From: a virus
Length of the DNA stretch: 56,521 bases
Direction: 5' to 3' (one strand)
Virus record (IMG/VR): IMGVR_UViG_3300000234_000003
Location: 1-56,521 of that record
Below the pieces are notes generated by a model. That model was not told where the DNA came from and ran no database searches. It saw only the letters and a list, made by a program, of their open reading frames with translations. A program made the position numbers and the translations under genes. Shown here piece by piece: positions 1 to 56,521 of this stretch (its first letter is position 1; each line of letters starts with the position of its first letter).

Positions 1-17
1 TGAGTACATATAGAAGT

Positions 18-49
<32 letters not shown>

Positions 50-126
50 CTCAAATAAAGCCTAATATATATAATTATCACCGTTGGTAACTTTTTCTTT
101 TGATTATATATGTAAAAAGGAATAAA

Positions 127-1350
127 ATGCAGGGAATAAAAAAACTGTTTGAAAAAGAGATACCAGACATTAAGCCATCTAAAGAGTTTAATAAAAAACT
201 ACTCTTCTTCAGGTTAGACTGGAGAAACAGAGACGATAATAGAATAAATTTCTTATCATCGAACCTAATAGGTGTATACCCTTTCAGGTGGAATAAAGAG
301 GACACAGAGAGATTCTATTCTGACCTAATAAGGGTAGATGAACGGTACTTAAGAACCAAGCTACACGAAATAGACGGTGTGGAAAAAAACTGGATTATCA
401 GCAGTGAGATATCCTATAACGTGATTCTCTATATAATACATCTATATATAGAATCAAATCTATCTAAAGCAGATAAGGAAGAAGGGATAGTCAATTTAGG
501 GTTAATTATGTTCTATAAGATGTTTACCAGCCTAGATTATGGATACTTCAGGGATTATAGATTATCAAAGGACATAGCCTCTTTAGTGTACGAACAAAGC
601 AGTAATAGGTTTCTAATTAAACAACTAGGTAACTGGCAAAACGTGTTTGAGAAGAGATGTGAGGATTTAATACCTCCAAGCGGTGTACACATAGTGAATA
701 AAAAACTACTCAACTACACCACTACAGATTCTATTTACATCATAAACGACCTACAGGGTAAGTTACGCAGTATAATGAAACAACAGTGGAAAGTATTGGA
801 TGGTATACTGCAAGGAGGCGATAAGCGTAAGATTAGAGCCACCACTTATACTACCGAAGAGAGTGAAGAGATACTTAGGGATATAACTGATAAGAATAAG
901 GACTATTTTACATATATAAATAGTATAATTTTTATTAAGTCAGATTTTATAAAAAATGACTTAATAATAGTCTTGGTGGATATCTCCCCATCTATAAATG
1001 CTGGCGACTTACTTAAGGCTTTAGAGGGGTTGTCTGAATATGTAGCTATCGGGGAGAAAGATAGCGATAAGATAATAAACACCATTATGCAGGCTAGTGT
1101 GAACTACCTCTATGTGAATAAGCAATACCCCCCATATGGTAATGAGATAATAAATACTATAAAAACACTTAAAGGTTTTTGGGGGGCAGGTAAAGTAACA
1201 GACAAAACAGTGCGCCCAACTAAGGAGACACTGAAGAACATAGTGGCTAAATCTACTGGTAGGGCTACTTCATATATATTAACCACACTGACTCTGTCCG
1301 TATTAATATATGTGTTTATACGAGCTATGTTAAAAGATAAATATAAATAA
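127..1350 (+). CDS. Unknown protein with C-terminal membrane anchor, upstream of terminase
   Basis: Encodes 407 residues of no family I recognise. I chose the ATG at 127 because AAAAGG ends six bases before it; an in-frame TTG at 100 has no such site. The protein is charged and mixed alpha/beta for most of its length. Near the C-terminus a hydrophobic segment (around residues 380-400, ending in FIRAMLKDKYK) looks like a single transmembrane helix followed by a short basic tail, typical of a tail-anchored or cytoplasm-facing membrane protein. It ends eight bases before the large terminase start, so the two are probably one transcription unit. The pairing suggests a role in late infection or packaging, but this is inferred only from position. 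Confidence 0.75.
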   Translation: MQGIKKLFEKEIPDIKPSKEFNKKLLFFRLDWRNRDDNRINFLSSNLIGVYPFRWNKEDTERFYSDLIRVDERYLRTKLHEIDGVEKNWIISSEISYNVILYIIHLYIESNLSKADKEEGIVNLGLIMFYKMFTSLDYGYFRDYRLSKDIASLVYEQSSNRFLIKQLGNWQNVFEKRCEDLIPPSGVHIVNKKLLNYTTTDSIYIINDLQGKLRSIMKQQWKVLDGILQGGDKRKIRATTYTTEESEEILRDITDKNKDYFTYINSIIFIKSDFIKNDLIIVLVDISPSINAGDLLKALEGLSEYVAIGEKDSDKIINTIMQASVNYLYVNKQYPPYGNEIINTIKTLKGFWGAGKVTDKTVRPTKETLKNIVAKSTGRATSYILTTLTLSVLIYVFIRAMLKDKYK

Positions 1351-1358
1351 GGCAATTA

Positions 1359-3503
1359 ATGATATTATTTTTAAACGATTGGGATAAATACCCTAAAGCT
1401 GTACTACACATAGAGACAACTAATAAGAGTTTTGTTAGGTTAGCTATGGCTTTCAAGAGAGAGATGGGTGTGAAAAACCACGCATTTATGCTTCAACTGC
1501 ATAATCATAACTTAATAGGTATAGACCCCTTTGATACCTCGTTGACAAAAAAAGAAGAGGATATGATACTAGAGGAAATCATAGTTAATCCATTTTATTT
1601 CTTTAGAGAGGTAGCTAGGGTACCACAGCAAGGGTCTCTGGATTCATCACTCTTCATTAGCAATAGGAGTAATATAGCTTTATACTGGTTATTCTTTAAT
1701 AACATAATAACATATGTAGAACAGATACGGCAGACTGGTAAATCTGTTAGTGTGGATACTTTAATGGTTGGGTTACTGTCTTTTTGGTGTTCTGGTACAG
1801 AGATAAATATGATAACAAAGGACGACGCTACTAGACAGAGTAACGTGGAGAGATTAAAAAATATGTTTGATGCTTTACCACTCTTTTTGAATATGAGGAA
1901 TTCTAAAGACGTAGATAACACTAAAACCATAGGGGTGTCTTCTGTAGGCAATATCTATAAGTCTCACGTAGGTAGGTCTTCTGAAGAGGGGGCTAAGAAA
2001 GTAGCTAGGGGACAGACGTCTCCAATACAGCACGTGGATGAAGCTGTCTATGTGTCTAATATAGGATTAATCTTTCCGTCAGCTATGACTATCAGTTCAG
2101 CCGCGGTGGATAGTGCTAAAGAAAACAATGCCCCATATGGTAAAATAATAACTTCTACAGCTGGTTGGTTAGGTACTGAGTCTGGTAAATATATGTATGG
2201 ATTATACTCAAACGCCACTCTCTTTTCTGAAAAGTATTATGACTTAAATGATAGGTCAGAACTAGAAGAGATAGTGAGGACACACAAACGTTCAGGTAGA
2301 GATAAAGAAGGTAAAATCATAATAAGGACACCCATAATGTTGGTGCGTTCTAATCATAGACAGCTAGGTAAAACGGATGCTTGGTTAAGAGGAAAGCTAG
2401 AGGAAAACGCTGTAAGTGGTAGTCAAGCTGAGGTGGACTTCTTGAATATATGGCAAAATGGTGCTGAGAAGTCTCTATTCGATAAAGAGACATTAGAGTT
2501 ATTAATCTCTAATGAAAAAGAACCTCTATTTAAAGAACCATCTACACCACTTATGTTTATGGATTGGTATGTCTCCGAGAAAGATTTACAAGAGCATGTA
2601 GGGCGTCATCTGGTAATAGGTATGGATACGTCTGAGGGATTAATAGGTGGTGACGGTATGACTATAGTGGTGGTAGATGTCGAAACTGGAGCCACTATTG
2701 GAGTAGGTAAATGGGAGAATATAAATACTATGGTGTTTGCTGAATTTGTATTTCATATGTTAAAGAGATTCAGTAGAGCAGTTTTGATGCCTGAGGGTAA
2801 GTCGACTGGTACAGCCATATTGGATAGGGTGTTCCAATTAATGGACGTAGACAATATGAATCCGTTTAAAAGGATTTTTAACTGGATAGTTAATGACGCA
2901 ACAGATGATGATAAGAAAAAAGAAACTTTACGCGACGCAGTATATCAAGGTAATACCACTAGACACAAGAAGGAGTTTGGTTTTAGAACATCTGGATTCG
3001 GTAGAGCCTCTAGGGATAAACTATATGGAGAAACATTCTACGAGGCTATAAAGTACCTCGTCCACACCATACACGATAGTGTTATGATAAAACAACTAAG
3101 AGACCTGAGAGAGAAAGACGGTAGAATAGACCACGTAGCTGGTAGTCACGACGACACAATAGTAGCGTGGTTACTATCATACTTTTTCTTAACAAGAGCT
3201 AAGAATCTCTCTTACTACGGCATAGACTCTACTAAGTGTTTACAAAAATTACAAGTAAATATGACAGAGTTAACTGATGATATAGATAGAGACTTCAAGA
3301 GAGGAGAACAGATAAAGATAAAGAATGACATGGTGTCTCTATTACAGCGGTTTGACACAGAGAGAGACGATACCATTAGGTCGCGAATAAGAACTAAAAT
3401 AGCTTTCTTGTCCACACTATTGGATAAAGATGTGAGTGAAACACTGAGCTTAGAAGGTAGAATTAAAGAGTTAGAAACGCTTAAACGTGTGGGTATAAAA
3501 TAA
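1359..3503 (+). CDS. terL: Terminase large subunit (DNA packaging ATPase/nuclease)
   Basis: The packaging motor that translocates DNA through the portal and cuts it. The ATPase domain is N-terminal: a classical-terminase P-loop RQTGKS at residues 124-129 and a Walker B HVDE at about 225-228 with the catalytic Glu. The C-terminal nuclease domain has the RNase H-like fold, with its first acidic residue in VIGMDTSEG (D423) and a later acidic pair in GSHDDTIVAW (D598/D599). The length (714 residues) suits large-phage terminases. A C-terminal charged helical tail of about 90 residues follows the nuclease. A perfect 38-bp palindrome lies directly after the stop, between this gene and a convergent one. 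Family identity is secure from the motif order; no small terminase is recognisable beside it. Confidence 0.93.
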   Translation: MILFLNDWDKYPKAVLHIETTNKSFVRLAMAFKREMGVKNHAFMLQLHNHNLIGIDPFDTSLTKKEEDMILEEIIVNPFYFFREVARVPQQGSLDSSLFISNRSNIALYWLFFNNIITYVEQIRQTGKSVSVDTLMVGLLSFWCSGTEINMITKDDATRQSNVERLKNMFDALPLFLNMRNSKDVDNTKTIGVSSVGNIYKSHVGRSSEEGAKKVARGQTSPIQHVDEAVYVSNIGLIFPSAMTISSAAVDSAKENNAPYGKIITSTAGWLGTESGKYMYGLYSNATLFSEKYYDLNDRSELEEIVRTHKRSGRDKEGKIIIRTPIMLVRSNHRQLGKTDAWLRGKLEENAVSGSQAEVDFLNIWQNGAEKSLFDKETLELLISNEKEPLFKEPSTPLMFMDWYVSEKDLQEHVGRHLVIGMDTSEGLIGGDGMTIVVVDVETGATIGVGKWENINTMVFAEFVFHMLKRFSRAVLMPEGKSTGTAILDRVFQLMDVDNMNPFKRIFNWIVNDATDDDKKKETLRDAVYQGNTTRHKKEFGFRTSGFGRASRDKLYGETFYEAIKYLVHTIHDSVMIKQLRDLREKDGRIDHVAGSHDDTIVAWLLSYFFLTRAKNLSYYGIDSTKCLQKLQVNMTELTDDIDRDFKRGEQIKIKNDMVSLLQRFDTERDDTIRSRIRTKIAFLSTLLDKDVSETLSLEGRIKELETLKRVGIK

Positions 3504-3510
3504 AAACGAT

Positions 3511-3548
3511 ATAGATAGTATATACGCATATGCGTATATACTATCTAT
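3511..3548. terminator. Perfect 38-bp palindrome between convergent genes
   Basis: A perfect inverted repeat of 19 + 19 bases with no loop (centre CATATG) fills the gap between the terminase stop and the stop of the convergent gene on the minus strand. As RNA it would form a hairpin from either strand, so a bidirectional terminator is the simplest reading. There is no long T-run; a protein-binding dyad is the alternative. Confidence 0.55.
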
Positions 3549-5192
3549 TTAAACTAATGTGTCTAATAGGTTTAGGTACTCTGTAGCTGTCATTTCAGTA
3601 CCCTCTACATTTACGTGTGTGGCTATGTTACGCACACATAACTCTCTAGGGGTGATATACATTTGTTTGCCGTTTTTTAGGTCTTTAAATTCATCTTCGG
3701 TTAAAAATTTATTACCTACCAAGACTTTATATATGAAACTACCATATAGTGCCTCTGCATACCCTGCTCTACCCTGTAGATTCCCTCCATTGTCTCCTAT
3801 CATCAAACTATAGTCGTGCAACATGAATACACTGTTTGGGTGTATTATCCTCTTATCTAAGGAACAGAATAATATTGCACCCATAGACATAGCGTGCATA
3901 CTGAGATAACCCACTATCTCATTTTTAAATAATGATTTAAACGTATCGTGTAACGCCATACCCTCCCATAGACTACCGCCACTGCTGGTGATATTAAGTA
4001 ATAACCTATCACCCTCTCTTCTACTCCTTAGTTTGAATTGTAGTAGAGCCAGATTTTGTTCTATGTTATTAAACGCCCCTATGTACAACTCATATATAGT
4101 CACGCCTTTCTCAGGTCTAACTATTAGTGTGTGTGAGCCGTACGCCGTTGGCACTACGTTTTTTGTTTTACCCTTTTCCTTTATTACTGTAGTCTCTATT
4201 GGATAGCTATTCTCACCACCAAACATAAAACTCTCAGCACCGATTATCATATCGTCGCGTTTACTTACTCGCCTACTTAATTCAGCTATGGCGTCTGTTG
4301 TATCAAACGCCTTTTCAGAATTTTTTAACAAAGTGTATAGTTGAGTTTTTTGATAAAATCTAGTAGTATATATTGTGTACACTATAGTTAACCAAGTAGG
4401 TATGTGTTCTATAGCTACTAACATATTGTCTTTAAATATTGCCCCAAACATTGTTCTGTCTAACACAGCACTTAGAGTTGTGAAGTTAAAACCAGTTAAC
4501 CTGTTTTTCAATGGACCATTGGCTATGTTTTTAGTCATAACTATAGCCCCACCTTTATTCTCTATCTGAGACATTATGTTGGTGATTAATAGTGGCTCTA
4601 TTCTACCGAATATCGCGTTAGTCTCTATGATGTGTTTTTTAAGCATATCATCTGTATCTTCTTCAATTGTGAGAATGACACTATTCATCACTATCACATA
4701 TAGTATCTCCTTCTCGTCACCATCTAAGCTATACGCGTAGGTGATTGCATTAACAATCCACCAAGTCATAGACTTAATGATGAATTTATATAGAGTGGCT
4801 ATCTTGTCTCTACCCATTATAGATAGCGTTAAGGCTGCTTGCATAATATAAAACTCAAAGGCTATCTTGTCTCTGACATATTTCAATATAGTCTGTGAGT
4901 CGACTATATCACTATCGCTGATACTACGCATAGTGCTTCTAATGTCCACAAACATAATTGTTTCCCCTGATGTAGTTTTTGATAGAATAGGGAATTTGAA
5001 TACAGGTAGATCCTGTTCTTCGACTGTTTTACCAGTAACAACCAATAGCGTACCCGTAGTGGTACTAAAGACACTATACGTTAGGCTATTTTTACCCTGT
5101 ATAGCTATGTGTCTAAGTAGTGCCTGTTCAGCAATATTTTTACTAGACAAAAAATGTCCGCATAAAGTTGTATCGTATATATCTATTATCAT
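3549..5192 (-). CDS. ClpP-fold serine protease domain protein
   Basis: Encodes 547 residues. The last ~190 form a ClpP/crotonase-type domain: a strand-turn with SSGGSLWEG, then the nucleophile region MHAMSMGA with Ser at 436 (compare GxAASMGS in ClpP), then a His in FMLHDYS at 459. Ser and His are spaced as in S14 peptidases; the third residue cannot be fixed by eye. The N-terminal ~340 residues are unrelated to ClpP and unrecognised, so this is not a housekeeping Clp protease. It is last in a minus-strand operon with the capsid candidate, starts inside the previous stop (ATGA overlap), and could be a head maturation protease or a virion component. A separate S77-like protease candidate lies at 22720-23487, so its substrate is uncertain. 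Confidence 0.65.
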   Translation of the reverse strand: MIIDIYDTTLCGHFLSSKNIAEQALLRHIAIQGKNSLTYSVFSTTTGTLLVVTGKTVEEQDLPVFKFPILSKTTSGETIMFVDIRSTMRSISDSDIVDSQTILKYVRDKIAFEFYIMQAALTLSIMGRDKIATLYKFIIKSMTWWIVNAITYAYSLDGDEKEILYVIVMNSVILTIEEDTDDMLKKHIIETNAIFGRIEPLLITNIMSQIENKGGAIVMTKNIANGPLKNRLTGFNFTTLSAVLDRTMFGAIFKDNMLVAIEHIPTWLTIVYTIYTTRFYQKTQLYTLLKNSEKAFDTTDAIAELSRRVSKRDDMIIGAESFMFGGENSYPIETTVIKEKGKTKNVVPTAYGSHTLIVRPEKGVTIYELYIGAFNNIEQNLALLQFKLRSRREGDRLLLNITSSGGSLWEGMALHDTFKSLFKNEIVGYLSMHAMSMGAILFCSLDKRIIHPNSVFMLHDYSLMIGDNGGNLQGRAGYAEALYGSFIYKVLVGNKFLTEDEFKDLKNGKQMYITPRELCVRNIATHVNVEGTEMTATEYLNLLDTLV

Positions 5193-6604
5193 TTTTTTTC
5201 CTTTAATATTTTGTCTGCCAAGGCAGGTATGAAAATTCTATTTGAAAATAACCCTCCCCAAATAGAAAGACCCCAGTTCCTCACACCGTTTATGGTTATA
5301 AAATATGTAACACTTACATCACTGTCGTTATATAGTATCAGCGATATTTTTAACTCAGATGATATTAATGAGTTAATTTTCTCCTTTGTCGGCATATCTA
5401 CTCCCATTTGAATAGGGACACTGAAGCTTATTTTTTTATCACCTTTTAGAGAATCTATAGAGACTGGTATTTTTAGCATATTAAGATGATCCCACTTCAT
5501 AGCTATCTTTACCCTATTACCAGTAACCACTACTATGTCTGATGTTATGTCTATTACTGTGATATTTTTTTTTCGTTCTCCCTTTGAATATCTGATAACA
5601 TCCTTGAACACATCTTTTAGTGTATCAGCGTGTGACATCACGCTAAATGCTTTTCCATGTGGAGTTATACTGTGCACCACTCTATCTCCAATAGGGGTAA
5701 TCAGCCCAGTTATTTGTTTATCGTATCTTAGAATTTTGTTTCCAAACCTCTTAGTATAAAAATATGTCTTTTGAGAGAATAACACATCTAACGATACTCT
5801 AACTACAGTTTCGATATCGCCTCTATTTTCTTTGTATATATTAACTATGTCAGAGAGAACTTCTATGTGTTTATTCAGGTACACTAACCCAAATAACACT
5901 GTGCCTGAGTTCATACCAAACTTAATCTTTTTCTCATAGTTTAACACCATAAACGACCTAAGTTCGTTAGTGGGAGTGTCTATTAGATATAACTCATTGT
6001 ACGATAATGTTACTGGTCTTTGAGGTTTATCTTTCCAGTAAGGTAACGATTTATCCTCCACGCCTGTGACAGTCTCTTTTATGATGTTGTTTGCGACTAA
6101 AGCTGATAAGTCATTACCCCTATTAACACCAGGGTTACCTGTGGTGTCTCCGATGTTTATATTTTTTTCATATAAAAAAACTGTATTCACGCCAACGGCT
6201 TCGCTCATAAGCCTTAAATCTGTCGCATTGAGTTCCAATAGACTATATGAGTTTACTACTACAATTATGGTGTCATAACCTATACTCTTTATCTGCTCGA
6301 GTATGGGTGGTAATACTTTTAAATACTTATCCTCTATGGTGGTACCTATGATAGGCAGACTCCATACCCAGTCTATATGTGAGTTTGGTTTAACTAGTAA
6401 TATGGGTGTCTCACTGTGAACAGATAAGTTAACAGACTCCATAGTCTTATACCCAACAGAAGTATACTCATATCTTGGTGGCGTGTCACTGTATTTTTTA
6501 GTTAGTACATCTTTATTATTGAAAGTAAAACCATGGACACCGCAGGATATTTTATCTGATCCTCCTCCTATAGTCACGTAGACAAACATAGTTTGGTCTT
6601 TCAT
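5189..6604 (-). CDS. Unknown protein in head-gene operon
   Basis: Encodes 471 residues starting at an ATG that overlaps the previous stop by one base (TAATG); the GGAG seven bases upstream favours this over an ATG two codons earlier. Mixed alpha/beta composition, no membrane segment, no recognised motif. The N-terminus has a short glycine turn (IGGGSDK) and strand-rich sequence reminiscent of an actin-like or Rossmann beginning, but no phosphate-binding motif is convincing. It is translationally coupled on both sides, to the 267-residue protein before it and the ClpP-fold protein after it, so the three probably act together. A virion or head-assembly role is inferred from position only. Confidence 0.75.
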   Translation of the reverse strand: MKDQTMFVYVTIGGGSDKISCGVHGFTFNNKDVLTKKYSDTPPRYEYTSVGYKTMESVNLSVHSETPILLVKPNSHIDWVWSLPIIGTTIEDKYLKVLPPILEQIKSIGYDTIIVVVNSYSLLELNATDLRLMSEAVGVNTVFLYEKNINIGDTTGNPGVNRGNDLSALVANNIIKETVTGVEDKSLPYWKDKPQRPVTLSYNELYLIDTPTNELRSFMVLNYEKKIKFGMNSGTVLFGLVYLNKHIEVLSDIVNIYKENRGDIETVVRVSLDVLFSQKTYFYTKRFGNKILRYDKQITGLITPIGDRVVHSITPHGKAFSVMSHADTLKDVFKDVIRYSKGERKKNITVIDITSDIVVVTGNRVKIAMKWDHLNMLKIPVSIDSLKGDKKISFSVPIQMGVDMPTKEKINSLISSELKISLILYNDSDVSVTYFITINGVRNWGLSIWGGLFSNRIFIPALADKILKEKK

Positions 6605-7407
6605 TAACATACTCCTGAAGGATCTTGACTATCTGGCATACATAGTTCACTGTCAACCCTATGAACATAGTGGGTGGCCGATAGACCGCTGATGCCACTA
6701 GTGGCTGGTCTGATAGTTACATTGGCCGCCACGCTGTCTAATACATAGTTGCCTGACCCAATCGGACTCTCCTTTAGACACTGTTTTATCACGTTAGCTA
6801 GGCGACAATTGATATCTCGTAGCTTACTTATCTCCCTATCTTGAGAGTAAACTTTATGGGTATTAGTGGTACCCATAGCCTGCATAGATACAGTATCCCT
6901 AGTAGCCTCATTTATCGCGTGGTCTATTATATCAACATTAGTCTCGCTAGACTTTATTATAATAGATGGTTTGCATTTTATGCCCAACATAATTGATATC
7001 ACGTTCTCTATGTTAGATAATACATTATCTAAGGTTACAGCTATAGGTAAGGGTCCTAAATACGCCACTAATACAGTGTCTTGATACGGTACATCTATCG
7101 GTTTAGGTCTTTTAGTTATATATGTGTTAGGTACATATTTATATGTGCCGTTAGATCTAATGAATGACACTATATAGGTCTGTAGCCCCACATCCCTCAT
7201 ATAGTCCTCTTCAGTTAACCCAGCTGGTTTATAGATTAATGACATAATATCCTTAGCTGTATTATTGAACTCCACTATAGGTATAACACTTGATACAGTT
7301 AATATTTCATCCTGGTTAACTATCTCAGCAAACCCTGAATCAAACTTAAAAACTCCCTTATCTCCAGTTTTAAGGAGTAAGGGTTTAAATACACTTTGGG
7401 TACTCAT
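6604..7407 (-). CDS. Unknown protein in head-gene operon
   Basis: Encodes 267 residues with AAAAAGGA upstream of the ATG. It is strand-rich in the first two thirds, followed by a short helical stretch (SQDREISKLRDINCRLANVIKQ within residues ~185-210) and a Gly/Ser-rich tail ending in a cysteine-containing segment. No known domain recognised. A palindrome and a promoter-like element lie just upstream, so it may begin its own transcript together with the two genes downstream that overlap it by start/stop coupling. Confidence 0.75.
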   Translation of the reverse strand: MSTQSVFKPLLLKTGDKGVFKFDSGFAEIVNQDEILTVSSVIPIVEFNNTAKDIMSLIYKPAGLTEEDYMRDVGLQTYIVSFIRSNGTYKYVPNTYITKRPKPIDVPYQDTVLVAYLGPLPIAVTLDNVLSNIENVISIMLGIKCKPSIIIKSSETNVDIIDHAINEATRDTVSMQAMGTTNTHKVYSQDREISKLRDINCRLANVIKQCLKESPIGSGNYVLDSVAANVTIRPATSGISGLSATHYVHRVDSELCMPDSQDPSGVC

Positions 7408-7438
7408 ATATGTGTCCTTTTTTACTTATTCAGAAAAT

Positions 7439-7450
7439 CATATATGTTAA
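7439..7450 (-). promoter_or_regulatory. Candidate phage promoter element (AACATATATG)
   Basis: On the minus strand this reads TTTTAACATATATG, about 35 bases upstream of the gene starting at 7407. Similar elements lie upstream of the minus-strand genes starting at 8420, 13579, 19137 and 45351. In AT-rich DNA this could be chance; the recurrence at similar positions is the only support. Confidence 0.3.
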
Positions 7451-7453
7451 AAT

Positions 7454-7493
7454 TAAATAAACACTATTAGTTTAAACTAATAGTGTTTATTTA
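7454..7493. terminator. Perfect 40-bp palindrome
   Basis: A perfect 20 + 20 base inverted repeat centred on TTTAAA, between the genes at 6604-7407 and 7533-8420. Each arm carries ATAGTGTTTAT, the tail motif found next to hairpins at 8485-8546, 13012-13057 and 53271-53321. Probably a terminator or processing site; because it is fully self-complementary it may also bind a dimeric protein. Confidence 0.5.
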
Positions 7494-7497
7494 TAAT

Positions 7498-7529
7498 AAA
7501 AAAATATATACCCCCTATGAAAGAGGGTA
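7498..7529 (-). terminator. Rho-independent-type terminator after 295-residue gene
   Basis: On the minus strand, four bases after the stop of the gene at 7533, a 7-bp stem (TACCCTC / GGGGGTA, one G-T pair) with a 7-base loop is followed by TATA and seven Ts. Confidence 0.55.
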
Positions 7530-7532
7530 ACA

Positions 7533-8420
7533 TCATAACATGGCTAACTTATTGTTAGGCACAGGTGTCAGATACGTCGTATCCCCCACCCTACTATATA
7601 ATATCACCACATTACTATATGGCGATACCATATATGTGTCGGTCACCATAGGGTCTATTCCAGCTGTCTTTAATACGGCCACTGTAAATAACCCCATCTC
7701 AGGTGTGACCACTGTTTGGCGTTTCACCTGCTCTAGTTCTTTCCAGACGTTCAGGTCTGTAAAGAATAGAAGGTTTTCTATCTTACTTACTGTTAGTAGG
7801 TCTTTTCCGCCTTTACTCTCAGTGACCTCCACTGTTATGGCTGTTTTAATGTTATTAACTAAATTCACTATAGCGTTTATGTACTTATCCTCTAATGTGG
7901 ATAGTCTCAACATACCAAATAGGTCGGTATGTTCCTTTTCATAGGATTTTATCTTTACCAGATTGGATATGTTACCAGCCGCGTGCAGTGTAGCCATACC
8001 TAAGTTTATTTCGTTGGTTATGACCTCGTCTACAAGGTCTCTACCGCTGTCGACCAACATGATAGATGTGATGATATATTTAGCTATAAGGTTACTGTCT
8101 ATTTTATTTGTAAAGCAGTGGCTACGTATACCGTCTATCGGGTCGTACGCCTCATCAACATTATATGGCACTAGTTCTACCGTTTTTGGAGACACCCCCT
8201 TAACAGCATCTATAGCTGGGACAACTTGAACAAACCGTTCTTCCCCCCCACTTGTTTTAGCCTGCGTTGAACCTATTGGTTTATTGTCTTGTAGCGCAGT
8301 TATACCGTTGACGTTCACACCTCTATGTGTTTGAGGCGTAGTACCGCTACTACCGTCACCATACGGTGTGGTGTTTTTTTGCCCAGTGTGACCTAATAGG
8401 TCTCTCAAATCTCTTGTCAT
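7533..8420 (-). CDS. Unknown virion-type protein downstream of capsid gene
   Basis: Encodes 295 residues with AAGGA before the ATG. The first ~60 residues are rich in Gly, Thr, Ser and Gln and look disordered; the rest is folded, with helices around residues 105-200 and no membrane segment. No family recognised. It follows the major capsid candidate on the same strand, separated by a hairpin that would reduce read-through, so it may be made at a different level from the capsid protein. A head decoration, scaffold or inner-head function is plausible from position but not shown. Confidence 0.75.
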   Translation of the reverse strand: MTRDLRDLLGHTGQKNTTPYGDGSSGTTPQTHRGVNVNGITALQDNKPIGSTQAKTSGGEERFVQVVPAIDAVKGVSPKTVELVPYNVDEAYDPIDGIRSHCFTNKIDSNLIAKYIITSIMLVDSGRDLVDEVITNEINLGMATLHAAGNISNLVKIKSYEKEHTDLFGMLRLSTLEDKYINAIVNLVNNIKTAITVEVTESKGGKDLLTVSKIENLLFFTDLNVWKELEQVKRQTVVTPEMGLFTVAVLKTAGIDPMVTDTYMVSPYSNVVILYSRVGDTTYLTPVPNNKLAML

Positions 8421-8462
8421 CTTTTGTTCCTTGTATCTTTTTTACTACATAGTAGTCATAGT

Positions 8463-8474
8463 TATAATATGTTA
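8463..8474 (-). promoter_or_regulatory. Candidate phage promoter element (TAACATATTATA)
   Basis: Minus-strand TTTTTTTAACATATTATA, about 45 bases upstream of the gene starting at 8420 and just beyond the hairpin that ends the capsid transcript. Shares AACATAT with four other minus-strand upstream regions. Confidence 0.3.
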
Positions 8475-8484
8475 AAAAAATAAC

Positions 8485-8546
8485 TTGGAAACATAAACAC
8501 TATGCTGTAATACACATACTGTATATGTTTCCATATACAGTATGTG
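8485..8546 (-). terminator. Hairpin with ATAGTGTTTAT tail after capsid gene
   Basis: A perfect 15-bp stem with a 4-base loop (8513-8546) lies 26 bases after the capsid stop on the minus strand. Downstream comes GCATAGTGTTTATG, the tail motif shared with three other hairpins. The long T-run is some 45 bases further on, so this is not a textbook intrinsic terminator. Confidence 0.5.
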
Positions 8547-8571
8547 GTGTGGATTCAGTCTTATACTATAA

Positions 8572-10758
8572 TTAGACTTGTCTAAAGTTAATAGCGGTTT
8601 TATCGCTAAGATCCTCGACGCCTGTGAATGTGACCCAGTGCATAACAGGTACACAAGGGTTATAACCTACTTGAGGTTGAGAGATGATGTATCTGCTTAC
8701 ACCATTACCGTTAGTCTTAACAACGTCAGTCATAATGTCTGGACCAATATACGCTTCCCCAAACTGTAGTGGGTCATAATCTTGACCAGCAAGGGTACTG
8801 CCGCTTGTTATAGGCACTATACATAGAATAGTCTTAAAATCATCAGTAGCTGCTTTAAGCACCTTGATCTTAATGTCTGACGTAACGTATGGATCTGTTG
8901 GCATATACGCGTGTATATCCCACCCACATAACACAGCGTATTCTGACTCTTGTCTGTTGAATACACTTTTTGCTATGTTACCAATGAGTGTATCTCTGTC
9001 CATAACTATGAGTATCTCTTTTAAAAATAAACCAAGAGCACTAGCTATGTCAGTAGGTTTTTCAGCACTGTTTTGTGTCATAAGTATATCGTGTATACTC
9101 ACAGTTGTTTCTTTGTAATACGGTTTTATCAAGTATCTGCTAAGACCAGTTATGTTTTCAGTAGTGAGTTCACCATAGTTTGCCAATGTATTTTTTAGCA
9201 ATCTTCTATAATCTAAAAGTGATGAATACATAATACCACTTCTACGGAGTCTATTTAGTAACGCTATAGATGTGACTTTTTGTAGGTCAGAATTTGTACC
9301 ATAATTATCGTATATAGCACCTTTGATGGTAACGTTTGGTTGCGTTATTCTAGTGCCGTAAACTTCTTGGATTTCCTCTGTGGTGATTATATCGTCTATA
9401 TTTGATACGTTGACGTTCAGTTCGCGCGCGGCTGGTGCAAATCCAGCAATCTTACTATCGGTGTGTTCAATGATGGCTTTTACAGCATCGAATGTTGCGC
9501 CAGCTGTGATGCTATCTCCTACTGCATCTACCAATTTAACTAGCGTAGGCTTACCTGTTACGCTACCTTTAATTGTGTCATTAGTGTGATAGATCGTGAT
9601 CATCACACCTAGCTTAACTATGATCTTATAGTTTGGTAATGACAGCCCCGCCAATAGAGTAGATGCACTCCCGTCCAACATTTTTTTACTAGTTGATATA
9701 CCTATTTCTTTTTCAAAGATTATCTCTTGTACACTTGTTACACCCACTCGTTTAGGTAACGCTTTAGCTTCATCGAATCCTAATACGTCTACGTCAAACT
9801 TTTCTGAGATAGTCCCGTTAGAGAACGCTAAGAATAGCTTTCTTAGTCTAATGTTTTTATCTAGTTTATTGGAGTCTGTTTTTGACCCTCTACTGATTAC
9901 GTTACTAGGCGTACACACTTCTATAAATGGTATATCTTTATCAAAGATTAATGGAGCAGTAGTCTTAGATTCACCACTGACAGTAGTTATGTATGAGAAT
10001 GCAGACACAATATATGGGGCAGTGTCAACACTAACAACTGGCTCTAGCTCATTCTTACTCTCGTTAATTAATGACGCAGGATCATTAACATAGCGAAGTA
10101 TATTTCTTCTAGCGGGATATACCCCTGAATAGTTTCTAATATGCTCGTTTGTGATTAAGTATATTGATAGCTCTCTATGTACCGTACCTACAATAGGGTC
10201 AATAGGTATAGGCTTAAATAGTGTGTTCGCTACTTCGTCTTCCACGTATGAATCATATGTGGCCATAAAACTCATCATAACTGAGGCATTAAAATTCTGC
10301 CCATCAAATGATTCTCCACCCATATGGAGGTCTTTCCACCCATACGCTGTAGCTCCGTCAACACCGCCTACAGTTTTTACGCTGCTCATGGAGAAAGCAT
10401 CACTAAAGTCTCTAGAATATGCTAATTTTGGGTTACTAGCCATTAACGCAGCCAATAGTCCAGCATCGTATGCTATTGGGTTTTTAATACGTAGCTCAAT
10501 TGGTTCAAACCCAACACCTCTAAGACCAGTTTCTACTACCCTATTGACATAATCACCACCACGCTTATCACTATCTACTGTAGAAGACGCCTGTAGACCC
10601 ACATCAAGTGAGCTTTCGCCTCCTATCTCCACACCTGTCTTGACTAGATTATACGCGTTATTTGCGTAGCTAGGCAACTTAATGTCGGTATTGTTCACAG
10701 TTACACTAATAGCTCTGCTAGCTATGTTATTACCTGTTGTTCCACTGTTGAAAAACAT
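8572..10758 (-). CDS. Major capsid protein (phiKZ gp120-like candidate)
   Basis: Encodes 728 residues, close to the ~750 of phiKZ-type capsid proteins, with a strong AAAAAAGGA site. The reading is of an HK97-fold phage capsid protein with an N-terminal region that may be removed by the prohead protease: helix-rich centre, LLNRLRRSGIMYSSLLDYRR helical stretch, and a strand-rich end (SRYIISQPQVGYNP...VMHWVTFTG) typical of the P-domain. A segment FKPIPIDPIVGTVHREL resembles conserved jumbo-phage capsid sequence as I remember it. It has its own upstream gap and is bounded downstream by a hairpin, as expected for a highly expressed late gene. The identification is by length, fold-like pattern and position, not by a search. 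Confidence 0.65.
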   Translation of the reverse strand: MFFNSGTTGNNIASRAISVTVNNTDIKLPSYANNAYNLVKTGVEIGGESSLDVGLQASSTVDSDKRGGDYVNRVVETGLRGVGFEPIELRIKNPIAYDAGLLAALMASNPKLAYSRDFSDAFSMSSVKTVGGVDGATAYGWKDLHMGGESFDGQNFNASVMMSFMATYDSYVEDEVANTLFKPIPIDPIVGTVHRELSIYLITNEHIRNYSGVYPARRNILRYVNDPASLINESKNELEPVVSVDTAPYIVSAFSYITTVSGESKTTAPLIFDKDIPFIEVCTPSNVISRGSKTDSNKLDKNIRLRKLFLAFSNGTISEKFDVDVLGFDEAKALPKRVGVTSVQEIIFEKEIGISTSKKMLDGSASTLLAGLSLPNYKIIVKLGVMITIYHTNDTIKGSVTGKPTLVKLVDAVGDSITAGATFDAVKAIIEHTDSKIAGFAPAARELNVNVSNIDDIITTEEIQEVYGTRITQPNVTIKGAIYDNYGTNSDLQKVTSIALLNRLRRSGIMYSSLLDYRRLLKNTLANYGELTTENITGLSRYLIKPYYKETTVSIHDILMTQNSAEKPTDIASALGLFLKEILIVMDRDTLIGNIAKSVFNRQESEYAVLCGWDIHAYMPTDPYVTSDIKIKVLKAATDDFKTILCIVPITSGSTLAGQDYDPLQFGEAYIGPDIMTDVVKTNGNGVSRYIISQPQVGYNPCVPVMHWVTFTGVEDLSDKTAINFRQV

Positions 10759-10813
10759 CTTTTTTTCCTTTTTTTATTTTTGTAGGTATTACCTCAGTTA
10801 ATTATATATATAA

Positions 10814-11326
10814 TCAGAAAAGAGCCATTTTTATAATGTCTCTTATGAATTGCTTATTTCTGTTAAAGGTTGAATATCTTAAGGCGTGGTTACCTATAAA
10901 TAACATTGTGTCTCTGAAAACAGTGGGTGCGTTATTAGCTAACGCTTTTGAATATTTATCATCTACTACGACTATAAATAGAGTGTACTCTACCTCCTGT
11001 AAGATGTGTAGGTTTTTTAACTCTAATAAGCTGTCTTCTCCTCTTTCCTCGTATAGGGGTGAGGTTAAAGTGTTGCTGTAGATACCTCCATCCAGTAAAG
11101 GATGTTTAGGTACGGCTGTTTTATTATTTAGACCCGCACTCAAGTAGCTATTAAGTGTAATACACGAGTTCATGATTCTCAATAGGTCTACATCGTACTT
11201 AGACATAGAGACACTGTTAGGTACTTTGTTACTACGTATTAAGTAGTTAACAAAGTACTCCATTGTAACCTGTTGCGAGTCAATAGCTTTTTTTATAAAT
11301 TTGGGTATAAAAAATATTTTATACAT
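10814..11326 (-). CDS. Unknown small protein upstream of capsid gene
   Basis: Encodes 170 residues, AAAAAAGGA upstream. Basic, helical N-terminus (PKFIKKAIDSQQ), then mixed sequence; no membrane segment or known motif. It is the first gene of the minus-strand head block and lies 55 bases upstream of the capsid candidate, divergent from the helicase gene. A scaffold-like or head-assembly role is possible from position only. Confidence 0.7.
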   Translation of the reverse strand: MYKIFFIPKFIKKAIDSQQVTMEYFVNYLIRSNKVPNSVSMSKYDVDLLRIMNSCITLNSYLSAGLNNKTAVPKHPLLDGGIYSNTLTSPLYEERGEDSLLELKNLHILQEVEYTLFIVVVDDKYSKALANNAPTVFRDTMLFIGNHALRYSTFNRNKQFIRDIIKMALF

Positions 11327-11438
11327 TTATTTCCTTTTTTATTATTTTCAAAAAAACATATACTGGTGACGCGACATATAGCTATCTATATATTTTCCGC
11401 CAAAGTCTTTATCTGATATCAATTTTAAAAGGATGGTG

Positions 11439-13007
11439 ATGAAAGCATTAGATATGCTATTGCGAATACTGCAACTATTATACAGGGCTAATGGGCATCT
11501 ATCAGAGACACCATATATATTGGAGTTAGTTAAGTCTATACTAACTATTATGGACGACCCTAAGAGTGAACTTATTAAGGGTATGCTAAGTGAGATTAGT
11601 GTAGAGTTGAAACACGCTATATATGAACTCTTAAATAAAATAGATACTGGAGACTACGATGTTAAATCTATAAAACAGACAGCTAGTGTTATTCTTAAAG
11701 ATGACGCTGATATTTTATCCGTTTTTTTAGAGTCTATAGATGATAGTATCATAGATGACGATAAGAAAGAGGACTATAATAAAGAGGCCATAGTTAGACT
11801 CTATAATGCACTTAAAAGTGAACTACTGATATCTAATCTTAAAAAAGTAGTTAACAGGTTTGCATATGAGGTTAATAATAAACCAAATACTATACAGAAC
11901 ATAGACACATACGTAGAGGATATAATAACAAAGCTAAAAGACATAAAGAGTGGTAAAAGGGGTAATAACAATATTGTGGGGGAAGAGGTGCACACTAAAG
12001 ACGCAGAGGCGGTATCAGCGCTTTTTACAGAAGAGGTGAGTGATAACCTTAGTAAGTATAAGTTCAAGATGGGGTTACAGTTTTTGAATGAAACTAGTGG
12101 CGATGGAGGAAGATTGGGTGAGATGTGGGCTGTGGTAGCCGCCGCGGGTAAGTATAAAACAAAATTAGCTTTGACTATGTTTTTATCTATGGCTATATGT
12201 AATACTCCACCTGAATTACCAAATAATAAAAAACCGCTACTAATATGGGGTAGTTTTGAAGATGGGTTAAGAGATGTCATATTAGATGCGTATTGCTTTT
12301 TATATAAAAATAAACACGGCGTGGGGCCAGAGGTAGATGCTAATGGGGGGCTATCTAATATACGTAAAGAGGAGATAGCTGCTTTCATTGACCAAGAAAC
12401 CAGTAAAACAGGTTTTGAGGTGATGTTTGTTAGGTTTAAAACAAATAACACAGACTTTAATAAACTCACAGCGTATTTAAACGATATAGAAAAGTCTGGT
12501 AATTATAAAATATTAGGGCTGGTCACAGATTATCTACAAAAGATGCCAACTGTGGGGTGTGACAGTGATGGGACTGCTGGTAGTTCACTATTAGACCTAA
12601 ATAATAAGATGCGAGATTTTGTTGTGGAAAATAACATATTTTACATCACTCCTCACCAGTTAGGCCCTAACGGTGCTGGTATGTTAAGGGCTGGTGTCGA
12701 TGAATTTGACTTTGTAAATATGTTGCCAGGCAGAGGAATGTATGCTGGGTCATCTAAGTTGGATCAGATATGGGATCAAGAGTATTTTTCACACGTGGTG
12801 GATAATGGCGGAGAGAGTTATCTAACAATTAGGAGGGGTAAATTAAAAAGAGGTGGGGCTATAGTGCCGAAGAAGACTGTCTATGCAATATATAAGTTCG
12901 AAGATAGATTCATGATAAGCCCTGATATTGGCGGTGATAGAAAAGACCATAGGAGCGTCAAAGACATAGGTGTAGAGGATAAGTCTAGCAACTTTGAAAT
13001 GTTTTAA
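11439..13007 (+). CDS. Replicative DNA helicase, DnaB/RecA-fold
   Basis: Encodes 522 residues from the ATG at 11439; AAAAGGA ends five bases upstream, which excludes the ATG at 11433. The N-terminal ~200 residues are helical, as in DnaB-type N-terminal or linker regions. The ATPase core starts near residue 225: a P-loop variant AAAGKYKT (residues 234-241, Tyr in place of the usual Gly before the final Lys-Thr), then WGSFEDG, the Walker B region LVTDYLQKM near 361, and ITPHQLGPNGAG, matching the sensor loop (SQL) of DnaB/Gp4-type enzymes. It presumably unwinds DNA at the phage fork. A RecA-type recombinase is the main alternative; the D-Y-L-Q and H-Q-L motifs favour DnaB. Confidence 0.75.
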   Translation: MKALDMLLRILQLLYRANGHLSETPYILELVKSILTIMDDPKSELIKGMLSEISVELKHAIYELLNKIDTGDYDVKSIKQTASVILKDDADILSVFLESIDDSIIDDDKKEDYNKEAIVRLYNALKSELLISNLKKVVNRFAYEVNNKPNTIQNIDTYVEDIITKLKDIKSGKRGNNNIVGEEVHTKDAEAVSALFTEEVSDNLSKYKFKMGLQFLNETSGDGGRLGEMWAVVAAAGKYKTKLALTMFLSMAICNTPPELPNNKKPLLIWGSFEDGLRDVILDAYCFLYKNKHGVGPEVDANGGLSNIRKEEIAAFIDQETSKTGFEVMFVRFKTNNTDFNKLTAYLNDIEKSGNYKILGLVTDYLQKMPTVGCDSDGTAGSSLLDLNNKMRDFVVENNIFYITPHQLGPNGAGMLRAGVDEFDFVNMLPGRGMYAGSSKLDQIWDQEYFSHVVDNGGESYLTIRRGKLKRGGAIVPKKTVYAIYKFEDRFMISPDIGGDRKDHRSVKDIGVEDKSSNFEMF

Positions 13008-13011
13008 TAGA

Positions 13012-13057
13012 AAAAAAATACTATGACCAATAGAGTTCATATAGAACTCTATTGGTC
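13012..13057 (-). terminator. Hairpin with CATAGTATTTTTTTT tail (shared repeat)
   Basis: A 14-bp stem (13025-13057), loop ATATA, containing CCAATAGAGTTC. On the minus strand it is followed by ATAGTATTTTTTTTC. The same stem sequence, with the same kind of tail, occurs at 53271-53321. Both lie just after a plus-strand gene and downstream of a minus-strand one, so the pair probably ends minus-strand transcripts or works from both sides. Confidence 0.6.
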
Positions 13058-13126
13058 TATTTACTCGCAGATTACGCCTTTCACACATAACCATGTCACC
13101 CCTTATATCATAGCATCCCGAGGAAC

Positions 13127-13143
13127 GCTGGGGGCGACCCAGC
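13127..13143. other. Small GC-rich hairpin
   Basis: GCTGGG-GGCGA-CCCAGC, a 6-bp stem with a 5-base loop in the gap after the 139-residue gene on the minus strand. A similar TGGG/GGTAA/CCCA hairpin precedes the partner repeat at 53332-53356, so the two-hairpin arrangement itself is repeated. Function unknown. Confidence 0.45.
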
Positions 13144-13159
13144 TTAAGTAAAGCGGTTA

Positions 13160-13579
13160 TTAATAGATTACTTTTTTACCTACAACTTGTCTGGCAACAC
13201 GACAACTGGTTTTTGTTATAAATTTATCATCTTTTAATAGTGAAATAATTGCCTCAATAATTTTGGCGACACTGGCGTTATTCCTAGGGACAATGCACAT
13301 ATTATTTACTTCATAAGCCACACAGCTTAAGAGGTTTTTGTTATACAGATTATCCATTACCGTGAACACCGCCATAGCGTCAACGCTCATAGTGTTGTCA
13401 CGCGCCTTGATAAAATAATTTACCAGTGTCAATCTTGGTTTAATCGAGTCGCTATACTCCCTGATAGGGGATATAGTCCTAAAACTAGCGAGTTCTATTT
13501 TTACGCCCCACATAGCTAATATGGCCCCCATAACCAATTCTGTAGTTGTGGCGTCTCTTTTTAGATATGCCTTTTTCAT
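13160..13579 (-). CDS. Unknown small protein
   Basis: Encodes 139 residues with TAAGGAG upstream of the ATG. Basic at both ends, helical, one central region with cysteines (LLSCVAYEVNNMCIV). No known family, no clear membrane segment. It is a single-gene unit flanked by hairpins on both sides, which is typical of early or accessory phage genes. Base composition is less AT-rich than the neighbouring structural genes. Confidence 0.65.
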   Translation of the reverse strand: MKKAYLKRDATTTELVMGAILAMWGVKIELASFRTISPIREYSDSIKPRLTLVNYFIKARDNTMSVDAMAVFTVMDNLYNKNLLSCVAYEVNNMCIVPRNNASVAKIIEAIISLLKDDKFITKTSCRVARQVVGKKVIY

Positions 13580-13601
13580 TTAATCTCCTTAAGATCTACA
13601 T

Positions 13602-13628
13602 GGACTTCGGTGAAGTCCCTTTTTTTTT
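13602..13628 (+). terminator. Intrinsic terminator, plus strand
   Basis: GGACTTC-GGT-GAAGTCC followed by C and nine Ts: a canonical rho-independent terminator for plus-strand transcripts. It sits just upstream of the minus-strand gene starting at 13579, so it would stop transcripts coming from the helicase gene; on the minus strand the same stem would lie in the 5' leader of the 139-residue gene. Confidence 0.7.
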
Positions 13629-13675
13629 GTTAGCACTATCGCGACTACCGTATTAATGTCATAAATATAATATAT

Positions 13676-13688
13676 CAATATATATGTT
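13676..13688 (-). promoter_or_regulatory. Candidate phage promoter element (AACATATATATTG)
   Basis: Minus-strand AACATATATATTG about 100 bases upstream of the gene starting at 13579. It resembles the AACATAT elements at 7439, 8463, 19182 and 45380. Confidence 0.28.
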
Positions 13689-13725
13689 TATGATAACAAA
13701 AAAAAAGATTTCACTCGCGTAGTGG

Positions 13726-13973
13726 CTACACATCACTGTAGTACCCGTCACAGTAAACATGTGACATTTTTCTTTTTTCCAGTGTACATCTTTCGATATA
13801 CCCCAGAACCAGTAATATACTTTCGCATATTACTGGTGTGGGATCGTTTACATCCCACCACCCCTTACAGGGTGTCTTCTGTACCTTCTTCCTTTCCTAC
13901 AGCACCAGGTACATCTACCCATACGTATATGGGTAGGGTGGATGACATATATAGGGAGATACCCTATATATGT
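13726..13973 (+). other. Array of six stem-loops in a 540-base gene-poor stretch; possible structured RNA
   Basis: Between the genes ending/starting at 13579 and 14118 no convincing protein start is visible. Instead six consecutive stem-loops can be drawn: 13726-13741 (5 bp), 13747-13765 (6 bp, followed by a T-rich run), 13808-13837 (11 bp, loop ACTTTCGC), 13838-13858 (7 bp, directly abutting), 13915-13936 (9 bp, loop CGTA) and 13945-13973 (12 bp, then TTTT). The stretch is less AT-rich than its surroundings. It might be a phage non-coding RNA, a series of attenuators ahead of the holin candidate, or a regulatory leader. A reading frame does run through it into the next gene, but its residues do not look protein-like. 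Confidence 0.45.
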
Positions 13974-14117
13974 TTTGTAGGGATACCACTTATTATAGTA
14001 ATATCACCTTTATTATATGTAAATATAGATAGCTTGAAAACACATATAGAGTCAACATCTATAGTGGCTATTACATATAATAACATATTTACTTTGAATA
14101 AAAAAAAAGGAATAATT

Positions 14118-14459
14118 ATGACAAATCACAGGACTAAAGTGAGTTTTTTAACCATAGCTATGTTAGTGATAGTAGGTAACTTATTGATAGACCCAGATAT
14201 TGGTATCATATCTAATTTACCCTTTGGGATAAATATGGTCATCTTTATAAAAGGGGGCATTATGGGTATGTTTGTTATAGTGGTGGTGCATCAGTTACGA
14301 ACACTACTATTTGATAAAGGTGATGAGGACATTACGGACTATGTCTTAGTGGATACAGCTATCGCCCATCCTATAGGAGCTGGTTTAGTCTATATAGGTA
14401 GGAGCATCAGATTAGTGATGTACAGTGCCATAATTATGGGAGCTATTATATATTTATAA
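14118..14459 (+). CDS. Small three-segment membrane protein, holin candidate
   Basis: Encodes 113 residues; AAAAAGG eight bases before the ATG fixes the start. Three hydrophobic segments are visible: about residues 9-25 (FLTIAMLVIVGNLLI), 38-58 (NMVIFIKGGIMGMFVIVVV) and 88-113 (GLVYIGRSIRLVMYSAIIMGAIIYL). Small size, three likely membrane spans and a position convergent with the endolysin fit a class I-type holin that would let the endolysin or its activation proceed at lysis time. Because the endolysin carries a signal peptide, this could be a pinholin rather than a large-hole holin. An upstream in-frame ATG at 13929 would add a fourth hydrophobic segment but has no ribosome binding site. 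Confidence 0.5.
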   Translation: MTNHRTKVSFLTIAMLVIVGNLLIDPDIGIISNLPFGINMVIFIKGGIMGMFVIVVVHQLRTLLFDKGDEDITDYVLVDTAIAHPIGAGLVYIGRSIRLVMYSAIIMGAIIYL

Positions 14460-14462
14460 TTA

Positions 14463-14500
14463 ATAAAGTAACTATGTGGGTATCCACATAGTTACTTTAT
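14463..14500. terminator. Bidirectional terminator hairpin
   Basis: A 17-bp perfect stem with a GTAT loop between the convergent holin candidate and endolysin genes. Lower stem is A/T-rich, so either strand gives a hairpin with a weak U-tract. Confidence 0.65.
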
Positions 14501-14516
14501 ACCTAATGCGTGATTA

Positions 14517-15254
14517 CTACTTTTCACTATGTTCTATATTATACCATAGGTTTACATAGTAAGGTATAAGCCTATTCATAACATCACCTACGTGGTGTCT
14601 ATTTATATCCCACGGTGACCTATCTCCATAGTTCTTCCATTTTTTGGTGGATTTTGACTTCATTAACTCTACATTTCCAAACCACACCTCTGGGTCACAC
14701 CCTACACGTAACCCGCATAATTCTCTATCTCTTTTTAAGTCTCTAAACCCACCGTTATATGCTGAGTCAGCCATAGCAGTCTTATCAAAGACTGTGGCAC
14801 ACTTGGGTAATAGGTTATAGTTATCTCTGAATAACAACACCATAGCTTTAAATTGTAAGTCGGGTCTTTTCTTAATATTATCCCAAGTTAACTCACTCAG
14901 GTGTCTAGGGTACTTTTTCTTGAGCGATGATAGGGTATCCATCCTAACACGCCCATTAGTGTGCCAAGCTCTGGTAATCTGTGGGATACCTGTGCCTTGC
15001 TCCCTAGGTTGGTTATTAGGATACTTAATATATAGCTCTGCCTCTGGAGACCAACACCGTTTATGTCTTTCAGTTATGCAACTCTCGTGATGCGATAGTG
15101 CTAAAAAATACATAGGTAATATAAAATCACCCATCAATTCTTTAGATACATATATAGCTGTAGGAGCGTATTTAATGGCGTTATCTGTGTATGTGTTTTG
15201 GCTACCATACAACTGTGACGCAACTAATAGTGTCGAGATTACTGTCTTTTTCAT
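14517..15254 (-). CDS. Secreted endolysin with lysozyme-like/transglycosylase fold
   Basis: Encodes 245 residues, AAGGA upstream. The N-terminus (MKKTVISTLLVASQLYGSQ) reads as a Sec signal peptide, so export may not need a large holin pore. The mature part has the lysozyme-like pattern of SLT/phiKZ gp144-type enzymes: a catalytic Glu candidate in LSHHESC (E57), GTGIPQITRAW (residues 87-97) and SAYNGGF (164-170), the last two being the usual substrate-cleft motifs. It would cleave peptidoglycan glycan strands at lysis. Four or more cysteines could form disulfides in the periplasm. It is a single-gene unit, convergent with the holin candidate and divergent from the sheath gene. Confidence 0.8.
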   Translation of the reverse strand: MKKTVISTLLVASQLYGSQNTYTDNAIKYAPTAIYVSKELMGDFILPMYFLALSHHESCITERHKRCWSPEAELYIKYPNNQPREQGTGIPQITRAWHTNGRVRMDTLSSLKKKYPRHLSELTWDNIKKRPDLQFKAMVLLFRDNYNLLPKCATVFDKTAMADSAYNGGFRDLKRDRELCGLRVGCDPEVWFGNVELMKSKSTKKWKNYGDRSPWDINRHHVGDVMNRLIPYYVNLWYNIEHSEK

Positions 15255-15340
15255 TATTAATATCCTTATAATAGGGTTCAGTAAAAAAATAATATTATCT
15301 GAGTTATTATATATAACTGATAAAAAAATAAAGGACTATT

Positions 15341-17599
15341 ATGGAGACACTAATCAACCCTACGGGGTTACCTACATATATTCATAGATTGGGTATTTCA
15401 GACACTTCATTACGTAAAGAAATCCCAGTTAAATTATCGGCACCACTACATACACCTAAATTCTATTTTCTAGGAGATATGGGTACATATGAACCTATGC
15501 TTGTTAATAAAAATAGATTTTACAAGTTATACGGCAAAGAGCCTTTCAACCAAAGAAACAAATTTTATAATGTTGGTACAGCATTCATAGAAGGTGTACT
15601 AGGAACTCTGAGTGAGGAAAGCGGGTCAGCGGTTGTTCAGAGATTAGAAGTGGCTGGAGCTACTACTGCTGGAGTTGAGTTATGGATAGACATAGCTAAA
15701 CGGAATGATCTCCCTCAATATCGAAGAACCAGTAGTGGTGAACTAGTCACACCGTTAGTCACGGTTAAAACGGTGGGTTCAACTCCTGTTGATGAGGCTT
15801 TAAGAGGTTACCATGTCAGATACTATGTAAAACCCTCCACAGGCAGTTCTACTACCACTGAGGCTGGTCTTTTAGAGAATAACGCTGGTGCTAGTTGGGC
15901 TACTCTTACAGCACCAACATCCTCTACAGCGTATAGATTAGTGACCTTTAAGGGTAAATATAACGGTAGTGGGTATAACAATTATGGAGTAAGCTTAAAT
16001 GCTTATGATAAGAGAAACTTAGATTCTATTCTATTTAAAACTGGTAAACAATTTGCTTATAGTTTCAAGATATTTGAAAAAACAACAGAGAAAGATATGC
16101 CGTTTAAAACTGTTGATGGGGATGTTAATGCTAAATTTGTCTTGGCAAATAACTTTACCCACCCTAAGTATAATACCCATCTCTCGCTTGACCATGTTAT
16201 GGAGGAAAAATGGGAAAACACTACCAATACAGGTAAACCAACGCAGTATCCTATATTCGATGAACCTATTATTGAATATGCGAACATACAAGCAGTTTCT
16301 AAACTATTCATGGAAGCAGAAAAGAACTTCTTGAACTCGATTCCGACTGGTGCTACAGCTGGTAGTGCTATTAGAAGAAATATCACCACTACTAGTACAC
16401 CCGCGGCTACAGACGGCGTGGTTAATGGTAGTTATGCTTCTATTATAGATGTAGATCAAAATGCTGATATTAACACTGACTATGGTATGTTTAACACACT
16501 AAGCCATACTAATAGTATAGGTGTCAGATACTTCACTGTTATGGCCCCATCTACTATGGTTACAGCAGCTGCTGGCACAGAGAACGTTGAGAACATGAAC
16601 TCAATACCATTCTTTTTAAGAGGGGGTAGCGACGGTACTATAGTAGAAGGTAGTAATGGTTCTCTGAGCGGGAGTACATATGATGACCTTTGCAGAGCCG
16701 AATTTGTAAAATACGGGGATGAAAATTCTAAATATCAAAACACCGCCATTAACTTAGAAACGCACTTTTATGATGTAGGGTTTAGCATAACTACAAAAGA
16801 GGCTATGAAAAACATAATCTCACATAGAAAAGATACCATAGTGGTACTCTCCACACATACACACAATAAAACCATTAGAGTAAGTGCCAGTGACAACAGT
16901 CTTTATGATGATGCAAACACACTTGCTGCTAATATAAACATGACATATGCGGATGTTATGGAGAGTCAACACTTTTATACTCCAACGGCTAGATATCTTA
17001 TTGTGGTAGGTTCTTGTAGAGTAATCGACTCTATGTTTATGTATAGAGTCCCAGCTACATATGAGGTACTGATGAAGTATCAAAGATATATGGGCGGCAA
17101 TCAGAGACTATGGAGAGATAACTATAGTCTAAACGGGTATCCTAAAAATAGGGTAGAGTTTGTTAAAGACTTAAAACCCACAGTGTCTACTTTATCTATG
17201 GATGTGCGTAGCTGGGAAAGTAATCTTACGTGGTTTACTGATAAATCTCCTGATGAAAAACAATTGGTGAATATACAAACTGGTTACAATGCAGATGAAT
17301 CTGTTTTGAATAGTTATGAGGCGTTATGTGCAGCTGTTGTTATCAGTAAAATACACGATGATGTCCAAAGAACTTACTCTAATAGAAAAGACCTCACTAA
17401 GTCAGCTCTTAAGAGAGCTGTAGAAGAAGAATTATCTTATAGAACAAAAGGTCTCTTCATAGGCATAGGTTTAGATTTTGAAGTGAGTGTTGGTCTTGGG
17501 GATACTCCAGTTTGGCAGTGGCAAACTAAGACAATCATATCGGCGACCACAGGGTTTGGTTCTATGATCTCTATTATAGAGACAAGACAGTTGTCTTAA
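15341..17599 (+). CDS. Tail sheath protein
   Basis: Encodes 752 residues, AAAGGA upstream. The overall plan fits contractile-tail sheaths: variable, strand-rich protruding domains in the middle and a conserved C-terminal core. The end of the protein shows the expected sheath pattern: LNGYPKNRVEFVKDLKP, a helix with YEALCAAVVISKIHDDV, a long helix (KSALKRAVEEELSYRTKG), and a last strand (SMISIIETRQLS) that would complete the handshake with neighbouring subunits. The following gene is the tube, 22 bases downstream, the usual order. Length matches jumbo-phage sheaths (phiKZ gp29 is of similar size). Confidence 0.8.
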   Translation: METLINPTGLPTYIHRLGISDTSLRKEIPVKLSAPLHTPKFYFLGDMGTYEPMLVNKNRFYKLYGKEPFNQRNKFYNVGTAFIEGVLGTLSEESGSAVVQRLEVAGATTAGVELWIDIAKRNDLPQYRRTSSGELVTPLVTVKTVGSTPVDEALRGYHVRYYVKPSTGSSTTTEAGLLENNAGASWATLTAPTSSTAYRLVTFKGKYNGSGYNNYGVSLNAYDKRNLDSILFKTGKQFAYSFKIFEKTTEKDMPFKTVDGDVNAKFVLANNFTHPKYNTHLSLDHVMEEKWENTTNTGKPTQYPIFDEPIIEYANIQAVSKLFMEAEKNFLNSIPTGATAGSAIRRNITTTSTPAATDGVVNGSYASIIDVDQNADINTDYGMFNTLSHTNSIGVRYFTVMAPSTMVTAAAGTENVENMNSIPFFLRGGSDGTIVEGSNGSLSGSTYDDLCRAEFVKYGDENSKYQNTAINLETHFYDVGFSITTKEAMKNIISHRKDTIVVLSTHTHNKTIRVSASDNSLYDDANTLAANINMTYADVMESQHFYTPTARYLIVVGSCRVIDSMFMYRVPATYEVLMKYQRYMGGNQRLWRDNYSLNGYPKNRVEFVKDLKPTVSTLSMDVRSWESNLTWFTDKSPDEKQLVNIQTGYNADESVLNSYEALCAAVVISKIHDDVQRTYSNRKDLTKSALKRAVEEELSYRTKGLFIGIGLDFEVSVGLGDTPVWQWQTKTIISATTGFGSMISIIETRQLS

Positions 17600-17621
17600 A
17601 AATTAAAAAAAGGATATAATC

Positions 17622-18608
17622 ATGGCAATAGACGATCTGTTCGTACAACAACAGTTTGGTACTGTGACGGGGATGGTTGGGGTTAACCCAGCGTTCGGTG
17701 GCCACTCTGGATACTACCCAGGATTAGGAAAAGTAATCGGAGGCAAAATTTATCAAGAGTTACTAAACTCAGAGCCTGCAATTTCTACTAACGTAGTGGT
17801 GGCTGTGTTAGAAACTCCAAAGGTTTTTGACTTTTTCACATCACCTACAGCGGCACAACTTAAAGAAACATATAAAAATATCTTTACGCGCCAATATGAC
17901 GCAATAACTGGTCTAAAATACGGGTTGAATATAACCACGAATGAGGATTACCGAATCGGGGCATCTATGGACTCCTATCAGGTAATCACAGGTGTTAGAG
18001 CTGAAAAGACGACTGTGAACTATTCGTTCACCGATAAGTATGGTTCTGTTATTCAAGAGTTCCTTATGTTTTTAACAAGATTGACTGGTAAAGATGAATA
18101 TACTCAGAAACCAGCACTAATAGAGGCTCTTCATAGGGATGGTAAAACACACGATGAAATAGTACAAGCGGTACATAAATACGGCTATCTTAGTAATGTA
18201 CGGACTGGTAAATTCTTGTACTATGAAACTGATCATTCTGGTATGCATGTACATAGAGCGTGGGTAGTTGTTAACCACTTTCCGAATACCACTACTGGTA
18301 TTATAGAGAGCAAATCAAGCCTGAAAGAGGATGGTACACTATCTATACTTGAAGTCCCTATGGCTGGAATAACAGTATATAATGAGCCTGACATACTATT
18401 TATGGCTAAAGAGCACTTAAACGCGTCTTTAAACTCAATAGGTAAACGCCATGGCGCTACGAATAGTGGCGCGGACCAATACTCGAGAGACTCGTTGACA
18501 ACCATTGGAGTAGATAGTAGAAATAGTGCAGTGTATATTGCCAGTGAGACCAACCCTGGTGAGACGAGCCGCTTTGATACCTTCTTTGATGGCATCGCTA
18601 TACGATAG
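17622..18608 (+). CDS. Tail tube protein
   Basis: Encodes 328 residues, AAAAAGGA upstream, directly after the sheath gene. Small Gly-rich N-terminus, then a strand-rich protein without membrane segments; SYQVITGVRAEKTTVNYSFTD and the long hairpin-like strand pairs around HRAWVVVNHFPNTTTGIIES suit the tube beta-barrel fold. It should polymerise as hexamer rings inside the sheath and form the DNA channel. Larger than T4 gp19, in keeping with phiKZ-type tubes. Identity rests mainly on its position after the sheath. Confidence 0.75.
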   Translation: MAIDDLFVQQQFGTVTGMVGVNPAFGGHSGYYPGLGKVIGGKIYQELLNSEPAISTNVVVAVLETPKVFDFFTSPTAAQLKETYKNIFTRQYDAITGLKYGLNITTNEDYRIGASMDSYQVITGVRAEKTTVNYSFTDKYGSVIQEFLMFLTRLTGKDEYTQKPALIEALHRDGKTHDEIVQAVHKYGYLSNVRTGKFLYYETDHSGMHVHRAWVVVNHFPNTTTGIIESKSSLKEDGTLSILEVPMAGITVYNEPDILFMAKEHLNASLNSIGKRHGATNSGADQYSRDSLTTIGVDSRNSAVYIASETNPGETSRFDTFFDGIAIR

Positions 18609-18724
18609 ACCAATTGTATTACAACATACCTTAATATCACGAGGCACCACACATAGATATTATTAAGACACCACTGCGCAGTGAACGTCATAACTTCAAG
18701 GCGTATAAAAAAAAGAACCAGCAC

Positions 18725-18753
18725 CAGTAGATGTCACATAGTGGCATCTACTG
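18725..18753. terminator. Terminator hairpin after tail tube gene
   Basis: A 13-bp stem (one G-T pair) with a 3-base loop ATA, followed on the plus strand by TTTGTTT. It lies between the convergent tube gene and the 125-residue gene. Confidence 0.6.
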
Positions 18754-18759
18754 TTTGTT

Positions 18760-19137
18760 TCAATCTTCCACCACTGAGGCTATTAACCTCTTTTTCGCCG
18801 ACTCTATATACTTGCTGTTATCCAGCCCTTTATTCGTATAGCGTGTAGCGACCTCATCGCCCTCTACTCTAACGTGAAAGGATTCACCATTAAAGCCACA
18901 TTTTCCGCCTATGCTACGCTTATTGTCTATAGCGTAGTCTATCATTGCTTTTTGGAAGACTTGTATATCCTCCATAACTTTTTTATGTTCCTCTTTTGTA
19001 GCTAAGGCTACTTTAGAAAAGACTTCATCGAACTTTTCAGGAGTTTCAGCTAATAGCCTAGTCGTCGTCTCTATGCGTTCCTTTAGACGCTCTTTAGTAA
19101 CGTGCGGCACTTGGCCTTTATTTTCTACTTTTGACAT
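18760..19137 (-). CDS. Unknown small charged protein
   Basis: Encodes 125 residues, AAAGGA upstream. Highly charged and mostly helical (KERLKERIETTTRLLAETPE, KKVMEDIQVFQKAMIDYA), probably with coiled coil in residues 15-75, then a short strand-rich end (ESFHVRVEGDEVATRY). No family recognised. Single-gene unit divergent from the gene at 19256, with promoter-like elements in the shared gap. Confidence 0.7.
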   Translation of the reverse strand: MSKVENKGQVPHVTKERLKERIETTTRLLAETPEKFDEVFSKVALATKEEHKKVMEDIQVFQKAMIDYAIDNKRSIGGKCGFNGESFHVRVEGDEVATRYTNKGLDNSKYIESAKKRLIASVVED

Positions 19138-19181
19138 AATTTTCCTTTATGGTTTAGGTATACTAACATAGTATCCATAAT

Positions 19182-19193
19182 AATAATATGTAC
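19182..19193 (-). promoter_or_regulatory. Candidate phage promoter element (GTACATATTATT)
   Basis: Minus-strand GTACATATTATTATT about 45 bases upstream of the gene starting at 19137; resembles AACATATTAT at 8463 and 45380. The opposite strand carries TAACATAGTAT at about 19163, which could serve the divergent gene at 19256. Confidence 0.28.
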
Positions 19194-19255
19194 ACAAAAA
19201 AAAATAAAAACAGAGATATAAGAGGATTTAATGAACATAAGTAAAAAGGATAGAA

Positions 19256-20446
19256 ATGGCTGTAATAGATTTTAGTGACAATATTAGCCGCAGTAATCTC
19301 GGGTTTTCCATAGAGAATTTCATAACGGCTAAGGAGTCATATGTTCAGGATTATAGAAAGTTACCTGTATTAGGTATACCTTTTGACTTGATAGATGACG
19401 CGGCTAATGCGGTGATGCCAATGATAGAAACTATGCATAATAAGTTAGATTCTCTATTGGATATGGACACGTATCTAACTAAAGAGCAACAAGCGATGTT
19501 TCCAGAAGGTGTGCTGAGCTTATTGACTAACACGGCCATAAATGGTCTACTAGGGGATAAGAATGATGCTTTAAAGATGTTACTGATGGAGTGCGGATAC
19601 ATATACGATACGGGCGACATAAGCGTAGATGGGTATCTAAAAAGCTTAAAAGCTTACTTATATGGCACGCTGTATATGTTAAAACAGATGATATTAGGAG
19701 GGCAGTGTAGTGCTGTGAATATACTATATACAGGTATGATGTCAGCTGTGAAGAATAACACAGGAGTCTACGTATATACTGAAGATAGACCAAACGGCAT
19801 AGCTGGTGTAGATTATACTGAACATTATGTGAATGACGACGGACATATATTCAGATACTATGACGACAGTGATGTTGACCACACTATACCGCTAAAAGAA
19901 AAAGATGTCACTAATATATTTGCTATGGCGATACCAGCCATATTGCACGACGACGACCTTACTCCTAATATAGAGACACTTAAAGGATCTATGAGTCTAT
20001 ATGATAAACTATATAAGAGAGACGACATAGTGGTTAGTAAACCCCCTAACATATCCGTAGTAGTTAACAAATACGCTAGTAACATAGTTATTCCCATTAA
20101 TACTATAGATGAGGCTACTACTGTGATTAGAGACAGTCTATCTGTGGTGAATGGCGTGATGGTTGGTGAGCCAAGCGAACTCATCAATAAAGACCAGTAC
20201 GGTAGAAAGAACTGTAACACTACTCCTATAGAGATATATTCTCTTTATAAGAATGGTTATGTGGTTGGTGAAAATAAACAGCTGACTATAGTTAAGGGTA
20301 AAGGCGCGCCTATGAAAAAAGCGTTATTGGGTAGAGAGATTAGGGACACCAACGGGGGTCTGGTAGGGTATGATGCTAAAACCATAAATACGGGGGATTA
20401 CATAGACTATGATATGATAAACTTAATTATAAATGGAGATAGATAG
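19256..20446 (+). CDS. Unknown protein, probably structural
   Basis: Encodes 396 residues, AAAAAGGA upstream. The first 150 residues are helical with hydrophobic stretches too short or polar for clear membrane spans (GYLKSLKAYLYGTLYMLKQMI); the rest is strand-rich and acidic. No domain recognised. It sits between the tail sheath/tube block and the polymerase/baseplate operon, so a tail or baseplate role is possible. Its TAG stop is inside a strong hairpin shared with the convergent gene. Confidence 0.7.
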   Translation: MAVIDFSDNISRSNLGFSIENFITAKESYVQDYRKLPVLGIPFDLIDDAANAVMPMIETMHNKLDSLLDMDTYLTKEQQAMFPEGVLSLLTNTAINGLLGDKNDALKMLLMECGYIYDTGDISVDGYLKSLKAYLYGTLYMLKQMILGGQCSAVNILYTGMMSAVKNNTGVYVYTEDRPNGIAGVDYTEHYVNDDGHIFRYYDDSDVDHTIPLKEKDVTNIFAMAIPAILHDDDLTPNIETLKGSMSLYDKLYKRDDIVVSKPPNISVVVNKYASNIVIPINTIDEATTVIRDSLSVVNGVMVGEPSELINKDQYGRKNCNTTPIEIYSLYKNGYVVGENKQLTIVKGKGAPMKKALLGREIRDTNGGLVGYDAKTINTGDYIDYDMINLIINGDR

Positions 20447-20468
20447 GTGTCCCCTATCTATCTCCATT
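20432..20468. terminator. Bidirectional terminator overlapping a stop codon
   Basis: A 16-bp perfect stem with loop TGTCC. The stop codon of the plus-strand gene (20444-20446) lies in the stem, and the convergent gene's stop begins at 20469, so only 22 bases separate the two coding regions. Confidence 0.65.
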
Positions 20469-22685
20469 CTATCTAGCCATTGTTCCATCACCAGTGAATA
20501 AGCCACCAGTTAAAGCTTTAAGAGTGTCGCCACCTCTAGCCCCTATCAGTGTTGAGTTAGCGATAAGCCCTATGTTACTTTCAAGTCTAGCTAACTTCAT
20601 TAATAGCTTAGGTTTAAAAAATCTATCTGTATATAAACTACGTCCACCTATAGTGGCTAAGTATCTATTAAACGGTGACGCGTCATTACTAGCCATAATG
20701 AAGCTACCAAATGTGGAAGAGTTTACTGGGGCAGCTAATACGTGACTTAAGTCAGCCACAGTGAATTCTATCTCTATATTGGTCACCTTACCATTCACAG
20801 TAAACCCATACCCACCATTACCTCTACGCACAGTGAATGATGTCACCATCGCTAGGTCAGATATCTGTCTGCCTCTGTTATGTACTCTCAATAGCGGAGG
20901 TGAGGTGTATGCCATATCGCCTATAGCTTTAGGTAACACAAGAGGCAACAAACAGCTCAACGGCACTATTATGTCTTGCACCCTGGATATGGTGTTACTA
21001 TATGGCCCCCCTAATATAATTTTATAAGTCAATGTCTGATATTGAGCATTGGAGTCAGACCACATATGGTCATAACTCATTAGTCCATATCCTAGTAAAA
21101 CAGTAAGTAAGTTACCGAATCCTCCAGTGAAACCATCTATAGCTCCAAGCATTAAGTCCTTAGTGGCATTAGTTACGGCTGTGGTCACAGCATTCATATT
21201 AAGGTCTGGTAAACTGAATCTAATGTCTCTTATACCCATACTGCCAGAGTTTATGAGTCCCTCACCCATAACTGGTTGTGTATCATTACTGAATGACTCT
21301 GATAGGGTTTTAGTGTGTTCTACTGAAAAGGATACTGTAGATCCACCTGTAGCTAAGACCGATTTAAGGGTATTAACCACATTTTCCCAATAGTTTGATA
21401 AGTTATTTGAATCATCAGTTGTTGGTCTTTTTGAGGTGTCTTCATTATTTTTTGGTGCGGCGGTGGCACCTTCGGTAGTACTTTCAATCTTATTTAAAAT
21501 CTCGTCAGTTGCATATGCGTTAAATCCCTCCTTCCTTATTGTCACAGTAGGGGACTCCTTCAAAGTATCTATTTTATCCACGTCACCATAGTTTACATTC
21601 TCATAGCTGTCAACTATACTATTTAATGTCTTCGTATCATCAGTCTCCTCTGCCGCAGCAAGTAACGCTGCATTCTCCTTTTCTACTATTGTTTGTAGTT
21701 TTTTAGTTGTCCTACTTACTAGGGATAAAATATCTATACTACCATCTTGAAATACCCCATTCTTCCCATCAAATAGACCTTTATACAACCTATCTAATCC
21801 GACCCTATCTGCCTGTTGTTCTCGTGTACCTTTTTCACGAGATTGTTTGTCTTTAATAGTCCCAAGAGCTGCATCATATGCATTGGTTATTAAGTCATCT
21901 ACATCATATTTGGTGTTTTCGGCAAGGGGTTTCGTATTATAAGACAATAACTCTTCCGAATACAATCCCTCTTCTGTATACAATATAGTGGCTATATTGT
22001 TTACTGTAGACCAGTATACGTGCATATCTGGTTTATGTGTATAGAATCTAGGACTACCAGCCATTGACATGATCTGCTTAACCCCTTTGGCTGCTAATAT
22101 GTACAGTGCTCTCCAGGCGAAGAAATAAAATGATGCCGCAACCCCCACACCTAACCCAGCGGTATATGCTGTACCAGGTAGCCTACCCTCATTAGCAACA
22201 ATTTGGTCTGTTATATTAACACTGTTTGTGAGATAAGATACTATGTTCTTAAATTTAGGAACACCAGTCTCTAGTGTAAGTATCTCCATGTTATCGTCTA
22301 TCATAGTAGACCATATTTCTCCCTGACCTAACTCTCTCACGTCGCTAAGTACACTCATCTTAGATACACTAATGTTGCCACCTCTACCCTTACTTGGGAC
22401 ATCGCAGATTGCGTTCCATTGGTATGGGGGGTTAACAACGATATGACCCCCGATAGATGAGTCGCCAACTTTACTGAAAGCAGTGCCTGTACTCATAACT
22501 ACATCCCTATAGGTAGCATCCACATCTCTTATTTTTACTAAAAATGGAGTATCTATCCACAAATAGTCATCCTCATCACCTATACCTAAGTACTGCGAGT
22601 TATCAACCGTGTCATCTATCTGCTCGTGCTCTCCTGGTATAACTATGTTTGACTTTGCTAACGCCTTGTATTTATCAGTTGACAT
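20469..22685 (-). CDS. Baseplate/tail-tube-end protein candidate
   Basis: Encodes 738 residues, AAGGA upstream. The centre (residues ~260-430) is polar and low-complexity, with an Ala/Glu/Asp-rich part. A hydrophobic helix lies near 175-200 (GVAASFYFFAWRALYILAA) and further hydrophobic stretches follow at about 560-620. The C-terminal part has PPLLRVHNRGRQIS, FTVRRGNGGYGFTVNGK and IEIEFTVADLSHVL, the strand pattern of tube-like domains in proteins that cap the tail tube on the baseplate (T4 gp48/gp54 and Bacillus XkdP types). This is inference from pattern; no search was possible. It is the last gene of the polymerase/protease operon. Confidence 0.45.
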   Translation of the reverse strand: MSTDKYKALAKSNIVIPGEHEQIDDTVDNSQYLGIGDEDDYLWIDTPFLVKIRDVDATYRDVVMSTGTAFSKVGDSSIGGHIVVNPPYQWNAICDVPSKGRGGNISVSKMSVLSDVRELGQGEIWSTMIDDNMEILTLETGVPKFKNIVSYLTNSVNITDQIVANEGRLPGTAYTAGLGVGVAASFYFFAWRALYILAAKGVKQIMSMAGSPRFYTHKPDMHVYWSTVNNIATILYTEEGLYSEELLSYNTKPLAENTKYDVDDLITNAYDAALGTIKDKQSREKGTREQQADRVGLDRLYKGLFDGKNGVFQDGSIDILSLVSRTTKKLQTIVEKENAALLAAAEETDDTKTLNSIVDSYENVNYGDVDKIDTLKESPTVTIRKEGFNAYATDEILNKIESTTEGATAAPKNNEDTSKRPTTDDSNNLSNYWENVVNTLKSVLATGGSTVSFSVEHTKTLSESFSNDTQPVMGEGLINSGSMGIRDIRFSLPDLNMNAVTTAVTNATKDLMLGAIDGFTGGFGNLLTVLLGYGLMSYDHMWSDSNAQYQTLTYKIILGGPYSNTISRVQDIIVPLSCLLPLVLPKAIGDMAYTSPPLLRVHNRGRQISDLAMVTSFTVRRGNGGYGFTVNGKVTNIEIEFTVADLSHVLAAPVNSSTFGSFIMASNDASPFNRYLATIGGRSLYTDRFFKPKLLMKLARLESNIGLIANSTLIGARGGDTLKALTGGLFTGDGTMAR

Positions 22686-22709
22686 ATATATTCCTTATTA
22701 TTATCTGAC

Positions 22710-22734
22710 AGTGAGGTGCTTAAAGCACCTCACT
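22710..22734 (-). other. Intra-operon hairpin over protease stop codon
   Basis: An 11-bp perfect stem (AGTGAGGTGCT) with a 3-base loop. The protease gene's stop lies at the loop and the next gene starts 25 bases later. No T-run follows, so RNA processing, stabilisation or pausing is likelier than termination. Confidence 0.5.
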
Positions 22735-23487
22735 AGTCCAATGTTTTTTACCACACCCGCTTAACGAGCATTTGGATATAATCTTTTTTATATTATCGTC
22801 GAAACCGCTCGAGTTTTCCACGTCCCACTCTAAGTATTCCTTTAAGAATACATTGTTCGGTTTCTCTACATATAGATCATCAACAAAAAAATTGAATGAC
22901 GACTCACTACCCATAGTGTGTCCCTTGGTGGCATATTTAATGCCTGGTTCATATACTAAGTCAAATGTTATTATGTACCTGAGGTACCTAACAATCTCTC
23001 CATTGACTATCTTTTGTTCAAACATATATCTGCCTGAAAAGATAGCATCAGCAAACTCATTATTTATGGCTCCATCTAACACAGAGGCTAGCTCACCATG
23101 TGGCTTAACCCAGCCCTGTATAATGTAAATATTAGGTTTACCTTCCTCGTGTTTATCTGTTGGCAATAGGCTTATGTCTTTAAAAATACCACAAGTTCTT
23201 TTTTCAGCTATGGAGGTGAATCTCATTTTAAAATTTTCTATAGTTTCACAGTTCTCCCTAATTGGGTGTCCATTCTCAGCCTTTAGCTGACCTCGCTTGA
23301 CTCTTTCTGTGAACTCGCTACTGGCTAAAAATATCTTTTTTACCTCTTCAGTCGCATCGTAATAGATACCCCTACTGTTGAAAACATTTAAAGCACCTAA
23401 ATTAACTTTGTAGTAACCGTGTTGGTCTTTTTCTAATGGTCCATTAGCGTGTAGATTACTAGTTGTTATAGTTATTATCGCTGACAC
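22720..23487 (-). CDS. Prohead maturation protease candidate (S77, phiKZ gp175/T4 gp21-like)
   Basis: Encodes 255 residues from a GTG with AAGGAG upstream. The layout matches phage prohead serine proteases: His in LKAENGHP (H74; compare the E-x-x-HP of T4 gp21), then a strand-rich region with GWVKPHGELASVLDGA (tPsG-like), then the nucleophile in AIFSGRY (S151; compare vSsR), and finally RYIITFDLVYEPGIKYA, which resembles the closing strand with a conserved Asp and the loss of the C-terminal tail. It would cleave capsid and inner-head proteins, possibly after Glu. Two late cysteines (SLSGCGKKHW) are unusual. It lies in an operon with polymerase and virion genes, distant from the capsid gene. 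Confidence 0.65.
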   Translation of the reverse strand: MSAIITITTSNLHANGPLEKDQHGYYKVNLGALNVFNSRGIYYDATEEVKKIFLASSEFTERVKRGQLKAENGHPIRENCETIENFKMRFTSIAEKRTCGIFKDISLLPTDKHEEGKPNIYIIQGWVKPHGELASVLDGAINNEFADAIFSGRYMFEQKIVNGEIVRYLRYIITFDLVYEPGIKYATKGHTMGSESSFNFFVDDLYVEKPNNVFLKEYLEWDVENSSGFDDNIKKIISKCSLSGCGKKHWTSEVL

Positions 23488-23499
23488 TGTATCTCCTTG

Positions 23500-24222
23500 T
23501 TATAGCAGTAGTAAAGACTCTATATCTGTTTGGTTTAGATTTTCTTTACCCATTATTTCTATTAAGCCGTCCATTAGATAATTCCCTGTTAATACACCAG
23601 CGTTAGTTGGTACATTCAGTACATCAGAAATACCTATCGGCTCATACTCATCGTGGGTAATCAACTGCCTACCCATTTGTCTAGAGTATAGTGAACCATC
23701 TTTAGATTTAGACGAAAGTGCCTCTAATATCTCAAAAGGGGTTGTGTTATTGGCTATGTCGCTATCAGTAAACTTTTTTACTTTACTAAATAAGTCAACC
23801 AAATCAGAGTACCATAGATACCAAGGTCTATTCTTAGTTAAAATAAACTCCTCTACTGCTTCAAAAACATTAGAGTTGCTTTTTAAAACACTTCTCTCGG
23901 TCAATAACCTAGACCCTTTTATAAATCTCAGTAATAAATATTCCTTTTTATCCATAAACACGTTCTCTATAGATATAGGTTCTAATTGACCCTTAGCAGG
24001 TATGTTGATTAACCCGTATGTTTTATTATCTTCTGTAAAGACAGCTAAGACCAAAAGAGTACTAACGCCGACCATTACTTCAGCCAAACCAGACTCGATA
24101 TATCTGTAAGGTATGTATACGTTTAAATTTTCTTTAGCACGTATCTCTTGCCCAACCATCTCTACCTTAGAGTGTAATAGGGCATTATCCCTTTTGATAG
24201 AAGTAATGTCTATAGTTACCAT
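23500..24222 (-). CDS. Unknown protein, polymerase/protease operon
   Basis: Encodes 240 residues. Its ATG overlaps the end of the preceding gene by seven bases, so translation is coupled. Strand-rich N-terminal half, one hydrophobic stretch (VMVGVSTLLVLAVF, residues ~49-62) that is short for a membrane span, helical C-terminal half. No known motif. Neighbours suggest a virion or tail-completion protein. Confidence 0.7.
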   Translation of the reverse strand: MVTIDITSIKRDNALLHSKVEMVGQEIRAKENLNVYIPYRYIESGLAEVMVGVSTLLVLAVFTEDNKTYGLINIPAKGQLEPISIENVFMDKKEYLLLRFIKGSRLLTERSVLKSNSNVFEAVEEFILTKNRPWYLWYSDLVDLFSKVKKFTDSDIANNTTPFEILEALSSKSKDGSLYSRQMGRQLITHDEYEPIGISDVLNVPTNAGVLTGNYLMDGLIEIMGKENLNQTDIESLLLL

Positions 24223-25574
24223 ACCTTATCCACTCTCTTTAGCATCTCGACTTGTCTGATGACATAATTACTTACCAACTCACAGATAGTCAACGTTAAA
24301 ACTATTTGGTCGTTAACTGGGTTAGCTTGACCATTAGTATCTTCCATCACATAATTTCTGTATTTTTTAATATACGTTAAGAATGTCTTATAGTTTGTTT
24401 TGGCATAAAAACAATCGCTAAATAAACGCTCCACACCATCCTCATAATTTAATAATTCTTGATGTCCAATGTTATTTATATAGTTAAAATCTACAGGTAA
24501 ATCAAACTCATCTACTATCTCTTGTGCCAAATCAGTATATAAAATTTCTATAGCTTTTATCTTTTTATTCTCATTTTTTATCCTATCTGCGGCCGTCCTC
24601 AAAGAGAGGTGGGTTAGCCAGGTGTTTATATACATCTCTTTCTTATCTAACATAGTATCAATATTCGCTACAGTGACATCACTCAAAGCCGCACCAAATA
24701 ATGACTCTGGTGTCCCCCCATTTATAACGTACGTGATGTAAAGAGATTCTAGAACAACTATGTTGTTAGCTGTTTTTCTATTGTTACTTAAAAACAATAG
24801 TTTATTTTTCTCAACCCCGTCAATAAAGTTGACGTATCTAATAACCTCATCCACAGTTTTATTATATAGAGAACGTATGGTGTTAAAATAGTCATCTGTA
24901 TTGGCTGGCACTGTTAATGCGTCACTCATATATGTTTCACTCATATACAAGAGTATAGCGAACAATATGAACACGTCATTCTTATTAGCGTTATTCAAGA
25001 GGTCTACTCTGAAAAGTAAATTATTTACATCATAGTTATTTATAGATGACCTAGCTATGTATGTATTATACACATATGATACTCTATCATTAGGCATCTT
25101 ATCAATAAAATCCAATAACTCTTCCTTATACCCAAAAGAGAGTTCTGATATTCTTGTCTCAATAGACCCCTCGTCTGTACTAAAAGGGTAATGTAGTGAT
25201 ATAGGTTTACTCACCTCATTCACCTTAAAAGTATTAGGGTAGATCTCTCCCATACCTATCCCTATTCTGATGAATTTAGGTATTGATAAAGGGACTATGT
25301 CAACATATATGGGTTGAGTAGTCTCGTCTATTCTTTCTATCACATTAGTAATGCTTTTTTTAAGTGCAATTTGTTGTGGTATTACAACGTGTTTGTAAAA
25401 AATAATCTCTCTAATAATAGCGTTAGCTATATTATCAGTCACTATGTCCACTCTCTCGGTTGTGTTATCAGCCGTCCCATCAAAAAAAGCAGCGTAGAGT
25501 GGGGTGTTTGGTTTAAACCACGTAAGCGTGCCGTCTAAGCTATGTGCTATCTCTTTTACTATATCTGGATTCAT
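24216..25574 (-). CDS. Unknown protein, polymerase/protease operon
   Basis: Encodes 452 residues, AAGGAG upstream, ATGA overlap with the preceding small gene. Mostly helical, acidic, with many Asn and Tyr; no membrane span and none of the bridge-helix or trigger-loop motifs that would make it the missing C-terminal part of beta'. The first ~120 residues are strand-rich and could be an adaptor-like domain. Function unknown; the overlap on both sides ties it to its neighbours. Confidence 0.7.
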   Translation of the reverse strand: MNPDIVKEIAHSLDGTLTWFKPNTPLYAAFFDGTADNTTERVDIVTDNIANAIIREIIFYKHVVIPQQIALKKSITNVIERIDETTQPIYVDIVPLSIPKFIRIGIGMGEIYPNTFKVNEVSKPISLHYPFSTDEGSIETRISELSFGYKEELLDFIDKMPNDRVSYVYNTYIARSSINNYDVNNLLFRVDLLNNANKNDVFILFAILLYMSETYMSDALTVPANTDDYFNTIRSLYNKTVDEVIRYVNFIDGVEKNKLLFLSNNRKTANNIVVLESLYITYVINGGTPESLFGAALSDVTVANIDTMLDKKEMYINTWLTHLSLRTAADRIKNENKKIKAIEILYTDLAQEIVDEFDLPVDFNYINNIGHQELLNYEDGVERLFSDCFYAKTNYKTFLTYIKKYRNYVMEDTNGQANPVNDQIVLTLTICELVSNYVIRQVEMLKRVDKVW

Positions 25575-25774
25575 CTTTTATTCTCCTTCATCTCTGCCAA
25601 CTTTCTAGGTAAAACCACTCTTACAAAATTATACATCACATCCTCATAAACATCTTTATTTATAGATAAAGACACCCCTTCTATGTCTGGGCTATTTAAC
25701 ACTTTACGTGTTATTGTCTCCACCACGAAAGCGATTTTTTCACTAATCACCTCATTTTGAGTATTCTCTTTCAT
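25571..25774 (-). CDS. Unknown small protein after RNA polymerase beta
   Basis: Encodes 67 residues, AAAAAGGA upstream. Short, charged, one likely helix at each end. It lies 57 bases after the beta gene and overlaps the next start by four bases (ATGA). It might be a baseplate wedge-like (gp25-type) fragment or a polymerase accessory protein; nothing in the sequence decides. Confidence 0.6.
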   Translation of the reverse strand: MKENTQNEVISEKIAFVVETITRKVLNSPDIEGVSLSINKDVYEDVMYNFVRVVLPRKLAEMKENKR

Positions 25775-25831
25775 TTTTTATCCTTTTTATTAATGTTTCA
25801 AAGAACTATTTGCGAATAAGATAGTGGTCAT

Positions 25832-28800
25832 TCATTTTTTTCTATTAAAATAGTCATTACATATTTTGATTGTACCATATTTCAATACATTATATGTTGT
25901 ACCATATATGTACGGCGAATAAACAATCCTAGCGGCGAGTGACCTACTGGATGTAGTTGCCTCAATTAGTCTACCGTCTATTGTTCTATTTTCATCTCTA
26001 AAGACCCTACCAATAGTTGTCTTCAGCTGATTACCGAACACACCTTTATTACCAAAAAGCATGTCTGACACCACTTTGATGTAGATTTTTATCTCTATAT
26101 TCCCCTCCAACATTGACACACCACGTATGGAGTAAGTCTGATCTACTTTGCCATTAAATTTACTATTATTATTTTCATAAGCTATTCTCTTATCAGAAGC
26201 CATAACTATCTTCTTGAGCGATTGATGCATGTCTGATAATTCACAATTATAATAAACTTTTATATCGACTACTTCTCCGTTTACACCAGCCATAGCTGTT
26301 GACCTTTTTATGTCACTTAAAATCTCTTGACTCTGTTTGGATAACTTATCATCAAATCCCTCACTTATTCTAGGGTATGATGTGATTATCTTCTGTGTAG
26401 ACGTCACCATATCTCCTATCTTTATAAATATGTCTACAGCTTTGTCAATTGTGGCACTGTATGACTTAATGTGTATAAATTCTGACTCCAATTTTTTAGA
26501 AGCCTGCTTAGATATCGATGATGAGTCCTCAAAAGTTTCTTGAGACTCACTCAGTAGAGTGGTGAGTAACACTCCTGTTTTAATAGCCACTCTAGTTGAG
26601 TCAAAGAAGTCTGGCTCGAAAAAGACACCATCATATGATAAAACTTGACCTACCTTAAATCTGTCTCCTTTAGAGAGTGTGGACGTCTTTTGGTGCATAT
26701 AAGTTCTTTCAGCCTCTTCCTTAGTCATCCATCTATTTAGGGGTATGGTTTCTTCTATCTTATCATTATATTTAACGTAAAGCGACTCGTCCGTTTTATC
26801 GACGACTACCCCATCTTTTTTTGCAGTGTATACGTACTTATCTGGCAATCTATAAATCATAGATAGGTCGTTCAACGTACGGATAGGGAGGACTATAGCA
26901 TTCATCAATGGTACCAAGTGACCACTTTGGACAGACGTCATATTAGCCCTTTTACCTGCATCACTTAGAGAAAATGGCGCCTGTAACACAGTGGTAGAAA
27001 AGATAGATGACTCTGGAATATCTTTAAAATCAATAATGTCAGGTACTCCATATAAGTTTTTTAACATAGGTACAGCTGTTGTATAGGCGGTTACCCCTAC
27101 ATCTGACTTATCCCGCACGTTCTCGCTTATTATGCCTACATCATTTTCGTGATAAATTCTAGTACTCTCCACCATCGTTTGTTTATTACGACCCCCTTCT
27201 CCAGTATAAGAGACGTCTTCCATTATACGTATGGTTGAGAAAGGGTTTATGTCATCAATTGGGGCTGTGTTACTATCTTCACCTATTTTACCCCAAGCGC
27301 TCAATAGTCTGGTCCTGAATGGGACACCCATTAATAGGTGAGACTTATACGACATCACTAACTCTTTATAAACCATGCCTGATAACTTCTCGTTACCACG
27401 CAGTAACATACCCTGTATGTTATTAGGGTCAACAGCGTAGCCTGACACCAATAACTCTCCAGACCTTATGAGTAGTCCAATAAAGGTTGTGGGTTCTTTC
27501 AGTTTTTCCAATATGTTTTTAGTAATTGGATCTACATATAGGCTGAATAATAATCCTATCTCTATTATATGTCTTCTACTGCAACCAGCCGAATACATTA
27601 ACCCAGCTGTGGTTGATTTAGTGTTCAGTGACGAGAAAGTCATTCCCTTTATGTGTTTAGCGTACATCGTAAAGCTACTCAATATCATTACGGATAACCT
27701 GTTTGTCTTTTTAAAAACAACCTTTTTATCCTCAAATGTTAATATGTATTCATCGAGTTGTGGAATGTATTTCTCTCTAGAGCCACACACAGTGTACTCT
27801 GCCTTTAACATTTTTATCAGCGCGTCGATACCCATATAGTGAGTTAACACCACGGCTATTGGTATCTCTTCTCTCAATACTTTAACTGTGGCATACTCAT
27901 TAGGTGTATTAGATAAGTCTATATCTAAATGCTCTATTAATGACTTAGTTTCTGTTAGACCTTTAGGAGATGATATGAATAACTTACTATTTATATCCAT
28001 CAGGAAGTAGTGCCCAGCACCATCAGCACCGCAGATTATATAACCAGGTTTCTCTATAGTGGAGAGTGTATCGTTATTCAGTAATATCTGTTTCCTTTTT
28101 TTATAGTTAAAGTTAAAGTAGTTATTACCTTTCTTAATAGAACTAATGTGTCTACCTACTAATGTATAATCTGCAGGTAAGTGTACATCGTAGATATCTG
28201 AGTTACCATATACTAAGAGGGATATGTCACTATTTTCTATCTCGGTTAATGATTTTAGCTGGCTGTAAATATAATGACTAGCATCACCAATTTTATATCT
28301 AGCCTTAGTAACAGTCAGTTTACCGTAATAACTACTAAGCCCCACTATATTTGGTCTAATCTTTTTTATAGGTATGTCCTGTCTTTGCATACGACTATTG
28401 TAATGTGTGCCTGACATTTTGAACGTACCATCTTCTTTAAAGTTAGGCATACGCACCTTTATCGTACTCTGTTTACCATCAGGAGTTACCACAGTAGCTA
28501 CATGGTCGGTCTGACCACCTAAGATGTTATCCTCTGTTATTGTTTCTACGTTTTTCACTATCACTCCTGCTTTTTGGAAGTTATAAAAAACAGCCAACAT
28601 GTGCTTAGAATAAATCTCTTTCTGGTACTTCTTACGCATAGTCACGAGAGTATTCCTAAAATAACTTTTATCTTCCACAACATCAGTATATGGTGTAACT
28701 ATTTCTTCGTCACTTAGTGTCATATCTTCTATTGTAACATTGAATGACTCTGGTATTTTGTTTTTTGCTTGTTCAAGTAGAGCATCTTTAAGTTTATGAT

Positions 28801-29905
28801 GATGAGTGTCTGTGATAGTGTTAAACTCTAATAGTGCGTCAGTAAATGTGTCTACTTCTTCTAAATAACCATTAGACTCTTCGTTCAATAGTTTACTCAT
28901 AACGGGGGTAATCTCTGTGAGTTCTATCTCAGTTATCTCTTCTATTTCTTTTTCATTCTTTATAGTTTCGTCTTCTAGTTCTTTCTCTATTTCCTCTTTA
29001 GTTAGTCGGTCTGATGCTGATGTTTTTTTTTCCTCGCTAATTTTGTCAGACGATGACGCCACCCTATGAAGATATAGTAAAAACGCCTTTTGGGCCAATG
29101 TCTTATTACCTATTTTTATACTACCCTCAGATTTTAGTAGTATGGGTTTATTATCACTGTTTATGGTGTATAAATCAACCACTTTAAATAAAGAAAACTT
29201 ATCTCCAAAACTAAATAAAAAAGACACATCTTCCATCTTATCTAAGGCTAAGTTAGAAAAAGCCGACTCATCCCCGCCTACCCACTTTATTAATTCAAAT
29301 ATGACTATTGAGTTTTTATCTTTTAAAGCGTCCACTACCCTATAATCTTTTTTAGAATATAGATTAGAGATAACAGTGTAACTAGGTATTAGAGGTGGTA
29401 TAGGTATTTCTATGTATATGTGTCGGCTGTATGTCACAGCCTCATTGATACTATACGTCATTGTTTCAATTTGATTCATTATTTTGTTATATGGAGTATT
29501 CGCACTTGACCCGTATCTATATGCACTATTTAACAAACTATTGTTTATAAAGACCAATGTATTTTGTGGTGCTCTTTTTATCTTATCGGCGTCTAATGCG
29601 AATTCAAAGCTAATGCCACTTTTTTTATACTCCATAAGTGCCCTATCAAAACCAGTTTTTACATATACTGGATTACCGCGAGGTGCCGCATTGCCGTATG
29701 TCTTAGTGTTAAAAACCATCACATTGTTATTCTTTACAAAAATACCAGAATCAGACGGTTCTGCTTCTGAAAATGGGTCAGCTATCTCTGTGTATATAGA
29801 TAAACGCGGTAATACTAAATCTTTCAGTTCTATTATATGCGGGTTTCTCAACCTAGCTTGTGAATATACCCCAACCCTTTGTTGTAGTTCTTTATGTGTC
29901 GCCAT
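25832..29905 (-). CDS. Phage RNA polymerase beta subunit, single polypeptide
   Basis: Encodes 1357 residues, AGGAG upstream. It reads as a full-length beta-like subunit of a two-double-psi-barrel RNA polymerase. Landmarks: DGTFKMSGTHYNSRMQRQDIP near residue 500, STRIYHENDVGIISENVRD near 905-940 (equivalent of the beta region with RxxHPTHYGRxCP and TPEGPNIG), RANMTSVQSGHLVPL near 990 (GANMQRQAVP), KGDRFKVGQVL near 1085, and GNKGVFGNQLKT near 1290, corresponding to GDK-x5-GNKG with the catalytic lysines. A charged, Glu-rich segment at about 295-345 is an insertion-like linker. In phiKZ-type phages beta is usually split into two genes; here the two halves are continuous. It directly follows the beta' gene. 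Virion or non-virion polymerase cannot be told from this window. Confidence 0.85.
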   Translation of the reverse strand: MATHKELQQRVGVYSQARLRNPHIIELKDLVLPRLSIYTEIADPFSEAEPSDSGIFVKNNNVMVFNTKTYGNAAPRGNPVYVKTGFDRALMEYKKSGISFEFALDADKIKRAPQNTLVFINNSLLNSAYRYGSSANTPYNKIMNQIETMTYSINEAVTYSRHIYIEIPIPPLIPSYTVISNLYSKKDYRVVDALKDKNSIVIFELIKWVGGDESAFSNLALDKMEDVSFLFSFGDKFSLFKVVDLYTINSDNKPILLKSEGSIKIGNKTLAQKAFLLYLHRVASSSDKISEEKKTSASDRLTKEEIEKELEDETIKNEKEIEEITEIELTEITPVMSKLLNEESNGYLEEVDTFTDALLEFNTITDTHHHKLKDALLEQAKNKIPESFNVTIEDMTLSDEEIVTPYTDVVEDKSYFRNTLVTMRKKYQKEIYSKHMLAVFYNFQKAGVIVKNVETITEDNILGGQTDHVATVVTPDGKQSTIKVRMPNFKEDGTFKMSGTHYNSRMQRQDIPIKKIRPNIVGLSSYYGKLTVTKARYKIGDASHYIYSQLKSLTEIENSDISLLVYGNSDIYDVHLPADYTLVGRHISSIKKGNNYFNFNYKKRKQILLNNDTLSTIEKPGYIICGADGAGHYFLMDINSKLFISSPKGLTETKSLIEHLDIDLSNTPNEYATVKVLREEIPIAVVLTHYMGIDALIKMLKAEYTVCGSREKYIPQLDEYILTFEDKKVVFKKTNRLSVMILSSFTMYAKHIKGMTFSSLNTKSTTAGLMYSAGCSRRHIIEIGLLFSLYVDPITKNILEKLKEPTTFIGLLIRSGELLVSGYAVDPNNIQGMLLRGNEKLSGMVYKELVMSYKSHLLMGVPFRTRLLSAWGKIGEDSNTAPIDDINPFSTIRIMEDVSYTGEGGRNKQTMVESTRIYHENDVGIISENVRDKSDVGVTAYTTAVPMLKNLYGVPDIIDFKDIPESSIFSTTVLQAPFSLSDAGKRANMTSVQSGHLVPLMNAIVLPIRTLNDLSMIYRLPDKYVYTAKKDGVVVDKTDESLYVKYNDKIEETIPLNRWMTKEEAERTYMHQKTSTLSKGDRFKVGQVLSYDGVFFEPDFFDSTRVAIKTGVLLTTLLSESQETFEDSSSISKQASKKLESEFIHIKSYSATIDKAVDIFIKIGDMVTSTQKIITSYPRISEGFDDKLSKQSQEILSDIKRSTAMAGVNGEVVDIKVYYNCELSDMHQSLKKIVMASDKRIAYENNNSKFNGKVDQTYSIRGVSMLEGNIEIKIYIKVVSDMLFGNKGVFGNQLKTTIGRVFRDENRTIDGRLIEATTSSRSLAARIVYSPYIYGTTYNVLKYGTIKICNDYFNRKK

Positions 29906-29936
29906 CGTTGTCTCCTGTTAGTTAAGTTTACTATGT

Positions 29937-31577
29937 TTAATAGTATTTTTTAGTCATGGCTGCCGCTACATATTCAGAAACGTTATCGCACGGCGATTGT
30001 AATGGAGTACCATCAGCTGAAACGAAGTTACCAACGTTATCCAATATAGCCTCTATCTCTTCTTGAGCCTGATTAGTCATCAAGAAAATAACATTCTCCT
30101 TATCGCCGTCAAAGTCTGCCCCTAACCCCTCCAGCTTAGTATAGTGTGGTGACATAGTGTTTATCCAAGTACCAGTGCCTGGATAATTCTTCACTCCTAC
30201 CCCATCGATTTGAGGTATATCTTTAGAGTGTATTGTTTTCTTTTTAGCGTCAGTGGTGGTTAAAACCCAAGTTTTACTTAAATATATACTACGCTCACCT
30301 GTGATTGGATACCTAGTATTCGTATTAAACTTAGGTGTGCCGCTGACAGCTATGTAAAACATTTCGCCGTATGTGATTGGTCTTAACTCTTCTTTATCCT
30401 CCACATCATCGCAATTCACTATTAGCTCTACGGTATCTGCTTTATTGCGTACCATACACACATACCCACCTCCTATTGACACTGGATAGTTTTTCATATT
30501 ATCGTCTATTAGTTTAACGAGAGTTCTCTCTATACCATCCACCGTAAACCATCTATCTCTCTCCTCATTCTTAATTTCTATAGATGTTCTCTTATATGTC
30601 TTTGGGTCTATTATAGTAACAACATTACTAAACCCGCTGAATATATTAGACATAAACATATCATTAAGGTTTTTCCTAACAAACGGTGATAATCCATTCA
30701 TAGTCTGGTAAAGACCAATCATCGTGTGGTCTATATTCGGGAAGTCATCAGTGTTATCCAGGTCTTCTATTAAATATGGGTTACCTGTGATTACGTTCCT
30801 AGTAGAATACTCTATGCCTCTCTTATACCAGTTGCCTAATAAAAATTTATTCTTGCCATCCAATAGTGTCATTATATAGTTATAGACAGCATTTACGTTA
30901 GTTTGTAATTTTAATCTAGTTCTATCCATAACTGGCGTATTTAGAACTTTCTCATCTATATTAAAGAGTAGGTTAGCTGTGTTTAATACGCTCCTATATA
31001 GGTCGTTTATTTCATCTTCAGTGTGTGTACCACTCTCTGATAGTTCATAATCCCTAAGTCCTGCTGGAGAAACATATAGGTATTTAAAAGTCACTTCTCC
31101 GTCTAACTCCTTTAGACTATCTATGTCTCTACCCATTTGTCTTTCCAATAAGTCTATTTTTTTATTTCTCTTTTTTGCAGTATTTCTCTGTGGTCTTAGC
31201 TCGTGGAGGTGCCTTAAAAAAAAAGTATATCCAGTCTCACCGTGAACTTGGTCTGTTGGCTCAAAAGACTTGGTTTCTGTATTGAATATAGCATAAGATT
31301 TGCCCTCCATTATTTTAATGTGTAGTTCAGCTAAATCCACTAATATATCAAATATCAATGGATGTATCACCGCGACATTCAATGATATATAGCCAAAGGC
31401 GGTTACCCTATTTTCTGTACCAGGCACTCCAAATATAGTCTTGGAGTATAACCCTTTATCATCAAAACTTCTACCGCTAGCATCAAATATGTTAGGGGTC
31501 TCTATTTTACCTAAGTTATATATGTCTTCTTTCGTGGGGAGTAACAGTGTGGGGGATATTACACGCGGAGTCTTCAT
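29937..31577 (-). CDS. Phage RNA polymerase beta' subunit, N-terminal part
   Basis: Encodes 546 residues, AAAGGA upstream. The N-terminus has GLYSKTIFG and FGYISLNVAVIHP, the usual beta' clamp start. GKNKFLLGNWYKRGIEYSTRNVITG matches the lid/rudder-side motif of beta' (GKRVDYSGRSVI). The catalytic loop is GADFDGDKENV at residues 486-496, with Asp 488, 490 and 492 for the metal ions (usual form NADFDGDQMAV). The protein ends about 50 residues after this, so bridge helix and trigger loop must be encoded by another gene that I do not find here; split beta' is known for phiKZ-type polymerases. First gene of the long minus-strand operon, 31 bases before beta. Confidence 0.88.
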   Translation of the reverse strand: MKTPRVISPTLLLPTKEDIYNLGKIETPNIFDASGRSFDDKGLYSKTIFGVPGTENRVTAFGYISLNVAVIHPLIFDILVDLAELHIKIMEGKSYAIFNTETKSFEPTDQVHGETGYTFFLRHLHELRPQRNTAKKRNKKIDLLERQMGRDIDSLKELDGEVTFKYLYVSPAGLRDYELSESGTHTEDEINDLYRSVLNTANLLFNIDEKVLNTPVMDRTRLKLQTNVNAVYNYIMTLLDGKNKFLLGNWYKRGIEYSTRNVITGNPYLIEDLDNTDDFPNIDHTMIGLYQTMNGLSPFVRKNLNDMFMSNIFSGFSNVVTIIDPKTYKRTSIEIKNEERDRWFTVDGIERTLVKLIDDNMKNYPVSIGGGYVCMVRNKADTVELIVNCDDVEDKEELRPITYGEMFYIAVSGTPKFNTNTRYPITGERSIYLSKTWVLTTTDAKKKTIHSKDIPQIDGVGVKNYPGTGTWINTMSPHYTKLEGLGADFDGDKENVIFLMTNQAQEEIEAILDNVGNFVSADGTPLQSPCDNVSEYVAAAMTKKYY

Positions 31578-31629
31578 TTCTTTCCTTTGAATAGTTATTA
31601 CTCAAAAAAAGAATGTGAAAGGATTAAAG

Positions 31630-34600
31630 ATGGATAGAGATGAGTTCGCTGAGATAGATGATTTAGATATAGGATTTAAAAGCAATATAGATGAGAAAAG
31701 CAGTAGACTACATGGTGACGAGGACACCCCTATACGGAACATAGCTAATGAGTTTATAGGTGGGGCTATAGAAGAGGTAACTGATAATAAAGTCGGCACT
31801 ATTAAGAGAGCTGTAGATAAAGTATTTACATCATTTGGGGGAGAAGAAGCTGCTGTAACTAAGGATATATATAACCATATAGTGGACGAAGTAAGTATAG
31901 CTAAGAATGAGATAGGGGCAGCTGCGGCACCTACGTTACGGCACTATAGTAATAAATTCGGCGAAGAGACCATGGGCCGTAGGGTTATTGATTCGATATC
32001 TGAGTTTTTTGGAGTTCATGACAACGATGGTAGCACAAGTGAAGAGGCAGACCCAGCTCTGGAGCTAGTGAATGATTTGTTTAAAACAACCACGAATAGA
32101 TCTATACCTAAGAGTATGAATAGTGTTAATAAAGGTACTGCCATAAACACGGCTATAACATCATTAGCTGTTGATAGCATAGATAAATTTCATAGACAAT
32201 ATACTCTCACTTTCTATAAAAAGTCTTTAGAGCTACAATACAGATTACTACTCTTAACTGGTTTACAAAAAGATATGTTGGATAGAAAACTAGAGAACAT
32301 AACTACAGCTTTAGTGGCAATAAGCACAAACACATCCTTACCTGAATACGCTAAACTACGTACGTTTACGGCGATTAGAGCTAACGTAAGAAATAAAGCT
32401 ATAGAATCTATTACATCCTCATTTTTCAATATAAGTGATACGATGGAGCAGTTCAAAAACTCAATCCGTCTGAAATTTAGAAATATAATAAATATGTTTA
32501 AGAGTGGCATATCTATTGAACGAGATAGTAGAGAGCTTTCATCTATGGGTGAGGAGTTAGGGATAAGCTCATATAACTTAGGGGGTAGTACTTTAGTTGG
32601 TGAAGCTATAGAGGGCGTCAGCGATCATATAGGTGAAAAACTTAGTAAGACCAGAGGCGGTAAAAGAATAAAAGACTATATCGGTAACGTAGCTAGTGAC
32701 CCATATGGGTATCTAAAGGATGTACACAGTGAGAGTACTGGGGTTAAAAGATTTATCTCAGGTGCGGCTGCTAATATAATTAGACCTACTTATGCTGGTT
32801 TCGCTGATAGAACACATATAGATGTAGACGATGCTGGAACTGTCGCACTATATACTAATAGAACAGATAACGCTATTACAGACCTAATACCATCATACCT
32901 ATCATCTATAGACGCCACAGTCAGGTCAATATATCTCAGTATGACTCAAGACCCTGACAATCTTAATATGGTTAGAGATGTGGACAGCGAAATAAGCTTA
33001 AACCAACGATATTATGATTATGACTCTAAGAGATTAAAGAGCGGTGTAGAAGTTAAGGATGACATAGAAAGATTGTTTAATGTGGAGTTAGAGAAGAGGG
33101 GAGCTATAAGTCAGGTAGATAGGTTAGTAAAAGCATTAAACTCTACTGAAGGTATGAAAGAGAGAGAGAAGATTACTGGTAAAGAAGCAGCTGATATAAG
33201 CGGTGAACTATATGACTTTATAAAAGATAGTAATAATATAGATGCTATTTCTGGCAGTAACACATATAATCAGTTAGACGAATTTTATGGAGCACTATCT
33301 CCTAAATTAGCTAAAAAGCTAAAGAAGAGAATGAGGAACTACGTAGGTGATGTTGGCGATGGTGGGTTGGGTGAAAAAAGAAACCACATACGCTCTATCA
33401 TTAAGATGTTTACAAAATCTATACCAGACCCTATGGATATAATAGAAGACCTTGTTAATAAAGGTAATATACGACATTTAATAGATTTGGGTATATTAAA
33501 ATTTGACTCAGACTATGGTACATATGCGTTAGATAAAGAGGTATATTCAGATATTATAAGAAGACAGTTAAGAACTGTGGATAAGTATGTTGATAGTGGA
33601 GAATCAGCCATAGATAGACACGAAAAGTTGAATAGGGACATAAGTGCTGGGGAAATGCACTCCTTTACAGACGGATCGCTTACAGATACTGCTATAGGCA
33701 GAGTAATAAATAAAACAAACGTTGTCAAGAAAAGTGCCGTTTCTGAGGACACGACACAAGGTGTAGAAGAGACTAACACTACTGGTTTAAAGAAAAAGAA
33801 GAATAACCCAATTAAAGATTTTATTAAAGGCAGCACAGCTAACTATGCGGATGTTACTCTACCTAAAAACCTTAGTCTATCCAATATGCCGTTTGGATTA
33901 GAGTCAATCACTGATGTGTTTAGGACCACAGGTGTGTTAGCTCTGACTATCCCTGACTTTTTTAAAAAACTAAAGAAGACACATAGTGTTATCCAGAAAG
34001 AAATAAAACGTGATAAAGAGGTACCAGAAGTAAAAGAAAAACCATTTTATAGTAAATTTATTAGTAAAGTTAAAAAGTACAAGAAAAAAGTAAATAAAAA
34101 AATAAATAAGTATGTGGACTATATAGAGGATAAAAAAGCAGACGCAGACCATGCAGCTGGGAAGTTAATGGATAAATACATTACCCCACACGTCGGGTTA
34201 ACTAGAAAAATAGCTAAAAAAGTTCTTAATAAGAAAGAAGTATTGACAGATAAATACCGTGAAGGTCGTGACTATCTGGGTAGAGCTATTTATCCTAAAC
34301 TTTTACGTGGTAGCCGCACGGTTGATGATATCTATGACAAAGGTTCAACTATAGGCGGTGAGTTATATCATAAATACTATGGGTTAGGAGACAGACACAT
34401 ATCTCCTCTTGTATTGCGTGGTAAAGCTCTCACTACTGATATAGTTAATAAAACTAAAAAAGACATACAGAACACAAAAGGACATATAGTAGATGGTATT
34501 TCAAATGTCAATAGACGAATTAAAAATATATCTATTAGAGGTCTAACTGGTGGTGCTGGTAACTATAAAAAGAATTTACCTATAGTGAGCGAAAGTGGTT

Positions 34601-37600
34601 ATGGTAACTCTGGTTCCACAGCTTTTTCTGGCACACCTATACATCGTGTCAATGATGAGGTGGTTATAAGTATAGATGCATCCGATCCCATAGCCGAGGA
34701 GACTCTAGGGGTGATGAGTGGTGTCCACACAGATACATCATCGTTAGAAAAGAATGTCTCGGACATACGGGGGTTCTTGTTCAAGATGTATAAATTAACT
34801 GGTTTCTTTAAGGGTAAATCTAAGCCAGATGAAGACAACGAAGTCATTGGTGGAAAAACTAACTTAATTAATAGACTTTTTATCAAAACCCATAAACCAG
34901 CTGAACTCAAGCTTAACAAGCATGGTCTCCCTGTAAAAGATAACAACATAGAAGACACCTCACTGATAGGACATTTAATCGGTAAAGAAAATTACGAATT
35001 AGTTAGTATAAAATTTGGTAAATTGAAAGACCAAATTAAAACATTTCTGAGCGTTGAAACTGTAAAAGGGCTATTGGAGGGTAAAGAGACAAAAGATAAA
35101 GATGCTGGTGATGTCAAAGGTAAAGCCACCTCTACTATTGTGAAAGACATACTCAACAGTCCAGTATTTGCTGGTGTAGTGGCCGCGTTGATGACCAAGA
35201 GAGTTCTAGGCGATAAGAGTACACTTGACCCCTTGAATTCTAAACAAAAGAGACGAGCTGATACAATAGAGGCTGTGAGTTTAAGTAAAAATGGGTGGGT
35301 AAGTCATCACCTTTCAAGTCTAAAAGATAAGAAGACTCTATTAGAAGACCGTATAAATAAAGAGGAAGCTAAAAAGTTCCCGAACGAAGCTACCATTACT
35401 TCTAGTAGAATGGAATTAGAAGAGATAGAAGACAATATAGCTATCGAGAATAAAAGGGTTCTAGGTATTAAAAAATCCAATAAGACCTCAACACTCCGTA
35501 ACATCTTTAAACAGAAGCGTGGGGTACGTACTGGTTTCACAGAAAAATATAAAGATGCCTATAGCGGTGAAATATCTTTAACTGATGAAGAACTCAAAGC
35601 CGAAAAGAAGAAAGCAGAGACCGAGTTAAAAAAAGCTCGTGAGTACTTTGCACTATATAGCGATAAAAATAAAATAAAACCTAAGATAGATAAGATAAAC
35701 AAGGTCATAGATGCGTATAAAATGGAGCTGAAAAGACCAGACCTAACAGCTGAAAAAAAAGAAGACGCTACGCTGAAAATAAAAGAACAAGAAGATAAGA
35801 AAAAAGACCTAACAGATATAAAAAAAGCATCTACGTTGGAAGACTATGGCATACTGCATGAGAAAATATTTAAGTCTGATATTAACAGTATGAAAAATAA
35901 ACTCAAGAAGATTAATGACGCCGAGGCTTTACAAAAAGAAGATAAAAAACTATCATTAGCTATAGAACTAGGAGATGAAGCTACGGTAGATGAAAAAATA
36001 CGTACAGTAAAAATAGGCATTAAAGGTTATGCGAGTAGAATAGTAAAAATTGATAAACTTACAGCTACCCATAGGAGAGAGCTAACCGCAACTAAAGGTG
36101 CTAAACGTAAAGAAGAGCTCAATGTAAAGATTAAAGGTCTTAACGCGCAACGTGTGGATTTGGTCAAATTAAAAGAAGCTAAAGATGAAGAACTAACGTT
36201 ACTAAACGACGTCAAGAGAGACTTAGTTCCTATATTAACTATGAGTAAAGTGAAAGAAGCTGAGAGTGAGTATATACAATCACACGGTAACACAATTAAA
36301 GATAAGACATTTATTGGTAGACAACTAGTGAAGTTTAATGTAAATAGACATAGAGAAGGAACCAGAAAGAAGTTAGAGAAAATCTATTTAGAAAATGAAA
36401 AAAAGAGACATGAGAAGAATCTAGAAATAAGCACGTTACAGGCAGAGATAAATACTGGAACACTCACTCCTGCGGCTACAGCTGCGGCCACTGCACGAAT
36501 AGCTAGATTGACGACTGAAGTGAGCGCTATACCTGATGTGTTTAACGAGATCGACAGCTCTACTACTAGACAACGCACTAGTGTATTTAGACGACTATTT
36601 CTGGGTGGTCAAAGTAGTAAAAAAGAGTTTGGAGACAGTTTTGGTAACACAGACGTCCTCGTTAAAACACATGAAGGAGTAGTAGATATTGAGCGATTAA
36701 GTGGGGATAGTCCTTTAAGAACCACTAACCACGCTATAACATCAGCTTTAACTAAGTGGCCAAGCGATAGAGATATACCTACCAACACGGCAGATATAAA
36801 TAAACAATTAATTGTTCTACGCGAAATAAAAGCAAATAGTGCATCAATGTTGGCTTCCCGTTCAACTGAGCTACGGTTACCTATCACTAATGGACATAGG
36901 AAACAGGTACTTAGGGAAGAAATAAAGTATATAAAAGATATTGATGGTCTTATAAGACGATATGAGGCAGGACTGGAGCGCACCACAAGGACAACCGAAA
37001 ATGTCGCGGCAAAACTTACTGGTGTCAATACAGCTACAACAGAACATGACGTAGATACCGCTTTAGCCCCAACGACCACTTCTATTGATAACTCGAATAC
37101 TTCTGCTGTAAGACTTAGCTGGAATAATATGCAAGACTTTTTTAAGAGAACACTACGGGGTATGGGCGAAAATCCACGAGTTGGCTTCAATCTACTGATG
37201 GGTGACTTCAGACGGACTAGGATTGTAGACGGTGAGAGAAAAAATTTCATTGAGCGGTTAGGTATAATGAGCTTGGGGTTATTAGGTAATATAGCCTCAC
37301 GTCTAAATAGAGGTAACGAGGAAGATGGCGATAATAAGAGTTTCTTATTAAAAGCTGGCAATATGATTAAAAACGCTATCAGTGGGTTAGGGGATATTTT
37401 AAAGGGAAGCGTGACAATGTTAGGGAGATTAATAACTGGTGGTATCGGGGCTATAGGTAGCTTGGGGCCTATTGGTACTCGTGTAGGACTAGCTGCAACT
37501 TTGGCACTACCTATTTTATATTATGGGCGTAGCATAGCAGAAGGCATAGGTGATGGAGTGAGTTGGGCGTGGAATGGAATAGTAGGAGACGACGAGGACG

Positions 37601-40600
37601 CACCCGTAACCACAGAACAAGCCCCAATGATTGTTCCATCTCAAGGACCCAATAGTGAGACTGAGGGACAAACAAGTCCAACTGTGTCTACGCCTTACAC
37701 ATATACGGCTAGAGTACAAGAAAATATGAATAAGCTGTTAACCTCCGATGAAGAGCCAGTAAAAAAACCAGAGTCTGTGAAAAAAGATAACCCTGCACCT
37801 ATAAACGTAGATGCTGTGAAACCTCAGCCCACAGTTTCGAAGGATGTGGTATCAGAGGCACCTATTAACAGTGAACACGCCACAAAAACTATTGTAACAC
37901 CTGCTATGACTACTGCTGAACGTTGGGCAAATATAAATGCTTTGCATGGTAAAATAGACACCACTACTGTGGATAAAACTGTTCCTGATGAGAATACTAC
38001 AGGTGATGATATCACAGCAAGAGCAATAAATATAGTCTCTGGTGTAGTTCCGTCTAAAACAGACACATTCGCAGCTGTAGACCAGGTCATAGACGTAAAG
38101 AAAATATTATTGGATATACAGGCGACTATGGAGGCTTTGCAGAGTAAAATAAACACCGCTATTATGGATAAAAATACCACCAATAGTGTGCCAGGTGCCA
38201 TAGGGCCTGTCGCCATAGATACGCAAAGTGCAGAAGATAGAACACATAGCCATGCCGACAATATCCTTAAGGCTGTGGAACTAAAACCAATAGGTGACCG
38301 CGACATATTTAGATTACTCTCAGCAGACACTGCATATAAAACACCCTGGCCAAATATGACTGATATATTTAAAAGTAAATCGGAAACTGCGTCACCACTA
38401 TTTGTGCAAAAAGAAGTGTCCCCAGTGAAAACAATTGACGACGATAATAATCGAACTATAGATCCTATAAGAACTATGGCTGAACCAATACCTTCAATAG
38501 ATAAGAGTTCCTCTATTAACGGATCAGTCGGAAATATAAATACTATACAAGAAGGAGCTAACCCATATATAGCGTATAATATAAGGGATAGTGTTATTAA
38601 TATACTGAATAAAGGTAAAGGTGTAAACCTTACCGCGTCTAATAATGATTCGGTCTTGATTGGGGCAGATGATGCCACAGATATGGATAAGAATGTGTTT
38701 GCAGATAGTAATGGAACTACTTCAGCCACTGGACAGACTATTAGTAGGTTACCATTTAAAAGTAAACCTGTCACCGCACCTATAGTTAAAAAAGAGGGTA
38801 TACTAGGACTGGTGGGCAAACATATGGATGACGCTTTTACTGCATCTGAGAATAATAACTTAATTAACGTAACTGAAGTACGTGAAGTACTTAAGCTATT
38901 GCCTATAGCTGTGAGTCCTAGTACCGATAGACGCATAGTGTCAGCAACGTTGATAAACACCGCTATATTATCTCGGGTCAGAAAGATTCACCCTAACATA
39001 AACTTAACAAGAATTAAGTTAAGAACTTTAGATAGCAACGTCCATTTTAACCTGAGAGAAGCTAATACACTAGGGAACATAACACCTATATTAGGGGAAC
39101 TATTTAAAACGACGATATTAGTGATATATTCCATAGGTACCGCTAATATTAAGAAGATGTTAAAAATGCGTGATACCACTAAACCAGGTGACATATTCGA
39201 AAAAGTAGCTAAGGTAATATTAATTGGGATGCTCTCCAGCTATTACTCCCAAACAGGAGACATCAACGATGAGGGTGTTCTTAAATTAGCAACAGCTGAA
39301 TACACTGGTGAGATATTAAAGATTGCCAGTGATTTATTTGGAAAGAAAGTAAAAGAAACGCAAAATATTGAGTCAGGTGTAGCGTATAGGGAACCTAATG
39401 TTAAGGTTGATGGAAATGGGACAAATAGAAGAGGTGATACTCCAAATGGGAGTGGCGGGTACCAGCATCCTAACCAAGAGGAGCCAATAAATGAGAGTGA
39501 GGACATATATGACGGTGCATTAGCTGCAGGCGGTATTCTTGGGCTTGGATTATATGCTGCTAGAAATATAATTAGACGACCAATACGTGGTGGTGGGATT
39601 AGGGGTAGGTTAATTGGTGCTGGTGTAGCAGCTGCGGGGTTAGCTGGTACGGCTGTAGCTGATGAACAACCAATGGGATACACACCTACAGAGTTTAAAC
39701 ATAAACCTAACACGCCAGCTGAGAACGATAGATCATATGGTGATATGTTGGTTGATGCGGTTGAATATGTTTATGATGGCGTAGTCGGCATCACTAGTTG
39801 GCTATACGATGCTGCGATGGATGTTTTAAACACTGGTATATCACACCTAGGTAGCGAGTTGAAGGCCGAAGAAGTGTTAGACTATATGGTTGGGACAATA
39901 ACTGGGTTATTCGCGGTTAAGAAATTTAAGGGCATTGTAAGGGCAGCTGGTGGTTGGTCTGTTATAGGTCAAGGCATAAAAGATACTATAAAGGGAAGTA
40001 GTGTGTTTATGAAAGGTTTAATGATATTAGGGGTGGGTGATGCTATAGTTAGAATATCGGAAGGTGACTTAATTGGAGGAGGTTTAGTGTTAGTAGGGGA
40101 GACTTTAATGTTAGTGCCAATACTACCTATTAAACTTTTGGGGGGTGGGTTAATCGGACTATCTATGGTACGGGATTATCTAAACGAGGGTAAAGACCTT
40201 AATAAACTAACGGAGAATTCCGACCCTAGGGGAATAGCTAAATTAGACCAAGAGTATACACCTAAATTGTCTGGTCTATCTGGTATGATGGAAAAGACAG
40301 CGGTGGATGCAATGACGTTTATAGCCAGCGCTTATAACACCATATCTCCAAAAACTGAAAGTCCCAAAGTGGGTGTAGAGTCTGAAGATAGGTTTAAAGC
40401 ACCTCTTATTCCTCACACACGTAGCGACACGCCTGTAACGTTAGACACCAACGCACTTGGAGCGTTATCTCACAAGTTTGAGGCTAAAGATACAGGAACA
40501 GTGTCGACTGGTAGAGATAGAGGCAATATATCGTATGGTTCATGGCAGATAACATCGGCTAAGAATAAGCACGGACGAAGTAACATAGAAGACTTCTTAA

Positions 40601-41580
40601 GTACATCTAAGTATGGTAAAGAATTTGACGGGTTAAAGATTAACTCTAGTGAGTTTATAGCTAAGTGGAAAGAGATAGCTAAACGTGAACCAGAAGCTTT
40701 TAGAGCTGATCAACACGCGTGGATTAAGAGAACGCTCTATACCCCGTTACTTAATAAGGTAAAAAAGCAGTACGGAATAGATCTAAACAGTGAGAACAGA
40801 GCTATACAAGAAGCTCTGTGGTCAGCCTCTGTACAGCACGGTGGGGCGTTCCTAATATTCAAAGATACTATGAACGCTGGGGCAAACATAAAGGACGTTC
40901 CTGAGTTCTTGACAGCATTCTATGGCGCTAGAAACAAGTACGCGCAGAAGGCTGGCACTGATGACGCTGTTAGATATAAGAAGGAACTAGCTGCCGCCAT
41001 TTCAATATATAAGGATGGTGGGGCGCGACAACCTATAGAGCAGGTAAAAACATCAGAGCAGGCAGAAACACTAGGCCAGGCAGAAGCATCAGATCAGGCA
41101 AAAACATTAAAGTCTGGAGGCATGTCAGTTATTAGAAATACTGAAAATAACGAAACTGGTCTTGCTGGTATCGGCGGCACCACAGGAGCGTCAACTCCGT
41201 CGTCATCAATTGTTAACAGTAACATACAGGTAGTAGATGATGTTGCACCAACATATGGTAGGGGTGTTAGTAAAACTACCACCACATCCAGCGTGGGTAC
41301 AGTAAATAACCCTATAACCCCAACTGATAAAAACGCCTCGAAGACTGTCGAACTGTTAGCAACAGCTACAGAACATCTAGGAAATATATCTAAAAAAGAA
41401 GATAGAGGAACCAATATAGAGAACGAATTAAAAAATATCTCTAGTATTATGGGTAAGCTTCTATCTGTAATGGAAAAACAGGTGACGTTACCGCAGGCGT
41501 ATACAGAAAAAAATAACTCCAAACAGCCTCATTACAGAGATGCAGCTGGGCGTGTCATAGATAACAACTCAAGAGTATAG
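31630..41580 (+). CDS. Giant tail protein: tape-measure-like with C-terminal peptidoglycan hydrolase domain
   Basis: Encodes 3316 residues from the ATG at 31630; AAAGGA lies six bases upstream, so the in-frame GTG at 31615 is less likely. Long stretches are helical: a Lys/Glu-rich coiled-coil region at about residues 1200-1720, then three hydrophobic Gly/Ala/Leu/Ile clusters near 1900-1960, 2635-2685 and 2800-2850 as in tape-measure proteins. A lysozyme-like domain follows at about 2935-3140: LSHKFEAKDTGTVSTGRD with a catalytic Glu candidate near 2950, SYGSWQIT, SVQHGGA and RYKKE; this matches the tail muramidase type of phiKZ gp181 and of VgrG-linked hydrolases. It should set tail length or fill the tube and open peptidoglycan at infection. 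A terminator hairpin begins at its stop. Confidence 0.75.
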   Translation: MDRDEFAEIDDLDIGFKSNIDEKSSRLHGDEDTPIRNIANEFIGGAIEEVTDNKVGTIKRAVDKVFTSFGGEEAAVTKDIYNHIVDEVSIAKNEIGAAAAPTLRHYSNKFGEETMGRRVIDSISEFFGVHDNDGSTSEEADPALELVNDLFKTTTNRSIPKSMNSVNKGTAINTAITSLAVDSIDKFHRQYTLTFYKKSLELQYRLLLLTGLQKDMLDRKLENITTALVAISTNTSLPEYAKLRTFTAIRANVRNKAIESITSSFFNISDTMEQFKNSIRLKFRNIINMFKSGISIERDSRELSSMGEELGISSYNLGGSTLVGEAIEGVSDHIGEKLSKTRGGKRIKDYIGNVASDPYGYLKDVHSESTGVKRFISGAAANIIRPTYAGFADRTHIDVDDAGTVALYTNRTDNAITDLIPSYLSSIDATVRSIYLSMTQDPDNLNMVRDVDSEISLNQRYYDYDSKRLKSGVEVKDDIERLFNVELEKRGAISQVDRLVKALNSTEGMKEREKITGKEAADISGELYDFIKDSNNIDAISGSNTYNQLDEFYGALSPKLAKKLKKRMRNYVGDVGDGGLGEKRNHIRSIIKMFTKSIPDPMDIIEDLVNKGNIRHLIDLGILKFDSDYGTYALDKEVYSDIIRRQLRTVDKYVDSGESAIDRHEKLNRDISAGEMHSFTDGSLTDTAIGRVINKTNVVKKSAVSEDTTQGVEETNTTGLKKKKNNPIKDFIKGSTANYADVTLPKNLSLSNMPFGLESITDVFRTTGVLALTIPDFFKKLKKTHSVIQKEIKRDKEVPEVKEKPFYSKFISKVKKYKKKVNKKINKYVDYIEDKKADADHAAGKLMDKYITPHVGLTRKIAKKVLNKKEVLTDKYREGRDYLGRAIYPKLLRGSRTVDDIYDKGSTIGGELYHKYYGLGDRHISPLVLRGKALTTDIVNKTKKDIQNTKGHIVDGISNVNRRIKNISIRGLTGGAGNYKKNLPIVSESGYGNSGSTAFSGTPIHRVNDEVVISIDASDPIAEETLGVMSGVHTDTSSLEKNVSDIRGFLFKMYKLTGFFKGKSKPDEDNEVIGGKTNLINRLFIKTHKPAELKLNKHGLPVKDNNIEDTSLIGHLIGKENYELVSIKFGKLKDQIKTFLSVETVKGLLEGKETKDKDAGDVKGKATSTIVKDILNSPVFAGVVAALMTKRVLGDKSTLDPLNSKQKRRADTIEAVSLSKNGWVSHHLSSLKDKKTLLEDRINKEEAKKFPNEATITSSRMELEEIEDNIAIENKRVLGIKKSNKTSTLRNIFKQKRGVRTGFTEKYKDAYSGEISLTDEELKAEKKKAETELKKAREYFALYSDKNKIKPKIDKINKVIDAYKMELKRPDLTAEKKEDATLKIKEQEDKKKDLTDIKKASTLEDYGILHEKIFKSDINSMKNKLKKINDAEALQKEDKKLSLAIELGDEATVDEKIRTVKIGIKGYASRIVKIDKLTATHRRELTATKGAKRKEELNVKIKGLNAQRVDLVKLKEAKDEELTLLNDVKRDLVPILTMSKVKEAESEYIQSHGNTIKDKTFIGRQLVKFNVNRHREGTRKKLEKIYLENEKKRHEKNLEISTLQAEINTGTLTPAATAAATARIARLTTEVSAIPDVFNEIDSSTTRQRTSVFRRLFLGGQSSKKEFGDSFGNTDVLVKTHEGVVDIERLSGDSPLRTTNHAITSALTKWPSDRDIPTNTADINKQLIVLREIKANSASMLASRSTELRLPITNGHRKQVLREEIKYIKDIDGLIRRYEAGLERTTRTTENVAAKLTGVNTATTEHDVDTALAPTTTSIDNSNTSAVRLSWNNMQDFFKRTLRGMGENPRVGFNLLMGDFRRTRIVDGERKNFIERLGIMSLGLLGNIASRLNRGNEEDGDNKSFLLKAGNMIKNAISGLGDILKGSVTMLGRLITGGIGAIGSLGPIGTRVGLAATLALPILYYGRSIAEGIGDGVSWAWNGIVGDDEDAPVTTEQAPMIVPSQGPNSETEGQTSPTVSTPYTYTARVQENMNKLLTSDEEPVKKPESVKKDNPAPINVDAVKPQPTVSKDVVSEAPINSEHATKTIVTPAMTTAERWANINALHGKIDTTTVDKTVPDENTTGDDITARAINIVSGVVPSKTDTFAAVDQVIDVKKILLDIQATMEALQSKINTAIMDKNTTNSVPGAIGPVAIDTQSAEDRTHSHADNILKAVELKPIGDRDIFRLLSADTAYKTPWPNMTDIFKSKSETASPLFVQKEVSPVKTIDDDNNRTIDPIRTMAEPIPSIDKSSSINGSVGNINTIQEGANPYIAYNIRDSVINILNKGKGVNLTASNNDSVLIGADDATDMDKNVFADSNGTTSATGQTISRLPFKSKPVTAPIVKKEGILGLVGKHMDDAFTASENNNLINVTEVREVLKLLPIAVSPSTDRRIVSATLINTAILSRVRKIHPNINLTRIKLRTLDSNVHFNLREANTLGNITPILGELFKTTILVIYSIGTANIKKMLKMRDTTKPGDIFEKVAKVILIGMLSSYYSQTGDINDEGVLKLATAEYTGEILKIASDLFGKKVKETQNIESGVAYREPNVKVDGNGTNRRGDTPNGSGGYQHPNQEEPINESEDIYDGALAAGGILGLGLYAARNIIRRPIRGGGIRGRLIGAGVAAAGLAGTAVADEQPMGYTPTEFKHKPNTPAENDRSYGDMLVDAVEYVYDGVVGITSWLYDAAMDVLNTGISHLGSELKAEEVLDYMVGTITGLFAVKKFKGIVRAAGGWSVIGQGIKDTIKGSSVFMKGLMILGVGDAIVRISEGDLIGGGLVLVGETLMLVPILPIKLLGGGLIGLSMVRDYLNEGKDLNKLTENSDPRGIAKLDQEYTPKLSGLSGMMEKTAVDAMTFIASAYNTISPKTESPKVGVESEDRFKAPLIPHTRSDTPVTLDTNALGALSHKFEAKDTGTVSTGRDRGNISYGSWQITSAKNKHGRSNIEDFLSTSKYGKEFDGLKINSSEFIAKWKEIAKREPEAFRADQHAWIKRTLYTPLLNKVKKQYGIDLNSENRAIQEALWSASVQHGGAFLIFKDTMNAGANIKDVPEFLTAFYGARNKYAQKAGTDDAVRYKKELAAAISIYKDGGARQPIEQVKTSEQAETLGQAEASDQAKTLKSGGMSVIRNTENNETGLAGIGGTTGASTPSSSIVNSNIQVVDDVAPTYGRGVSKTTTTSSVGTVNNPITPTDKNASKTVELLATATEHLGNISKKEDRGTNIENELKNISSIMGKLLSVMEKQVTLPQAYTEKNNSKQPHYRDAAGRVIDNNSRV
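41038..41109 (+). repeat. Four tandem copies of an 18-bp unit inside the giant tail gene
   Basis: Four degenerate copies (41038, 41056, 41074, 41092) of a unit like GAGCAGGCAGAAACATCA, coding for repeats of SEQAET type (EQVKTS, EQAETL, GQAEAS, DQAKTL) just after the lysozyme domain. A length-variable linker is likely. Confidence 0.85.
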
Positions 41581-41614
41581 ATACAATGACGGGTAACCGT
41601 CATTGTATCTTTTT
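41579..41614 (+). terminator. Terminator hairpin at end of giant tail gene
   Basis: A 14-bp perfect stem with a GTAA loop followed by TTTT on the plus strand; it begins within the stop codon and overlaps the last codons of the convergent gene, so it can end both transcripts. Confidence 0.7.
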
Positions 41615-42058
41615 CACTCCGCTGTGTTCCCAATAAAGGATTATTAACCCTACCACGTTTATGGGAATAGTATAATCCCGCTCATGTACCATATATTGGT
41701 CTGTACTCTCTTTTGAGAAAAGAGGTGTGGAGACGTAAGTCTTGTTTGCTCTTTTTTCATATATCATTTTTGGTTGTATCTGTAAACTATCGACAATGTG
41801 AGTCCAATTAACTTCTCTCATCATTAATCTACTATATAACTTTAACGAAAAATCAAATAGAATACTTTCCACATAGATGTCCCCCATCTTTTTATTACAT
41901 ATAGCTTTAATGGTATTTTTACCACTCTCTGTGTATATTGTGCTGAAATTTAAGACACATATTTTATCTAAAAATTTTGTAATTAATTCGGCGTTTACAT
42001 AAGAGGCTTTAACACCATATAAGCTCTCTTTAATGTTTATCTCAATCGTCCGCGTCAC
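41600..42058 (-). CDS. Unknown small protein
   Basis: Encodes 152 residues from a GTG with GAAGGAG upstream. The start lies inside the end of the preceding gene (17-base overlap). Short strand/helix mix, ending in a hydrophobic strand (IPINVVGLIILYWEHSGVKK). No known family. Convergent with the giant tail gene, last in a block of five unknown minus-strand genes that are likely structural. Confidence 0.65.
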   Translation of the reverse strand: MTRTIEINIKESLYGVKASYVNAELITKFLDKICVLNFSTIYTESGKNTIKAICNKKMGDIYVESILFDFSLKLYSRLMMREVNWTHIVDSLQIQPKMIYEKRANKTYVSTPLFSKESTDQYMVHERDYTIPINVVGLIILYWEHSGVKKIQ

Positions 42059-43790
42059 TATCTACTCCTTCTTCTGATAATTCTATAGATGATGTTTTCA
42101 TACCATCTATGTTTCTACGACCTTTTAAATCCTCATCTATCTGGTCAACACTTTCCACTAAATCGTCTGGACATAGTACGTTATTATACCTATCTATAGT
42201 CATAAATGGGTTTAATCTATTTAGAGGTGTTGGGCTATCTTTTGGTAGAAAGAACATACTGCCAGTTACAAAGTACATCCCTTGTAATAGTCTTATCTCT
42301 TCTCTGAATTTATTAAATTTAGACCTCTCTACTCCCTCACCATTTTCCTGTAACTCCATAGTGGACGTTATCTTAGGATAGATATTGTCTCCAGGTGAAT
42401 CCACTGGATATAGTGCTAACTTTGGACTTCTGCTACTATTTAAGCTCAGTATCCTATTTTGGGGCATTTTCTTTGCCATAATATATCCAACTTTGTCTGA
42501 CAGTAGATGTTTAGTCTTACCGACATTGTTAAGTTCAGATATAGTTCTATGTATATCTTCTATTATATCGTATAACACATAATATAGTACATCTATGTAT
42601 TTACTATATGATTGTGCTCCATAAGACTTATCATCATATCTTTTACTCTTATTAGTGAGAGTATTATAATCTCTGAAAATAGTTGCCATTAGACTAAAAA
42701 AGCTATCTACACCAGGAAACATAGTGTGTAGTCTCTCTAATACTAATGAGTCCACATATGAGTCTAGATTATTAAAGTGTTCCACTACACTACTGAAACC
42801 TTTATCTATACTGTATGTGTCGTTAAAAATAAACCTAGACAGTATAACCATCCATAAGTTCTTTTCTTTTTCTAACTCTATAGTGCCACTACAAAGTGTA
42901 ACTATGTCACTAGCCTTTCTTGGCAATATATCCAATATATATAATAGAGAGGATACAACAGATTCTGCGGCATACACATCATCTTGCTTGATGTTTTTAT
43001 TAACCATTATAGATACATCGTGAGTCACATACTTCACTTCCAGTAACCCTTTAGGTTTTACTCCAGTGGACTTATATATGTCGTGAGTCTCTTTAAAGGA
43101 CATGATAGTGAATATATCCTGAGTAACTATGATATCACTTATGTTTAAAACTCGTAAAGTTTCGTAGTACCCATACTTTGCCAGTAAATACAAAAGCAGT
43201 GGGATTATGATTTTACCTATTTGGGGGGACGTCACTTTTATCTTATATAGATTTTCATAATATAGCACACTAGTTATTAGTCTACTGTTGTTCTTTAGTA
43301 CTATCTTTTGTGACGCATAGACGAATACTTTATCCCTGAAGAACCTAGAGAACACGTAGTTAGGTCTAATGGTAACTATGTTATCAGTCAACACAGGGAC
43401 TATCTTGTATTCTATGTCGGTTATCTTGAATATACCACCATCTGTGGCGAAAGGTATTAATATGTACCTATGTGGAATGGGTTGCCCATGCAGCCTAAAT
43501 ATTAACTGATACTTTATAACACTTGTTTGGGCTATTTCGTACGTCCTTCTTTTATTATTGTCCTGTTGCTTACTATAGACGCCTAATATTGAGTCTATCT
43601 CTTCTTTAGGAGTTAGACGCCTATAGCCGTCATAGGTTAGACCTATGGTGTTATTTTTGACAGCAGAGACTATAACTTTATCAATCATATTTATAGCTTT
43701 GGTTAGCTCTTTTTTAGCAAAACCACTTGTAAGGTCTGTGTTAAACTTATAGCTATACTTTTCTAAAGTTTCCACCATTATATTATCCAC
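42042..43790 (-). CDS. Unknown large protein
   Basis: Encodes 582 residues from a GTG; AAAGGA lies six bases upstream. The N-terminal half has a distinctive strand-rich part, IPHRYILIPFATDGGIFKITDIEYKI within residues ~105-140, then FFRDKVFVYASQKIVLKN; the centre is helical; the last 90 residues are acidic and probably disordered. The first half faintly recalls beta-subunit lobe sequences, but no catalytic or conserved polymerase motif follows, so I do not call it a polymerase subunit. Size would suit an accessory transcription protein or a virion protein. Confidence 0.7.
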   Translation of the reverse strand: MDNIMVETLEKYSYKFNTDLTSGFAKKELTKAINMIDKVIVSAVKNNTIGLTYDGYRRLTPKEEIDSILGVYSKQQDNNKRRTYEIAQTSVIKYQLIFRLHGQPIPHRYILIPFATDGGIFKITDIEYKIVPVLTDNIVTIRPNYVFSRFFRDKVFVYASQKIVLKNNSRLITSVLYYENLYKIKVTSPQIGKIIIPLLLYLLAKYGYYETLRVLNISDIIVTQDIFTIMSFKETHDIYKSTGVKPKGLLEVKYVTHDVSIMVNKNIKQDDVYAAESVVSSLLYILDILPRKASDIVTLCSGTIELEKEKNLWMVILSRFIFNDTYSIDKGFSSVVEHFNNLDSYVDSLVLERLHTMFPGVDSFFSLMATIFRDYNTLTNKSKRYDDKSYGAQSYSKYIDVLYYVLYDIIEDIHRTISELNNVGKTKHLLSDKVGYIMAKKMPQNRILSLNSSRSPKLALYPVDSPGDNIYPKITSTMELQENGEGVERSKFNKFREEIRLLQGMYFVTGSMFFLPKDSPTPLNRLNPFMTIDRYNNVLCPDDLVESVDQIDEDLKGRRNIDGMKTSSIELSEEGVDSDADD

Positions 43791-43810
43791 TTTAAATCCT
43801 TTTTATGTTA

Positions 43811-44986
43811 TTACCCGAATAATGAATTAAGCCCGTTTAACACGGTAGATATAAGTCCCAGTGATTTACTGGCGTGAACCATAGTACTTTCGTCTCCGCT
43901 GACCCTAGCTCTCTCTAATTTAACCTTCTCTGTCTCTAATTTTGCATCTATAGTTTTCAAAGCAATCCTCTTTACCTCTATCTCCATCTCTGAGGTAATC
44001 ACTATTGTTCTATATTCTATTAATCGCTTAAGCAAGTCATAGTCCATAATCTTATCGTCTATACCCAATCTCTTAAGAGCTAAATTATGTTTACCATTAT
44101 CCACCTCCAGTTGCCGTACAGCCAAGTCATACTTTTTGGCTTCCATTCTAGTGTGGCAGTCTCCATTTTCTAATAACTTGTATTCCATGTCAAAGATACC
44201 TATGGTTTCTAATCTACTAATGGGGACAAATTTAGTGCTATTATATTTTCCGTCACAAACAGATATATAGGCGCCATCCCACATCTCGTCATCTGTGGCT
44301 GTCAATATATGTGTGTTGTCCAATAATCTAACATAGTACTGTTTACCTGGTGCCATGTTATTATTTATTTTTATGTAAAACATACCATCAGCTTCAGACA
44401 AAATAGATTTAGGTCCTGTAGGAGGATACATAACACCATCACCTCTCTTAGATAGAAGTATGCCAGCCTCTTCTACGAATATAGACCCCCTATCTTCTAT
44501 TTCTTTTTTATTTATAATAGAAACCATTCTAGCTATGTTTCTACCATTTTCTCCATCCTTACCAGTCTTAAATATCCGCATAACAGAATTAAATAATTCT
44601 GTATCTATAAATAAGTCTTTAGAGCTATAATACTCTTCCATATAGTTAACATCCACACCTGTAAAGTTAGGAACTATATAGCGTTCTATTACATATATGC
44701 CCTCCCCACTTTTTAACTCTGAGTTATATGTAACTGCCAGCCTTACCCCAGAACTAAAGGTGACGTAATATGTTTCTCCTTTTATGTTATGATAGATGTG
44801 AATAGTCTTTAACGGTTTATTAAGGTGCGGACTACTCGTGATTAAATCAGCGTTATTAACAGATAGTTGATTACTATTATTAAACAACTCATCATATTTA
44901 ATAGTTTCTTTATTGTACAGAGGTGTGTGTGTTATAGCTATGACCATGTGTTTAGTTCGTTTATCGTGTTTTTTAGGCATTATCAT
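43811..44986 (-). CDS. Unknown protein with C-terminal coiled coil
   Basis: Encodes 391 residues; ATGA overlap with the preceding gene. The first ~260 residues are strand-rich with a central KTGKDGENGRN glycine segment; residues ~275-375 are charged helix (MEAKKYDLAVRQLEVDNGKH and onward) that probably forms a coiled coil. The layout, beta domains followed by a coiled-coil stalk, is common in tail or head fibre-like proteins. No family recognised. Confidence 0.7.
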   Translation of the reverse strand: MIMPKKHDKRTKHMVIAITHTPLYNKETIKYDELFNNSNQLSVNNADLITSSPHLNKPLKTIHIYHNIKGETYYVTFSSGVRLAVTYNSELKSGEGIYVIERYIVPNFTGVDVNYMEEYYSSKDLFIDTELFNSVMRIFKTGKDGENGRNIARMVSIINKKEIEDRGSIFVEEAGILLSKRGDGVMYPPTGPKSILSEADGMFYIKINNNMAPGKQYYVRLLDNTHILTATDDEMWDGAYISVCDGKYNSTKFVPISRLETIGIFDMEYKLLENGDCHTRMEAKKYDLAVRQLEVDNGKHNLALKRLGIDDKIMDYDLLKRLIEYRTIVITSEMEIEVKRIALKTIDAKLETEKVKLERARVSGDESTMVHASKSLGLISTVLNGLNSLFG

Positions 44987-45351
44987 CTTGTTTGCACCTC
45001 TACAGTAAAAGACTGAGATACCTCATCATCTCCAACTATGCTGGTGTAGGTATTTTTTTCCTTCACTATTGTGATAGTAATTGAAAACTGTTTTACTCTC
45101 AATATTGTGGTCAATACTCGTATAAAATATTTCCAAGATACTGTGTTGTCTTTCAATTTATTCTTTAGCTCACTATGCATAGCGGCAGCTGACGTTTTCC
45201 TAAGTTGAGCAGAGTTGCTTCTAGACTCATCATTGGAGGCTGAAGTTATCAAAGACGATAACTTATTAGTATACCCTCCACTTATGATTATATCCTTAAG
45301 AAGACTAGTGAGTAAACTATACTCTGTGAAGTTCTGTCTTTTTTTATCCAT
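44983..45351 (-). CDS. Unknown small protein
   Basis: Encodes 122 residues, AGGAG upstream. Helical N-terminal half, strand-rich C-terminal half; Ser-rich centre (SSLITSASNDESRSNSAQL). No known motif. Coupled by start/stop overlap to the following coiled-coil protein, so the two probably work together. Confidence 0.65.
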   Translation of the reverse strand: MDKKRQNFTEYSLLTSLLKDIIISGGYTNKLSSLITSASNDESRSNSAQLRKTSAAAMHSELKNKLKDNTVSWKYFIRVLTTILRVKQFSITITIVKEKNTYTSIVGDDEVSQSFTVEVQTR

Positions 45352-45379
45352 CGTACACTCCTATTATATATATCGTTTA

Positions 45380-45391
45380 CATAATATGTTA
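45380..45391 (-). promoter_or_regulatory. Candidate phage promoter element (CTAACATATTATG)
   Basis: Minus-strand CTAACATATTATG, about 30 bases upstream of the gene starting at 45351. Closest match to the element at 8463. Confidence 0.3.
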
Positions 45392-45409
45392 GTGTATTTT
45401 TTTAATCAC

Positions 45410-45901
45410 CTATCTTTTGTCTATCTCCACTATATCTAATATGTTTCCTATCTCGTGAAGTATATAATCATAACTTAGAACCTTTTTGCTATATGATATG
45501 TCTATCTGTTTAGCCTTTAGTAATAAATCATACCATAAAAGAAAATTCCCTATCGTAATAATCATAGAGATAAATTCAATAGACCCGATACTTATAGCGT
45601 TACCTTTGGTGTCACTACACCATACACTAAATTCCCCAGTAAATGTCCCGCTATATAAAATAGGTATATCGTCTGGAGTGACCACATTTATACTAGATAG
45701 CTTATTTAATAGATTACGAAATTCATATATATTTGCAAAAGTACTATCTATATGTGTAACAGCTATTACATATTTATTACGTACTATCGTTCTTTTATTT
45801 TTATAAACACTTGCTGTTCTCTCATACTCTTTTAATATCTCTGGTTCCAGTATTTTTACACCGATTATTTTGTAAAACTTATTTAAAAAGTCATAATACA
45901 T
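45410..45901 (-). CDS. Unknown small protein
   Basis: Encodes 163 residues, AAAAAGGA upstream. Mixed helix and strand, no membrane span (one hydrophobic helix, MIITIGNFLLWYDLLL, is amphipathic). First gene of the five-gene minus-strand block; divergent from the plus-strand block at 46022. Function unknown. Confidence 0.65.
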   Translation of the reverse strand: MYYDFLNKFYKIIGVKILEPEILKEYERTASVYKNKRTIVRNKYVIAVTHIDSTFANIYEFRNLLNKLSSINVVTPDDIPILYSGTFTGEFSVWCSDTKGNAISIGSIEFISMIITIGNFLLWYDLLLKAKQIDISYSKKVLSYDYILHEIGNILDIVEIDKR

Positions 45902-46021
45902 TATTTATCCTTTTTCACGTTTATCATTATAAAGATATATAAAAATAAAATAAAAAGATGACACGCGTGCGTTATGCGGTAATGCATGGGTATTAGATGA
46001 GATATTATTTAAAGGATTGAC

Positions 46022-46417
46022 GTGCCTATAGAGGTTGAAATGTTTTTAAACGAAGAAGAGGAGATAGCTATCCAAGTAGCCAGTAACGTTTATAAAAATA
46101 TAATAAAAAAATATGAATCGATGAGCATAGAAACGCTTAACGAAAAACAGATAACCGTATATATGAGAGCTGCCGAGGCTAGCGCCAACTTAGCTCTTGC
46201 CTCGGCTAAGAGTAGAACTATGTTTAAGGTAGCCAACAGTATTATCGAGGAGGGCGATAGAAGAATTACCCTCGTGAGAAGACTCCATGACAATAGAAAA
46301 AATGGTATTTACCCCGAACTACCAGACGACGCGATAGATGTAGAGCTTGTGCCTGGAGAGATGGAAATAGACCCTCATCAGTTAACATTAGAGGATATCT
46401 ACAATGACAAAATATAA
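46022..46417 (+). CDS. Unknown small acidic helical protein
   Basis: Encodes 131 residues from a GTG with AAAGGA five bases upstream; an ATG at 46040 is the alternative. It is almost all helix, with acidic ends (EEEE near the N-terminus; PDDAIDVELVPGEMEIDP near the C-terminus) and an Ala-rich middle (RAAEASANLALASAK). No known family. First gene of a plus-strand run leading to the resolvase and spanins. Confidence 0.65.
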   Translation: MPIEVEMFLNEEEEIAIQVASNVYKNIIKKYESMSIETLNEKQITVYMRAAEASANLALASAKSRTMFKVANSIIEEGDRRITLVRRLHDNRKNGIYPELPDDAIDVELVPGEMEIDPHQLTLEDIYNDKI

Positions 46418-46429
46418 AGGATAAAAAAA

Positions 46430-47359
46430 ATGATTTATAAAACAATTGCGAACAGACGAATAGAGACACATAAAGCGTTTAACTTACCGTATAAGCCACT
46501 GCCAGGGTCAACAATGAATGAAAATTTAAGTGGTGTAACATCAGCTAACGCCGATGCTGTATATGATGTCAAACTAGGATACTTTATGTTAGGACTAAGG
46601 TATGGACCAGATATGACAAACACTGTGTATAGTGCCTCTATGGCCACCCTATTTAGACCAGCCCCTTTACTAAGTATACTGGATGATAGAGATTACGAGA
46701 TTGGGGTAGAAGGACGATATAGGTTGATGAAAAGAGTGTCTGTAAATGGTGTACTATATAGGTTTTACTTTGCTAAAAAGTTAGAGGCAACAAATAGTGT
46801 AACCACGTCACTGGCGGAGTATAACAGCGATGGTTCATATAGTGACTTGGTTATAGGGGACTGTATAGGTGACGCCTTATTTAATAAATCGCCGATTGAT
46901 AATCATGCTGGTATTAAAGATGTGGTCGCCACAACCAAGATTATTCTAAGATTAGAGTTAACAGATAATGACGCTCTTAAAGTGAATGACGCGATAAGCC
47001 TCTACTATGGAGGTAACTCTTTAGTATACAGTGAAGGGTTAAAATACTGTAGAGAGATAGGTCTATTGACTGGTATGGATCTTAAAAAGAATGAACCTGT
47101 TAATTCAGGCACACCAGGTGTTAGTGCCTTAGGAGTCACAGCTAAAGTTAGTGGCAAGCCCTATTATTACGATGAAGCTATGTGTTGTGAGTTAGGGTAC
47201 ATTAGCGTCTTGGACACTGATATAACCATTAAAGACTATAATGGAGATAACAAGGGGTTCCCTCTTAATAGTGGCAATGAACAGGTCATAGAGATGTATA
47301 TAGGAGCTATGGATATGATTAAAGTAAATACAAGTGGGGGGACACATAGATGCGTGTAA
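46430..47359 (+). CDS. Unknown protein, probably virion structural
   Basis: Encodes 309 residues, AAAGGA upstream. Strand-rich, no membrane span, Gly/Asn/Ser-rich loops, two cysteines late (AMCCELG). This composition suits a virion protein such as a neck or tail-completion component. The end overlaps the start of the RuvC-like gene by ten bases. No family recognised. Confidence 0.65.
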   Translation: MIYKTIANRRIETHKAFNLPYKPLPGSTMNENLSGVTSANADAVYDVKLGYFMLGLRYGPDMTNTVYSASMATLFRPAPLLSILDDRDYEIGVEGRYRLMKRVSVNGVLYRFYFAKKLEATNSVTTSLAEYNSDGSYSDLVIGDCIGDALFNKSPIDNHAGIKDVVATTKIILRLELTDNDALKVNDAISLYYGGNSLVYSEGLKYCREIGLLTGMDLKKNEPVNSGTPGVSALGVTAKVSGKPYYYDEAMCCELGYISVLDTDITIKDYNGDNKGFPLNSGNEQVIEMYIGAMDMIKVNTSGGTHRCV

Positions 47360-47895
47360 TAGGTATAGACCCAGGTACGGTATACGTGGGAGTAGCTATA
47401 ATAGACATAGATGACGAGACTGGCCAAGTGTGTGAAGTAGAGTCTTTTTTAGTAGAGGTCAATAGAGAATATGCTGACAACCCATCTCTTAGCGGATTAG
47501 ATAACAGACTATACATATTGAGTAAGGCTATTAAAAAAGTCTTTAAAAACTATGCTCCAGACACTGTAGCTATGGAGGGAACATTTATACACTCTGATAA
47601 AGCATCTAGTGTAATACCTCTTAGTAAAGCGTTACAGACAATAGAGGTAGCTGCGTTAGAATATAATCAATTTATGCCCATAGCCACATATCCTCCATCT
47701 ATAGTGAAAAAAGAATTTAGCGTGAACGGAGGAGGAGACAAGAATAGTATGAGAGACGCTATGGGTGCTAATAAAGTTTTGTTACAGTTTTGCACTCCTA
47801 CTGAAATGTCTGAACATGAGATAGACGCTGTGGCTGTAGCTATGTGCCACATTAATCATTTGAAAAAAAACCCACTAATGTTATGGAGGATATAG
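47350..47895 (+). CDS. RuvC-like Holliday junction resolvase
   Basis: Encodes 181 residues. The RNase H-like fold of RuvC is clear: VIGIDPGTVYVGVAIID with Asp 7, VAMEGTFIHSDKASS with Glu 76, YPPSIVKKEFSVNGGGDK (RuvC DNA-contact loop P-x2-VK), and SEHEIDAVAVAMCH with Asp 159 (and Glu/His before it) as the last acidic position. It would cut four-way or branched DNA, resolving replication or recombination intermediates before packaging. The gene overlaps its upstream neighbour and its stop codon overlaps the next start (TAGTG). Confidence 0.85.
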   Translation: MRVIGIDPGTVYVGVAIIDIDDETGQVCEVESFLVEVNREYADNPSLSGLDNRLYILSKAIKKVFKNYAPDTVAMEGTFIHSDKASSVIPLSKALQTIEVAALEYNQFMPIATYPPSIVKKEFSVNGGGDKNSMRDAMGANKVLLQFCTPTEMSEHEIDAVAVAMCHINHLKKNPLMLWRI

Positions 47896-48539
47896 TGAAC
47901 ACTGATGCGGCCATATGGCATTTTGCCTCAGGTATATTTAAAGATTTGCGTCCAGTAGGTATGCAAAATAGGAAAGCTATTCTTGAAAAAAAAACTGAGT
48001 TAGAAAAGAGAACATATTCAAAAGAGAAAATAGACGAATACCTTAAGACCATATACTTTTTCACAGATAAAACAGTTTTAACCTATGACCAAGTTGAAAC
48101 ACTGAGGAAAAATGAATTTAAAGTATGGCAAAATAAAGATAGTTTATATAGTTATAAACTATCTTTATTGGAAAATAAAAATTTTATAGATAAGATACAG
48201 TTTTTTTCTACAGAACAAGAAAACAATTACAATGATAAAAATTGGGATAAAGCGTTTGCCACTGTGAAATCTATTAACGAGTTTAATATAGCAAAGAGAG
48301 AGTATGAGAGAAATAAGTGGGACTTCTTGCTAAAAGAGTATGGTATTAAAGAGTACTACACGGTAGATGAATATATCAACGACGTTGATAAAATAATCAC
48401 TCAGAACTCTGACTACTATTTAAGGTTAAACATAAAAAAAGGTAGTCGCAGCCAATACGCCTCATATATACCTCACATAGGCGTTACTGTGAATAAACCA
48501 TTAGAGGCTTCGTTAATAACGAAAATGTCTTTTAAATGA
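47895..48539 (+). CDS. Unknown protein coupled to resolvase gene
   Basis: Encodes 214 residues from the GTG at 47895, which overlaps the resolvase stop (TAGTG) and has GGAGG five bases upstream; an in-frame ATG at 47883 lacks such a site. Charged and helical, rich in Lys, Glu, Asn and Tyr, with a Lys/Arg segment near the end (RLNIKKGSRSQYASY). No known family. Translational coupling suggests a DNA-transaction partner of the resolvase, but this is inference. Confidence 0.65.
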   Translation: MNTDAAIWHFASGIFKDLRPVGMQNRKAILEKKTELEKRTYSKEKIDEYLKTIYFFTDKTVLTYDQVETLRKNEFKVWQNKDSLYSYKLSLLENKNFIDKIQFFSTEQENNYNDKNWDKAFATVKSINEFNIAKREYERNKWDFLLKEYGIKEYYTVDEYINDVDKIITQNSDYYLRLNIKKGSRSQYASYIPHIGVTVNKPLEASLITKMSFK

Positions 48540-48562
48540 AATAAAAAAAAAAAGGATTAATC

Positions 48563-49018
48563 GTGGGAAGTATTGTTATAAACAAAATACACCTCAGTGT
48601 AATGTTCATCGTTTTGCTGATAACTATTGTGGGATACGGTAAAGCGTATAGAGATAAAATGGAACTATCATCTACTGTTTCAGCGCTTTATACAGAGTTA
48701 GCTGAAAAAAAGGCTAAACACTTAGAGTCAGAGAAAAATCTCTTATTACAAATAAATAAACAAAACTATATACAACAGAAGCTCAGCAAAGAAATAGCCG
48801 AGCTTAAGAATGCCGTTGATGTATCTGTCGAAAAAAACGAGGCAGATGTAGATAAAGCCATTAATAGCATTATGTGGAGGGTTAATAAAGATATTATTAA
48901 ACCATATACCTTTAGTGTGACAAAAAACAATAATGATAATAGCACCACCGTTACTGGTGAGATAAATTCATCTGTTTTAATCGAGAATATTTATAAGGTT
49001 TATAAAGGAGACATATGA
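48563..49018 (+). CDS. Inner-membrane spanin (Rz-like)
   Basis: Encodes 151 residues from a GTG with AAAGGA six bases upstream. One N-terminal membrane span (residues ~9-26, LSVMFIVLLITIVGYG) is followed by a periplasmic charged coiled coil (residues ~30-95). This is the i-spanin layout. The next gene is a small lipoprotein whose start overlaps this stop by four bases, the usual Rz/Rz1 arrangement. Together they would fuse inner and outer membranes as the last step of lysis. Confidence 0.75.
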   Translation: MGSIVINKIHLSVMFIVLLITIVGYGKAYRDKMELSSTVSALYTELAEKKAKHLESEKNLLLQINKQNYIQQKLSKEIAELKNAVDVSVEKNEADVDKAINSIMWRVNKDIIKPYTFSVTKNNNDNSTTVTGEINSSVLIENIYKVYKGDI

Positions 49019-49341
49019 AAAAGTTATTAATGTTGATAACAGCGGCGATGTTGACTGGTTGTAGTTTCTATAGCAATATTAAGCCAAAACAACCTCAAAT
49101 AGAAAAAGAAATAGTGATAGAAACCATTACTACAGTAATAGAACCTCCAGCTAGTTTATTAAAAATATATAAACTACCTGATATAGACGTAGGCGGCGCT
49201 GACGATACAGCTACTACACAAGTGGCTATGGCTACGATGGTGGTAGAGTTATCTAGAGTAAAAAGGAAGTATGAGAATAATATATTATTATTGCGTAAAT
49301 ATGTTTCTGATATAAAAAATAAAAAGAACACATTAAATTAA
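49015..49341 (+). CDS. Outer-membrane spanin lipoprotein (Rz1-like)
   Basis: Encodes 108 residues with a lipoprotein signal peptide: MKKLLMLITAAMLTGC, lipobox LTGC with the lipidated Cys at 16, then a Ser that favours outer-membrane sorting. The mature part has a proline-containing linker and a short C-terminal helical stretch. ATGA overlap with the i-spanin gene and the position after it identify it as the o-spanin. Longer than lambda Rz1, as in many separated spanin pairs. Shows a Gram-negative host. Confidence 0.75.
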   Translation: MKKLLMLITAAMLTGCSFYSNIKPKQPQIEKEIVIETITTVIEPPASLLKIYKLPDIDVGGADDTATTQVAMATMVVELSRVKRKYENNILLLRKYVSDIKNKKNTLN

Positions 49342-49414
49342 CATTATTTAAAGAACAATAATGATAAAGTTGAAAGAGTAAGTGGGTTAACTTATTTATT
49401 AATAGAAATAAAGC

Positions 49415-49454
49415 ATGATAAAACAGAGTGACATTAGTCACTCTGTTTTATCAT
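49415..49454. terminator. Terminator hairpin after spanin genes
   Basis: An 18-bp perfect stem with ATTA loop (ATGATAAAACAGAGTGAC arm), 74 bases after the o-spanin stop. The A/T base of the stem gives a U-tract from the plus strand. The rest of the gap 49342-49564 shows nothing else. Confidence 0.65.
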
Positions 49455-49564
49455 ATAGATCGTTTATCCATTGACGACTCCTCTGTTCCGCTTATGTTCT
49501 GTGATAACCAGGTATAACATTGATATTTGTCAGTATTATATTTATCTCCGTCCCACTTTTAGAC

Positions 49565-49774
49565 TCATAGGGAGAGACGTGTTGCTACACTACATCCATT
49601 GAGGTTGAGTAAGCCTCTGACTGTCAGGTCGTATGGCAGTACGATGATTGGATTGTATGATAAATGAAGGTGTCTTACTGTATTAAGGTCTGTATCATTC
49701 CATTTTATGTCAAGTGCCTCTTCTATGGCACTTATCGTCTTTTGACCTTCTATGGTGTACTCTTCTTTCTTCAT
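49565..49774 (-). CDS. Tiny leucine-rich-repeat-like protein
   Basis: Encodes 69 residues; AAAAGGA six bases before the ATG fixes the start. After a helical N-terminus the sequence LNTVRHLHLSYNPIIVLP and VRGLLNLNGCSV resembles one and a half leucine-rich repeats. Such a short unit might be a binding module that blocks a host target, or a remnant of a longer protein. The DNA is less AT-rich than its neighbours. A small hairpin (ATCACAC-CGA-GTGTGAT) lies in the leader near 49813. Confidence 0.5.
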   Translation of the reverse strand: MKKEEYTIEGQKTISAIEEALDIKWNDTDLNTVRHLHLSYNPIIVLPYDLTVRGLLNLNGCSVATRLSL

Positions 49775-49916
49775 TTTAATCCTTTTCCGTGGTAGGTCAC
49801 GACCCAAATTATATCACACCGAGTGTGATGAATAGACACAGTAAAATACTCCAGAGAGGTGACACCGTCGTTAATGCCATCTATATAATATAATTATAAA
49901 AGATATTGAAAACGCA

Positions 49917-50744
49917 TTAAATAACAGCATCGGCTACACTCCCTAAAAATCCCCTACCCTTACTGAGTTTAAAATCTTTAATCTTATCGCCAGCTTTCTT
50001 CTTAAATGTTCCCCTCTTATGAAATACTGAAGACCCTTTAACTGTTAGTTTTTTATTTACAGTTAAATCGTTTTTAATGTCAGTTTTACCGTTCACAGTT
50101 AAGGTCTTACATTTTAACTCTATAGTGTCAGCTTCATCAACGATGCGGGTTGTTTTTCTACGAATAGTCTTCTTTTCACTATCTATGGTCATCTCCGACC
50201 CTTTACCATCTTTTATGGTCAAAAATCCTTTACCTGGGTTTATCTCTATATCATATGTAGTCATCTCTCCATCGTTAGCAGAGGTGTGTATATGTACTCT
50301 CTTATTTTGTGTATCCCATAATACATAATAAGAATTATCTTTTGTAGGCACCACACCTTTTTTAGAGTTATTATACAAGTATAATACTGTCTCATTTGTA
50401 CGTAGATCTACCTCTAATCCATATGTAGACCAGAAGAACTTATCTGTGTCTTTGAATCTATATATAAACACAGATTCACCTGCTGATACATTAGGCGCGC
50501 TTACTCTATTCGGGTCACCTAAGTTTAACCATGTAGCTGTCAGAGTTGTAGATTTTTCTACTGTCGGTTTTTCTATAGCTCCAGCCCCGCCGTGTATCTC
50601 ACCAGTTATACTCTCCTTAATATCTATTGCTCCTTCAGTGGTGTGGCTAGTGTCTATTGGGTGTAGTGATATTACTCTATCGCCCTTTTTGTTATCTGAT
50701 ATAACCACCCCTACATCGTAGAAGGTTAACATATCTTTAATCAT
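49917..50744 (-). CDS. Baseplate central spike protein (OB-fold plus beta-helix)
   Basis: Encodes 275 residues, AAAGGA upstream. The N-terminal ~130 residues look like an OB-fold/gpV-type domain (KGDRVISLHPID; GDPNRVSAPNVSAGESVFIYRF). From about residue 150 to 250 the sequence turns into short regularly spaced strands (FLTIKDGKGSEMTIDSEK, IELKCKTLTVNGKTDIKNDL, LTVNKKLTVKGSSVF), the pattern of a triple-stranded beta-helix as in T4 gp5 C-terminus and gpV spikes. It should form the membrane-piercing needle under the baseplate. The short basic C-terminus is Gly-rich. A two-gene minus-strand unit or single-gene unit. Confidence 0.7.
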   Translation of the reverse strand: MIKDMLTFYDVGVVISDNKKGDRVISLHPIDTSHTTEGAIDIKESITGEIHGGAGAIEKPTVEKSTTLTATWLNLGDPNRVSAPNVSAGESVFIYRFKDTDKFFWSTYGLEVDLRTNETVLYLYNNSKKGVVPTKDNSYYVLWDTQNKRVHIHTSANDGEMTTYDIEINPGKGFLTIKDGKGSEMTIDSEKKTIRRKTTRIVDEADTIELKCKTLTVNGKTDIKNDLTVNKKLTVKGSSVFHKRGTFKKKAGDKIKDFKLSKGRGFLGSVADAVI

Positions 50745-50806
50745 AATAATCCTTTAGTTTGTTATCATCTGAATAAAGATTTTGTATAAAAAGGTGGTGA
50801 AAAAAA

Positions 50807-53269
50807 ATGAAGATATTAAACGTGGTACAGCACGGATTTAAAAGGATGCGGTTAAATAACATAGTACATATAGAATACTCTCCGAAAAGAAAAAAACAGA
50901 TATTCATAGCTAATAATGGTGCTGGAAAGACTAGTTTTGTTCGTACTCTATCACCTATACCATCAGACTTATCCAAGACCCACTATGAGGGTGGATATGA
51001 AATTAAAACAATAGAACATTGTGGGAACATATATAGTTTAACTGGGACAAGAGATGGGCTAAAATATAGCTTTAAAAAAGATAATGAGGAATTAAATAGC
51101 GGAGGCACTAAGAGAGTACAGTTAGAATTAATAAAAAAAGAATTCAGCTATGATCAGAGCATACATAGTATAGTTACTGGCGAAACGTTATTCACCACTA
51201 TGTCCTATAATGAGAGAAAAGAGTGGATGACTAGGATATCAGATATAGATTATAGCTACGTGTTGAGCGTATATAACGGGTTACGAAATAGACTACGCGA
51301 CGTCGAGGGGGGTGTGCGGATATTGAATAATAAGCTAGATATATCCGATAGAAATAGGTTATCTGCTGAGTATATCGCAGACTTAACTAACGAGAGAGAA
51401 ATATTAAATAAGACCATAGATATATTAACCGCACTAAGAGGCGGTGGAGGGGGTGTGACGGTGATTAACAATGTGACTAACTACACCATAGCTCTAGAGA
51501 ACATATTAGCTCTAATGCCTGAAGAAACCATAGTAATGGCTAATCTAGAGAAAGACATAATATCTAACTCTGAAAAGATAGTAGAGCTAAAGAGTCATAG
51601 AGAAAATTTGATATCTATGGTGGAGGAGGTGAGTAAATTTGAAGCTATGGACTCTATGGATATAGCTGACATAGAGAATGAGATATTCATCTTAGAAAAT
51701 AAGATAAAGGATGTAAAGAGTGCTATATATTTAAATATAGATGTGGATAAAGATGACTTAATTAACACTCTCTCTGTATTGAAGAACACCATCTATGAAA
51801 CACATATAAGATTAGAAAATATGTCGCAAGGGATCATAGACCCAGTAGAATCTACCCAGACTATATTAAAAGAACTATCTGATAAACTGTATAATTTTAA
51901 GACGATAGAGGCAAAGCTGGAAGAGACAATAGATGGTATAAGTCATAATAAGGGTGTGTTAGAGGAGTTAAAAAACACCCCCGAAGTGACTTGCGTGAAG
52001 TGTGGTCACAGATGGGTAGATAAGTATGACGATGAGTTATATTTAAAATACCAAAAGAGTTACATTGAAAAAAAAGAAAACCTAGAGAAGGTGAGGTCAG
52101 CAGTATCTACTCTTAGGGGAAAGATAGAGTTGGTGGAGTTAGAACAGGGGTTGGTTGATAATATACACAGATATATAAAGAATAACAAACTTCACGCGGA
52201 TATAAACGACTTAGCTGTTTCGAGCGGCATAGATTACAGAAAACAACCTAGTGCGTATATTAATAAATTAGCTATTGTGAGTAACGATATAGGGGAGTGG
52301 ATAGATGAATTATCTGTGTTGAATAGAGTGAGGGACTTGAAAGATAAAATAAATTATATAAAGGATAGAAAAGAAAACATATCTACAATTGGATTATACT
52401 CTAGTAGTGTCCTAGAGGGTAGGTTAATCAACAGTGTAGAGATGATAAGGAGTTATGTAAAAGAAGGTGACCTATTGAAGAAAAAGAATAAACTGGGTAC
52501 AGAGATATTATCCATTAGCGATAAGTTGATTAGGAGCATACAACAGAGAGGTAAAGATACCGAAAAAATAGTGGATGAGTTGGTGGGTAAATCTATATCT
52601 AACATAGTTAAGAAGATGAAGGGTAGGGTATATGACATCAACAATATGCTTATGGAGAATGAGATAGCCCAAAGAAATAGAAATGATCTAAAGAAGGATA
52701 TAACGGAGTATGATAAGATAAAAGAAAATTTAAAGATTATGATACGAGAGTTATCTCCGACAGAAGGATTAATAGCTGACTCTATTGTTGGGTTCTTAGA
52801 AACTTTTGTGTATGATATGAATGAAATTATACGTGAGGTGTGGAGCTACGACATAGAGATACGTACTGACGGTATGGATGGGGATGACTTAACATTTAGG
52901 TTCCCAGTATACGTGGATGGGGAGGAGGTTAGTGCGGATGTGGGTAAGACTTCTACTGGTATGCAGAATATAATAGATTTAGCGTTTAAGATAGTTTCTA
53001 TGAAGAGGTTAGGCATAGGGGGGTACCCTTTAGTCTTAGATGAGTTTGGGCAGGGGTTATTTATGTCACATAGAGATAAAGCTGTGGAGTTATTGGATAA
53101 ACTAGGAGAAGATATGTTTTCTCAGATGTTTATAATAACCCACGACCAACAACAGTATGGTATGTTTGGTGACGGAGGGGCTGATATAATAGTGATAGGG
53201 GAAGATGCGGTGGAGTACATAGGTGGAGAATACACATATAATGGGGTGATTAGTTTTATAAACGATTAA
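50807..53269 (+). CDS. SbcC/Rad50/T4 gp46-like ATPase
   Basis: Encodes 820 residues. P-loop ANNGAGKT at residues 35-42; a long coiled coil interrupted at residues 396-399 by a zinc hook CVKC; Walker B YPLVLDEFGQG near 740-750; signature-like KTSTGMQNIIDLA before it; THDQQQ switch His near 785. This is the ABC-type architecture of Rad50/SbcC and T4 gp46. With a gp47/SbcD nuclease it would process DNA ends in phage recombination or degrade host DNA. No such nuclease gene is in the window. The gene is a single plus-strand unit ending in the repeated hairpin element. Confidence 0.85.
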   Translation: MKILNVVQHGFKRMRLNNIVHIEYSPKRKKQIFIANNGAGKTSFVRTLSPIPSDLSKTHYEGGYEIKTIEHCGNIYSLTGTRDGLKYSFKKDNEELNSGGTKRVQLELIKKEFSYDQSIHSIVTGETLFTTMSYNERKEWMTRISDIDYSYVLSVYNGLRNRLRDVEGGVRILNNKLDISDRNRLSAEYIADLTNEREILNKTIDILTALRGGGGGVTVINNVTNYTIALENILALMPEETIVMANLEKDIISNSEKIVELKSHRENLISMVEEVSKFEAMDSMDIADIENEIFILENKIKDVKSAIYLNIDVDKDDLINTLSVLKNTIYETHIRLENMSQGIIDPVESTQTILKELSDKLYNFKTIEAKLEETIDGISHNKGVLEELKNTPEVTCVKCGHRWVDKYDDELYLKYQKSYIEKKENLEKVRSAVSTLRGKIELVELEQGLVDNIHRYIKNNKLHADINDLAVSSGIDYRKQPSAYINKLAIVSNDIGEWIDELSVLNRVRDLKDKINYIKDRKENISTIGLYSSSVLEGRLINSVEMIRSYVKEGDLLKKKNKLGTEILSISDKLIRSIQQRGKDTEKIVDELVGKSISNIVKKMKGRVYDINNMLMENEIAQRNRNDLKKDITEYDKIKENLKIMIRELSPTEGLIADSIVGFLETFVYDMNEIIREVWSYDIEIRTDGMDGDDLTFRFPVYVDGEEVSADVGKTSTGMQNIIDLAFKIVSMKRLGIGGYPLVLDEFGQGLFMSHRDKAVELLDKLGEDMFSQMFIITHDQQQYGMFGDGGADIIVIGEDAVEYIGGEYTYNGVISFIND

Positions 53270-53270
53270 G

Positions 53271-53321
53271 AAAAAAAAATAAACACTATGCCCCAATAGA
53301 GTTCGTGTAGAACTCTATTGG
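53271..53321 (-). terminator. Hairpin with CATAGTGTTTATTTTTTTT tail (shared repeat)
   Basis: A 12-bp stem (CCAATAGAGTTC, 53293-53321) and, on the minus strand downstream, GCATAGTGTTTATTTTTTTT. The stem sequence is the same as at 13025-13057, with a differing loop. It lies in the narrow gap between the convergent SbcC-like gene and the 132-residue gene. Confidence 0.6.
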
Positions 53322-53331
53322 TTGTAGACTC

Positions 53332-53356
53332 TTATCTTGGGGGTAACCCAAGATAA
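53332..53356 (-). other. Hairpin over the end of the 132-residue gene
   Basis: TTATCTTGGG-GGTAA-CCCAAGATAA, a 10-bp stem that contains the gene's stop codon; directly followed by the shared hairpin at 53293-53321, giving a two-hairpin end like the one at 13012-13143. Confidence 0.5.
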
Positions 53357-53730
53357 TTCCACATGATTTTTTCTCTACCTGTTACGGCAAAGAATCCCGC
53401 GGCGTGGACGAATTCCATACTGTTGTCTGGGTCAAAGGCTTTGCCTTTGAAGTCGAAAGAGCCCACTACGGTGGGTACTTTCTGTGTCTTCCACTCGGTA
53501 GTGGTTATATCGCACCATACCACTGTGTGGTATTTTGTCAATGTTGGGTCATTACACAATGCCTCTTGCCAGCCTGGCAGGCAGTTGGCCATTAAAAGGG
53601 TCGGCCCATAACGGCCGACTCCGACATCTACACTGCTTTCAAGTATAGCACGTCGTGTCTCGTATAGCATGTCTTGTTGGGTCTTAAGGCTGGTTACGTA
53701 TGTTTCTATAATTTCACACGCTTTGTACAT
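53332..53730 (-). CDS. Unknown small protein downstream of portal candidate
   Basis: Encodes 132 residues; the ATG lies inside the end of the portal candidate gene (17-base overlap) with only a weak GGGA upstream. Trp-rich, with a helical N-terminus and strand-rich remainder (VVWCDITTTEWKTQKVP). No known family. Markedly less AT-rich than the neighbouring genes, which suggests a separate origin. May be a head accessory protein or an inserted gene of unrelated role. Confidence 0.6.
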   Translation of the reverse strand: MYKACEIIETYVTSLKTQQDMLYETRRAILESSVDVGVGRYGPTLLMANCLPGWQEALCNDPTLTKYHTVVWCDITTTEWKTQKVPTVVGSFDFKGKAFDPDNSMEFVHAAGFFAVTGREKIMWNYLGLPPR

Positions 53731-56326
53731 TATCGTCTATTTTCCCGCTATCTTCTGTGATAGTGTCTTCTGTGTTAGCCTCATCCGTAGTGTCGGGAGT
53801 AACTCCAGCCTCTCCATTTTTTTCTATAAACTTTTTAAGTTCTGGAGTAAGTTCCTTGCTTAATTCTATAATCTTAACCACTATAGTCATCAAGTCCATC
53901 TTAGAGGATACGATATCTACTCCTCCAGTGCTAGCGTCAGTCAAAGCCTTAGCTATTTCTGGTAAAAACCCATTACTATGCATCCACTCTTTTATTAATT
54001 TTGACCTCAATAGTAATTTAAAGTCGGTAAGTTGACTACTTAGTGGTTCACCTATACTACTAGGCTGTTGTTCTCCCTCGAATAGCGAATCCAATGCAGC
54101 TGTTAAATCATCACGGTATGTTGTGAACTTTTGTGACAGCTCGTCTCTATTGGTTGTTTCTATTGACGGCAGTGATGCTTTTAGTGTATCTGATAGGTCT
54201 ATCATAAGAGCCTCTATAATATCTTCATCAGATAGATTATGGTCTTCTCTTAAGACCTTTACCACTTCCTTCATCTCTTTGCTCCCCATGTTATCCTTTA
54301 GTACCTCTACTAATTTATATCTAATAGCTGGGTCAGCCTCTATAATCACGTTATAATGGTCAGCTATCATGATGGAATACTTTTTTTGTAAGCTATGTAC
54401 AGTCTGCGCTAACATAGCATTCTGACCCTTAAAGACTGTAGCTAACTCTACATCAGCCCCATCGGATAAAAGTGCTGGTGGTATACCTAACTTTCTCAAC
54501 CCTGAGTTTCTCAGCTCTGTTTCCAGCTCGTCCGAAGGCATAACTAAATTTTTCTGACTAGTCTCAACTGACATTGTGGTATTAGGTAGGTGCGGATTAG
54601 TTATATTAGCTATGATACTAAAACGACTCATCCAGCTCGTGATGTCTGTTAGGTTTTGGCTGTTTAGTGGGAAAGCTGATATGTCGTCTCTCATCACTTC
54701 AGCTATCATACGCTGTCTAGTGCGTTCTGGGTCGGGCTCCCGTTCGTCTATCACACCTGTTATCTTTTTAACTGTGATGGCGTTGTTAATTAACACCAGC
54801 ATCCTACTCATTAGCACTGTTAATCTAAAGCTTATATTAGTCTCTAACATCTCTAATATAGACTCTCCTGTACCATTCTCTTTGTAGTTAAATGCGTACC
54901 ACGCCGTTAGCTCTTTTGGTATATAAACAAGTTGCACCAACTCATCGCTTAGCATCCGTTGATATAGAGCATTTAATACGTGGTTCATAATACCCACATT
55001 AACACCTCCAGCTAAGCGACTATTTTTTATCTCTTTATCTATCTTCTCCTGTATAAGAGCAGCATATATTTCCCTCATACCCTCTATTTTATTTCCGCTA
55101 TAAAGACTCCTGTTTTGATAAAAGTCATTAGTGGCACCTTTTTTGATAACTATGTTATCGTTTTTAAGAACATTCATAGCTATCTCGTGAGAGTCACCAT
55201 AAGTAGTCCTATAGTCGATTGGGGCACCTTTTTCAGTAAGTATGATGTATCCTATATGTTGGGATACATCTGTGGAACTATGGATAGGTATACACGACTG
55301 TTTTGGTAAAAATATACTCATAGCTCTACCTATTGATGAGCTAGTCTTATCTCCAGTAGTCACAATCATACCTCTGTTTGACCTCATTATATCTCTTAAC
55401 CTCGATCTACGTTTAGGTAAAGCTGATACCTCACTTGTCTGTTTTGCTGATTCATAGCCTCCTCGGATAGAATCTATAGTGGAATCCCATAGCGCATCTT
55501 TGAAAATAGTAGGAACAGCTAGTGTAGATAGATTTTCGCTAATAGGGGATAGTAGAGACTCTATCTTACTCCCCATGTCTTGTATAATATTTTCAAAATC
55601 ACTATTCTCGATATACTTTTCTGTAGACTCCTTGTTAGTTTTTACACTCTTGTTGAAGTCAATACTGTCTATTTTTAGACCACCGTCTGATCTCGCTTTA
55701 GACTCACCACCGTGAGTTAAAGCCGTGAAAAAGATATTATTAGTGAAGCCTTTCTTCTGTATAGCGGTAAATGCACTCTCTACACCATACGCGTGTCTAT
55801 AGCCGCTGCCTGTCTCTTTGGTTATTTTTTCATCTACTGTGAACTCTCTTATATATGCTTCTGGGACATAAGCTGTAGCCCAAGACCCCTCTGTTATATA
55901 TGATTTTAAAAAGACATCATTAAGATTATCTGCTACCTTATATTTCTTTTCAACTTCGCTTTTTAGTATCTCCAACATACTGGTTAATATGGTGTGTGGT
56001 ATCTTGGACGTTGGGCAGGTTAGTATAATATCGCCACCTTCCCCTGCACCGTTAACTACTAAGGAAGTCAATATCTTACTCCCCAAGTCCATATCAGATA
56101 GTAGATTCATAGCAGATTTACCCATATCTAACTTACGAGGTACATCCCTATTCATATTCGCCAAGATGTTAGGATTTATGGCAATACTGGCTTGGGGTTT
56201 ATTTAAACTCTTTGTTAGTGCGTCGTTAATACCAGATAGTGAATCTTCTTTTTTTACCTTGTGGTCGGTAGCTTTACTACCTCCTATTGATGTAGGAGGC
56301 TGTTTTACTGTTTTGTCTTCTCGCAT
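53714..56326 (-). CDS. Portal protein candidate (phiKZ gp129-like)
   Basis: Encodes 870 residues from the ATG with AAAGGA six bases upstream (earlier in-frame start at 56380 lacks one). The centre shows the portal pattern: a strand/helix region VQLVYIPKELTAWYAFNY, a long hydrophobic-amphipathic helix (LTVLMSRMLVLINNAITVKK), EREPDPERTRQRMIAEVM, and an ordered end LRKLGIPPALLSDGAD. Jumbo-phage portals share this arrangement as I remember it, with a similar total length. N- and C-terminal ends are polar and probably disordered. It would form the 12-fold head gate for the terminase; a structural protein of the head interior is the alternative. Confidence 0.65.
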   Translation of the reverse strand: MREDKTVKQPPTSIGGSKATDHKVKKEDSLSGINDALTKSLNKPQASIAINPNILANMNRDVPRKLDMGKSAMNLLSDMDLGSKILTSLVVNGAGEGGDIILTCPTSKIPHTILTSMLEILKSEVEKKYKVADNLNDVFLKSYITEGSWATAYVPEAYIREFTVDEKITKETGSGYRHAYGVESAFTAIQKKGFTNNIFFTALTHGGESKARSDGGLKIDSIDFNKSVKTNKESTEKYIENSDFENIIQDMGSKIESLLSPISENLSTLAVPTIFKDALWDSTIDSIRGGYESAKQTSEVSALPKRRSRLRDIMRSNRGMIVTTGDKTSSSIGRAMSIFLPKQSCIPIHSSTDVSQHIGYIILTEKGAPIDYRTTYGDSHEIAMNVLKNDNIVIKKGATNDFYQNRSLYSGNKIEGMREIYAALIQEKIDKEIKNSRLAGGVNVGIMNHVLNALYQRMLSDELVQLVYIPKELTAWYAFNYKENGTGESILEMLETNISFRLTVLMSRMLVLINNAITVKKITGVIDEREPDPERTRQRMIAEVMRDDISAFPLNSQNLTDITSWMSRFSIIANITNPHLPNTTMSVETSQKNLVMPSDELETELRNSGLRKLGIPPALLSDGADVELATVFKGQNAMLAQTVHSLQKKYSIMIADHYNVIIEADPAIRYKLVEVLKDNMGSKEMKEVVKVLREDHNLSDEDIIEALMIDLSDTLKASLPSIETTNRDELSQKFTTYRDDLTAALDSLFEGEQQPSSIGEPLSSQLTDFKLLLRSKLIKEWMHSNGFLPEIAKALTDASTGGVDIVSSKMDLMTIVVKIIELSKELTPELKKFIEKNGEAGVTPDTTDEANTEDTITEDSGKIDDNVQSV

Positions 56327-56413
56327 CTTAATATCCTTTCTTTTTTTGTCATTAAAATGCGATAAGTAAACATTTAACACCTTAATTAGGTGATTACCGT
56401 AAGGAGATAATAT

Positions 56414-56521
56414 ATGAGCAACACCAGTAACATAAACTTAATAACAGAAGCGTATGAGTTATGTAAATCAATAATCTATAAGTTCCACCAAGTAGGTGTA
56501 GATATGAACATATCGATGAGG
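56414..56521 (+). CDS. Start of an unknown gene, cut by window edge
   Basis: AAGGAG eight bases before the ATG is followed by 36 open codons to the last base, beginning MSNTSNINLITEAYELCKSI. Helical; too short to assign. It is divergent from the portal candidate, and the gap between them (56327-56413) holds only a weak inverted repeat (CACCT-TAATT-AGGTG). Confidence 0.6.
   Translation, partial: MSNTSNINLITEAYELCKSIIYKFHQVGVDMNISMR

Follow-up and report, generated by a model that had tools for sequence, protein, structure and literature searches.

The locus and its hairpins

The window analysed here is a 56.5-kb stretch out of a 63.8-kb virus record. Judged by its genes, which include those for a terminase, a major capsid protein, a divergent DnaB helicase, a tail sheath, a phiKZ vertex-binding protein and RNA polymerase beta-type subunits, the genome is that of a phiKZ-like jumbo phage. 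Its nearest relatives share about 25-32% protein identity (about 27-30% for the nearest IMG/VR contigs), and its sheath and helicase are about 22-34% identical to those of named phages. A profile search for relatives recovered loci at about 22-32% identity throughout, 78 for DnaB and 14 for the sheath; no close relative was present in the collections searched, and neither exact peptide patterns nor a scan of genome contigs returned one.

The region of interest falls within the gap at 13580-14117 (538 nt), which the original prediction had called the largest gene-poor stretch; it shares the top two places with the gap at 49342-49916, which has a similar length unless the 80-aa ORF in it is a real gene. 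To one side lies an ORF of 139 aa on the minus strand (13160-13579), the product of which gives no confident model in structure prediction (pLDDT 42). To the other side, on the plus strand, lies the gene of a 113-aa protein with hydrophobic stretches, the "holin candidate" (14118-14459, coding score 0.101), preceded by a Shine-Dalgarno-like AAAGGA before its ATG. Neither product has a family match in protein-family, PADLOC or tblastn searches. A perfect 17-bp hairpin (14463-14500) separates this membrane-protein gene from the convergent endolysin gene.

Seven hairpins (13726-13741, 13747-13765, 13808-13837, 13838-13858, 13859-13874, 13914-13937 and 13944-13974) are present where the original prediction had placed its run of stem-loops, and together they are far beyond chance: in RNA folding of 13720-13980, z = -6.3 for the plus strand and z = -8.45 for the minus strand, with 0 of 200 dinucleotide shuffles as stable on either strand. 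The clean terminator predicted at 13602-13628 was also recovered, as a terminator-like hairpin (13602-13618, plus strand, GGACTTC-GGT-GAAGTCC) with a T9 tail; read on the minus strand, it lies inside the leader of the 139-aa gene. Two other terminator-like hairpins of the window, 40 kb apart (13025-13057 and 53293-53321), have an identical 12-bp stem (CCAATAGAGTTC/GAACTCTATTGG).

Hairpin coverage was scanned in 159,616 windows of 300 nt from this contig and related phage sequence (1.63 Mb). The top rank goes to the minus strand of 13707-14006, with nine hairpins covering 198 of its 300 nt, and this window also leads for hairpins with GNRA or UNCG caps, of which it has four. Computation establishes the structure of the region, its extremeness and its strand bias.

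Strand and architecture of the fold

The original prediction had taken the run for a structured non-coding RNA of the phage; the structured RNA is supported but its strand was wrong, the minus strand being the better fit by fold, loops, wobble pairs and promoter-like motif. Over 309 nt (14003-13695), the minus strand folds at -120.5 kcal/mol (z = -8.4), stabler than its composition explains, versus -95.1 kcal/mol (z = -5.6) for the plus strand. The strand difference in folding is modest by itself, because that of the 261-nt core is equalled in about 5% of the contig's 261-nt windows (both directions counted). The loops add to it: the minus strand has the tetraloops UACG, GUAA, GAAA and GAAA, which the plus strand lacks, and against these four, only 2 of about 220 hairpins elsewhere on the contig's minus strand have GNRA or UNCG loops. 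Wobble-type appositions in strand-neutral stems comprise four G-U pairs on the minus strand, which would read A-C on the plus strand, versus none on the plus strand (p = 0.06); the count from each strand's own best fold, 10 on the minus strand versus 1 on the plus strand, is a biased one. Reading such a region on the wrong strand hides its most informative features. The loop first written as ACTTTCGC, for example, turns out on the minus strand to be a longer stem capped by GAAA, and the minus-strand fold brings out two arms beyond those originally listed, P7 (13778-13807) and P3 (13880-13913).

The proposed RNA comprises about 305 nt of the minus strand (14004-13698, both ends putative; folded as the 309 nt above), with arms in the order P1 to P8 from 13973 to 13747. 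P1 (13973-13945) is a 12-bp hairpin with the loop UAUCU (p = 0.99), P2 (13936-13915) a 9-bp hairpin with the UNCG-type loop UACG (p = 0.97), and P3 (13913-13880) a 7-bp hairpin with a purine-rich loop of 20 nt (GGUGCUGUAGGAAAGGAAGA; p = 0.91). P4, P5, P6 and P7 abut without any linker: P4 (13874-13859) has 5-6 bp and the GNRA-type loop GUAA, which requires a U-G closing pair (p = 0.99); P5 (13858-13838) has 7 bp and the 7-nt loop GUAAACG; P6 (13837-13808) has 13 bp and a GAAA tetraloop (p = 0.97); and P7 has 7 + 5 bp around an internal mismatch, also with a GAAA tetraloop (p = 0.96-0.99). P8 (13765-13747) has 6 bp and the 7-nt loop UGUUUAC. In the minus-strand fold, a possible closing helix of 9 bp, P0 (13989-13981 with 13746-13738, pairing probability 0.85), would join the two ends of the array; it is tentative, because 5.8% of flank shuffles pair equally well.

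The loops of P5 and P8 are complementary at 7 of 7 positions (six Watson-Crick pairs and one G-U), a level of pairing attained by 2 of the 4,753 loop pairs of the contig. Among nearby hairpin pairs (n = 23), P5/P8 is the only one with at least six Watson-Crick loop pairs, and the plus-strand versions of these two loops contain a C-A mismatch. A kissing contact between P5 and P8 is possible.

Transcription signals and competing explanations

Just upstream of the proposed RNA is a promoter-like motif, TTACATATAATAA (14022-14010, minus strand), which is its putative promoter. Only one other exact copy exists in the window, on the plus strand at 14071-14083, about 35-45 nt before the ATG of the membrane protein; with two mismatches allowed, the motif is not enriched in the window. 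A sigma-70-like TTTTCA-17-TATAAT (14040-14012) overlaps the minus-strand copy. The shorter motif ACATATWA has four intergenic copies on the minus strand versus 0.7 expected, three of them preceding genes by 38-54 nt and one preceding the RNA. Also on the minus strand, ATATTAT with a TATG no more than a few bases after it is found only at 13673, 8470 and 19189, always 50-94 nt before a gene, and is a candidate for a promoter consensus of this phage. A possible 3' end of the RNA is the U9 tract at 13706-13698; it is preceded by a weak, non-canonical stem and was not among the minus-strand terminators called by a consensus scan. The lack of a strong stem directly before the U9 tract counts against a stand-alone RNA.

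On balance, and with modest confidence, we interpret the stretch from about 14004 to 13698 as a stand-alone structured RNA of the minus strand. A phage promoter arranged divergently to that of the small membrane-protein gene would probably start the transcript near 14004, and transcription would probably stop close to the U9 tract (13698). The hairpin at 14463-14500 should isolate the RNA from transcripts of the endolysin gene, which lies on the same strand. The transcript of about 300 nt would fold into eight hairpin arms, three or four of them capped by GNRA/UNCG tetraloops, and the complementary 7-nt loops of P5 and P8 could form an intramolecular or an intermolecular kissing contact. Because the promoter-like motif is a separate one and the fold is compact, the likeliest mode of action of the RNA is in trans, as a stable folded molecule, alone or with protein. 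As an antisense target, only a single 14-nt complement was found, inside the terminase gene, which is not significant (about 0.1-0.2 expected by chance, an estimate).

A possible but doubtful alternative is that there is no separate RNA and the 139-aa gene has a long, structured 5' leader, the fold serving as a cis-acting attenuator or riboregulator. The fold is on the same strand and immediately upstream of that gene with only a weak terminator between, such a leader would also hold the terminator-like hairpin at 13602-13618, and a 180-nt 5'-UTR-derived RNA upstream of p40 in phiKZ is a precedent (PMC8545117). However, the 139-aa gene has its own promoter-like motif, the ATATTAT...TATG at 13673, which is separate from that of the RNA; it lies 94 nt ahead of the start codon, on the far side of the U9 tract.

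The plus strand offers a quite unlikely explanation, a chain of terminators or attenuators that insulates or times the membrane-protein gene. T-rich tails do follow the hairpins at 13602-13618 and 13747-13765, and hairpin arrays also occupy intergenic gaps of the relatives, but most of the other hairpins have no T tract on this strand, on which the fold is worse; the tetraloops and wobble pairs, too, suit the minus strand. The multi-step attenuator timing lysis that was one option of the original prediction is disfavoured by the same lack of T tails on most hairpins and by the position of the plus-strand copy of TTACATATAATAA, which lies past the hairpins but ahead of the start of the membrane-protein gene (14118). 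Because that copy is downstream of the hairpins, the membrane-protein mRNA probably does not contain them.

It is still less probable that the plus strand is coding and extends the N-terminus of the membrane protein (to 245 aa from a GTG at 13722), the DNA being only incidentally rich in inverted repeats. The plus-strand frame of 13722-14117 is stop-free for 132 codons and in frame with the membrane protein. Dinucleotide shuffles reproduce this in 5 of 20,000 cases; when only the hairpin part is shuffled and its pairs are preserved, that frame stays open in about 0.9% and any plus frame in 3.6%. This stop-free frame is an unexplained counter-signal to the RNA reading. On the other side, codon usage in the core (-0.129 per codon) is below that of every one of 1,336 main-gene windows (minimum -0.064), no ribosome-binding site was seen at the upstream starts, whereas the ATG at 14118 has the phage-wide AAAGGA-type site, and the 245-aa product has no match in protein-family, PADLOC or tblastn searches. 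The codon test is not absolute, because an unrelated ORF (53332-53730) scores nearly as low although its product looks protein-like; even so, the plus-strand stretch is probably not a gene. The ORF at 53332-53730 is GC-rich (GC3 0.50), differs in codon usage from the remainder of the phage, has a strong predicted structure and no family match for its product, and was possibly acquired recently. Finally, palindromes are features of DNA too and the phage encodes an SbcC-like protein, of a family tied to palindrome cleavage, but a role as extruded or single-stranded DNA (a replication origin, a protein-binding site or a hairpin site for a phage enzyme) is the least probable of these explanations, the strand-biased wobble pairs and RNA-type tetraloops favouring RNA and the arms sharing no repeated recognition sequence.

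Search for homologues and comparison with known RNAs

Searches for homologues of the proposed RNA were negative. At the gathering threshold Rfam matched nothing in the window, and relaxing the limit to E = 5 brought up only chance-level hits to unrelated families in the region; ARAGORN found no tRNA or tmRNA in the 56.5-kb window; blastn against GenBank phages returned a single chance-level match; and an exact scan of IMG/VR for a 19-nt piece of P5 found none. A covariance model, weak in that it was built from a single sequence, recovered only the RNA itself and weak fragments from about 1.7 Mb of related loci, and nothing from 49 whole viral records; since the model rests on one sequence, distant homologues could be missed. 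One weak match in a related locus (L033, E = 0.2) was rejected as a homologue, as it folds no better than shuffles (z = -1.3). Also rejected as a homologous position was the structured region that follows the major capsid gene in the relatives, a gap that holds terminators and a capsid extension instead. With no homologue in Rfam, phages, related loci, viral records or the IMG/VR scan, the RNA is an orphan. The absence of a homologue, and hence of covariation and conservation, counts against the RNA reading.

The gap after the capsid gene has features of its own. In nine relatives (L015, L016, L018, L020, L022, L027, L046, L076 and L080), and more distantly in L043 and L050, the major capsid ORF ends in TGA followed by an in-frame extension of 15-18 aa, which is conserved (e.g., RTRLVDVTDLGGFQIYSG) with many third-position changes, a pattern resembling programmed readthrough of the UGA stop in the capsid protein; the capsid ORFs of most other relatives end in TAA, as does the capsid gene of the window, which has no extension. 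In L015, L020, L022, L027, L043, L050, L079, L080 and others, this gap contains long hairpins followed by TTTATGCCGT or a close variant, which suggests a clade-specific terminator or processing motif; TTTATGCCGT is not enriched in the window. On the minus strand of the gap, L009 (4625-5062, z = -9.3) and L010 (4671-5117, z = -7.4) are strongly structured, have short sequence blocks in common and possibly encode another structured RNA of the clade.

To our knowledge, few non-coding RNAs have been described in phiKZ-type phages. Kissing pairs of the ColE1 RNAI/RNAII type are formed by 7-nt loops complementary over their full length, as are those of P5 and P8, but here both loops are in one RNA and there is no context of plasmid replication. 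The packaging RNA of phi29 is likewise a phage RNA with two complementary hairpin loops able to link molecules; the RNA proposed here, in contrast, has no Rfam match, comes from a different type of phage and does not share its shape.

Candidate non-coding RNAs derived from untranslated regions have been reported in phiKZ itself, from the 3' UTR of PHIKZ298 (about 100 nt) and the 5' UTR of p40 (180 nt) (PMC8545117). These too are stem-looped non-coding RNAs of a phiKZ-type phage, but they are two-stem fragments of mRNAs, whereas the proposed RNA has eight arms and its own promoter-like motif. ROOL and GOLLD are large, ornate RNAs of phages and prophages, with GOLLD members often exceeding 800 nt (PMC12286853). 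The proposed RNA resembles them as a phage-encoded, many-armed structured RNA, but it is only about 300 nt long and does not match their Rfam covariance models. Whereas ROOL and GOLLD make kissing-loop contacts, and form homo-oligomers through kissing loops and A-minor contacts, the counterpart here is a predicted complementarity between two 7-nt loops; the association of ROOL and GOLLD with tRNA islands is common but not universal, and this window has no tRNA. By the tests that could be run, the RNA belongs neither with ROOL and GOLLD nor with the UTR-derived RNAs of phiKZ. A speculative and rather unlikely extension of the stand-alone reading is that this eight-armed RNA of about 300 nt, with GNRA/UNCG caps and a kissing pair of 7-nt loops, founds a new class and assembles into a defined tertiary or multimeric particle during giant-phage infection. 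If the stand-alone reading is true, a compact, independently transcribed and heavily structured RNA of this kind would be a component testable for host-factor capture, RNase evasion and ribosome binding.
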